DNA of 35,768 nt from a virus. The DNA is taken from the IMG/VR virus record IMGVR_UViG_3300009537_000079, positions 1-35,768 of that record. One strand, written 5' to 3'. The notes under the pieces are model-generated. The model was not told where the DNA came from. It saw nothing but the letters and a program-made list of their open reading frames with translations, and searched no databases. A program made the position numbers and the translations under genes. How positions within the stretch are numbered: the first letter of the stretch is position 1; each line of letters opens with the position of its first letter. Below, in pieces: positions 1 through 35,768 of this stretch.

Positions 1-2
1 AA

Positions 3-80
3 AAAGATAACAAAAAAAATGCTCGTCGAAAAATGTGTCCATCCTGTTCTGAACAGGATTTTGAGAGGGCATTTTCATGA
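3..80 (+). CDS. C-terminal end of an upstream gene (partial)
   Basis: The frame is open from the window edge and ends in a TGA that overlaps the next start as ATGA, the junction used throughout this genome. The visible 25 residues are Lys/Arg-rich and contain a CPSC pair (MCPSCSEQDFERAFS at the end), which could be half of a zinc site. Too little is visible to assign a function. The other frames here are also short, so the call rests mainly on the coupled stop/start. Confidence 0.4.
   Translation, partial: KDNKKNARRKMCPSCSEQDFERAFS
41..59. repeat. Perfect 19-nt palindrome
   Basis: ATCCTGTTC and GAACAGGAT are exact reverse complements around a single central T. A one-base loop cannot fold as drawn, so opening the inner pairs gives a stem of about 8 bp, or the site may be a dimeric protein-binding operator. 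It lies inside the 3' end of the partial upstream gene, 18 bases before the next start. There is no long T tract behind it, so it is not a classical terminator. Confidence 0.45.
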
Positions 81-316
81 CACTTCCGGTTTTAGATAAG
101 TTTGATAGTCCGCAGGACATAAAAGAAATGTACCGCAGGATCAGGGAGGAGATCACCTTGGATGATCTTACGATTGGAAACGTCAGGAAAGAAGCCCCGA
201 CTTTAACGACCTTGGGGAAAGGCAAAACTACTTTAGCACTTATTTCAAACATTCCGACCATCTACCATCACGGTATTGATGGAGTTCTTTACAAATCAAC
301 TTTTGTTGCGGCTTGA
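77..316 (+). CDS. Hypothetical phage protein, 79 aa
   Basis: I do not recognise this family. The protein is soluble, with no signal peptide or membrane segment. The N-terminal half is charged and probably helical (DIKEMYRRIREEITLDDL), and the C-terminal half is richer in Thr, Ile and Val. It starts in an ATGA overlap with the preceding gene and is followed 9 bases later by the first probable ejection protein. By position it belongs to the virion or tail-associated operon. Confidence 0.7.
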   Translation: MTLPVLDKFDSPQDIKEMYRRIREEITLDDLTIGNVRKEAPTLTTLGKGKTTLALISNIPTIYHHGIDGVLYKSTFVAA

Positions 317-325
317 GGGGGCATT

Positions 326-1225
326 ATGGGATTCATGAAATTTTTATTTCCGAAGTTATTTTGTTTGATTGATCCAATAACTCTTTCTCTTATTGGCGCG
401 GGTGCAAGTTATGGATTAGGTAAATTATTTGGGGGTAAAAAGAAAAATAACGTAACTACTTTTGAAGCTCCTCCGTATACGGGACAAAGACCGTTTGCGG
501 CGGGAGATGTTGGATTCGGGGCTGAACAATTAAAACCCTTGTCTCAGCAGTTTATTGAACAGATTTTAAGACGTTCCAGGGGTGAAGGGCTTGTCGGGTT
601 TGATCCACGGCACAGGGAACAGCTTAGAAGTGAGTTCACTCAGGATTTAGGACAAGCCGAGGAGGATGCCAGGAGAAGGCGGCAGAGCCAGGCATCGAGT
701 CAAGGATTGAGGGGTGGGGTTCCTTTAGACCTTGCCATCCGTGAAGGCCGGGATTTCTCAAGAGCCAGGGCTTCAGGGTTGGCGGACATTGATATAGCGG
801 ACTTGGAGGCTCGGAGACAGGACATAAACGCGGCGACTTTCGCTCAACCCGACACTGTGGGGTTAGGGGCCGGGATTCAGCAGAATCGTGCTAATTTTGA
901 TTTAGCTGAGTACAACGCCACACAACCCACGCACATTGTCAACCAAGGTGGTCAAGATTTAAGTGGTTTAGGGCAAACAATCGGCGGTATAGGGGGGCTT
1001 CTTCTTGGTGGTCCTCAAGGCGCGGCGATTGGATCAACCGCAGGTGGATTCTTCGACAAGTTCGGGCAGACCCAAACGCCAACGGCGCAACCTTTAAGTC
1101 TCGCGGATAGTCTTTTAAAGACTCCTGGAAAAGGCGGCTTTGGAATTCCGCAGGGAATGGATAGCACAGCTTTAAAAAAATTGATTAAACTCGGTCAAGC
1201 AAACGCCAGTATAAGTCCATTTTAA
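326..1225 (+). CDS. Probable internal virion / DNA-ejection protein with glycine-zipper segments
   Basis: This 299-residue protein has a short aromatic hydrophobic N-terminus (MKFLFPKLFCLIDP), then a Gly/Ala stretch (LIGAGASYGLGKLFGGKK). The middle is a long Gln/Arg/Ala-rich helical region, and a second glycine-rich membrane-active-looking stretch lies near residues 210-240 (GQTIGGIGGLLLGGPQGAA). This layout is typical of podovirus internal virion proteins (T7 gp14 / P22 ejection type), which leave the capsid with the DNA and enter the host envelope. It starts after a GAGGGGG ribosome site; an in-frame ATG at 335 is an alternative. The next two genes look like partners. The family call is by architecture, not by a specific signature. 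Confidence 0.6.
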   Translation: MGFMKFLFPKLFCLIDPITLSLIGAGASYGLGKLFGGKKKNNVTTFEAPPYTGQRPFAAGDVGFGAEQLKPLSQQFIEQILRRSRGEGLVGFDPRHREQLRSEFTQDLGQAEEDARRRRQSQASSQGLRGGVPLDLAIREGRDFSRARASGLADIDIADLEARRQDINAATFAQPDTVGLGAGIQQNRANFDLAEYNATQPTHIVNQGGQDLSGLGQTIGGIGGLLLGGPQGAAIGSTAGGFFDKFGQTQTPTAQPLSLADSLLKTPGKGGFGIPQGMDSTALKKLIKLGQANASISPF

Positions 1226-1235
1226 GGAGTAAATA

Positions 1236-1793
1236 ATGCCACCTAGAGTCATAGTAAACAATCAAAGACAGCAAGGGTTTGGGGATTTCGCGGGTGGATT
1301 GGCAGAAGGGTTCCAGAGCGCGCAGGATCGTCGTCGAAAGATTCAGTCTGACCAACTCTCTGATGCTCTCACTCAAGCGCAGTTAAGACAGCTTAATGCT
1401 CAAATTGACGCACTGGAGCAACCGTTACCTCCTGGGTTTGTGAATGTTCAGGGGAAAGCAATGTCTGACCCATCATTTGTAAAACCTCAATCGCCAGGGA
1501 CACAAATATCAAGATTCAGAACCGGGCAACAATTTGGGGTTGATCCTATTACCGGTGAGCCGATTCCGGAAGATCAATTAAAGACTCCACGGTTTGGGGT
1601 GGCGGGTGATCCTACCGATATTATTTTTCAACAAATTGCACAGAAAAGAACCGGTGGCGGGCAAGTGATTCCTCCTGCCGGTGGCGGGCAAGTCGATCCT
1701 TTAGACTTGGAAGCACAAGAAGCTATAAGAAGCGGGAAAGACCCATTTTTAGTTAAACAAAGACTTGCACAATTAAAGGCACAACGTGGGTAA
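1236..1793 (+). CDS. Probable virion-associated protein, Gln-rich
   Basis: This 185-residue protein has a strong AAGGAG ribosome site 6 bases before the ATG. The N-terminal third is helical and rich in Gln, Ala and Arg. The rest is Pro/Gly/Gln-rich and looks disordered, with a tandem 'GGGQV' motif (RTGGGQVIPPAGGGQVDP). The C-terminus is again helical. It lies between two probable ejection proteins and overlaps the next gene by 8 bases, so it is probably another internal virion or tail-channel component. I recognise no named family. Confidence 0.55.
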   Translation: MPPRVIVNNQRQQGFGDFAGGLAEGFQSAQDRRRKIQSDQLSDALTQAQLRQLNAQIDALEQPLPPGFVNVQGKAMSDPSFVKPQSPGTQISRFRTGQQFGVDPITGEPIPEDQLKTPRFGVAGDPTDIIFQQIAQKRTGGGQVIPPAGGGQVDPLDLEAQEAIRSGKDPFLVKQRLAQLKAQRG

Positions 1794-4700
1794 TTTTGAC
1801 GATATTCCTTCAGTCGGTGGTGTTGCTACTGTAGGGGCTTTTGATGATATCCCTCAAAGAAGTATTAAGACTGATTTGAAAAGAGCATTTGAAATGGGTG
1901 TGCTTGAAGACCCTGTTTTCCAGCAGAAAGCGAGGGCGGCTCAAGAACTTGCTCCGGTGGTATTTCCTGGATTCCAACCCACGATAAATGCAGTCACAGC
2001 TATGCAGGAAGGTCGGTTTAAAGAAGCTCTCCCAAGCGCGGTTCGAGGATTACCATTTGGGAAGTTACTAACTCAAGGGGAGATTACTTCCAGACCCTTG
2101 GAGGAACGCGCTCCGAGAGACATAATCACGAATGTTGCAAAAGCGATCAATCCTCAATTTCAAGAGCCTCAAGGATTACCGGCGCAGATTGGCTTAGATG
2201 TATTGGGGTCTACGTTAGCCTTAGCGCCAACCGCAGGGGTTAGGGGTATCATGCAGGCCGGGAAACGGGTTGATGCTCTTAGAGCCGCGCATACGCTTAA
2301 AAACCTTTCCGCAAGAAAAACGAGACTTGCCGGGAGACAGGCTCAACAAGCTTTAGCGAGACAGGTAGCAAGGGAACCCTTGGCTCTCCCATGGGGCAGA
2401 GAGGGTGTGATTGTAACGGAACAATCGAAAAAGAACTTATTAGAAGCATTGGCGAGACAGCCCAAAGCACTTTTGCCAGGAACGAGGGAAGGGGTTATTG
2501 TAACTCCCGAAGTTAGTCAGCAGATCGGGCAACGTACAAGGCAAGCTATTGCGCAACAACCCAAGCAGTTATCTGCTCCTCTTAGTTCTGAGTTAGAAGC
2601 TCAGAGAGTTCAGGAGCTTGCCGGGAGGATTGGGCAAGCTGTGGAACAAGGTGTGACAAAACAACCCCCTCCTCCAAGACAGCTTATTCCAACTCAGAGG
2701 GAAGTTGCTTTAAAACGTGCGGGGCTTGATCCTGAAGTGCTTGCAAAGACTCCGACACGACCACCGATTTTAGAAGGGCCAGAACCGGGACAACCTAAAG
2801 GTTTAGAGATTCCTTTTAGGGGATCGGTAAGATCAAGTAAAGTTCTTGGAGAAAAGGGAGAACTCAGAATAGGAAAATCTTTTGAAGGACTTTCAGAGCA
2901 GGAACTTGCCAGGGAAGTCCAAAGGTTAAAAGCATCGGGTGGAAAAGGGGTTATTCCTAGAGTTGATCCCACAAAAGCTACGATTAGGAAGGATAAGTTT
3001 TCTCCAGAACAAAGACCGATCATCGAAGGGATTGAAGAAACATTTGATCTTTCCTCCAAGACAAGGGGGAGGGTTTCAATCAAGGAGATAAACGCGAGAG
3101 CTAAGAGTGGAAAAATCACTGTCGAGGAATTGGCAAAACTCCCAGAGGGTACGGCACTCCCGGCGGAGGAATTACAAAGAGCGCGAGGGCTTACTCAAGA
3201 GGCTATCGGGACGGCTGATGACGCGATTGGGAAGTTTTTAAAATCCCCGGCAGATGAAATATCTTTAGCTGATGCGGTGGCGGCAACTAAGACGGCGGTT
3301 GAGACTTTGACTTCTACGCGGGCGGCAATGGCTGAAGCGGGTCGATCTTTAAGAGTCTTGAGAGAGTCTGTATTAAATAGGGTCAGACTTCCATCGGACG
3401 CGAAACAAGCTTTGGAAAACTTAAACAAAGATCAATTCATAGAATTTGCGACAAAATTCAGGAAAGCGATTGAGCAGGGGGAGGTTGAAGCGGCTCAAGG
3501 GTTACTTAAACAGCAAGTAAACCGTCCGTGGTGGCAGAAAGCGGTTGATCTATCAAACGCATTGCTACTGACAAACCCTCAGACTGATATTGCAAATACA
3601 GTTGGAAACACTATCGCTAATGTTGTGATGACGACCGAGAAAGTCGCCATTGCGGGTGTGGATAAAATCAGGTCAATCTTAACTAAGACTCCGAGAGAAA
3701 GATTCTTGGGTGAGGCGGCAAAGGAGGGGTTTGCAACGATTGAGGGGGTCAAGGCTGGGGCAAAAGATTTTATAGATGTTATGTTAGGAAAGATTAACGA
3801 GACAGGGAAGATTGCAGAGATTTCCGCTTCTACGTTACCGAAGAAAGGCATTGATAAACTTTCTGATTTTATATTCAGAAGGCTTGGGGCGGCGGATGTA
3901 TTTTTCAAAACTGTGAAACGGAATCAATCCGTAAATGCTCAGGCTTACAGAATCGCAAAGCAAGAAAATTTGAAGGGTATAGAGTTTGCAACCAAGATAA
4001 AACAGTTACGGGATAAACCAACGAGAGCAATGTTAGATGAGGCTAATAATGCCGCGTTAGAAGCTACGTTTCAGGAACCCCTTGGAGCGTTTACAAAAAA
4101 GCTTAATGCTATAAGACAGTTTGCTCCTGTTCGGGTGATATTTCCATTCTTTAGAACTTTAATTAATCTTGCTAAGTTCCCGGCTAGGAGGTCTCCCTTG
4201 GCTTTAACTCCTGGAACCAGAAGTCTTAGGCAAATTAGAGGGTTGGAAGGGCCGGGGATTCAATCCGAGGCTATTGGGAAAGCAATGCTTGGGACTATTG
4301 CAACGATCCCTGTGGCAACCATGGCATCTCAAGGGTTTATCACTGGGGCGGGTCCAGAAAACAAGAACAAAAAGAATCTTTTAAGAGCGCAGGGGTGGCA
4401 ACCTTTTGCTATTCGCGTTGGGGATAAGTACGTCCAGTATAGACGCGGTGAACCATTATCGACGTTCATGGCGACGATTGCCACGATGGTTGAAAGAACG
4501 AATGACGGGGAGGAACCAAGCCCGGAGCGGGTTGGAGAAGCTATTTCTGCGGCGGCAGAATTTGTTTCGGATCAGACATTTTGGAGAGGACTTAGAGAAC
4601 TTATTGACGCATCGAGAGGAAGAAACCCAAGATTTTTAACTAATCTTATTTCCGGGCGTGTAACTCCTCCGGGGTTAGCATTTGTTTCAAGGACAATGGA

Positions 4701-5145
4701 CCCTGAATTCAAAGACCCTGAAGGGTTAAAAGAAACTTTAAAATCAAGGATTCCAGGAGTTTCAAAATCCATTAGACCGCGCCTTGATACTTTTGGAGAA
4801 CCGATCAGAAAAAAAGGGATATTGAACAGGGTTTCGCCGTTTCCTGTTACAAAGTTTGAAGAAGACCCTGTGGCTCAAGAGATGATAAGGCTTGATGTTG
4901 GGATCGCGCAACAAGGCAGGAGACTTAGAACCATTCCGCTTAGCAAAGATGAGAGGTTTGATATAAACCGGATTGCGGGACCGATTGCAAAAGATGTTTT
5001 GGATGTTGTTGTCAACAATCAGCAGTACAAGAAAGCCCCTGATGAGGTTAAGGCTAAGGTTTTAAATAAAATTATTCGGAAGTCCAAGAGTGGCGCGCAA
5101 AGGGTAGTATTGCTTGAGATTGCAAAGAGGGAGCTTGCGGCTTAA
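1786..5145 (+). CDS. Giant polyvalent-type internal virion protein, 1119 aa
   Basis: A GTG start overlaps the previous stop. The first 400 residues are Gln/Arg/Pro-rich with repeated 'ALARQ...GREGVIVT' segments (around 190-255). The region from about residue 580 to 1000 looks like the conserved core of large phage polyvalent proteins: LLTNPQTDIANTVGNTIANV, then a Phe/Pro-rich stretch (PVRVIFPFFRTLINLAKFP, about 775-795), then a segment around SDQTFWRGLRELID. Such proteins are usually packaged in the virion and injected with the genome. No peptidase or transglycosylase motif is evident to me. It may be the functional counterpart of T7 gp16 or P22 gp16. Size and context are good evidence for a virion protein; the precise activity is unknown. 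Confidence 0.6.
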   Translation: MGNFDDIPSVGGVATVGAFDDIPQRSIKTDLKRAFEMGVLEDPVFQQKARAAQELAPVVFPGFQPTINAVTAMQEGRFKEALPSAVRGLPFGKLLTQGEITSRPLEERAPRDIITNVAKAINPQFQEPQGLPAQIGLDVLGSTLALAPTAGVRGIMQAGKRVDALRAAHTLKNLSARKTRLAGRQAQQALARQVAREPLALPWGREGVIVTEQSKKNLLEALARQPKALLPGTREGVIVTPEVSQQIGQRTRQAIAQQPKQLSAPLSSELEAQRVQELAGRIGQAVEQGVTKQPPPPRQLIPTQREVALKRAGLDPEVLAKTPTRPPILEGPEPGQPKGLEIPFRGSVRSSKVLGEKGELRIGKSFEGLSEQELAREVQRLKASGGKGVIPRVDPTKATIRKDKFSPEQRPIIEGIEETFDLSSKTRGRVSIKEINARAKSGKITVEELAKLPEGTALPAEELQRARGLTQEAIGTADDAIGKFLKSPADEISLADAVAATKTAVETLTSTRAAMAEAGRSLRVLRESVLNRVRLPSDAKQALENLNKDQFIEFATKFRKAIEQGEVEAAQGLLKQQVNRPWWQKAVDLSNALLLTNPQTDIANTVGNTIANVVMTTEKVAIAGVDKIRSILTKTPRERFLGEAAKEGFATIEGVKAGAKDFIDVMLGKINETGKIAEISASTLPKKGIDKLSDFIFRRLGAADVFFKTVKRNQSVNAQAYRIAKQENLKGIEFATKIKQLRDKPTRAMLDEANNAALEATFQEPLGAFTKKLNAIRQFAPVRVIFPFFRTLINLAKFPARRSPLALTPGTRSLRQIRGLEGPGIQSEAIGKAMLGTIATIPVATMASQGFITGAGPENKNKKNLLRAQGWQPFAIRVGDKYVQYRRGEPLSTFMATIATMVERTNDGEEPSPERVGEAISAAAEFVSDQTFWRGLRELIDASRGRNPRFLTNLISGRVTPPGLAFVSRTMDPEFKDPEGLKETLKSRIPGVSKSIRPRLDTFGEPIRKKGILNRVSPFPVTKFEEDPVAQEMIRLDVGIAQQGRRLRTIPLSKDERFDINRIAGPIAKDVLDVVVNNQQYKKAPDEVKAKVLNKIIRKSKSGAQRVVLLEIAKRELAA

Positions 5146-5199
5146 AAAAGAAAAATCAACTTGTTTTACGCCGTCTTAATTCTTTATCTAGGATTTAGC

Positions 5200-5772
5200 A
5201 TGGTAATACCTGAGAACAAACAGAGAACCGGACAGGTCATGCCAATGTCTGATGATCAGTTTTTCAGTAGTCTTTTATCGAGATTGTCAGAGAACGAAGG
5301 GGGGCTGAACGAGAATGAGATTGGCGGTACTGTTTCAAAATTCGGGATTACGCAAGAGACGTTTGATAATTACAATCTTCAAAGAGGCCGTCCGTTAAGA
5401 GATGTCAGCACTATCGAGGAACCTGAACGCGTAGAAATATTTAAGAACGAATTTTATTTAAGACCCAAGGTGAACACGTTACCCAGGGGTATTCAAAATG
5501 CGGTGTTTGATTTCGGTGTTCATTCAGGGTATAAAATTCAGCCTGAATTATTTAATCCCATTCAACAGTTACAGAGAGTTGTCGGTACATTTCCTGATGG
5601 GGTATTAGGTCCTAAGACTTGGAAAGCTATTCCACAAATTCCAGAGGAAGATATAAGAAATTCTCTTGCTGATTTAAGAATTGATCGGGTGACACGTCAG
5701 GCACAATCCGACCCAGAAATGGCGCAGGTACTGGATGGTGTGATTGCTCGAATAAACAGGGCTAGGAGTTAA
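5200..5772 (+). CDS. GH108-type muramidase (endolysin or virion lysozyme)
   Basis: This protein is predicted to cleave peptidoglycan. The family pattern is visible: a catalytic Glu in an ENEGG motif (about E33), then GGTVSKFGITQETF (42-55) matching the usual 'GG.T..GIT' element. FDFGVHSG follows (103-110), and a C-terminal peptidoglycan-binding-3-like segment DGVLGPKTWKAI (133-144). The 190-residue length is normal for the family. ATG 5200 has AGGA in front; a TTG at 5161 would add 13 mostly hydrophobic residues. It sits between the ejection proteins and the fibre rather than beside the holin-like genes, so it could be a virion-borne enzyme as easily as the lysis enzyme. Confidence 0.85.
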   Translation: MVIPENKQRTGQVMPMSDDQFFSSLLSRLSENEGGLNENEIGGTVSKFGITQETFDNYNLQRGRPLRDVSTIEEPERVEIFKNEFYLRPKVNTLPRGIQNAVFDFGVHSGYKIQPELFNPIQQLQRVVGTFPDGVLGPKTWKAIPQIPEEDIRNSLADLRIDRVTRQAQSDPEMAQVLDGVIARINRARS

Positions 5773-5773
5773 T

Positions 5774-6004
5774 ATGGCGACAAAAGGATTTCCACAGATT
5801 CTTGGATGGAATGAACATGAAATGCGGCTTGATGCGGACGGGCGAGCAGACGGCCAGCCTGTCTATCAATATTTCGCGGCTCCTGGTACTGCGACAAGTG
5901 CGGAGCAATGGACTGGATATAAGTATACCTATTCTGGAAGTAATATGACACGGAGAGAACTTAAATTTAAGGTTGCCTGGGACAATAGAACAACGGAGTT
6001 TTGA
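5774..6004 (+). CDS. Hypothetical protein, 76 aa
   Basis: The start follows an AGGAG ribosome site immediately after the muramidase stop, and the stop overlaps the start of the fibre gene (TGATG). The sequence is soluble and aromatic-rich (GYKYTYSGSNMTRRELKF), with no signal peptide. It looks like a small all-beta protein. I do not recognise a family; its position suggests a small virion or fibre-associated component. Confidence 0.7.
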   Translation: MATKGFPQILGWNEHEMRLDADGRADGQPVYQYFAAPGTATSAEQWTGYKYTYSGSNMTRRELKFKVAWDNRTTEF

Positions 6005-8616
6005 TGAAATTTTACCGTATTATTATAGTTTCTATTTTCTTATTTCCATCGGTTGCTTATGCCAAGTTTTACGCTACTATTCCAGGGCTGGACCGTTCAG
6101 GGATTGCGGTGTCTTCTGATTTTACTATTGCTTGTGAAGACAATCAAGGCATGGTTTATGACACGGGCGGGGCTACATGGCAATGCGAAGATTTACCCGG
6201 GGCGGCAGGGGGTGACAGTGTATTAATTGATTCGGTGGCCGTCACTGATCCTGATTTTGTTTCTACAGGAGACATTGATTTTGTTGATTCCTCTAATACC
6301 GTCACGGCAAATATAAATGCTGATAAAGTTTCAAATGACGAGATTGCTCCTCAGTCTGTATCGACAGATCAGTTACAAGCGACAGTGCTTCCATCGGATG
6401 GTCAGGTGCCATCTTATGAATCGGACACTCCTGGGCGTTTTAAATGGCTAAGTTGTGCTGATATTACGGGATCGGCTGATCTTTGTGATGGTGGAGATGC
6501 TTCGGGCGGTGGTGGCGGTCAGTCTGTGTTTGTCTCAGAGGATGCCTCGGCGGTCTATAACAACGAATCCTCCGATATGATTATGGATTTTGGGCGTGGT
6601 CTTTCATGGGCAGGGTCGGGACAGCATAGAAACCTTGATGTTGATGTGGCGACATCTACGGCTCCAGGAGTGGTGTCATTTGATGAGACGTTTATTTCGA
6701 TTGATAACGCAAGGGCAACACTTGCGGGGATTGGCTCTGACACAGAGGTGCTTTTTAACGACAATGAGACTGTGAGTACCGATGCTGGAATGACTTATAA
6801 CAAGACAACGAACGCGCTTACGGCAGATACTTTCATTTCTTCGGCAAGCAACGACCCGACTGTAAGTTTTGATTCCGTGACATTGGGGGACTCGGATTAC
6901 TCCATGGGAATTAACGAAGACGGCGGGGCTGATGATGATGACCCGTTTGAGATGCGGCAAGGCGGGATTCCTGGCACAGATGTATTTTTAAAATATCAAC
7001 CCGACACGGGGGTTATCACTTTACAAGGGCAGAAGTCCGGGGGAAACAATGAAGATTTAACTCTTGATTGTGATTCGACCGCAAACGAATGTATACAAAG
7101 CTCAACAACTTCGGCTCGATTAGTTTATGCTCTGCATACAGAATATCAAGATGATCAAAGACTTCAATTTGGAACAGGGGATGATTATTGGGCCGAATTT
7201 GAAACCACCGGAAATGATCATTTGGCATGGAATGTTAGAGTTGGGAATTCTGGGGGAGCTGGGTATATCACAATGTTAGAAAAATCTGATAGTGGTGATG
7301 CAAACCGTTCCCCAGACGTGACGGTAGCTGATCCAACTTTTAGGGTTTACTCCTCTGACGCGACAGAAAAGAACGATTACTGGCAAGTATCTCATGACGG
7401 AACAAACGCGGTTATAGGTGTTGGTAACGGAGGACTTGTTCTGCCGGTCGATGCAGTATCAGGAGATGAGATTGCGACTCAAGCCGTTTCAACTGATAAG
7501 CTTTTAGCATCAAACAAACCTGTTGATGAGGATTGTTTCACTTATGAGTCTGATACGCTTGGAGGACAATGGGGGTCATGTGGAAGTGGTGCGGGTGATT
7601 CGATAACGGTTGATGGTGGTGCTGTTGTTGACCCCGATTTTGACGATGGCGGGGATATAAACTTCACGGACTCCTCGAATACAATCACCGCGACAATAAA
7701 CGCCGACGCTGTTTCTAACGATGAGATAGCTCCCCAAGCCGTTAGCACCGACCAACTCTTGGCACTTAACAAACCCACGGACGGGCAAGTGTTCTCTTAC
7801 AGCACAGATGGCGGCGTACCTTCTGGGGAATGGATTGCCGCAGGTGGAGCAGAGACGAACACACTTGAAACTACGATCACGGGAATAGCGGACACAGAGG
7901 TTTTTATTGGAAACGGTGCAGACAGTGGGACTTTCGTAGCGTTCACGGGAGATATTTCTCTTACAAACGGCGGGGTGACAGCTATCGTGGCTGATGCTGT
8001 GTCAAACGATGAGATTGCTCCGCAAGCCGTATCGACCGATCAACTAAGAGCTGTTAATAATCCAACTGACGGACAAGTGTTTGCTTACGAGAGTGATCAT
8101 CCTACGCATGGGAAGTGGGTCACTGCGGGGGGTGGTTCTACAAAGTTTGCATGGACTCTCAGACCACAACAGGGAAAACTTCCATCTTCTAATGCCGCAA
8201 GCATTGACGCATCTGGTACTCGTTGGACAGGACTTTATCAAGATACGGGTGAAAAAGCTCTAACTTGGGAGTCGGTTCTTTTCCCTTATCAAGGTGGCGC
8301 GCTTTCTGCTGATATTACATACACAATGGCAACAGCAACAGCAAATGATGTTCATTTAGCGGTGCATATTGACTGCCAAAACCCAGGGACAGCGGCAGAT
8401 TTCGATACTGCAACATTTGGAACATCTGATGATATTGTTGTTACTGTCCCAGGAACGGCAGGGCATTTAGGGTCTGGTTTTGATTCATCTCTTAACGGGG
8501 ATTCATGTGCTCAGTACGACAATATTGTTGTAAAGATCGCTCGTAATGGTGGACATGCCGATGATACAGCTTCGGGCAATGCTGAGCTTAGGAAAGTATT
8601 GATTTCCGAAGTTTAA
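6004..8616 (+). CDS. Large repeat-bearing tail fibre / adhesin with signal peptide
   Basis: This protein of about 870 residues starts with a clear Sec signal peptide (KFYRIIIVSIFLFPSVAYA, cleavage after AYA). The body carries four copies of a repeat with consensus VSNDEIAPQAVSTDQL followed by a 'PTDGQVFSYESD...W' strand, near residues 102, 483, 565 and 663. Two of the copies are preceded by a longer unit ending in SSNT(V/I)TA(N/T)INAD. The composition (Asp, Thr, Gly, Ser, few charged helices) is typical of beta-rich phage fibres, and the C-terminal 150 residues form a separate beta-rich domain. ATG 6004 was chosen over TTG 6001 because of the GGAG ribosome site. A signal peptide on a fibre is unusual; the alternative is a secreted host-surface protein. 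Confidence 0.7.
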   Translation: MKFYRIIIVSIFLFPSVAYAKFYATIPGLDRSGIAVSSDFTIACEDNQGMVYDTGGATWQCEDLPGAAGGDSVLIDSVAVTDPDFVSTGDIDFVDSSNTVTANINADKVSNDEIAPQSVSTDQLQATVLPSDGQVPSYESDTPGRFKWLSCADITGSADLCDGGDASGGGGGQSVFVSEDASAVYNNESSDMIMDFGRGLSWAGSGQHRNLDVDVATSTAPGVVSFDETFISIDNARATLAGIGSDTEVLFNDNETVSTDAGMTYNKTTNALTADTFISSASNDPTVSFDSVTLGDSDYSMGINEDGGADDDDPFEMRQGGIPGTDVFLKYQPDTGVITLQGQKSGGNNEDLTLDCDSTANECIQSSTTSARLVYALHTEYQDDQRLQFGTGDDYWAEFETTGNDHLAWNVRVGNSGGAGYITMLEKSDSGDANRSPDVTVADPTFRVYSSDATEKNDYWQVSHDGTNAVIGVGNGGLVLPVDAVSGDEIATQAVSTDKLLASNKPVDEDCFTYESDTLGGQWGSCGSGAGDSITVDGGAVVDPDFDDGGDINFTDSSNTITATINADAVSNDEIAPQAVSTDQLLALNKPTDGQVFSYSTDGGVPSGEWIAAGGAETNTLETTITGIADTEVFIGNGADSGTFVAFTGDISLTNGGVTAIVADAVSNDEIAPQAVSTDQLRAVNNPTDGQVFAYESDHPTHGKWVTAGGGSTKFAWTLRPQQGKLPSSNAASIDASGTRWTGLYQDTGEKALTWESVLFPYQGGALSADITYTMATATANDVHLAVHIDCQNPGTAADFDTATFGTSDDIVVTVPGTAGHLGSGFDSSLNGDSCAQYDNIVVKIARNGGHADDTASGNAELRKVLISEV

Positions 8617-8623
8617 AGGTGAA

Positions 8624-9364
8624 ATGAAAAAATATTTAATTCTCTTTATCTTTATAGTTTTATTTATCCCCTCGGCGTATTCGGCAGTAGATTTCAACGG
8701 TGATGCGGACTATATTGATTTTGGTGACTCGGGTACGTCAACTTGTGAAACCACAACATGGTCTATGGCTATTTGGGCGAATCCTGAAGGAACTGGGGAT
8801 GACATCCTAAACGAAGCGTCATCGTCGTCGAACAACTCAACGTGTCGCGTCAATATCAACACATCTAGTCAGTGTCAGTGCGTGTTCACGAATGCCGCTG
8901 GGACATCTACTGTAGTTGCAGGAACAACCAACTGTGTCACGGCAGGATGGGTGCATATTGCCTGTGTTCGCAATGGGGGGACTCTCACAACGTATGTCAA
9001 TGGGATATCGGAAGGAACGCCTGGTTCACCGACCGGAACAGCTCTTATAGACCGTGGTGCTATCGGGAGACTCAACAGACTTGCTCCCGTTAATTACTAC
9101 AACGGAAAAGCCACGGAAGCCGCTATTTGGACTTCAGCTTTAACAGCAGATGAAATTTTTACTCTTGCAAAATCAAAAGTGAAAGGTGCGCCGCGGTTTG
9201 TGAGCGCAAGCACTCTGAAGGGGTATTGGCCTTTAGATGATCACAACGGCGTAGACATTGCTGGAGATGTTTATAAAGAGCAAGTAAGCGGATTAACAGG
9301 TACTGGCACAGATGCAAACAATAACAGTATTAATATCCCAGAGGAGCTACTGACATACCAATGA
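8624..9364 (+). CDS. Secreted LamG/concanavalin-A-like domain protein
   Basis: This 246-residue protein has a signal peptide (KKYLILFIFIVLFIPSAYS) followed by one LamG-like beta-sandwich. Family hallmarks are VDFNGDADYIDFGDSG at the start, TTWSMAIWANP, WVHIACVRNGGTLTTYVNG in the middle, and the terminal LKGYWPLDDHNGVD. Such domains bind or act on carbohydrates and are common in secreted bacterial proteins and in phage receptor-binding proteins. Four Cys residues could form disulfides after export. It has an AAGGTGA ribosome site and lies in the same operon as the fibre and the SGNH hydrolase. Confidence 0.8.
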   Translation: MKKYLILFIFIVLFIPSAYSAVDFNGDADYIDFGDSGTSTCETTTWSMAIWANPEGTGDDILNEASSSSNNSTCRVNINTSSQCQCVFTNAAGTSTVVAGTTNCVTAGWVHIACVRNGGTLTTYVNGISEGTPGSPTGTALIDRGAIGRLNRLAPVNYYNGKATEAAIWTSALTADEIFTLAKSKVKGAPRFVSASTLKGYWPLDDHNGVDIAGDVYKEQVSGLTGTGTDANNNSINIPEELLTYQ

Positions 9365-10143
9365 AAAATCTATTTTTTTTAACGCTATTCTTTATGGTTG
9401 GTTCGGTTGCTATAGCGCAGAGTTGTGCTCCTGAATGTACTCCAGTTACAATCTGCGAAGACACCTGTGATTGTCCGCCCCCTACGATAGAAGCCGGTGC
9501 TAGGCTCCTCCCGCTTGGCGACTCAATCACGAAAGGTTCGAACGGCCCTGAGACAATAGAGTTCATCGGCTACCGTTTCGCGCTCCAAGATAATGTCGGG
9601 ATTGGGACATACGACTTCGTGGGGTATTATTCAGACCCTCCTTCAGACCCCGTGTATGACGTTCTGCACTCAGGATATGCCGGGAAGACAGCTTATGCGA
9701 TTCAGAGTTTAACTCTCGGAAACATGCTTAATTTCTTTTCAGGGTACAACCCAAACGGTTCAGCTGTGCTTATCCATGCCGGGACGAATGATATGCCCGG
9801 GAGTCGAACAATTCAAACCGTTGCAGATGATGTGCTTGGGATAGTTGATATTATTGACGCGCATGATCCCACGATAGACGTATACGTGGCTCTTATTATC
9901 CCCCGTGGAAATACATGGGAGTACGTGTATAACCGCGTTAATAACTTCAATCCTGCTCTTGAGTCCACGCTTCAGGCGAGGCAAGGGACTAAAGCGAACC
10001 TCTACATCGTTGACATGAACGCGGCGTTTCACGGAACGTCTTGCGGAAACAATTATTTAACTTGCCTGTCATCGGACTTGGTTCATCCGAATACACTAGG
10101 CTATCAGGTGATGGCGGACACATGGCCCGTTCCTTCTTCATAA
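9361..10143 (+). CDS. Secreted SGNH/GDSL hydrolase
   Basis: This is a predicted esterase or O-acetylhydrolase acting outside the cytoplasm. It has a signal peptide (NLFFLTLFFMVGSVAIA), a Cys-rich linker (about residues 21-38), then all four SGNH blocks. These are GDSIT with nucleophile Ser55, the block II Gly in SGYAGKT (Gly108), GTNDM (Asn143), and DLVHP (Asp239 and His242). It starts in an ATGA overlap with the LamG gene and overlaps the next gene by 22 bases. In phage tails such enzymes deacetylate capsular or O-antigen polysaccharide; that substrate is inferred here. A second SGNH protein lies at 24497. Confidence 0.88.
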   Translation: MKNLFFLTLFFMVGSVAIAQSCAPECTPVTICEDTCDCPPPTIEAGARLLPLGDSITKGSNGPETIEFIGYRFALQDNVGIGTYDFVGYYSDPPSDPVYDVLHSGYAGKTAYAIQSLTLGNMLNFFSGYNPNGSAVLIHAGTNDMPGSRTIQTVADDVLGIVDIIDAHDPTIDVYVALIIPRGNTWEYVYNRVNNFNPALESTLQARQGTKANLYIVDMNAAFHGTSCGNNYLTCLSSDLVHPNTLGYQVMADTWPVPSS

Positions 10144-12200
10144 TCCTCCTGTTTCTTTCAACGCCTGTCTATGCTGTGGAGTGGTGTGTTGATCAGGTGA
10201 ACGGCCTTGACTCAAACGGTGGAAACTCCGCCTCAACCTGCGCGGCTGACGACTCGAACGCCTGGAAAACATTTCAAGCCGTGGAAGACAAGGGAAGCGG
10301 ATTTGCGGACGGAGACTCCGTTCTCTTTGAAACAGGAACTACTCAGGAGGTTACGGGGGTATTTACATTTAAAGATTCGGGGTCTGTCGGTTCGCTCGTA
10401 ACTGTCACGGCATTTGACACCGCAGGGAATTGGACTGAGACATATCCCAATGTTTGGCGCATGGAATTTAACACCTACCCCTTTGAGATTCATCTGGACT
10501 CCACGGAATACGAGCCGGCAAATGCTCCGTGGACAGTGAACGCTACAGACCGTTGGACTTGGGAACCACAGGACTTTAATGCCACGGCCTTTTATCTCTA
10601 CGTATACGCAACAAGCAATCCCGCAACGGCCTACTCCACCATGACTTATCGTGACACCTCGAATCACATTACGATTGGCAAGTATGGCGGTGGTGCTGAT
10701 CCAATCTTCGAGTGTCGTCAAGCAATTGCCGATTCATGGACTGACGCATCGGGAGAGTGCGCGGGCTGTCATTACACGACTCTTTCAGCCGACCCGAACA
10801 GGGTGTGGGGAGATGGCACCGAACTTCGTCCTGCTGATGCGAAGAGCGGTGGAAGTCATAACCTCGGAGCCACGTACCGATGGTTCTGGGACTCAGGGAA
10901 CACGCGCCTCTACATGCAGACCGCTTCAACTGACCCGCACGACGAGTGGACAGAGATTGAAGGCAACGACCAGAACGCAACTTGCCTTGATTTGTCTGCG
11001 CGAACTCACCTGATCGTGCAGAACCTAGACATTCGCGGTGGATCAACTCAGATAATTAAACAGCGCGGAGCAACGTATAACATCATCGAGAATAACAATA
11101 TCGGTTATGGCAGGTCAGGTATTTTTGTTCAGGGTGGGTCCTCCCCGTCATTCGTCCCGAATCAACATCTGGTCATTCGTGGAAACGACATCGACCATCA
11201 ACGTGTATGGGGAGAGGCGGACACCTATGATGATATGTCGGGGGTTGCAGAGGCAATCAATGTTCGCTCCTCCCTTGAAGACTCGATGATCTATAACAAT
11301 GAATTTGCTCGTTATGACCATGATGGAATCCTCCTTGAAGCGCGTCACGGGGATTTATCTAACTTCGACGGAGTATTTGACAACAAGATATTCGGCAACG
11401 AGTTTCATGCTACGAACTCTTATGACGGCAGGGCATATGGCTTTAACGGGATGAACTCAAAGAACACTCGAAACCGACTTTTTTATAACACGATGCACGA
11501 CCTGTTCAACTCCCCGAAACTTGACGGTGGCCCTGGGAATCATGTGCATCATAATTTGATGTACGGGTGGGATAACGCTCAGTGGGGGATTGACACCTCG
11601 CTTGATCTCTCGGAGGGAGTTACTTTCATCTGCACTGACGCTACGTTTGATTCCAAAGATAATATTTACGAATATAACACGATGTACGACAACGAATCCG
11701 TATGCGTGTTCGTCGATCAACAGGCATCTTCCTCATGTACGAAAAACGGGCATATTATTCGAAATAATACTTTCATGGACTGCGGCACCGCTCCCGTGAC
11801 GGCGGCTTATGCAGACATCTACGTAATTGTCGAGACAGGCTCTAACGTAGATGACGAGACGATCATTGTAAAGAACAATAACATATTTAAAACCGGCTCT
11901 GTATCTACTGCGGAACTTATGCGTCATGGTACAACTAATTACACGATTGCAAATTTTGAATCACAACAACCTACTTATGCAGATAATGTGCATGGAGACC
12001 CAGCGTTTGTAAATGCCGCAACCCCCGACTTTCATCTTAAGGGATCATCGGCGGCTCTTAATATCGGAATTAATGGCTTGGCTCGGTTTGATTACGATGG
12101 GAACCCTATCGGAAACGGCGCACCGGACGCAGGAGCTTACGAAGCACCGGGAGCGATTAAATTAAAAGGTGTCACACTAACAGGAGTAAGAACAAACTAA
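10122..12200 (+). CDS. Secreted right-handed parallel beta-helix protein (pectate-lyase-like / tailspike-like)
   Basis: From ATG 10122 the 692-residue product begins with a signal peptide (MARSFFIILLFLSTPVYA). The central region (about 280-590) has the Asn/Gly-rich coils of a parallel beta-helix, for example YNIIENNNIGYGRSGIFVQG and LVIRGNDIDH. The C-terminus carries the DPAFVNAATPDFHLKGSSAA ... PDAGAYE ending shared by many secreted bacterial beta-helix proteins. Tailspike glycanases and lyases use this fold. The longer frame from 10041 lies mainly inside the SGNH gene and would hide the signal peptide, so 10122 is preferred. The catalytic residues cannot be read by eye. Confidence 0.78.
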   Translation: MARSFFIILLFLSTPVYAVEWCVDQVNGLDSNGGNSASTCAADDSNAWKTFQAVEDKGSGFADGDSVLFETGTTQEVTGVFTFKDSGSVGSLVTVTAFDTAGNWTETYPNVWRMEFNTYPFEIHLDSTEYEPANAPWTVNATDRWTWEPQDFNATAFYLYVYATSNPATAYSTMTYRDTSNHITIGKYGGGADPIFECRQAIADSWTDASGECAGCHYTTLSADPNRVWGDGTELRPADAKSGGSHNLGATYRWFWDSGNTRLYMQTASTDPHDEWTEIEGNDQNATCLDLSARTHLIVQNLDIRGGSTQIIKQRGATYNIIENNNIGYGRSGIFVQGGSSPSFVPNQHLVIRGNDIDHQRVWGEADTYDDMSGVAEAINVRSSLEDSMIYNNEFARYDHDGILLEARHGDLSNFDGVFDNKIFGNEFHATNSYDGRAYGFNGMNSKNTRNRLFYNTMHDLFNSPKLDGGPGNHVHHNLMYGWDNAQWGIDTSLDLSEGVTFICTDATFDSKDNIYEYNTMYDNESVCVFVDQQASSSCTKNGHIIRNNTFMDCGTAPVTAAYADIYVIVETGSNVDDETIIVKNNNIFKTGSVSTAELMRHGTTNYTIANFESQQPTYADNVHGDPAFVNAATPDFHLKGSSAALNIGINGLARFDYDGNPIGNGAPDAGAYEAPGAIKLKGVTLTGVRTN

Positions 12201-12209
12201 GGAGAACAC

Positions 12210-12476
12210 ATGAAAAAGCTTGCTTTGCTACTAGCAGTTTTAATGATTTTAGGAAGCATTGATGCCTTAGCATCGGGGAGGCAATACCCAAGACCCAAGA
12301 CGGGCGGGCAGGGGTGTGTCAATGACGCTTCAGAGTTCTGTGATGTTTGGAAGACCGGAGATTTTGCCTGTTACACACCGAAAGCAAATTATTGTTTTTG
12401 CAAATACTACGGCAACCGATGCGACCAGGCTCAGGATGCACCGGATGTTGCGGACAATAACTGGACAACGACTTAA
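12210..12476 (+). CDS. Small secreted Cys-rich protein, 88 aa
   Basis: A strong ribosome site (AAGGAGAACAC) precedes the ATG. The protein has a clear signal peptide (KKLALLLAVLMILGSIDALA), leaving about 65 mature residues with six Cys, so it is probably disulfide-bonded after export. No family is recognised. It is the last of five consecutive-region genes with Sec signals and directly precedes the membrane-protein cluster. A virion surface component or a periplasmic modulator would both fit. Confidence 0.72.
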   Translation: MKKLALLLAVLMILGSIDALASGRQYPRPKTGGQGCVNDASEFCDVWKTGDFACYTPKANYCFCKYYGNRCDQAQDAPDVADNNWTTT

Positions 12477-12478
12477 CT

Positions 12479-12787
12479 GTGGACATTAAAAGTCTAAAAG
12501 ATTGGTGGTGGCTCTGGGGATTGATTTTGATTCTTATGGGGGGTGTTGCAACTTTCATGGTAAAGACCAGTGACATTGTTGCCGCTCCCCAGAAGATTCA
12601 GGAGAACCGGGAGAAGATTGATGAGTACTGGGACAAGACGAACGAACAGTTCCAACAGTTCTACGGCGCACAGACGCAGTTTTTAACGCAACAACAAACG
12701 TATATTGCTCAGAACGAAGAAAGATGGCGCAGACAGGAGACAGATAACGAACGGTTCTATGACTGGAATAGAGGGAGTAATGGTTAA
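12479..12787 (+). CDS. Membrane-anchored coiled-coil protein (lysis region)
   Basis: A GTG start sits 2 bases after the previous stop with no separate ribosome site, so coupling is likely. The 102-residue product has one transmembrane helix near residues 10-28 (WWLWGLILILMGGVATFMV), then a long hydrophilic helical region rich in Gln, Glu and Asn. The topology resembles an inner-membrane spanin or a class III holin-like protein, but neither can be assigned. It overlaps the next gene, which has the same layout. Confidence 0.6.
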   Translation: MDIKSLKDWWWLWGLILILMGGVATFMVKTSDIVAAPQKIQENREKIDEYWDKTNEQFQQFYGAQTQFLTQQQTYIAQNEERWRRQETDNERFYDWNRGSNG

Positions 12788-13076
12788 AATGGTTAAGACT
12801 CAAGCTTATTCAGGCCCTGAACGCAGGAACGGCAACGGAAACGGTTCTAGATATCTAACCTACTGGATCATGGGGGCCATGTTATCCGTCCTTTTAATCG
12901 GCGGGAGCGCGTGGGCGGCATATATCTCGAATCAAATAAACATCATTTCAGGAGAGATGAATCATAGGCAACAACGAATCTCAAAGAATGAAAGTATCGT
13001 CACAATCGTTTTATCTCGAATGGACAGGATCGAGTCGAAGATTGACAGTCTGCTTGAGAATAGAAAGTCAGTTTAA
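12780..13076 (+). CDS. Membrane-anchored coiled-coil protein, 98 aa
   Basis: This gene starts at ATG 12780 after GAGGGAGTA. A basic N-terminus (PERRNGNGNGSR) precedes one transmembrane helix (LTYWIMGAMLSVLLIGGSAWAAY), then a helical tail with heptad-like spacing (IVLSRMDRIESKIDSLLENR). The positive-inside rule puts the N-terminus in the cytoplasm and the coil in the periplasm, as in inner-membrane spanins. It belongs to a run of small membrane proteins (12479-14570) that I read as the lysis region. Confidence 0.62.
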   Translation: MVKMVKTQAYSGPERRNGNGNGSRYLTYWIMGAMLSVLLIGGSAWAAYISNQINIISGEMNHRQQRISKNESIVTIVLSRMDRIESKIDSLLENRKSV

Positions 13077-13090
13077 CGAAAGGGGTTTTT

Positions 13091-13297
13091 ATGGATAAAT
13101 TACGGGGTTTTAGAACGTACATTACCTCTGGTTTGATTGTCATTGCCGGTGCTATTCTAGCCTACAACCAGAGTTGCGAAGCGAATCATCCCGATACGAT
13201 TCAGGCATGTGAGTTATTCACATTTCCCGGATGGATTATTTCGGTGCTTGGGGTTGCGGCAGGGTTCTTTAGAAAACTCGCAAACACGGGAAAATAA
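13091..13297 (+). CDS. Holin-like small membrane protein, 68 aa
   Basis: Two hydrophobic segments are separated by a short polar loop with two Cys (TYITSGLIVIAGAILAYN, residues 10-27, and FPGWIISVLGVAAGFF, 46-61). The tail is short and basic. Size and two-helix hairpin topology fit class II phage holins, which form the inner-membrane lesion that starts lysis, though many small phage membrane proteins look alike. The ribosome site is GAAAGGGG. Confidence 0.55.
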   Translation: MDKLRGFRTYITSGLIVIAGAILAYNQSCEANHPDTIQACELFTFPGWIISVLGVAAGFFRKLANTGK

Positions 13298-13298
13298 C

Positions 13299-13490
13299 AT
13301 GGGCTGGCTTACGCTGATCGGGACACTTCTCCAACTGGGTTTGAAAATATGGGATGCAATCCATGAAAAAAACAAAGAGAAGAAAATCAAGAAAACCGAA
13401 GTTCTCCAAAGCGGGGTTCGGGGCGTTATTGACCGTGATCCATCTAGGATCAGTCTTGTGTTTGGTGAGCTTAACCGGATGCGGAAGTAA
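13299..13490 (+). CDS. Small amphipathic Lys-rich protein overlapping a lipoprotein gene
   Basis: The 63-residue product starts with an amphipathic or weakly hydrophobic helix (WLTLIGTLLQLGLKIWDAI), then a Lys/Glu-rich helix and a charged C-terminus. The lipoprotein gene begins inside it in the +1 frame, the arrangement known for nested Rz/Rz1 spanin pairs. However, the protein is shorter than usual inner-membrane spanins and lacks a convincing transmembrane helix, so the spanin reading is tentative. Confidence 0.5.
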   Translation: MGWLTLIGTLLQLGLKIWDAIHEKNKEKKIKKTEVLQSGVRGVIDRDPSRISLVFGELNRMRK

Positions 13491-13623
13491 AACGGTTTTA
13501 CATCCGATTGAAGGAACGGATATTGTAATGGTGGACAAGGGGCAGACGTTTAATGCTCCGAAACAAGGAGCGTTTCTGTCAGATGAATATATCCAAGAGG
13601 TTATGAAAGCGAAGGTAAAATGA
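13363..13623 (+). CDS. Phage lipoprotein, candidate outer-membrane spanin
   Basis: From ATG 13363 the product has 86 residues. There is a strongly basic n-region (MKKTKRRKSRKPKFSK), a hydrophobic core, and a lipobox LTGC with the lipidated Cys at position 40. The mature part is only 47 residues (starting CGSKTVLHPIEGTDI). Small lipoproteins of this kind sit next to holin genes in many phages, and some serve as outer-membrane spanins that fuse the two membranes at lysis. It overlaps 13299-13490 out of frame and ends in an ATGA overlap with the next gene. Another possibility is a superinfection-exclusion lipoprotein. Confidence 0.68.
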   Translation: MKKTKRRKSRKPKFSKAGFGALLTVIHLGSVLCLVSLTGCGSKTVLHPIEGTDIVMVDKGQTFNAPKQGAFLSDEYIQEVMKAKVK

Positions 13624-13931
13624 AAAAGATTATTAAAGCTATGGTAAGTGTCCCGGCTCTAATTATCTTGGGTTTGCTCCTAGCTGTCATTTCATGGCCG
13701 ATGGCGGATCACTGGGTCTCTTATTTCTGGCTCGGTCTGTTCGTGGCGGTGCTGGTCTTTGAACTTTTGAACAAATTATTCAGCCCTGAGAAACAGACCG
13801 TTTCAAGTAACATCCGTGATGAGAGCGAGTCCGAGGATAAATGGGCTAGAGTACGGTTTTGGGCAATGATCGTCGTCTGGCTGTGGTTTGCGGTAACATT
13901 AGCCGGGCATTTCATGGTGAGGTTGTTTTGA
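13620..13931 (+). CDS. Membrane protein with three predicted helices, 103 aa
   Basis: Two N-terminal transmembrane helices (about residues 9-27 and 31-50) are followed by a charged loop (SPEKQTVSSNIRDESESEDK) and a third helix near the C-terminus (FWAMIVVWLWFAVTLAGHF). The start is in an ATGA overlap with the lipoprotein gene, and the stop overlaps a TTG start downstream. The family is unknown. Holin or antiholin is possible by location. Confidence 0.65.
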   Translation: MKKIIKAMVSVPALIILGLLLAVISWPMADHWVSYFWLGLFVAVLVFELLNKLFSPEKQTVSSNIRDESESEDKWARVRFWAMIVVWLWFAVTLAGHFMVRLF

Positions 13932-14098
13932 CAAACGGCGAACACGAAGAAATCCATGAACGGGTCCGGTGGTACGCATACCTCAAACTTCTTCAAAAAA
14001 AAGTCAGTGATATTGAGGTCATCATCGGTCATGAGATTGACGACTTCGAGAAAAAATACTCGGATCATTTAAATTACAGGATGAAAAATGAACCCTGA
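13928..14098 (+). CDS. Small coiled-coil cytoplasmic protein, 57 aa
   Basis: The start is TTG, coupled as TTGA to the preceding stop, with GAGG a few bases upstream. The product is charged and helical (HEEIHERVRWYAYLKLLQKK ... IDDFEKKYSDHL), with no membrane segment. It ends 10 bases inside the next gene. The function is unknown; the tight overlaps on both sides are the main support. Confidence 0.5.
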   Translation: MTNGEHEEIHERVRWYAYLKLLQKKVSDIEVIIGHEIDDFEKKYSDHLNYRMKNEP

Positions 14099-14570
14099 AC
14101 TCGTTTTTTTTTTATGTCCGGTTTCTGCGATCCTTTGGATGGCCGGGGGAACGTGGAACAAAACAATCCGCCGTCTTGGGATTCCTCTCCTGACCATGGG
14201 GGTCGTGACCCTGTTTCTTGGGTGGTCGTGGTGGTGGCTTCTCCTGGCCCTATTCCAACATATCGCCTTTAGACTCCCCTTCACACTCGTCGGTAATGGC
14301 GTCTGGGACGACCCCTGGGCCAACTTCTCCTGGATTTGGGCATCTGGGTACCTTCAAGGGCTTCCATGCCTTGTAATCGCCTCTCAGACCGGTTTATGGG
14401 GCATTGCCTTCACGGCCTGCCTGATCCCCTGCGTGACGCTTGGGGCATGGGGTACGGTCTCGAACTTCGATCCTATCTCCGGGGCGGCTCCTTGGAAGTG
14501 GGTTGAGGGGGTGGTAGGAATGGCAGTTTCGTACCCTCCTGCAATGCTTATCAGTAGCTATCTTTCCTAA
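14088..14570 (+). CDS. Polytopic membrane protein, 160 aa
   Basis: It is rich in Trp, Leu and Gly, with about four predicted transmembrane segments. The first is near residues 5-20, then ITVMGVVTLFLGWSW-like and LLLALF segments, and the last two flank GLWGIAFTACLIPC and VVGMAVSYPPAMLISSYL. The family is not recognised. It is the last gene of the membrane cluster and is followed by a 71-base gap before the early operon. Confidence 0.62.
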   Translation: MNPELVFFLCPVSAILWMAGGTWNKTIRRLGIPLLTMGVVTLFLGWSWWWLLLALFQHIAFRLPFTLVGNGVWDDPWANFSWIWASGYLQGLPCLVIASQTGLWGIAFTACLIPCVTLGAWGTVSNFDPISGAAPWKWVEGVVGMAVSYPPAMLISSYLS

Positions 14571-14607
14571 CATCTAACATCCCCCTAAAAATAGTTGAAA
14601 TAAAACT

Positions 14608-14635
14608 TGATTTTTCTAATGCGTTAGACGATACT
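14608..14635 (+). promoter_or_regulatory. Candidate sigma70-type promoter
   Basis: TTGATT (14608-14613) and GATACT (14630-14635) are each four of six matches to consensus, separated by 16 bases. They lie in the only clear gap (14571-14641) between the membrane-protein cluster and the early operon. The gap is A+T-rich and contains a tandem CTAACAT pair at its start. The match quality is modest and the call rests partly on position. Confidence 0.3.
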
Positions 14636-14641
14636 CGTTAT

Positions 14642-14776
14642 ATGAAAAGAAAATGTAAGGTCTGCAAAAAAGAATTTGTAAGAAACGTGCCTTGGAGAAA
14701 ATATTGTGATGCGAAGTGCCGGCAAGTTGCATGGGCTTTAAATCACATGAAAAAAAACACGGAAATAGGGAGGTAG
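14642..14776 (+). CDS. 44-aa zinc-knuckle protein
   Basis: A short frame begins MKRKCKVCKKEF and carries CxxC (Cys5, Cys8) and CDAKC (Cys22, Cys26), a pattern expected for one zinc ion. It ends TAG two bases before the next ATG, and its last codons supply the GGGAGG ribosome site of that gene. Phages often carry such mini zinc proteins as nucleic-acid-binding or adaptor factors. The function is unknown. Confidence 0.6.
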   Translation: MKRKCKVCKKEFVRNVPWRKYCDAKCRQVAWALNHMKKNTEIGR

Positions 14777-14778
14777 TT

Positions 14779-15018
14779 ATGTACGACTACTTAGAGCGCG
14801 TAAAAGATTCAATGGGAACGGAACCGATCAGGAACCCTTGGGATTTGTCGATACCACAGTGTACGAGAATGTGGGCATTGAAAGACATTAAAACAAAAAT
14901 GAAATACGAATATGAAAAACTCACCGGGTTGTCTTACGAAAAGATGGTGGAAGTCAACCGCAGGGGATGGCGGGAGCTTGAGCCGGGGAAGTTTTTAGAA
15001 AAGGCGGGCATGTTATGA
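14779..15018 (+). CDS. Hypothetical early protein, 79 aa
   Basis: ATG 14779 follows GGGAGG. The product is soluble and mixed-charge, with an aromatic N-terminus (MYDYLERVKDSMGTEP) and a helical C-terminal half (MWALKDIKTKMKYEYEKL). No motif is recognised. The stop overlaps the next start as ATGA. Confidence 0.65.
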   Translation: MYDYLERVKDSMGTEPIRNPWDLSIPQCTRMWALKDIKTKMKYEYEKLTGLSYEKMVEVNRRGWRELEPGKFLEKAGML

Positions 15019-15203
15019 GCAAAGATTTTGTTCGGTCGCTTCAAAGGATGCGGGATAGTTTCAGGATTATCTTAGCGTCAGCAAGCCCGAAAGAAATGCG
15101 GATTTTAACGTATTGGCTCGTCCATCTTCAAAAGGACATTTCAGCGCAGATTGATTACAGAAAGACGATTGATGAAATTAGAGACGACCTTAGAGCAAGA
15201 TAA
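15015..15203 (+). CDS. Small helical early protein, 62 aa
   Basis: The start is in an ATGA overlap. The product looks entirely helical and is rich in Arg, Ile and Ala (SLQRMRDSFRIILASASPKE, then a second helix and an acidic-basic C-terminus DEIRDDLRAR). The family is unknown. It overlaps the next small gene by 32 bases. Confidence 0.62.
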   Translation: MSKDFVRSLQRMRDSFRIILASASPKEMRILTYWLVHLQKDISAQIDYRKTIDEIRDDLRAR

Positions 15204-15327
15204 ATACGGCTCTTGGAAAAAACAGGTGTTCACGCAACTGCAGGAGATTGAAAAGAAAATTTACAAGGACGCAATCTTTGATGGGTTTGGAGGCCCTGAA
15301 GACTATGGAAACGACCGAGGAGAATAA
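15172..15327 (+). CDS. 51-aa protein overlapping the nuclease start
   Basis: The frame begins MKLETTLEQDKYGSWKKQVF and continues as a charged helix (FTQLQEIEKKIYKDAIFDGF), ending in a Gly/Asp/Glu tail. It bridges what would otherwise be a gap between 15203 and the nuclease gene and overlaps both. Composition and helical periodicity look protein-like. Accepting it favours an ATG at 15305 rather than the TTG at 15248 as the nuclease start. Confidence 0.5.
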   Translation: MKLETTLEQDKYGSWKKQVFTQLQEIEKKIYKDAIFDGFGGPEDYGNDRGE

Positions 15328-16180
15328 GAAACTTGAAATTAAGTTAGTGGAATGGTTTGATGACCACTGGTACAAGATCATCTACGAAGTCGATGGTAAA
15401 GAAACCACGGAGTACATTCCTTCCGTAACGACGAAACTCGGAGTGATTGCAAAACCCTTCCTGGCGCGGTGGCGAGGGGACGTGGGAAACCGCGAAGCGG
15501 ATATGCGAGTCTTCGAGTCCCAGGAGCGCGGCACTAGAATCCACCACGCCTGGTACACGATGGCGACAAAAGGCTGTGTCGTTTACCAACCCCCAAGACA
15601 TCCCAATTTCAACCCAGAAGAACTCAAGGCATTGGATGACGAGTACTCCGGGAACGTGGCTCTTATGCGTTACCAAGACGAGATGTACGACCTCTGCAAA
15701 CTCCGGGCATGGGTGGAGCTTGTGGACCCCGTATTCATGCACTCGGAGCTAACGGTCTACTCCCTTACTCAAAAGGATGCCGGGACCGTGGATAACGTCA
15801 TACGAATCAAGGAAGGGGAGTATCCCGTCAATGGCCGTAAACCCCTGCTTTTACCCGAAGGGCTTTATGTCGCTGATCTAAAATCTGGAAAGACGGTAGA
15901 CTTGGACGCATATATGCAAACGGCGGCATATGCTAAATGCGTAGAGGAGATGGGTCTCGGTGAAGTCATGGGAACGCTGATCCTTCACACCGGGGCAAAG
16001 ACCAAGACAGGCATTGAAGGGTTGGCAACGCTGTACCGCAATAAAGAGCAAATGGCACAGGACTACGAAGACTATAGGTTAGCAAGCGCACTCTGGGAGA
16101 GAAAAAATGCAGATGCTAAACCCAAGGTGTTCGAGTTCCCCGCCATGCTCACTATCAAAAAGGAGCAGGACAATGGATAA
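15305..16180 (+). CDS. PD-(D/E)XK nuclease of the RecB/Cas4-like type
   Basis: This is a predicted DNA exonuclease or resolvase-like nuclease of 291 residues from ATG 15305. The fold's motifs are present in order: a helix with GTRIHHAWYTM (76-86), ELTVYS with Glu148, TVDNVIRIK with Asp163, ADLKSGK giving the D-x-K pair (Asp191, Lys193), and QTAAYA (205-210). No Cys cluster for an iron-sulfur centre is visible. The gene directly downstream looks like a single-strand-binding or accessory protein, a usual neighbour in phage recombination modules. GGAGG lies 12 bases upstream of the chosen ATG; TTG 15248 would add 19 residues. Confidence 0.82.
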   Translation: METTEENKKLEIKLVEWFDDHWYKIIYEVDGKETTEYIPSVTTKLGVIAKPFLARWRGDVGNREADMRVFESQERGTRIHHAWYTMATKGCVVYQPPRHPNFNPEELKALDDEYSGNVALMRYQDEMYDLCKLRAWVELVDPVFMHSELTVYSLTQKDAGTVDNVIRIKEGEYPVNGRKPLLLPEGLYVADLKSGKTVDLDAYMQTAAYAKCVEEMGLGEVMGTLILHTGAKTKTGIEGLATLYRNKEQMAQDYEDYRLASALWERKNADAKPKVFEFPAMLTIKKEQDNG

Positions 16181-16511
16181 GACGTTAAATGATTTTGTGA
16201 AGGAAAACTCAAAGTTTTTAAGACTCTCAAATGGCGAGTCTTTCGAGGGGGTTTATCGAGGCTACAAGGTGGCGGCTTCCACGTTTGACCCTGAGAAGGA
16301 CACGTGTAATTACAAACTTGAGTACCCGGACGGGCAGGCGGTGTTTTTCCAAACCTCGTCCGTGGCCGTGGCAAAGACATTCTCCAGACTTACGGGCGGA
16401 GAGATGATCAAGATTGTCAGGGATGGATCAGGAAACAAGACGAAATATCACATCACAAGTCCCGATCTTGAAGTTTCTGAAGTAGAGGAACCTGAGATTT
16501 TGGATTCATGA
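16173..16511 (+). CDS. Possible single-strand-binding / nuclease partner protein, 112 aa
   Basis: It starts at ATG 16173 after AGGAGCAGGACA, overlapping the nuclease end by 8 bases. The middle resembles a small beta-barrel (NGESFEGVYRGYKVAAS, CNYKLEYPDG, GGEMIKIVRDGSGNKTKYHI) and the tail is acidic (LEVSEVEEPEILDS). An OB-like barrel with an acidic C-terminus is the layout of phage single-strand-binding proteins, and the nuclease neighbour agrees. No family signature confirms it. Confidence 0.5.
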   Translation: MDKTLNDFVKENSKFLRLSNGESFEGVYRGYKVAASTFDPEKDTCNYKLEYPDGQAVFFQTSSVAVAKTFSRLTGGEMIKIVRDGSGNKTKYHITSPDLEVSEVEEPEILDS

Positions 16512-16762
16512 TCATTGACGGGTGTTTTATGGAACTGACTGAGATGCTTGCAGAACTCATGGAAGGGGTCGAGGACGGTATTGTCTTGAATGACGACTGC
16601 GAGCATCTCAACCCGTCAGACACCAAGGAATTTTGCTCGGTTTGTTTTATAACGAACTTATTTGATAACGTCAGCATGGAAGAACCTGGATTTAGTGATG
16701 AGACCACAGAAAGACAAAGAGAAGCAATCGAGGAGCTTTGGGAAAGGTGGATAAACAGATGA
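16508..16762 (+). CDS. Acidic protein with possible zinc site, 84 aa
   Basis: It starts in an ATGA overlap with the preceding gene. The product is strongly acidic, with a Cys/His arrangement (DCEHLNPSDTKEFCSVC) that could hold one zinc ion. The C-terminus is helical (ERQREAIEELWERWINR). The family is unknown. Its stop overlaps the next, very small gene. Confidence 0.6.
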   Translation: MIIDGCFMELTEMLAELMEGVEDGIVLNDDCEHLNPSDTKEFCSVCFITNLFDNVSMEEPGFSDETTERQREAIEELWERWINR

Positions 16763-16821
16763 AACGTCGAATTAAATACTTCCGGTCTTTTGGATTCAAA
16801 CTTGTCTGGACGGTCCGGTGA
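16759..16821 (+). CDS. 20-codon basic minigene
   Basis: MKRRIKYFRSFGFKLVWTVR is highly basic and amphipathic. It starts in an ATGA overlap and its TGA overlaps the next GTG start, so it fits exactly between two coupled genes. The double overlap suggests it is translated, either as a functional peptide or simply to carry ribosomes to the next gene. Its length makes chance hard to exclude. Confidence 0.35.
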   Translation: MKRRIKYFRSFGFKLVWTVR

Positions 16822-17075
16822 TCACTATTTTTGGGACTTATTTTTTTAGATGCTTTTTCATTGCTTTAATGTGGCAATTCAAGACTGCTCATCCAGTGGA
16901 CATTGAATATAGTCCTAATTATGAGACTCAAAGAACCCATAATCTAGTGCTTAATTTTAGTCAAAAAAATAGGAATCCATTCTTCGATGTGCGACTGCCA
17001 TTAGATTTGTCCGAATATGAATATTTTGCGTGTAATTCTGATTGGGAAAATCCAATAGGTGAAGGTCCTCAATGA
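16818..17075 (+). CDS. Hypothetical protein with hydrophobic N-terminus, 85 aa
   Basis: The GTG start is coupled to the minigene stop. The first 18 residues are hydrophobic and aromatic (ITIFGTYFFRCFFIALMW), consistent with a membrane anchor or atypical signal. The rest is polar (PNYETQRTHNLVLNFSQK) and beta-like. By eye the gene is more A+T-rich than its neighbours, which may indicate separate acquisition. The stop overlaps the next start as ATGA. The family is unknown. Confidence 0.55.
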   Translation: MITIFGTYFFRCFFIALMWQFKTAHPVDIEYSPNYETQRTHNLVLNFSQKNRNPFFDVRLPLDLSEYEYFACNSDWENPIGEGPQ

Positions 17076-17473
17076 GTCAAGTCAATAGACTTTACGACCT
17101 ATTGTACGATTTAAGACCTCACAGATCAGATGCTATAGTCAGGGAGGTCTACGGTCAGGATAGTCCCTTAGCGCGGCTCGGAGCGCGAATAAACGACCTT
17201 AAAAACAAGGGTTATGACATTAAGGGCTGGACGGATGCGGACAACCGCAAACTTTACTGGTATCAACTCAAATCGCGCCTTGCTTCCCCTGGGGGGGATA
17301 GGGTTTGTGCGGACAGCGTTGTGGTGCCCGACAAGCAAGGCGCGGCTTTTCAAAACCCACCGCCAGGGCATCTTTACTGCAAGTGCGGGTCGTTAGTCAG
17401 GTTACAACAAGGCATTATCGGGAAGATTGGCAAATGTTTCAGGTGTCAAAAACTTCACAAGGTGGCGGCGTGA
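17072..17473 (+). CDS. Winged-helix DNA-binding protein with zinc ribbon
   Basis: Residues 1-68 match the phage winged helix-turn-helix pattern: a short helix (LYDLLYDLRPHRSDAIVREV), a recognition region (LARLGARINDLKNKGYDI) and a wing ending LYWYQL. A C-terminal zinc ribbon has Cys103, Cys105, Cys122 and Cys125 (YCKCG ... CFRCQ). This is a plausible early regulator or replication accessory. It lies two genes upstream of the replication initiator and could control the candidate promoter at 17602, which is inference. Confidence 0.7.
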   Translation: MSQVNRLYDLLYDLRPHRSDAIVREVYGQDSPLARLGARINDLKNKGYDIKGWTDADNRKLYWYQLKSRLASPGGDRVCADSVVVPDKQGAAFQNPPPGHLYCKCGSLVRLQQGIIGKIGKCFRCQKLHKVAA

Positions 17474-17598
17474 TAATCATAGGATGGTTTATGGGTTGTG
17501 CTGGTGTGGCATGGTTATTTAAAAAATCAAGTGCCGGCTTTGTTAATTTATACATTTTTATTTGGAGTGTATTATGGTTTTCTTTGAATTTGATTTAG
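17470..17598 (+). CDS. Tiny two-helix membrane protein, 42 aa
   Basis: A GTGA overlap with the preceding stop sets the start. The product is two hydrophobic helices joined by a short basic turn (IIIGWFMGCAGVAWLFKKSS, then FVNLYIFIWSVLWFSLNLI). Membrane miniproteins like this are common in phage early regions, where some inhibit host membrane enzymes or act as antiholins. The role is unknown. Confidence 0.58.
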   Translation: MIIIGWFMGCAGVAWLFKKSSAGFVNLYIFIWSVLWFSLNLI

Positions 17599-17601
17599 TG
17601 C

Positions 17602-17630
17602 TTGCCAAGAGTTAAGATCGGGATTAATGT
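17602..17630 (+). promoter_or_regulatory. Candidate promoter before the replication initiator
   Basis: TTGCCA (17602-17607) is five of six to the -35 consensus and is the same hexamer as the strong promoter at 24049. The best -10 options are weak: TAATGT at 17625 with 17-base spacing, or ATTAAT at 17623 with 15-base spacing. It lies in the gap after the 42-residue membrane protein and upstream of the structured segment. Confidence 0.3.
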
Positions 17631-17649
17631 ATGGAACATGAGAGTAAAA

Positions 17650-17742
17650 AGGAACCAGGAATTAAGTGTCAAACTTTCACTTTAAAAGCGCGCTCAACGT
17701 CTGTCCGTTCTCATGCCCTTGGCTCCCAAGCCACTGGTTCCT
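17650..17742 (+). ncRNA. Candidate structured leader or origin element upstream of the replication initiator
   Basis: AGGAACCAG (17650-17658) and CTGGTTCCT (17734-17742) are a perfect 9-bp inverted repeat enclosing two smaller hairpins. These are TTAAGTG with CACTT(T)AA (17662-17668 with 17678-17685), and CTTGG with CCAAG around a 3-nt loop (17718-17730). The segment is in frame with the initiator, but the 52 residues it would encode are low in hydrophobic core and unlike the family. I therefore read 17599-17786 as largely noncoding leader. An mRNA regulatory structure, a replication origin or a coincidence are all possible. Confidence 0.4.
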
Positions 17743-17786
17743 CGGTCAGAAACGGGGGTGCGCTGTCTTTCTTTCCGGGTGTCAGT

Positions 17787-18479
17787 ATGCACCGACAATG
17801 GCTCAAGTTATGGAGAAAAGCTGAAGATTCGGCTGTTTTTACGGACAGTCCTGCTTTTCATATTTTCATCTACCTCCTACTCCAAGCTCAGTACAGAAAA
17901 GAACGCTATTCTTGTATGTTTGAAGGTCATCAAATTTACCTTGAACGTGGTGAGTGTGTCATAGGTCGTTACAAAGTGGCAAAAGCGACCGGAATTGCCC
18001 CAAGTACGGTGAGAAATGCACTTCAAAGACTTGAAAAGTGCTACCACATAATTTCGACAAAAACGGACAACAAGAGGACTATTGTAAGTCTTTTAAATTG
18101 GGACACTTACCAAAACACAGAATTAAAAGAGGACAACGGGAGGACATCAAGTGGACAACAAGTGGACACTAAACAAGAAGGTAAGAAGGTAAAGAAGGTA
18201 ATAAGTAATAACAGCGCATTTGAATCTTTTTGGTCTAAATACCCAAAAAAACGGAATAAGGGGCAAGCGGAGGTTGTGTGGAGCAAATTACGTCCGTCGA
18301 ATGATCTCGTTAAATTGATCGAAGCGGGTTTGTTAAGGGCTAAATATTCTGAAGATTGGATAAAAGATGATGGCAAATATATACCTTATCCTTCAACGTG
18401 GTTGAGGGCGAAAGGGTGGGAGGATGAATATGAACTCAAAAAAGACGGATGGGATAGATCATTTCCAGTTAGAAATTAA
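17787..18479 (+). CDS. Replication initiation protein (phage O / DnaD-like wHTH type)
   Basis: From ATG 17787 (MHRQWLKLWRKAEDSAVF) the product has 230 residues. The N-terminal part is a winged-helix domain with the usual initiator pattern: GECVIGRYKVAKATGIAPST, VRNALQRLEK, and a wing ending VSLLNWDTYQ. A polar linker (about 115-145) leads to a C-terminal domain of the type FWSKYPKKRNKGQAEVVW ... IPYPSTWLRAKGWEDE, which in related phage proteins recruits the helicase or its loader. The helicase gene follows after one small overlapping gene. A longer frame from ATG 17631 exists, but its extra 52 residues coincide with the inverted-repeat structure. Lambdoid origins lie inside or next to such genes. 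Confidence 0.8.
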   Translation: MHRQWLKLWRKAEDSAVFTDSPAFHIFIYLLLQAQYRKERYSCMFEGHQIYLERGECVIGRYKVAKATGIAPSTVRNALQRLEKCYHIISTKTDNKRTIVSLLNWDTYQNTELKEDNGRTSSGQQVDTKQEGKKVKKVISNNSAFESFWSKYPKKRNKGQAEVVWSKLRPSNDLVKLIEAGLLRAKYSEDWIKDDGKYIPYPSTWLRAKGWEDEYELKKDGWDRSFPVRN

Positions 18480-18762
18480 TTTTTCAGGGATACAAGAGAT
18501 GGTAAGAATATCTAGGGCGAATTATAGATTTGATATTGATAATTACGACTTTTGTAAAAAAGAAATGACAAGAATAAAAACAAAATATTTTGAAAATCAC
18601 AAATTAGTAGAGGAGGCTCATTTATGCTTACAGACGGCCGAGGAGAATTTACAAAAAAGTATCCAAAATTTGAGCCATTGGGAAATACGCTTGAAAGAGT
18701 TATCGAAAACATCACATCAAGAACAGGAAAACCAGAGTACGAATCAGGATTGGAAGTTTTAG
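18430..18762 (+). CDS. Coiled-coil protein overlapping initiator and helicase genes, 110 aa
   Basis: GGGAGG lies 6 bases before ATG 18430; ATG 18424 is the alternative. The product is helical with heptad-like stretches (VEEAHLCLQTAEENLQKSIQ) and a Gln/Asn/Ser-rich tail. It overlaps the initiator by 50 bases and the helicase by 139 bases in other frames, which is more overlap than usual here. It may be a small helicase-loader-like partner by position, but no motif shows this. Confidence 0.5.
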   Translation: MNSKKTDGIDHFQLEINFSGIQEMVRISRANYRFDIDNYDFCKKEMTRIKTKYFENHKLVEEAHLCLQTAEENLQKSIQNLSHWEIRLKELSKTSHQEQENQSTNQDWKF

Positions 18763-19493
18763 ATAAGGGTATATTTGGTTTTCATAATTCTCAGATGACT
18801 GTAATTGCCGCGAGACCTGGGGTTGGAAAAACGTCTTTGATTTGTCAGGTTTCGGCTTATATGGCGAGGCAGAATAAGAAAGTGGCTTTAATAAGTCTTG
18901 AAATGACAAGGGAAACGATTTTAGAGAGGATGTTTTGTGTAGAGCAGGGGGTGAATGGTTTTGATTTAATAATGGGTAGAATGGATGGGGTTATAGAGAG
19001 AAAATTAAGTAAGTTTTGTGCTGATATTGGAAGGACGGCTTTAAGGGTAGTTGATGATTATTGTTATACAGAGAATGAATTATATACGCTTATTGAATAT
19101 CTTGAATTTAGACCTGAAGTTTTGATTATTGATCATATACAACATATCAGATCGGAGGGTAAAAGAACTCAGTGGGAGACATTAACGCAGTATTTGTCTT
19201 TTTTAAAAGAAATAGCAATGAAATATAAGATTGCTGTAATTGTTATTTCTCAAATAAATAGAATGGGTGAATTTGCCCCAACTTTGGCAAATTTAAAAGG
19301 AACCGGGGCAATAGAGGAGATGGCTGATCATGTTTTGCTTATGCACCAACTAGAAACAAATGAAGTGGATGGGAATAATTTTAAAATACAAATTGCTAAG
19401 AATAGGTACGGACCTTGCGGAACTTTTAATTTATATTTTGACAGGGAAAGATATAGGTTTTTTAATTCATATCGGGAAAGTAAAATTGCATGA
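18624..19493 (+). CDS. DnaB-family replicative helicase, core domain only
   Basis: This is an ATP-driven ring helicase of the replication fork. It has 289 residues, little more than the RecA-like core of DnaB. Motifs: Walker A RPGVGKTS (Lys69, Thr70), the DnaB SLEMT motif (91-95), Walker B VLIIDHIQ (Asp170), VISQINR (207-213), and KGTGAIEEMADHVLLM (225-240), which matches DnaB motif 4. The N-terminal primase-interacting domain of full DnaB is absent. The ribosome site is GAGGAGG. By eye the gene is clearly more A+T-rich than the structural genes. The initiator sits just upstream and a small gene follows in an ATGA overlap. Confidence 0.9.
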   Translation: MLTDGRGEFTKKYPKFEPLGNTLERVIENITSRTGKPEYESGLEVLDKGIFGFHNSQMTVIAARPGVGKTSLICQVSAYMARQNKKVALISLEMTRETILERMFCVEQGVNGFDLIMGRMDGVIERKLSKFCADIGRTALRVVDDYCYTENELYTLIEYLEFRPEVLIIDHIQHIRSEGKRTQWETLTQYLSFLKEIAMKYKIAVIVISQINRMGEFAPTLANLKGTGAIEEMADHVLLMHQLETNEVDGNNFKIQIAKNRYGPCGTFNLYFDRERYRFFNSYRESKIA

Positions 19494-19642
19494 GAACTTG
19501 GGAAGATTGGATTTATGAACGGCGTGAGATGAAAAGTCCAGATGAGAAAAAGGCGATTGAAAAATTGATTAAGAAAATAAGGGAAGACAAAGAAAAGGGA
19601 AAAGATGAAATTCAGCAAAGACAAAAAGAAGCGAAAGATTGA
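19490..19642 (+). CDS. 50-aa highly charged protein
   Basis: ATG 19490 overlaps the helicase stop as ATGA. The product (MRTWEDWIYERREMK...) is a single long charged helix rich in Lys, Glu and Asp, ending IQQRQKEAKD. It overlaps the HNH-like gene by 38 bases. Coupling to the helicase suggests co-production; the function is unknown. Confidence 0.55.
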   Translation: MRTWEDWIYERREMKSPDEKKAIEKLIKKIREDKEKGKDEIQQRQKEAKD

Positions 19643-20018
19643 AAAAATAATTTGGAATGATTTGATTGAGATTGCATGCCTTAAGTCTGACGGAAAGTGT
19701 GAGGTTTGTAATAAAAAAGGGGAGCAGAGGGACCACTGTATATCGTCCACCTGTGCTGAGTTACGGTTTGATCACCGTAATATTTCAAATTTATGTGCGG
19801 CCTGTCATTTTAAAAAGACTCACAAGGTAAAAGGTTGTGATGTGAAGGTGTATGACGTTGTAAGGAGGCGGGAAGGGAGTTTGGTGATGTTAGAGATGAT
19901 CTCGATTGCTTCCAGGAAGAAACCGTTTCAATGGACTCTTACAAAACTAGAGGAGCAGGAAATTGAAGTCAAAGAAACATTAGCAGACCTAACGGCAAGA
20001 GACTATGAGGGGGAGTGA
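19605..20018 (+). CDS. NinG/HNH-like Cys-His protein
   Basis: Of the 137 residues, the central part has CEVC (Cys32, Cys35), RDHCISS with His44, LRFDHRNISNLCAACH (Cys64, Cys67, His68) and THK (His73). This spacing, with the 'LRFD..N....C..CH' element, resembles NinG (Rap) of lambdoid phages and the wider HNH/treble-clef nuclease group. NinG acts in phage recombination. Placement after the helicase fits a replication/recombination module. Whether it keeps nuclease activity is uncertain. Confidence 0.68.
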   Translation: MKFSKDKKKRKIEKIIWNDLIEIACLKSDGKCEVCNKKGEQRDHCISSTCAELRFDHRNISNLCAACHFKKTHKVKGCDVKVYDVVRRREGSLVMLEMISIASRKKPFQWTLTKLEEQEIEVKETLADLTARDYEGE

Positions 20019-20194
20019 TGGGAAAAGCAAAGATAGTTGAGATAAGCGGGTTTTTGCTCGGAAATGACGTTTTAAGCCTTTTAATTAAAAAAGGCATAGT
20101 GGTGGGTGTAAAAACGGAGAAAGGCTGGCTAATAGCCCGTTACGGCGTAAATAAGGGTACTCTGAAGAAGGAGCTAAAGAAAAATGAAGGATGA
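20018..20194 (+). CDS. 58-aa hypothetical protein
   Basis: The ATG overlaps the TGA of the previous gene by one base, with GGGAG just upstream. The product (MGKAKIVEISGFLLGNDVLS...) has alternating beta and helix character and a basic C-terminus (NKGTLKKELKKNEG). It looks like a compact folded mini-domain with no cysteines. The family is unknown. It overlaps the next gene by 11 bases. Confidence 0.58.
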   Translation: MGKAKIVEISGFLLGNDVLSLLIKKGIVVGVKTEKGWLIARYGVNKGTLKKELKKNEG

Positions 20195-20333
20195 AGGGTG
20201 GTTATTCACGGCAGTCGTCATCAGTGTTGCGGCGGGTATATTTGTGTTAGGGGTTACAGCCGGTTACCAACTGCGCGGGGTTAAAGAGTATCATGATTGG
20301 AAGAAGTTGTATGAGGAGGCGAGGGAATTGTGA
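20184..20333 (+). CDS. 49-aa single-span membrane protein
   Basis: AAGGAG precedes ATG 20184 by 9 bases. One transmembrane helix (FTAVVISVAAGIFVLGVTAG) is followed by a short polar tail ending YEEAREL. The last codons contain an 18-base element, repeated at 20559, that supplies the ribosome site of the next gene. The function is unknown. Confidence 0.58.
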   Translation: MKDEGWLFTAVVISVAAGIFVLGVTAGYQLRGVKEYHDWKKLYEEAREL

Positions 20334-20576
20334 AAGCTTATGCTTGGAAACATTTTTATTCAACGATAAAGGTTGAATTAAACGAGAAAACTATTTCCAT
20401 GCTTGAATTGATGAACCATAAACAGGTTGAGGCTGAGATTGGGATGAGACATGCTTTTGCGAATACGATTCCACCTAAATTAAGTTACAGGCGTTATCGA
20501 AGAGGGAAGAAGAGATGTTTGTTTTGTGGAATGAAGTTAGGGACTAAAGATCATAGGGTGTATGAGGAGGCGAGGG
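20308..20576 (+). repeat. Duplicated ribosome-binding cassette TGTATGAGGAGGCGAGGG
   Basis: The identical 18 bases occur at 20308-20325 and 20559-20576. Each copy forms the last codons of a gene (Y-E-E-A-R) and supplies the GAGGAGG ribosome site of the gene that follows. The spacing is 251 bases, one gene unit. The proteins either side are otherwise unrelated by eye. Confidence 0.7.
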
Positions 20577-20584
20577 GGTTATGA
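20330..20584 (+). CDS. Hypothetical protein with CxxC, 84 aa
   Basis: The GTG start is in a GTGA overlap. The N-terminal two-thirds is helical and hydrophilic (VELNEKTISMLELMNHKQ). A basic stretch (SYRRYRRGKKR) precedes CLFCGMKLG, half of a zinc site unless His residues complete it. It ends with the same YEEAR codons as its upstream neighbour. A nucleic-acid-binding role is possible. Confidence 0.6.
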   Translation: MKAYAWKHFYSTIKVELNEKTISMLELMNHKQVEAEIGMRHAFANTIPPKLSYRRYRRGKKRCLFCGMKLGTKDHRVYEEARGL

Positions 20585-20859
20585 GGGATTTGGAGAGCAG
20601 GGCGAGGGAGATAGCAGATTCAACCATTAAAGGCAATGATGCGATCGGAGGATTTGAGAATAGGACATATCGCAGAGCTTTGGAAGCCCTCCTCCTCGTG
20701 GAGAAAGAGACAGCGGCAGAATGCGCTATGTACCTTGAAGAAGTCGCACACGAACACGACGAGGATGGTGAGTATAGCTCTAGGAATGTTGCTATGTTTC
20801 ACGCCACCACAATCCGCCGTAAGTTTAACCTTGAGGGTGGGGCTGAACATGGAAAGTGA
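20581..20859 (+). CDS. Hypothetical helical early protein, 92 aa
   Basis: It starts in an ATGA overlap. It is acidic and helical (YRRALEALLLVEKETAAECA, MYLEEVAHEHDEDGEYSS), resembling the small phage proteins often annotated simply as early proteins. No motif is recognised. The last 11 bases overlap the next gene. Confidence 0.6.
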   Translation: MRDLESRAREIADSTIKGNDAIGGFENRTYRRALEALLLVEKETAAECAMYLEEVAHEHDEDGEYSSRNVAMFHATTIRRKFNLEGGAEHGK

Positions 20860-21091
20860 GGGTGAAATGGACGCACCAAAAGTTCCTGAAGGAATGACGA
20901 AGATGAATGGGGTGGGGGAAATGGACACAGATAGAGGAGCTATGAAACCAATAATTATTGATTTATCAAACGGTTGGGACACTAAGGAAATATCAAAGCT
21001 GATAACAGCCTTGCCATGCTCTGAAGCCGATAAACAAATTATGGAGGCTCAAAATAAGGTATTTAAAGCCCTAGACCATAAGGAGGGGTGA
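20849..21091 (+). CDS. Hypothetical early protein, 80 aa
   Basis: ATG 20849 follows GAGGGTGGGG. The first 30 residues are Met/Gly/Glu-rich and look unstructured (MESEGEMDAPKVPEGMTKMN); this stretch contains a one-mismatch version of the GATGAAAGGGGTGG cassette. The rest is a small folded unit (PIIIDLSNGWDTKEISKLIT). The C-terminal codons (KALDHKEG) lie inside a 20-base element repeated at 21328. Confidence 0.55.
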   Translation: MESEGEMDAPKVPEGMTKMNGVGEMDTDRGAMKPIIIDLSNGWDTKEISKLITALPCSEADKQIMEAQNKVFKALDHKEG

Positions 21092-21347
21092 TGCACCGAG
21101 AACAGGAAGATAAAAAAACTACGATGCCCTATTCAGAAGTGTGTAGAGATTTAAGCGAACCTTTAGAGAAAAAAGTTATGTGCGGTGAAGTTATTAAAGA
21201 AAGTGAGATTTGTGAATTGTGGTCAGATTCTTCTAACGATTGCGCTTGGTTATTAAATTATATGTTGTCTATGGGATACACTTTTTATCCAGTTTCAAAA
21301 GAATATAGGCCATTATGGAAAAAGAGCAAGCCCTAGACCATAAGGAG
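21066..21347 (+). repeat. Duplicated 20-base junction element
   Basis: AAGCCCTAGACCATAAGGAG occurs identically at 21066-21085 and 21328-21347. In copy one it is read as codons for A-L-D-H-K-E. In copy two it is read in another frame and its TAG is the stop codon of the upstream gene. Conservation across different frames points to selection or recent copying at the DNA/RNA level, probably as a portable ribosome-binding junction. Confidence 0.75.
21091..21336 (+). CDS. Hypothetical protein with several Cys, 81 aa
   Basis: AGGAGG lies 4 bases before ATG 21091; a GTG at 21088 is also in frame. The product has four scattered Cys (VCRDL, VMCGEV, ICELW, DCAWL) and an aromatic C-terminus (YMLSMGYTFYPVSKEYRP). 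It terminates inside the second copy of the repeated junction element. The family is unknown. Confidence 0.58.
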   Translation: MHREQEDKKTTMPYSEVCRDLSEPLEKKVMCGEVIKESEICELWSDSSNDCAWLLNYMLSMGYTFYPVSKEYRPLWKKSKP

Positions 21348-21355
21348 AGAGACAG

Positions 21356-21553
21356 ATGAAAGCGTTTAAAGAAGTGCTGACACAAATACTACACGACGAA
21401 GAGGACGGAACTGAACTGATTGATACCGTTGATTTAATCATGTCCGAGATCAAGGCGAGGATGCCGAAGGAGAAGAACCTTGAAGTTGAATACAACTCTG
21501 CCCTCGCCGACACGATGAAAGCGTTAGGGATTGAGGAGGGGAAAAATGATTAG
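21356..21553 (+). CDS. Acidic helical early protein, 65 aa
   Basis: AAGGAGAGAGACAG precedes the ATG. The product is acidic and helical (MKAFKEVLTQILHDEEDGTE ... DTMKALGIEEG), with no motif recognised. Small acidic phage proteins can be inhibitors or DNA mimics, but nothing specific supports that here. It overlaps the next start by 8 bases. Confidence 0.6.
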   Translation: MKAFKEVLTQILHDEEDGTELIDTVDLIMSEIKARMPKEKNLEVEYNSALADTMKALGIEEGKND

Positions 21554-21971
21554 ACCAGATGCACAAGGATTTGATGAAATAAGAATCACAACGGTTCCGA
21601 GGTGGAAAGAATCGGAACTCTCAGGGGACGAGTGGAGAATTTCCGCTAAGATCGAGTATCTCAGAAATGGAGTTGCCCAACACGAAGCTTATGCGAAAGA
21701 CACGCAGACCGCTTGCGGATTAGCTTATTACCACTACGTCAATGCTCTTGATAATGGGAAAGGGTACTTTGCCACTGAAGGTGAATTTTGCGATCAAGAA
21801 GGGTGTAAAGAGCAAGCGACGATTAAGTATAAACTGAAAGATACATACTGCCGAGAGGGGCATAAAAACGAAAAGTTCAGAGATGATTACCGCCAATTTT
21901 GTAAGCGACACAAGAATAGAGGGGATCAATCTTTTGAAGATTCTAACAATAACTATGAGATTGGTAACTAA
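21546..21971 (+). CDS. Hypothetical protein with Cys/His-rich C-terminus, 141 aa
   Basis: GAGGAGGGG lies just before ATG 21546. The N-terminal half is beta-rich (EWRISAKIEYLRNGVAQHEA). The C-terminal half has CDQEGC, then CREGH and CKRHKN, a pattern suggesting a bound zinc ion (Cys/Cys/Cys/His or Cys/Cys/Cys/Cys). A similar Cys-His tail occurs in small phage proteins of unknown function. A 23-base gap follows. Confidence 0.62.
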   Translation: MIRPDAQGFDEIRITTVPRWKESELSGDEWRISAKIEYLRNGVAQHEAYAKDTQTACGLAYYHYVNALDNGKGYFATEGEFCDQEGCKEQATIKYKLKDTYCREGHKNEKFRDDYRQFCKRHKNRGDQSFEDSNNNYEIGN

Positions 21972-21994
21972 CCCCCGAAAGGGATAAGGCCATC

Positions 21995-22093
21995 ATGACC
22001 GATTGCAAGAGATGTGAAGGTAAGGGGTGGTATTGGGTACAGAACGGCCCTGATGATGTGGACAGGGAAGCGTGTGATGACTGTAACAGTTGA
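21995..22093 (+). CDS. 32-aa DnaJ-type zinc-finger miniprotein
   Basis: The frame MTDCKRCEGKGWYW... CDDCNS carries CxxCxGxG and a closing CxxC, the repeat unit of DnaJ zinc fingers (four Cys for one zinc). Stand-alone units like this are common in phage early regions. The upstream sequence has GATAAGG as a weak ribosome site. The motif is convincing despite the length. Confidence 0.6.
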   Translation: MTDCKRCEGKGWYWVQNGPDDVDREACDDCNS

Positions 22094-22107
22094 TCTTTGA
22101 GAGATGT

Positions 22108-22185
22108 CCGGTGGGTAAAATTTGATAAGTCCAAGCGGTTGAGCGTATTCGCGTATTCGTCTTGGCGCATTTCCCTGCCCACCGG
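22108..22185 (+). ncRNA. Candidate structured RNA between small genes
   Basis: CCGGTGGG (22108-22115) pairs with CCCACCGG (22178-22185), extended to 10 bp by U-G and A-U pairs. Inside, CCAAG (22131-22135) pairs with CTTGG (22161-22165), and GCG-TATT-CGC (22143-22152) can form an apical hairpin. A tandem GCGTATTC repeat lies within. The element occupies the only gap of about 100 bases in this part of the operon and ends 9 bases before an ATG. It could be a leader regulating the next gene, an RNA-processing site or an independent RNA. It lacks T-arm and D-arm features of a tRNA. Confidence 0.45.
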
Positions 22186-22194
22186 TCTTAAATT

Positions 22195-22293
22195 ATGGGA
22201 GAGATTGAAGTCGTGAGGCTCAATGAGAGGTGCCTTGGCGGCAAGATTGTACATCTACCGCCCTCTCCCAACAGTTATGAGGAGGATGGATGA
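22195..22293 (+). CDS. 32-aa hypothetical protein
   Basis: The frame MGEIEVVRLNERCLGGKIVH continues to a Pro-rich end and stops at TGA overlapping the next ATG (ATGA). The ATG is 9 bases after the structured segment at 22108-22185, and no ribosome site other than that structure is evident. The coupled stop is the main support. The function is unknown. Confidence 0.4.
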   Translation: MGEIEVVRLNERCLGGKIVHLPPSPNSYEEDG

Positions 22294-22430
22294 AGAACGT
22301 TGAATGGGATGACTCGCCTTGGAAAGAATTACAAAAGTATCGTCAAGGGGTAGATATTGGCTTTGTGATTGGGTTCGTCGGCGGTAGTTTGTTATGGTTG
22401 CTCTATGTCAATTATCATGGATGCTTTTGA
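22290..22430 (+). CDS. 46-aa single-span membrane protein
   Basis: GAGGAGG lies just upstream and the ATG overlaps the previous stop. A polar N-terminus with several aromatic residues (MKNVEWDDSPWKELQKYRQG) leads into one glycine-rich transmembrane helix (IGFVIGFVGGSLLWLLYV). The function is unknown. A 64-base gap follows that contains one copy of the GATGAAAGGGGTGG element. Confidence 0.58.
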   Translation: MKNVEWDDSPWKELQKYRQGVDIGFVIGFVGGSLLWLLYVNYHGCF

Positions 22431-22476
22431 CCCACAACCCTGAGGGGATATGAGACTACGAGAGGATAACAGAGGG

Positions 22477-22705
22477 GATGAAAGGGGTGGATGAATGATT
22501 ACATTCAAAGACATATGTGACATAGTTGGAAGAACGCCTGAAGAAGTTATGGAGATTATTAAAGGGGAGTATACGATTAGTATAATCGGACCAAAACCCA
22601 AGGAGAAGGCGTGTCATCCAAAAAACCATGAATTAGAGAATATTTACGGAAAGAAAAAATGTGATAAGTGCGAAAATTATTATAAGGAGGAGATGAAAGG
22701 GGTGG
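22477..22705 (+). repeat. Repeated ribosome-binding element GATGAAAGGGGTGG
   Basis: Identical 14-base copies at 22477-22490 and 22692-22705 each lie 3-4 bases before a start codon (22495 and 22709). A copy with one mismatch (GATGAATGGGGTGG) is at 20902-20915. Together with the two other junction repeats nearby, it suggests that starts in this operon have been spread by copying. Confidence 0.6.
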
Positions 22706-22722
22706 GTGATGGAGACAGCTGA
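22495..22722 (+). CDS. Zinc-binding early protein, 75 aa
   Basis: The N-terminus resembles a small helix-turn-helix (FKDICDIVGRTPEEVMEIIK). The C-terminus has a Cys/His set (KACHPKNH ... KKCDKCENYY) suited to one zinc ion. A DNA-binding or adaptor role is possible. It overlaps the next gene by 14 bases, and its end carries the second copy of the repeated ribosome-binding element. Confidence 0.6.
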   Translation: MITFKDICDIVGRTPEEVMEIIKGEYTISIIGPKPKEKACHPKNHELENIYGKKKCDKCENYYKEEMKGVGDGDS

Positions 22723-23347
22723 GGAACAGGTGGAGAATTGGAAAATCAACATGCTTTTGTTTGGGACATTGGTCGGCGGTATAGTCTTAGGGGGATGTTG
22801 GATTTTTATAAATGATAATGCTGTTGGAGGAGACACGCGGGATGAAGCTAAGGCGTGGGTTGAGTTTTATATTCCAGAAGGGAGCAGGGTTGCCCTTGAT
22901 TGGGCGCAGTACATGCCGGTGCTTAATCAAAGTGAGAAACAATTAAGAGAGAAACTCGCAGGGGTTCAGGGCGGGCGCAAGAGAAGACTTGAACACATGC
23001 TTGAGGACATTGGTTATTTTTATCCTAGTTATGAACTTTTTTTTATGAAACCGGGCGCAGATGACGGAAGTTCTTTTTCGATGAATCGTCCGGTTATTGA
23101 TATTACGATGGCGGCGTTAAAAGAAAATAATATAGATTATGTATTGGTTTTAAGAGCGTATGACAATTATCCGCTTTACAAGGAACTAGAGCAGTCTGCT
23201 GAGCTTCTAGCGACATTCACCCCATACAGAGACAAGACACGTCTTAAGGCATATGACAAGGTAGCAATGACGGCACTTCCGTTCACTTGGGAGGAACTGA
23301 CAAACCGCACTCAAACCGGACAATCAATTCAGGTGTATAAACTATGA
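22709..23347 (+). CDS. Membrane-anchored domain resembling the C-terminal region of GT39-type (PMT/ArnT-like) glycosyltransferases
   Basis: ATG 22709 gives 212 residues. One transmembrane helix (14-35, NMLLFGTLVGGIVLGGCWIF) is followed by a soluble domain with the pattern I associate with the periplasmic C-terminal part of lipid-linked-sugar glycosyltransferases: GDTRDEAKAWVEFYIPEGSR (41-60), then ALDW, a PSYEL region, NIDYVLVL, YPLYKELE, LLATFTPYR and a final IQVYKL. The catalytic multi-span N-terminal part is entirely absent. This looks like a captured host gene end kept as a separate membrane protein. It could bind sugar or lipid carriers, or interfere with a host enzyme by competition (inference). 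GTG 22706 is an alternative start. Confidence 0.55.
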   Translation: METAEEQVENWKINMLLFGTLVGGIVLGGCWIFINDNAVGGDTRDEAKAWVEFYIPEGSRVALDWAQYMPVLNQSEKQLREKLAGVQGGRKRRLEHMLEDIGYFYPSYELFFMKPGADDGSSFSMNRPVIDITMAALKENNIDYVLVLRAYDNYPLYKELEQSAELLATFTPYRDKTRLKAYDKVAMTALPFTWEELTNRTQTGQSIQVYKL

Positions 23348-23526
23348 CATGCGAAAACTGCAAGAGATTGGAAGAAAAAGCAAAAGAGACTTTGATTAAT
23401 TATGGAAAGTCGGTGATGATGTATGAGAACGCGAGACAAGCACTTGAAGAAAAAGTAAAAAAACTACAGAAGGAGCTTTATGAGATTACTGATATTGATA
23501 GCCGCGATAACCCTAATGGGTTGTGA
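23344..23526 (+). CDS. 60-aa coiled-coil protein with CxxC
   Basis: It starts in an ATGA overlap. An N-terminal CENCKRLEEKAKE is followed by a continuous charged helix (ARQALEEKVKKLQKELYEIT). It is probably a dimeric coiled coil, perhaps with a shared metal site. It overlaps the lipoprotein gene by 47 bases. The family is unknown. Confidence 0.55.
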   Translation: MTCENCKRLEEKAKETLINYGKSVMMYENARQALEEKVKKLQKELYEITDIDSRDNPNGL

Positions 23527-23713
23527 TTCTGCCTTTGACGGGGTTAATTTTGAACAAGCAATGAGAGAGGGAAAAGGGTATGCCAGGTCGTACTCGGAGG
23601 GGATTTGGTCAATTAATAAACAAATGACAAGAATTGCCGATAGCTTAGAGGGAGAGCCTGTCGCATGTAATGGGTTTGGAGACGTTACGGATGGATCAGG
23701 AGATACGGTTTAG
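23480..23713 (+). CDS. Small early-region lipoprotein, 77 aa
   Basis: GAAGGAG precedes the ATG. The product starts MRLLILIAAITLMGC, with the lipidated Cys at residue 15. The mature part of about 63 residues is polar (DSAFDGVNFEQAMREGKGYA). An exported lipoprotein in an early operon away from lysis genes is the context of known superinfection-exclusion lipoproteins that block phage receptors, an idea only supported here by position. Confidence 0.62.
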   Translation: MRLLILIAAITLMGCDSAFDGVNFEQAMREGKGYARSYSEGIWSINKQMTRIADSLEGEPVACNGFGDVTDGSGDTV

Positions 23714-24065
23714 TAGTAGTTACAGGAACAAAGTCAGGCCGGTTCTTTCCACGGTTAAACCTAATTATCCACAGCCGTACAAGGAGTTGGTTCGGGGAAT
23801 CATTACGAGAGCGTTCCAGGATGCGGTGTTTGATCCCAGGATGATTCAGGCTGAGGGGTCGACGGCTAAGAGTCAGAGGGTGGTGTCCATGTTAGATAAG
23901 ACGACTGGGATTGAATTCATGCGCTCTAAGAGGTTGGAGTGGTGGATTGATCATTCACAGCTTAATATAAACGCGCAATGTTTAAGGGATGAGATGGAGC
24001 GAAGACTCAAGGAGGAGAGGGCGAGACCGAGTATAAGATCGAATCTGTTTGCCAAAGTCGCATAA
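23691..24065 (+). CDS. Hypothetical protein ending the early operon, 124 aa
   Basis: From ATG 23691 (MDQEIRFSSSYRNKVRPVLS) the product is basic and helical, with a conserved-looking YPQPYKELVRGIITRAFQDA segment and an Arg-rich C-terminus (MERRLKEERARPSIRS). ATG 23670 would add 7 residues. No family is recognised; a nucleic-acid-binding role is plausible. The last codons contain the -35 box of the strong promoter at 24049. Confidence 0.62.
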   Translation: MDQEIRFSSSYRNKVRPVLSTVKPNYPQPYKELVRGIITRAFQDAVFDPRMIQAEGSTAKSQRVVSMLDKTTGIEFMRSKRLEWWIDHSQLNINAQCLRDEMERRLKEERARPSIRSNLFAKVA

Positions 24066-24076
24066 AAGCGTATAAT
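24049..24076 (+). promoter_or_regulatory. Near-consensus sigma70 promoter with palindromic -10
   Basis: TTGCCA (24049-24054, five of six) and TATAAT (24071-24076, six of six) are 16 bases apart, the best promoter in the window. The -10 lies inside CGTATAATATACG (24069-24081), an odd palindrome around one A that could be an operator. The predicted start at about 24083-24084 coincides with the first base of the hairpin that follows. Confidence 0.75.
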
Positions 24077-24083
24077 ATACGTT

Positions 24084-24187
24084 GGAGATAAAGCAATAAC
24101 GAGGGCAAGCTATGGCTTTATCTCCAAATAGAGCGTACACACCTAGGAACCGGGAAGGGCTATAAACCCTAACCGGTTCTTTTTTTT
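24084..24187 (+). ncRNA. Candidate 104-nt phage small RNA (or attenuator leader)
   Basis: The unit runs from the promoter at 24049 to an intrinsic terminator. The 5' end forms a stem GGAGATAAAGC (24084-24094) with GCTTTATCTCC (24115-24125), perfect and extendable to 13 bp with 24082-24083 and 24126-24127, around a 20-nt loop. A single-stranded linker (24128-24146) leads to the terminator hairpin. This two-hairpin plan with the 5' end starting on the stem is typical of stand-alone bacterial small RNAs. The loop also holds GAGGG followed by ATG at 24112, so a 17-codon peptide (MALSPNRAYTPRNREGL) could be read, with its stop inside the terminator loop. That would fit translation-controlled attenuation of the downstream genes. 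Confidence 0.6.
24147..24187 (+). terminator. Rho-independent terminator
   Basis: GAACCGG (24147-24153) pairs with CCGGTTC (24173-24179), and inside it AGGG (24156-24159) with CCCT (24167-24170) across a symmetric 2x2 internal loop. The apical loop is 7 nt. Eight T residues follow (24180-24187). It separates the early operon from the terminase/head genes. Confidence 0.85.
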
Positions 24188-24349
24188 ATGATCGAACGAA
24201 ACAATTTACCCTTCAGGGATTGGAAGCGGCAGAAGCGGTTGACTTTAAAAAAAAGACTTAAATTAAAGACTTTGGTTGAGAGCAAGGGTGAGCGAAAGAG
24301 GGTCATTCCGCTTTACAAGCTTTATGCAAAATATGTTTTCGGGTTATGA
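24188..24349 (+). CDS. 53-aa strongly basic protein
   Basis: The frame starts at the ATG directly after the terminator T tract and has no convincing ribosome site. It is very basic (DWKRQKRLTLKKRLKLKTLV, then GERKRVIPLYKLYAKYVFG) and would bind nucleic acid. The stop overlaps the next start as ATGA, which supports reality. Expression would need read-through of the terminator or another promoter. Confidence 0.5.
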   Translation: MIERNNLPFRDWKRQKRLTLKKRLKLKTLVESKGERKRVIPLYKLYAKYVFGL

Positions 24350-24504
24350 TTTATCAAATGTCAGAATTGATAGAAAACCTGATGGATTTCGCACCCTATT
24401 TCCTTGCAGTTTCAGCTTTTGTGTTATTGGCAGATATTATATTTTCGGGTCCGTCACCGGAGTACGAACTTGATGAAAGCGATCTCCCGCAGATAGATGA
24501 TTGA
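24346..24504 (+). CDS. 52-aa single-span membrane protein
   Basis: It starts in an ATGA overlap. A short N-terminus is followed by one transmembrane segment (FAPYFLAVSAFVLLADIIF) and an acidic tail (PEYELDESDLPQIDD). It overlaps the SGNH hydrolase gene by 8 bases. The function is unknown; together with 24188 it forms a small basic/membrane pair in front of the head module. Confidence 0.52.
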   Translation: MIYQMSELIENLMDFAPYFLAVSAFVLLADIIFSGPSPEYELDESDLPQIDD

Positions 24505-25045
24505 GCAAGCGATCTATGCCTTAGTTATAGCCGCCATAGGAGATTCCACCACGGTGGGGAGTATTGGCTCATCCACGGGCCAGGAAGTCTTAGCCCCATA
24601 CACCGATCACCTACAGGAAGATGATTGGGAGGTGCATAACTTCGGAGTAAGAGGGGAGAGAAGCGAGCAAATCCTGGCAAGATTCCACGAAGTAGAAGCC
24701 TTAATGCCTGACATAGTAATAATTTGGGTCGGGCAAAACGACCTCACGATCCACAGAACCGCCGCCTCAGTTATAAAAAACGTCAGAGTTATGGTGCAAA
24801 GAGCAAAAAAGGGGGGAATTAGGCCAATTGTAATGACTGTGCCTGTATTCCCCTATGCACCACCGCAAGTGAAATCGGAGATTCGTATATACAACGCACT
24901 CTTAGAGAGACTCGCGCTTGAAAAACAGATAGATTACGTGGTGATAGGAAAGATAGGTTCTGATGATGGAATCCACCCGGATGCACTCACGTATAAAAAC
25001 ATTGCAAAAGATGTCAGGGAAACAATCCTTGAAAGCGACAATTAA
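24497..25045 (+). CDS. SGNH hydrolase without a clear signal peptide, 182 aa
   Basis: This is a predicted esterase or lipase-like hydrolase. Blocks: IGDSTTVG with nucleophile Ser17, GVRGERS (Gly53), WVGQNDL (Asn81) and DGIHPDALTY (Asp157, His160). Between them are standard strand/helix elements (PDIVIIWVG, RPIVMTVPVFPY). The N-terminus (MIEQAIYALVIAAIGDS) is hydrophobic but runs straight into the catalytic strand, so a cleavable signal is unlikely. This is therefore probably a cytoplasmic form, unlike the exported SGNH protein at 9361. The position before terminase is unusual for a receptor-modifying enzyme. Confidence 0.83.
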   Translation: MIEQAIYALVIAAIGDSTTVGSIGSSTGQEVLAPYTDHLQEDDWEVHNFGVRGERSEQILARFHEVEALMPDIVIIWVGQNDLTIHRTAASVIKNVRVMVQRAKKGGIRPIVMTVPVFPYAPPQVKSEIRIYNALLERLALEKQIDYVVIGKIGSDDGIHPDALTYKNIAKDVRETILESDN

Positions 25046-25220
25046 ATTTACAAGATGTTCTGTCTGTAAGTGTAAGAACAGACCTTATTTAGACCCGAAT
25101 AATATTGATCAGATGTACGGCTACAGAGGAGCAATGAGATTAGCCTGCTCCAAAAACAAAAGACACAATTGGAAAACAGCAGAGTTTATGAACCCGGACA
25201 CAGTTCCGCATATTTTATAA
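25011..25220 (+). CDS. Small zinc-ribbon-like protein, 69 aa
   Basis: ATG 25011 lies inside the end of the SGNH gene (35-base overlap). The product has CSVCKCKNRPY and a later LACSKNKRHNW, giving three or four Cys plus a His for one zinc ion. It is basic. No ribosome site is evident, so a later start is possible. Position suggests an adaptor or a packaging-related DNA-binding protein, which is inference. Confidence 0.5.
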   Translation: MSGKQSLKATIKFTRCSVCKCKNRPYLDPNNIDQMYGYRGAMRLACSKNKRHNWKTAEFMNPDTVPHIL

Positions 25221-25249
25221 CTAACATTTTTAACTTTAATAAGTATAAC
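25221..25249 (+). promoter_or_regulatory. Candidate promoter for the packaging/head operon
   Basis: CTAACA (25221-25226, four of six) and TATAAC (25244-25249, five of six) are spaced by 17 bases in a 46-base A+T-rich gap just before the gene ahead of terminase. A CTAACAT word also opens the gap at 14571, so the two intergenic regions may share a motif. Confidence 0.42.
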
Positions 25250-25266
25250 TATTTAGGAAATTTATT

Positions 25267-25506
25267 ATGCCTAAACTAAATAGCATGGAACTAAAGCACA
25301 AAAGAAAGATTTTAAATTGGGCTGGTGAGAATTGGGGAACGATAAAAGAATCGAATAAAACTAGAATTTGGTGCGCTCTACTCTCCAAGGAATTACCAAG
25401 TAAAATAGAGGGAATTGGATTTCAAAATGTTGTCGTCTTCAGAAGTCAAAACCAAGTATCTGACCCTCAATCCGAAACAAGACAAGTTCATCTTCAGCGA
25501 GAGTGA
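25267..25506 (+). CDS. Candidate small terminase subunit, 79 aa
   Basis: The gene starts after AGGAAATTTATT and overlaps the large terminase by 80 bases in another frame. The first 50 residues are basic and helical (MELKHKRKILNWAGENWGTI, then KTRIWCALLSKELPSKIEG), consistent with a small DNA-binding domain. The last 30 are unstructured. Small terminase subunits normally sit here, but this is shorter than most and has no recognisable signature. Position is the main evidence. Confidence 0.4.
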   Translation: MPKLNSMELKHKRKILNWAGENWGTIKESNKTRIWCALLSKELPSKIEGIGFQNVVVFRSQNQVSDPQSETRQVHLQRE

Positions 25507-26701
25507 CGCGGTATGTATCAAAGGGACTTGGGGATGTGGGAAAAGTTTAGCGGGACTCCTGGCGGCGAACAAGGAATGCGAGGAGATTCCGAACAACCTT
25601 TATTTGATTATCAGGAAAGAGTGGGTGGATTTAAGAGACTCAACTCTTAGAGACTGGAATGATTTACTTGGCCGTCCGATAGTGAACAACGAAGTGAAAT
25701 ATGGGAACGGCTCAATTTTGATGTTTCGGCATGGGGATGACATAAACGCTCTTAAGAACGCGAACCTTGGCGGGGCATTGATGGTGCAGGCCGAGGAGAT
25801 GACGGACGAGGATTTTTGGTTCCTGCGTGGGAGACTCAGAAGAAAAGAAGGGACAAGGCAGTTACGATTGGAATGTAATTATGACGGACACAATTGGATA
25901 TACAAAATGTTCAACCAAAAGAAAATCGGGGAACTCATTGAGACGAACACATTTGACAACCGAGCGAATCTCCCAGAGGATTATATCCCTAATCTCCAGA
26001 AGCTTCCAGAGAGACTACAGAGAATACATTTATACGGCTCAGATGAGGAGACGGAAGGTTTAGTTTTTGATGAGTTCAGGCAGGAGAAGCATTGGATTGA
26101 TCCATTTCCGATTCCCGATGGGTGGGACCGGATCGTAAGTCTGGATCACGGAGCGACGAACCCGACAGCCGTGTTATGGGGAGCGATTGATTATGACGGC
26201 ACGATATTTATTTACGATGAGCATTATGAAGCCGGGAAGCTGATAAGTCATCATGCCACGGAGATCAAGAGGCGGGACAACAGGAAAGTCACGACATGGA
26301 TATGCGACCCGTCTTGCCACAATAAGACGATCCAGAGAACGAACGGGTGGTTTTCCGTCATGGACGAGTACAGAGATCAGGGCTTATATTTCCGAGGTGG
26401 AGACAATACGAAACTCGCGGGGCTTAACAGGGTCAATCAATTCTTCAAAGACGGGAAGATAAAGGTTTTCAAGAACTGTGAGAATTTCAAGGATGAGATT
26501 GACGGGTACAAGTGGGCGCGGATAAGACCTGGGCAGGAGAAGAACGAACCGGATGATGTGGTGAAGCGAAACGACCATTGCATGGATGCACTAAGGTATT
26601 TAATTATGTCGAGGCCGCATCAGAGTCTTAAGAGTGAGCCGAGGAGTACGGACCCGGCGCGGCCGTTGGCGATTGAATTACTTGAGGAAGGTATCGGATG
26701 A
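25427..26701 (+). CDS. terL: Terminase large subunit (ATPase and nuclease)
   Basis: This is the packaging motor that translocates and cuts the genome into the prohead. It has 424 residues from ATG 25427 (TTG 25415 adds four). The ATPase has Walker A GTWGCGKS (33-40) and Walker B ALMVQAEEM with Glu123/Glu124. The RNase-H-like nuclease domain has VSLDHGATNPTAVLWG (Asp240), ICDPSC (Asp294) and NDHCMDALRYL (Asp383 and Asp387) in the expected order. It is coupled to the portal gene by an ATGA overlap. Both activities appear intact. Confidence 0.95.
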   Translation: MLSSSEVKTKYLTLNPKQDKFIFSESDAVCIKGTWGCGKSLAGLLAANKECEEIPNNLYLIIRKEWVDLRDSTLRDWNDLLGRPIVNNEVKYGNGSILMFRHGDDINALKNANLGGALMVQAEEMTDEDFWFLRGRLRRKEGTRQLRLECNYDGHNWIYKMFNQKKIGELIETNTFDNRANLPEDYIPNLQKLPERLQRIHLYGSDEETEGLVFDEFRQEKHWIDPFPIPDGWDRIVSLDHGATNPTAVLWGAIDYDGTIFIYDEHYEAGKLISHHATEIKRRDNRKVTTWICDPSCHNKTIQRTNGWFSVMDEYRDQGLYFRGGDNTKLAGLNRVNQFFKDGKIKVFKNCENFKDEIDGYKWARIRPGQEKNEPDDVVKRNDHCMDALRYLIMSRPHQSLKSEPRSTDPARPLAIELLEEGIG

Positions 26702-28710
26702 GTTTAGAGGGAAAGAGCCGAGACGAGTTATTTGGAATCTGGAAAAAGCGGTGTCGGATTGCGCGTGAACTGCATAAGAAGAAGATGATTGATTGGTCGG
26801 AGAAAGTTTATAGGGAGTTCACTGGGGAGGAGAGGAGCAATGTTGACACTGGTGAACGGTACACGAAACTGGCGAATGTCATTCAGTCCATCGAAGGGAC
26901 GATCCGTCCGCATTTATTCCTTCAGAACCCGAAGGTATCGACGAAAGCGAAGAAACCTGAATGGGAGAAGCGGGAGGGGTTGGTTGCGGCGGTCATAAAC
27001 CAGGAGTACACGGACGTTAAAGCCACGGGGCATAGGATTGATCTTGAGAATGAGATGGTTATTACGGACGCGAGATTACTTCCATTTGGATGCACAAAGA
27101 CTTCTTGGAGGGTAGAGGGTGGCATCCTGGAAGAAAGTGGCTCTACGGGGCTATTAGACGGCTTAAAAGGGCTTCTGACGGGGGAAGGGCAACCTCTGAC
27201 ACAGACTCCGGTGGTAGAGAGTGAGTTGGGGCATGTCACGGAACGGGTAAATCCTCTCAATGTGATGTTGGATTACACGGCACAGCACGTGACGAAGCAG
27301 AAATTCACGGTGGAGATTCTGCATAAGACGAAAGATGAATTGAGTAAGTTCCCTTATGACGGCAGTAAAGTTGAGAATTTGGAGCCGACGAGTATGTTGC
27401 ACCCGGCGTTTGAGGCGCGGAGTCGTGAGGAGCAGGACCGGCTCATGGCTGACCCTGATTTTAAAGGATTCACGGTCTTTGAGATTCATGATTTGGAGAA
27501 CCGCAAGATTCATTCGATTGTGGATGGCGTTGAAGATTTCGTAGAGTTTGACACGCCGTACCCGATCCCGGAGGGCAGTCAATACTCGTATTGTTGGTTT
27601 GAGGATGACCCATCGAGTCCGTACCCGATTCCGCCTATCAAGTTTTACAGGGAGCGAGCGAAGGAGTTTAGTTACATTCATTCGCAGATTGCGGATCAGA
27701 TTGACAAGTTTATGCCGAAGGTGGGCTATGACGTGGATCGGCTGGATTTGCCTGAGAAACGGAAGTTCAAGAATGGGAAGATGGGAACGTTGGTTGGGTT
27801 CAAGGGGTCTCCGGTTGGGGCGTGGGATGTTATTAACCCGCAGTTCTCGAAGGATTTACTGGCGTATTTGGCTATTGTGAAAGAGATGTTATTTTTGGAG
27901 TCCGGAGCCGCAGACTTTGAAGTGGCGACTCCTGAGGATGACAGGACGGCAACTGAGTCTAAGATCATTCAGAAGTCGGTGAGGGCAAAAAGGTTTAGAC
28001 CGCAGAAGCGGGTGAAAGAATTTCTCTTGAATCAGGTTCACACGATCTGGCAGATCATGACGCAGAACGTGGATCAGGAGCAGTTCATTAAGGTGTTGGG
28101 GCAGAACGATGCTCTTGAGTGGTGGAACGACCCTGAGACGGGGCGTGAGTCATGGACGAAAGAGGATTTAGCCGGGGATTATTGGTTTGATTTTAACATT
28201 GAATCCGTAGCACCGCAGGATGAGGCATCGAAGAAACAGCAGAACGCGGTGAACATGGAGACGGCATTAAGACCCGAACTGAGGCAGGGATTGATTGAGG
28301 AAGGGAAGGAACTGATTTTATCTAATTTGTTTGCGAAGTTTGCTGAGGAGAACATGGGAATTAAGGATCAGTCAAAGATCATCCGGGACTTGGAAGGAAT
28401 GGAGCCTGGGGATGAGCATACTTTGTGGATGTCGGGGCAGTTCCCCCCGATTTCAGAGCGGGAGCAGAAAGACCCGAAGTTCATGATGAAGCATGTTCAG
28501 GCGCATGAAATGTTTATTCAATCTCCCTCGTTCCAGACGCTTCCGATCCAGGTTCAGCAGGGGGCGATAGCGCATCAGGAGTCATATTTACCATTGCTTC
28601 AGAAATTATCTGGGCAGTCTCAGGGTGGTGGTGGGAGTTCCTTGCCATTGAAGCGGGCTGAAGCTCCCGCGGATGCGGCGGTGCCGACAGAGGAGACGAT
28701 TCCTGTATGA
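26698..28710 (+). CDS. Portal protein, 670 aa
   Basis: This is the predicted dodecameric ring at the packaging vertex and docking site for terminase and adaptor. Placement directly after terminase with an ATGA overlap, length and composition fit large podovirus-type portals. The N-terminal part includes a helical WSEKVYREFTGEERS stretch and the IQSIEGTIRPHLFLQNPKV element common in these portals. A long helical region lies around residues 320-350 (FYRERAKEFSYIHSQIADQI), and the C-terminus is Gln/Glu-rich and acidic (SLPLKRAEAPADAAVPTEE). The domain call is by pattern and position. Confidence 0.88.
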   Translation: MSLEGKSRDELFGIWKKRCRIARELHKKKMIDWSEKVYREFTGEERSNVDTGERYTKLANVIQSIEGTIRPHLFLQNPKVSTKAKKPEWEKREGLVAAVINQEYTDVKATGHRIDLENEMVITDARLLPFGCTKTSWRVEGGILEESGSTGLLDGLKGLLTGEGQPLTQTPVVESELGHVTERVNPLNVMLDYTAQHVTKQKFTVEILHKTKDELSKFPYDGSKVENLEPTSMLHPAFEARSREEQDRLMADPDFKGFTVFEIHDLENRKIHSIVDGVEDFVEFDTPYPIPEGSQYSYCWFEDDPSSPYPIPPIKFYRERAKEFSYIHSQIADQIDKFMPKVGYDVDRLDLPEKRKFKNGKMGTLVGFKGSPVGAWDVINPQFSKDLLAYLAIVKEMLFLESGAADFEVATPEDDRTATESKIIQKSVRAKRFRPQKRVKEFLLNQVHTIWQIMTQNVDQEQFIKVLGQNDALEWWNDPETGRESWTKEDLAGDYWFDFNIESVAPQDEASKKQQNAVNMETALRPELRQGLIEEGKELILSNLFAKFAEENMGIKDQSKIIRDLEGMEPGDEHTLWMSGQFPPISEREQKDPKFMMKHVQAHEMFIQSPSFQTLPIQVQQGAIAHQESYLPLLQKLSGQSQGGGGSSLPLKRAEAPADAAVPTEETIPV

Positions 28711-29033
28711 GCGAGTATTTGGAGAAACTCCGGTCATTGGGGTGGGCGGTAAAGAACCCGCAGAAGAACAGGCATAACAAGCGGAAAGCGGAGGACATGA
28801 ACGCGGCGTGCGTGGATAAGGACTCGGCTATTTATAATCTGACGAAAGACCGGATCGCTTCAAAGCACATATTGCAGGGCAATGCCAGTGATCCTGGGCT
28901 TAAGAAAGAAGCGGAAGGGTGGCAAAGGAGGCATGATAAGAAACGGAAAGATTCGTTAAACCGTCCGAAACTGGAGAGAATTGCTAAGAAGAAACGTGAG
29001 TACAAGCGGAAGTGGAAATGCGAGCCTGTTTGA
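28707..29033 (+). CDS. Basic helical protein of the head operon, 108 aa
   Basis: It starts in an ATGA overlap with the portal. The product is very rich in Lys and Arg (KNPQKNRHNKRKAEDMN ... KKKREYKRKWKCEPV) and probably binds DNA or RNA. No family is recognised. It overlaps the lipoprotein gene by 16 bases. A packaging accessory or head-internal protein would fit its place. Confidence 0.65.
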   Translation: MSEYLEKLRSLGWAVKNPQKNRHNKRKAEDMNAACVDKDSAIYNLTKDRIASKHILQGNASDPGLKKEAEGWQRRHDKKRKDSLNRPKLERIAKKKREYKRKWKCEPV

Positions 29034-29215
29034 TTCTTTTAGTTTTATTTTCAGGGTGCGTTTCGCCACAAGTGATTTACAAATGTCCGAAGGGGCAAGT
29101 GATGATTTTAGAAGATCGCGGGTTACCGACTGAATCTGAAAAGTGTTATTCGCCTGGGGTTTCGTACACGGATTACAGACCGCTTACAACAGAGAGAGTT
29201 AATTCTTTAACATAA
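29018..29215 (+). CDS. Small lipoprotein inside the head operon, 65 aa
   Basis: From ATG 29018 the product begins MRACLILLVLFSGCVSPQVI. The hydrophobic core ends in FSGC, a lipobox with Phe at -3 (less usual than Leu), lipidated Cys at 14. The mature part of 52 residues has two more Cys (YKCPKG, EKCYSP). A late-expressed lipoprotein between portal and capsid genes is unexpected. It may protect lysing cells or debris from receptor binding, as phage T5 Llp does, but this is inference. Confidence 0.58.
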   Translation: MRACLILLVLFSGCVSPQVIYKCPKGQVMILEDRGLPTESEKCYSPGVSYTDYRPLTTERVNSLT

Positions 29216-29225
29216 GGGGTAAGGC

Positions 29226-29543
29226 ATGGCAAAGGTAAACAAAGAGGATATTGACCGATACAAAGTTGAGATGGCGCAGATACGGGAGTACCCGGAGAAT
29301 GGGTCAGGATTTTTTAAAGGGCCGTGGTTGGATGATGTATATGACAATCGCTCGGAGTGTTGGCGGGATAATATCGCGGCGAAACGTAACAAGGACAGGG
29401 CTGAGGCTGGGCAGAACGAGCAGGGGCAGACCCCGGAGCAGGAGAAAGATTTTAGAAAGAGACTACAACGTGCAAAGGAAGTTGAACGAGCCGGGGAGAT
29501 TGCAAGGGAGCAGGCGATCAAAGCGGGATTACAAATAAAGTGA
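29226..29543 (+). CDS. Hypothetical head-operon protein, 105 aa
   Basis: A strong AAGGGGTAAGGC ribosome site precedes the ATG. The N-terminus (MAKVNKEDIDRYKVEMAQIR) resembles that of the next gene (MAKVDIKDVEKKVFEEEKKK), hinting at a duplication. The C-terminal half is a charged helix (FRKRLQRAKEVERAGEIARE). The family is unknown. Confidence 0.65.
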   Translation: MAKVNKEDIDRYKVEMAQIREYPENGSGFFKGPWLDDVYDNRSECWRDNIAAKRNKDRAEAGQNEQGQTPEQEKDFRKRLQRAKEVERAGEIAREQAIKAGLQIK

Positions 29544-29550
29544 GGTAGTC

Positions 29551-29937
29551 ATGGCAAAGGTAGATATTAAAGATGTTGAAAAGAAGGTGTTTGAGGAGGA
29601 GAAGAAGAAACGCTCTCTTATTACGGTTCGCAGGTACGGAACAAAGAATTATTACAGCGGTCCTGGTAAGGATGAGTGGTATGAGTCGAATGGTGAGGCG
29701 TTGGAGGCGCATCAACGGCACAAGACATTAGAGGGGTACAAGGCGGCTGGGCTTGATGAACACGGCAGGAGTCCAGAGGACGTTGAAAGAGGCGAGAAGA
29801 TTTCTGCTTTAATCACGGCTCGCGCAAAGTTATTTGACAAGATCAGGGAGATTGATCAGGAGATTGGAAGTGTTCGATCAGGAAGAACCGAGGAGAAAGA
29901 AGAACCCACGCATAGACGGCGCGGGCGCAAGCGATAG
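29551..29937 (+). CDS. Hypothetical head-operon protein, 128 aa
   Basis: It shares the MAKV opening and a charged helical start with its upstream neighbour. Residues 20-45 look folded (LITVRRYGTKNYYSGPGKDE) and the C-terminus is a helix followed by a basic tail (EEPTHRRRGRKR). It may be a minor head or connector-associated protein by position. A 147-base gap follows. Confidence 0.63.
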   Translation: MAKVDIKDVEKKVFEEEKKKRSLITVRRYGTKNYYSGPGKDEWYESNGEALEAHQRHKTLEGYKAAGLDEHGRSPEDVERGEKISALITARAKLFDKIREIDQEIGSVRSGRTEEKEEPTHRRRGRKR

Positions 29938-29968
29938 GCTTCATAAGCATTAAAAGGGTTCGGCTGTG

Positions 29969-30058
29969 GACCAATCGGAGAGATTCGAAGTCTGCGGCTG
30001 ACCCCTTATTATTAATCCGTGACCAATCGCAGAAGTCACACACCTAAGATGACCAACG
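29969..30058. repeat. Three GACCAATCG-type direct repeats in the gap before the scaffold gene
   Basis: GACCAATCG occurs at 29969-29977 and 30021-30029, both followed by a purine-rich GA/CAGA, and GACCAACG at 30051-30058. CGGCTG also occurs twice (29961 and 29995). The gap (29938-30084) additionally contains TATTAT (30007-30012) as a possible -10 with a weak upstream TTCGAA, and a small CGTC/GACG hairpin near 30057. It has no coding frame I would accept. It may be a control region for scaffold and capsid expression or a protein-binding site array. Confidence 0.45.
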
Positions 30059-30084
30059 TCCTTGGACGAGTCTGAGAGGATATT

Positions 30085-30933
30085 ATGTTTAAACTATTTA
30101 ATGTGTTTTTTGGGCATCTCTGGTTCGGATTTGGCGACCTGGACGGTGGTGGTGGAGACCCTTCGGGGCAACCCGACCCTGCTGATTCAGGCAACGTGGA
30201 TGATGACGGAGAGGGCGAAGACACGACTCCAACGGATGAAATAAGCATCGGGGAACACAGGGTAACTCTTGATGATCTTAGGAACAACGAAAGACTCAAG
30301 GATTACTTTGATGCTTATGACAATCGTGAGAAGTGGCAAGCGAAGTTGACTCAAGAGGCACAAACTAACGCTGAAGCGAAGCGCAAGGCTGAGGCATATG
30401 AACGCCTCATAGCCGATCCACGATTTAGCCAACCCGCGCAAAGACCACAGAATGAGACTGACGTGATCAAGCAGGAGTTTATTCAGATGGCCAATCAGAA
30501 GTGGGGGCAGAACTACGACCCCGCGTTTGTGGAGGCCATGTTTGATGCGGTCGGGAAGATGTCTGGGGTTCAAGCGAAACAGACTATTGATCCGGTTTTA
30601 AGACACCAGGGTGCGGAATTCGAGAGACGATTTCTTGAAAAGCATCCTGACGTAACACGCGGGTCACAGGAATATCAAGAGATTTCAGAACTTGTTGCGG
30701 GTGGTGTTGATGCTGAGAAAGCATATAACGCCGTATTCCATGACAAGATTCTCCAGGCAAAAGTGGATGAGGCTATGAAGGCGCGAGATGCCAATGCCAA
30801 GCGTAAGCTCCAACAATCAAGACAGTCGACAGGACAGCCACATAAGGTTAAGGGTGCGACCAGATCGGAGAAGCTTTGGGACGCTATCCTATATCATGAT
30901 CCAAGTGCGGTCCGTCCACCTTCGACTGTTTAA
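30085..30933 (+). CDS. Scaffolding protein, 282 aa
   Basis: The position directly before the capsid gene and the composition identify it. There is an acidic disordered N-terminal region (residues 20-55, Asp/Gly/Glu-rich), then a long charged helical region (KDYFDAYDNREKWQAKLTQE, TNAEAKRKAEAYERLIAD), and a basic C-terminal part (DANAKRKLQQSRQS, GQPHKVKGATRSEKLWD), the part that in other scaffolds contacts the capsid shell. The first 19 residues are unusually aromatic (MFKLFNVFFGHLWFGFGD) and resemble the start of the capsid protein. The ribosome site is GAGAGGA. Confidence 0.78.
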   Translation: MFKLFNVFFGHLWFGFGDLDGGGGDPSGQPDPADSGNVDDDGEGEDTTPTDEISIGEHRVTLDDLRNNERLKDYFDAYDNREKWQAKLTQEAQTNAEAKRKAEAYERLIADPRFSQPAQRPQNETDVIKQEFIQMANQKWGQNYDPAFVEAMFDAVGKMSGVQAKQTIDPVLRHQGAEFERRFLEKHPDVTRGSQEYQEISELVAGGVDAEKAYNAVFHDKILQAKVDEAMKARDANAKRKLQQSRQSTGQPHKVKGATRSEKLWDAILYHDPSAVRPPSTV

Positions 30934-30947
30934 GAAGGAGCATTACA

Positions 30948-31985
30948 ATGTTCTTGCTCGATTTTTGGGCGCGTTATTTCCGACAATTCTTGTTCGGAAC
31001 TGATGTAACGCTCATTGCAGGGACAGTACTTGAGGATTGGGCGAAAGACGTATCACAGAACATTACGACTCGGAATGAATTATTCCTGCATTACAAGAAC
31101 CAAGATGCAAGGAATCCGAATGGTCGTAAGGGGTATAGGGTTGTAGAGGGCGGCAGGCAGTTTAAAGAGACGCTTTTTACGGCTGTAAACTCCACGTTCA
31201 AAGGTTACGCAGACCGCGCAACCATTGACACGTCAGTCGGTAATCCGATCCAAGAGGCTGAGTATGATCATAAGATCATAGCCGGTTCGATTAATCTGTC
31301 AAAACTTGAAGACGCGCAGAACATGCCCGCCTATCAGATTCACGACCTCCTTGAAGTTAAGATGGAGGAAGCTGAATACTCGATGGAGGAGATTTTGGGT
31401 GATTCCGCGTTGTCGGATGGCACGACAGACACAACCCTGCCGGGTGGTTTGCAACAAGCAATTCCAACGACTGCGGCGACAACCAATAATGGGTTAGGGA
31501 ATATTAATTCCATCAACAACTCATTTTGGCGTCCGCAGATTGACACTTCTGGTGTCACGACTTGGAATACGACCAATGAAGGTTTAATTGCTTTAGACGC
31601 GCTTTACCAGAATTGTACGCGTGGGCAAGAGAAACCGGATTTGATTGTGACCACGAACGCCGTTAAATCCCTAATCAACATCATGACGATTACCAATGGC
31701 ACGATCAACGTGAACATGGGTAAGGATCGTGGTGACTTAGGGTTTGATGACGTGTTCTTCCGCAAAGCAAAAGTGATTGCGGACGACAATGTACCTGCGC
31801 AAACGCTTTACCTAGTGAACACACGGCATCACAGATTCAGTGTTCTTAGGAAAGGCGAATTTAAAACAACGAAACGTAAAGAGCCGATTGACGGCTTGTA
31901 TACGGTTTGGCAATTGTACGTGTTCTGCAATTTCACGAACAGTGCCAGGCGGTTACAAGGCATTATGACCGGCATCGCAGGATAA
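30948..31985 (+). CDS. Major capsid protein (HK97-fold type)
   Basis: This is the main shell protein, 345 residues, with GAAGGAG before ATG 30948. After an aromatic N-terminus (MFLLDFWARYFRQFLFGTD), it shows the usual order of a helix/arm region, an insertion-rich centre (GDSALSDGTTDTTLPGGLQQ), the TTNAVKSLINIM helix in the axial domain, and a beta-rich C-terminus (APAQTLYLVNTRHHR-type strands, LQGIMTGIAG end). Family recognition is by overall pattern and context (terminase, portal, scaffold order). No cleavage site or cross-link Lys/Asn pair can be read by eye. Confidence 0.85.
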   Translation: MFLLDFWARYFRQFLFGTDVTLIAGTVLEDWAKDVSQNITTRNELFLHYKNQDARNPNGRKGYRVVEGGRQFKETLFTAVNSTFKGYADRATIDTSVGNPIQEAEYDHKIIAGSINLSKLEDAQNMPAYQIHDLLEVKMEEAEYSMEEILGDSALSDGTTDTTLPGGLQQAIPTTAATTNNGLGNINSINNSFWRPQIDTSGVTTWNTTNEGLIALDALYQNCTRGQEKPDLIVTTNAVKSLINIMTITNGTINVNMGKDRGDLGFDDVFFRKAKVIADDNVPAQTLYLVNTRHHRFSVLRKGEFKTTKRKEPIDGLYTVWQLYVFCNFTNSARRLQGIMTGIAG

Positions 31986-31995
31986 GGGGGGAGCT

Positions 31996-32586
31996 ATGAA
32001 AAAGTATTTAGTATTGGCCCTCGCCTTACTTGTGGGTGTAGGACCGGCATTTGGTGATGTTCAGATTGACAGAGGCCAAGCGAAATCTTCAGCACCGATC
32101 AAGTTTTTTGTTGCTCGATATGCTCGGACTGGAGCTGTAGCTACGGCTGGGGCTTTTCAGATTTCGGCGGACAGTGTTGTGATCTGGGATTCAACGTCTA
32201 ACGATGGAGTGAGTGTGCAAACAAGCACGACTTCGGCAGATGGATTAGCTATCGGAATCACGATGGATGCGATTCCCGGTAGTTCCAGAGACAATTCTTC
32301 CACGAATGATGAAGCCTATGGAAACTGGGGACGTGTGCAATGTTGGGGAAGGTATGACGAGGCCAGGTGGGCCGCGGGTATGTTCCCGAATGGTGTCGCT
32401 CCCGGTGCTGGATCAAGAGTAGCGACTTCTGCGACAGCTCAAGCCGCAGGGGTATATCTTGATTTGGCTCCAAGTGGAACTGCTGAAGACGGTGCATCCA
32501 ATACATCGAGAGACCATTTCGGTGTGTTGCTTGAAGCGGCGGCGGCAGGAGATAGTGCGATTGATATTTTCATCAATCGTTGTTAA
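31996..32586 (+). CDS. Probable head decoration / minor capsid protein with a signal peptide
   Basis: The gene lies directly after the capsid gene with a strong GGGGGGAG ribosome site. The 196-residue product starts with a textbook Sec signal (MKKYLVLALALLVGVGPAFG, then DVQID). The mature part is Ala/Ser/Gly/Thr-rich and beta-like (KFFVARYARTGAVATAGAFQ, VQCWGRYDEARWAAGM, AAAGDSAIDIFINR), like small capsid-decorating proteins. No other Met occurs before about residue 90, so the signal peptide is part of the protein. Why a presumed shell protein would carry an export signal is unclear. Confidence 0.65.
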   Translation: MKKYLVLALALLVGVGPAFGDVQIDRGQAKSSAPIKFFVARYARTGAVATAGAFQISADSVVIWDSTSNDGVSVQTSTTSADGLAIGITMDAIPGSSRDNSSTNDEAYGNWGRVQCWGRYDEARWAAGMFPNGVAPGAGSRVATSATAQAAGVYLDLAPSGTAEDGASNTSRDHFGVLLEAAAAGDSAIDIFINRC

Positions 32587-32602
32587 GGAATTTTCCTCGG
32601 AT

Positions 32603-32626
32603 GGGTGGGGGCTTCGGCCCCTGCCT
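32603..32626 (+). terminator. Stable UUCG-capped hairpin after the decoration gene
   Basis: GGGTGGGGGC (32603-32612) pairs with GCCCCTGCCT (32617-32626) around a TTCG tetraloop, including three G-U pairs. No T tract follows, so it is probably a partial or factor-dependent terminator, or a 3' structure that protects the highly expressed capsid mRNA. It lies in the 62-base gap before the adaptor gene, which also holds a GGAATTTTCC palindrome. Confidence 0.6.
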
Positions 32627-32648
32627 ATCGTGGAATTGAAGGGTATAC

Positions 32649-33350
32649 ATGGCAAAACGTGATTTGCAGACTCTAGCGGATTTGGTTGAAGATATTGTTG
32701 ACAAAGACCGGGCTGATACGACTTTTGATACGTTTGTTCAAAACATGCTTGTCCTAACGCTTCAGGATATTATTGCGAAGGTTCCGCATGCTCGTTGGCT
32801 CTTGGAGGAACACTCGATTACTTTGGTGGCGGATCAGCAGTATGTAACTCTCCCAAGTGACGTGGACATTGACGGGATCGTGTCAATGCGCGATGACTCA
32901 AACAACCGGAAAGTGTCACGGATTAGCGCGACTGAAGCGGATATGATTGACCCTGGCCGTGATTTAGGCGGGCCGGTGTTGTTATGGTGGTTTCAAAGGA
33001 TTGCAGGGGCAGACCGAATCTATTTTGTTCCGACTCCCGATGCAACGGATTCCTTGACGCTTATATCCGGGGAGATTATCACGGACCCCTCGGCGGCGCA
33101 GACAAGTGCATTACCGGCAAAGTACGAGTGGGTGCAGATGGCTGGGGCAATTTCAAAGATTGCCACAAGATTAGGGCCGTCAGTGGACGGACGGTTTTAC
33201 GATGACCAATACAAAGAGGGGTTAGCTGTAATTTTACGTGACGCAAATTCGGCTCCTGGCGAGTCGGACGTTATGGCTTCACACAGACCGAGAACCAGTG
33301 CAGGCACTCACGGGGCATCTTTCCCGGCGAACTTTGACGTATCACCTTGA
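32649..33350 (+). CDS. Head-tail adaptor / connector protein, 233 aa
   Basis: It is predicted to bind under the portal as the first tail ring. Helical N-terminus (LQTLADLVEDIVDKDRADTT), then TLQDIIAKVPHARWLLEEHS and a beta region with DQQYVTLPSDVDIDGIVSM, which is characteristic of P22 gp4-like and related phage adaptor proteins. The C-terminal helices include KYEWVQMAGAISKIATRL and the extended tail is polar. Position between decoration and tail genes agrees. The stop overlaps a TTG start downstream. Confidence 0.78.
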   Translation: MAKRDLQTLADLVEDIVDKDRADTTFDTFVQNMLVLTLQDIIAKVPHARWLLEEHSITLVADQQYVTLPSDVDIDGIVSMRDDSNNRKVSRISATEADMIDPGRDLGGPVLLWWFQRIAGADRIYFVPTPDATDSLTLISGEIITDPSAAQTSALPAKYEWVQMAGAISKIATRLGPSVDGRFYDDQYKEGLAVILRDANSAPGESDVMASHRPRTSAGTHGASFPANFDVSP

Positions 33351-34621
33351 TAAGAGAATATAACCTGAAGATCGACTGGACTTTGCTCTTTATCATACTG
33401 CTTCCCACGTTCTATGTAGCGGGGCAGGATTTACGGGCGTACCAGACTAATTTCTTTCAGATTTCAGCGATTGTTTTAGTCGGGCTTATGCACGTCAACA
33501 AGTGGTTAGGGTTGTTCCTTTTGTGGTGTACTTTCCAGTTTGTGTTCATGAAAGGGATGCCGATTCAATCCTCGGCGTTACAGAATGTTTTTTTTGGCGC
33601 GGTGATTTACCAGTTTATCGTGATCTTCTCGAATCTTGCTGAGTTACGAAAGTATTTATGGGCGTTCTTTGGCATCCTGATTTTAAATGTGTTCTGGATC
33701 GTATTGCAGAAGAACCAGATTGATCCTTTGTTTTTCCCGAGGGACGCGCATTTGCAGACTGTTTTCAGTGACGTTTCCGGGTTCTTCGCGCTCCCGGCGT
33801 TCCTTGGAAACTATGCGGCGGTGGTATTACCGATTGCTTTCACGCTGACCAATACGTTGATTCCGTTTGCGTTGATTGCGCTTTTTTTCTCGAAGTCCAC
33901 GTTCTCGGTCATGGCGGCTCTTGGCGCGTCATTGTTTTATTTTTGGTTCAGGAAACGGATTGTGTTTTGGCTCATCTTGGGGGTGTTTGGAAGCGGGGCG
34001 TTGTTTTATACCTTGAAGGTTGATTACCCATCAGGGCAGTTCAACCGCAGATTGAATGTTTGGCAGTTGATCATAAGACAAGCGTTCCAGAAACAGTTTT
34101 TCGGGCATGGCATTGGGAATTTTAAAAGATTCACGTTCCTTGAGGCCATCCCCTCTCATAATCTGATTGGGACAGATAATATTTCTGAGGTTAAGAAATT
34201 TATGATAAACGAAGCTCTTGCAACCGGAGACAAGGCGTTTGCCGAGAAGGTTGCCAGCTCGGATCATCTTTTAAAAGCAAAAGCAATATTTAAAAAGAAG
34301 AAAGTCAATGATCATTTCATGGACGTTGAGAAATGGGAACAGGCGCACAATGAATTTCTCCAAGTATTTTTTGAAACCGGACTTGTGGGTATATTTATAT
34401 TGTTTGCTTTTATTGTTAATCTTTTCAAGAGATTTATTCGATACGCTTGGGGCAGTCAGGAGACTTTGGTTCTGATGGCGTGTTTCGTGGCAATCTTGAT
34501 AAACTCGGTCGGGCATTTCCCGTTTCATGTGGCGCGGCTTGCCGGGCCGTTCATAGTTCTTATTGCGTTACTTGATGCAATGCTGATCAAAGCTCAAAGA
34601 AAAATGGTGTCGGAGATTTAA
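33347..34621 (+). CDS. O-antigen ligase/polymerase-like membrane protein (Wzy_C type)
   Basis: This polytopic inner-membrane protein has 424 residues and roughly ten predicted helices. It shows the conserved Wzy/WaaL pattern: Arg234-Arg235 followed by LNVWQ, the FFGHGIGNF motif (251-259), AHNEFLQVFFETGLVG (333-348) with the His/Glu pair, and terminal helices. About 70 charged residues are inserted between the last two motifs as a large periplasmic loop. The family joins or polymerises lipid-linked glycan chains in the periplasm. The TTG start is coupled as TTGA to the adaptor gene, with no ribosome site of its own, so low-level late expression is likely. Phages carry such enzymes for seroconversion, but usually elsewhere in the genome. 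Confidence 0.8.
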   Translation: MIREYNLKIDWTLLFIILLPTFYVAGQDLRAYQTNFFQISAIVLVGLMHVNKWLGLFLLWCTFQFVFMKGMPIQSSALQNVFFGAVIYQFIVIFSNLAELRKYLWAFFGILILNVFWIVLQKNQIDPLFFPRDAHLQTVFSDVSGFFALPAFLGNYAAVVLPIAFTLTNTLIPFALIALFFSKSTFSVMAALGASLFYFWFRKRIVFWLILGVFGSGALFYTLKVDYPSGQFNRRLNVWQLIIRQAFQKQFFGHGIGNFKRFTFLEAIPSHNLIGTDNISEVKKFMINEALATGDKAFAEKVASSDHLLKAKAIFKKKKVNDHFMDVEKWEQAHNEFLQVFFETGLVGIFILFAFIVNLFKRFIRYAWGSQETLVLMACFVAILINSVGHFPFHVARLAGPFIVLIALLDAMLIKAQRKMVSEI

Positions 34622-35768
34622 TGTTACTCACTTACAAAGACCCTAAATTCGGGGTATTAAACGCGCTCAGGGACACGGATATGCCGATGGAAGGCATTGC
34701 TTTCTCTCAGGGGATGTATTTCAAGGAGAACGAATGGCAGAAGATTCCTGGGCTTGTGGAGAGAAACACGACACAGATTGCGGCTGACACGGTGTGGGCG
34801 GTGGTGCGGTGGAAACAGCTTACTTCAGGGAAAGAGTTTCTGCTTGCGGTCTGTGATGGGCAGTTATGGAAATTTGATACTGCGACAAGCACGTTTAATT
34901 CTATTTACGCCGGGCTTCAAAACAATCAACAGGTTGAGTTTTTGCAGGACAGGAATTTTATTTATTTCGGGTCAAATGTTGACAATTGGCGAAGATTTGA
35001 CGGTGGGGAGAAGACCTATGATATAGGCGGGGGTGGGGAACCCCCAAAGCAATTCTCCAAGATTATTTTTCATCCCTATGCCGGGCGGTATTTTGGGATC
35101 ACGGGAAAAGACGAAAACCTGTATTGGTCAGCGCATCTGGATGATGGAGGGATGGAGAAGTGGCCCGCATCCAATATTCAGGTTAGTGAATCAGTGTTCG
35201 GGGATTTTCCGATTGATATTGATGTGGTGGAAGGGAAACTTAACATCATCCATGCTCATTCAATCAATTCCGGGACTGTGATTGGGGTTCCTGAAAACTG
35301 GATATTTCAGAGGGAGAAAGCGCGGGCCGGGACCAATGCCCGGAGAACCTCAAAGCGGTTTGGGAATTCTTTTCTCATGTTCACTCCTGAAGGGGAGCTT
35401 TACCGGTGGCCGCAGGATGAGTTTGTCAGTAAAGGCCGTGTGAAATTTGACGTTGACCCGGCGTTCAAGCACCTTGCTCATGCCGAGATTGTTGAGGACA
35501 GGTATTATTATTTATCTTTCAAATCCAACCAAGCGGTATCTTCAAACAAGTATCATCTTTGGATTTACGATGTTTTAGGGGATAGGTTTTATGGGCCGCA
35601 TATTCAGTTCAATATCGCCTCGATGTACTATGATCCGAATAACAGTGTGCTTCTTACCGGGGGTTTGGATGATCTTGACGGGTATGTCATGGAACACCGC
35701 GGGAATGACGTTAAGAATACGGCTATGAAATGTCATGTTAAGTCATCATCTTGGAATCACGGAAGTCC
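34621..35768 (+). CDS. Tail protein with probable beta-propeller (partial, runs off the window)
   Basis: ATG 34621 overlaps the previous stop by one base (TAATG) and the frame stays open to the window edge, giving at least 382 residues. Repeated strand motifs suggest a propeller-like fold: KEFLLAVCDGQLWKFDTATS, FLQDRNFIYFGSNVDNWRRF, GRYFGITGKDENLYWSAHLD, ENWIFQREKARAG and YHLWIYDVLGDRFYGP. This resembles short-tail stabilisation or tail-hub proteins found beside adaptor genes in podovirus-type genomes. The function is inferred from position and strand pattern. Confidence 0.65.
   Translation, partial: MLLTYKDPKFGVLNALRDTDMPMEGIAFSQGMYFKENEWQKIPGLVERNTTQIAADTVWAVVRWKQLTSGKEFLLAVCDGQLWKFDTATSTFNSIYAGLQNNQQVEFLQDRNFIYFGSNVDNWRRFDGGEKTYDIGGGGEPPKQFSKIIFHPYAGRYFGITGKDENLYWSAHLDDGGMEKWPASNIQVSESVFGDFPIDIDVVEGKLNIIHAHSINSGTVIGVPENWIFQREKARAGTNARRTSKRFGNSFLMFTPEGELYRWPQDEFVSKGRVKFDVDPAFKHLAHAEIVEDRYYYLSFKSNQAVSSNKYHLWIYDVLGDRFYGPHIQFNIASMYYDPNNSVLLTGGLDDLDGYVMEHRGNDVKNTAMKCHVKSSSWNHGS

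Follow-up and report, generated by a model that had tools for sequence, protein, structure and literature searches.

A Compact Promoter–Hairpin–Terminator Element, a Candidate Late-Operon Leader, at the Early/Late Junction of an Uncultured Phage Genome

Introduction

Few phages, mostly lambdoid and T7/T4-like ones, have had the control of their late genes worked out in detail. In phage lambda, the promoter pR' lies at the end of the early module, its short transcript, the 6S RNA, stops at the intrinsic terminator tR', and the late genes are expressed on read-through. In the lambda genome, which was used as a control, the promoter is at 44552 and the terminator is near 44774, with orf-64 annotated inside, at the Q/late boundary. 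In phage HK022, two stem-loops of the put RNA bind the zinc-binding domain of the RNA polymerase beta' subunit and suppress terminators. This RNA of about 70 nt is a cis-acting antiterminator formed by two stem-loops just downstream of its promoter (PMC9378689). Among Hfq-dependent phage RNAs, the lambda 6S RNA is listed with an unknown function (PMC12197685). The IsrK RNA of Gifsy-1 acts in trans, and its read-through isoform is an mRNA (PMC4825925). In the conAn system of processive antitermination in pLS20-type plasmids, a long operon begins by encoding an RNA and a protein component (PMC8955417).

Here, we analyze an element located between the early and late genes of IMG/VR virus record IMGVR_UViG_3300009537_000079. 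The whole stretch of DNA under study (35,768 nucleotides, positions 1 to 35,768 of the record) is referred to below as the window.

Genome Context

All major genes of the window are on the plus strand. The module upstream of the element encodes an exonuclease, a replication initiator/helicase loader, and a DnaB-like helicase; downstream, there are GDSL lipase, TerL, portal, and capsid genes, with the major head protein further on. An internal virion protein and an endolysin are encoded at the other end of the record, which is apparently permuted. The ORF immediately upstream of the element (23670–24065) has no match among Pfam, PHROG, NCBIfam, and PDB sequences, and its structure model is unusable (pLDDT 43).

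Several other features of the gene map can be noted. In the early module, an exact 20-nt direct repeat, AAGCCCTAGACCATAAGGAG, carrying a ribosome-binding site, precedes successive genes (21066–21085 and 21328–21347), and a second, similar repeat pair is found at 20308 and 20559. The region 21972–22494 (523 bases) contains no plus-strand ORF of at least 50 aa and may hold small ORFs or non-coding sequence. In the late module, the GDSL lipase/acylhydrolase ORF (24497–25045) lies between the element and the terminase, and overlapping start and stop codons link it to the two small ORFs that precede it. A 79-aa ORF at 25267–25506, which has an AGGA Shine-Dalgarno motif and stands immediately ahead of TerL, overlapping it, is a plausible small terminase subunit.

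Promoter, Hairpin, and Terminator

A sigma-70-type promoter (24049–24076, plus strand) lies partly within the final codons of the upstream ORF. It consists of TTGCCA (24049–24054), a 16-nt spacer, and TATAAT (24071–24076), scores 11/12, and is the only plus-strand site of the window with a score of at least 10/12 and A2/T6. When looser spacing was allowed, one further 11/12 site was found, at 19438. The number of 11/12 promoters expected per shuffled window is 0.59 (300 dinucleotide shuffles of the window, as for the estimates below), and a promoter of such quality, taken alone, is not rare. We infer that transcription starts at about G24084.

At about this point begins a hairpin (24082–24127, plus strand) with a 20-nt loop and 13 perfect pairs, 11 of them from G24084 onwards; its arms are TTGGAGATAAAGC (24082–24094) and GCTTTATCTCCAA (24115–24127). 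The window contains no second perfect inverted repeat that reaches 10 bp with a loop of at most 30 nt, and the number of 13-bp perfect repeats expected by chance is 0.0067. It is followed by an intrinsic terminator (24145–24187, plus strand) composed of a 9-bp stem, a 2x2 internal loop, a 4-bp stem, a 7-nt loop, and T8: AGGAACCGG-GA-AGGG-CTATAAA-CCCT-AA-CCGGTTCTT, with T8 ending at 24187. Its folding energy is −20.9 kcal/mol, and it is the only strong terminator on the plus strand of the window. The standard terminator scan missed this unit owing to the internal loop; simple terminators of 7 bp plus T6 are expected at 0.033 per shuffled window.

The whole RNA (24083–24187) folds with −40 kcal/mol (z = −5.5), and no shuffled sequence folded equally well. 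Each of the three parts is exceptional in 35.8 kb, and their joint occurrence in register within 140 bp is far beyond chance. The features that the preliminary description had reported for this locus were confirmed: the position at the boundary of the early and head modules, the TTGCCA/16/TATAAT promoter, the perfect 11-bp stem (13 bp with flanks), the terminator with eight T residues up to 24187, and the length of 104 nt, counted from G24084 to 24187. The start, which it placed at 24083–24084, can be narrowed to G24084 as the most likely +1, and the TT/AA flanking pairs of the stem may thus fall outside the RNA. There is no Rfam covariance-model match at the gathering score in the window, and the comparison of Rfam with this element and with its counterpart described below gave sub-threshold chance matches only.

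Counterpart in a Distant Relative

A comparison with 50,697 phage records revealed no close relative, and searches with the single proteins TerL, MCP, and internal virion protein, as well as the peptide and terminator pattern searches, gave no relatives or matches. The 68 loci collected with a two-row TerL alignment are related in TerL only, apart from one weak portal match. An exact stem pattern was found in one IMG/VR contig, where it lies inside the coding sequence of an unrelated phage, and in six genome contigs without resemblance beyond the stem; all these cases were taken as chance.

A search with the DnaB-like helicase revealed the distant relative IMGVR_UViG_3300020202_000147 (40,729 bp, loci L088–L091), which has its genes on the minus strand and a helicase that is 68% identical. 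Weaker matches were found for the overlapping ORF 18424, the HNH-type ORF 19605, TerL, the head protein, the Wzy-like protein, and ORF 24188, the first ORF after the terminator; otherwise, the DNA of the relative is recognizable only around the helicase.

Directly before the homologue of ORF 24188, the relative has the stem GGGGGATAGAG-26 nt-CTCTATCCCCC, then ATAGAGTCTTTACT. This stem of 11 perfect pairs, followed by ATAGAG, occupies the same place as in the window; no other repeat on the coding strand of the contig reaches 10 bp with a loop of at most 30 nt. The stem is followed by the terminator AAGCCCTAG-TT-GTCC-TAACC-GGAC-TT-CTAGGGCTT, a T-rich tract, and GTG. The distance from the stem start to the next start codon is 106 nt in the relative and 104 nt in the window, and the z value of the relative's element is −5.3. 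Both strands of 0.95 Mb were scanned with a descriptor, which returned only the units of the window and of the relative, plus two weak chance matches. As for the promoter, TTGTCA is located 36 nt before the relative's stem (TTGCCA in the window, 35 nt before the stem), and no acceptable −10 box was found there, the best one scoring 8/12.

Since MAFFT misaligned the two elements, their pairs were matched manually on the basis of structure. The geometry of the terminators is identical (9 bp, 2x2 internal loop, 4 bp) and their sequences are different, with 8 of the 13 pairs changed on both sides. In the 5' stem (24082–24127), a lack of compensatory changes would have refuted the preliminary description, and such a lack is not seen: two of the ten aligned pairs have both partners altered, and eight are unchanged. 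In total, 10 of the 23 aligned pairs carry double-sided changes, a count based on two sequences, the window and one relative. The occurrence of the same unit in the same place with these paired changes indicates that the element is a conserved structured RNA. A role of the inverted repeats as DNA operators is disfavoured, as the spacers are not of the same length (20 versus 26 nt; 6 versus 5 nt) and stem complementarity is kept. The ORFs upstream of the element show no detectable homology between the window and the relative, whereas the downstream ORFs are homologous; thus, the element belongs with the late operon.

Linker, Internal ORF, and First Late ORF

In both RNAs, AUAGAG directly follows the 5' stem and is the sole common part of the two linkers. 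It can form 7 bp with the 3' arm of the stem (GCUUUAU/AUAGAGC in the window and ACUCUAU/AUAGAGU in the relative), giving an alternative hairpin that is mutually exclusive with the 5' hairpin: GCTTTAT-CTCCAA-ATAGAGC (24115–24134, plus strand) in the window and ACTCTAT-CCCCC-ATAGAGT in the relative. The alternative pairing was matched by 3.7% (0.037) of shuffled linkers for the window and by 0.06% (0.0006) for the relative. It partly follows from the repeat of the 5' arm, and a second conserved pairing is a lead rather than a result.

A possible small ORF of 17 codons, MALSPNRAYTPRNREGL (24101–24165, plus strand), absent from the preliminary description, lies within the RNA. Its Shine-Dalgarno motif GAGGG (24101–24105) stands six nt before the ATG at 24112; the ATG is located in the hairpin loop and the TAA stop codon (24165) in the terminator loop. 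The loop of the relative contains a purine-rich GAAGG, though no ATG, GTG, or TTG start. The back-translated peptide has no match in IMG/VR. This ORF is probably not essential.

ORF 24188 (24188–24349, plus strand) encodes a protein of 53 aa, the most basic one of the window (pI 10.9; the homologue has a pI of 12.0), and its stop codon overlaps the next start (ATGA at 24346). The homologue is located at L090:19248–19072 (minus strand) and was recognized by a local score of 76, the maximum in 2000 shuffles being 48. The protein is predicted to form a basic helix with moderate confidence (pLDDT 73), and fold and profile searches gave no credible match. In both phages, the start codon of this ORF comes directly after the U tract and has no Shine-Dalgarno motif. 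As the first base of the ORF is the one that follows the U tract, a promoter would not fit between the terminator and the gene, and its mRNA must come by read-through. This geometry favours a leader/attenuator.

Comparison with Known Systems and Possible Function

The window has the same arrangement as lambda pR'-tR'/6S: its early module ends with a promoter that would give a short transcript, an intrinsic terminator follows within about 200 nt, and the late genes would be expressed on read-through, with a small ORF inside the leader in both cases. In contrast to lambda, its RNA has a 5'-terminal hairpin of 11–13 bp and is 104 nt rather than about 190 nt long; no homologue of Q was recognized, nor any N or other antiterminator family in the window. 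The promoter-proximal −10-like pause element with T6 was not found in the first ~50 nt either, where only GATAAA and AATAAC occur, both without T6. A boxA search in the leader gave 8/12 matches to lambda boxA in the window (2.5% in shuffles) and 6–7/12 in the relative. HK022 put is likewise a structured RNA just 3' of a promoter; however, put acts on early operons, the second hairpin of the window is itself a terminator, and the likeness is one of structure. IsrK shares with the layout predicted for the window a short terminated RNA and a read-through mRNA from one prophage promoter, with a small ORF downstream (PMC4825925). The gene upstream of IsrK encodes a Q-like antiterminator, its RNA acts in trans, and the resemblance is one of layout. 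The likeness to conAn is also one of layout, namely an RNA and a protein component at the head of a long operon; the late strand of the window, in contrast, has no further strong terminators.

We are inclined, with somewhat more than even confidence, to regard the element as a leader/attenuator of the late (head/packaging) operon, giving an RNA of ~104 nt by default and the late genes on read-through; by analogy, a mode of action like that of lambda pR'-tR' is favoured. A host-type RNA polymerase would start at about G24084, and the nascent RNA would fold at once into the 5'-terminal hairpin. Termination would be efficient enough for most transcripts to end at 24187, leaving a stable RNA, and the late genes would be made only when the polymerase passes the terminator, given that the U tract leads straight into the first late ORF. 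Regulation would come late in infection, when read-through may be raised by a factor that targets either the 5' hairpin or the polymerase. One candidate is an antiterminator that binds RNA, a part that the very basic first late protein could itself play (positive feedback); an autogenous role of this kind for the ORF 24188 product, whose helix is a prediction, is an attractive guess. Alternatively, a ribosome or an RNA switch between the two exclusive hairpins may act. A complete phage RNA switch, in which two mutually exclusive conserved hairpins precede the attenuator and the basic protein binds the leader to make read-through self-amplifying, unrelated to N, Q, or put, seems improbable.

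The leader/attenuator is supported by the unique strong promoter, hairpin, and strong terminator within 140 bp, but a leaky terminator insulating early from late transcription would look identical. Such a plain early/late boundary, with an ordinary terminator, unregulated leakage, and a 5' hairpin that merely stabilizes the RNA or sets basal late transcription, is rather unlikely in our opinion. In its favour, modules are commonly separated by terminators, stems at the 5' terminus are known to stabilize the 5' ends of mRNAs, and no regulator was recognized; it leaves unexplained the dedicated strong promoter directly before a strong terminator, the retained stem with ATAGAG, and the conserved start codon touching the U tract. 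Coupling to translation, whereby ribosomes starting at ATG 24112 would read 17 codons, stop in the terminator loop, and block terminator folding to allow read-through, would account for the spacing of GAGGG, the stop codon within the terminator loop, and GAAGG in the relative. However, the ORF is not conserved, its peptide has no database match, and a Shine-Dalgarno/ATG pair within 100 nt is not improbable, which makes this mechanism very unlikely.

The interpretation in the preliminary description is supported in part: a compact unit above chance is present at the early/late junction and is conserved. This support does not extend to a stand-alone small RNA; against its independence stand the poor −10 box of the relative and the ORF start abutting the U tract. 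A free-standing RNA of ~104 nt acting in trans, using the loop or the AUAGAG linker to pair with mRNAs of the phage or the host, perhaps with Hfq/ProQ, would fit the compact promoter–hairpin–terminator layout, the long U tract, the stable fold, and the shape conserved in the relative, and it has precedents in lambda 6S (PMC12197685) and IsrK (PMC4825925). Nevertheless, loop and linker pair no better than shuffled sequence with the phage translation starts that were examined, the linkers share ATAGAG only, and no clear separate promoter is seen at this place in the relative; we consider this alternative unlikely. The proposed timing of the switch by the RNA agrees with a conserved unit at the junction, but the element travels with the late ORF, and its geometry implies a leader/attenuator in cis.

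If the leader/attenuator is real, a structured element common to two very distant uncultured phages would represent an independent solution to late-switch timing. It is compact enough for a test in one in vitro transcription experiment, and the elements of the window and the relative can serve as a pair of seeds in metagenome searches for the family.

Additional Features Shared with or Found in the Relative

The structural module of the window encodes a membrane protein with an O-antigen ligase/polymerase (Wzy_C) domain (33347–34621), which is unusual for a phage head/tail region; a homologue with 31% identity is also present in the structural region of the relative. In addition, the relative contains, at L089:10863–11226 (minus strand), a TTGTTA-16-TATAAT promoter with two strong terminators ~300 nt later, which may produce a second short transcript.
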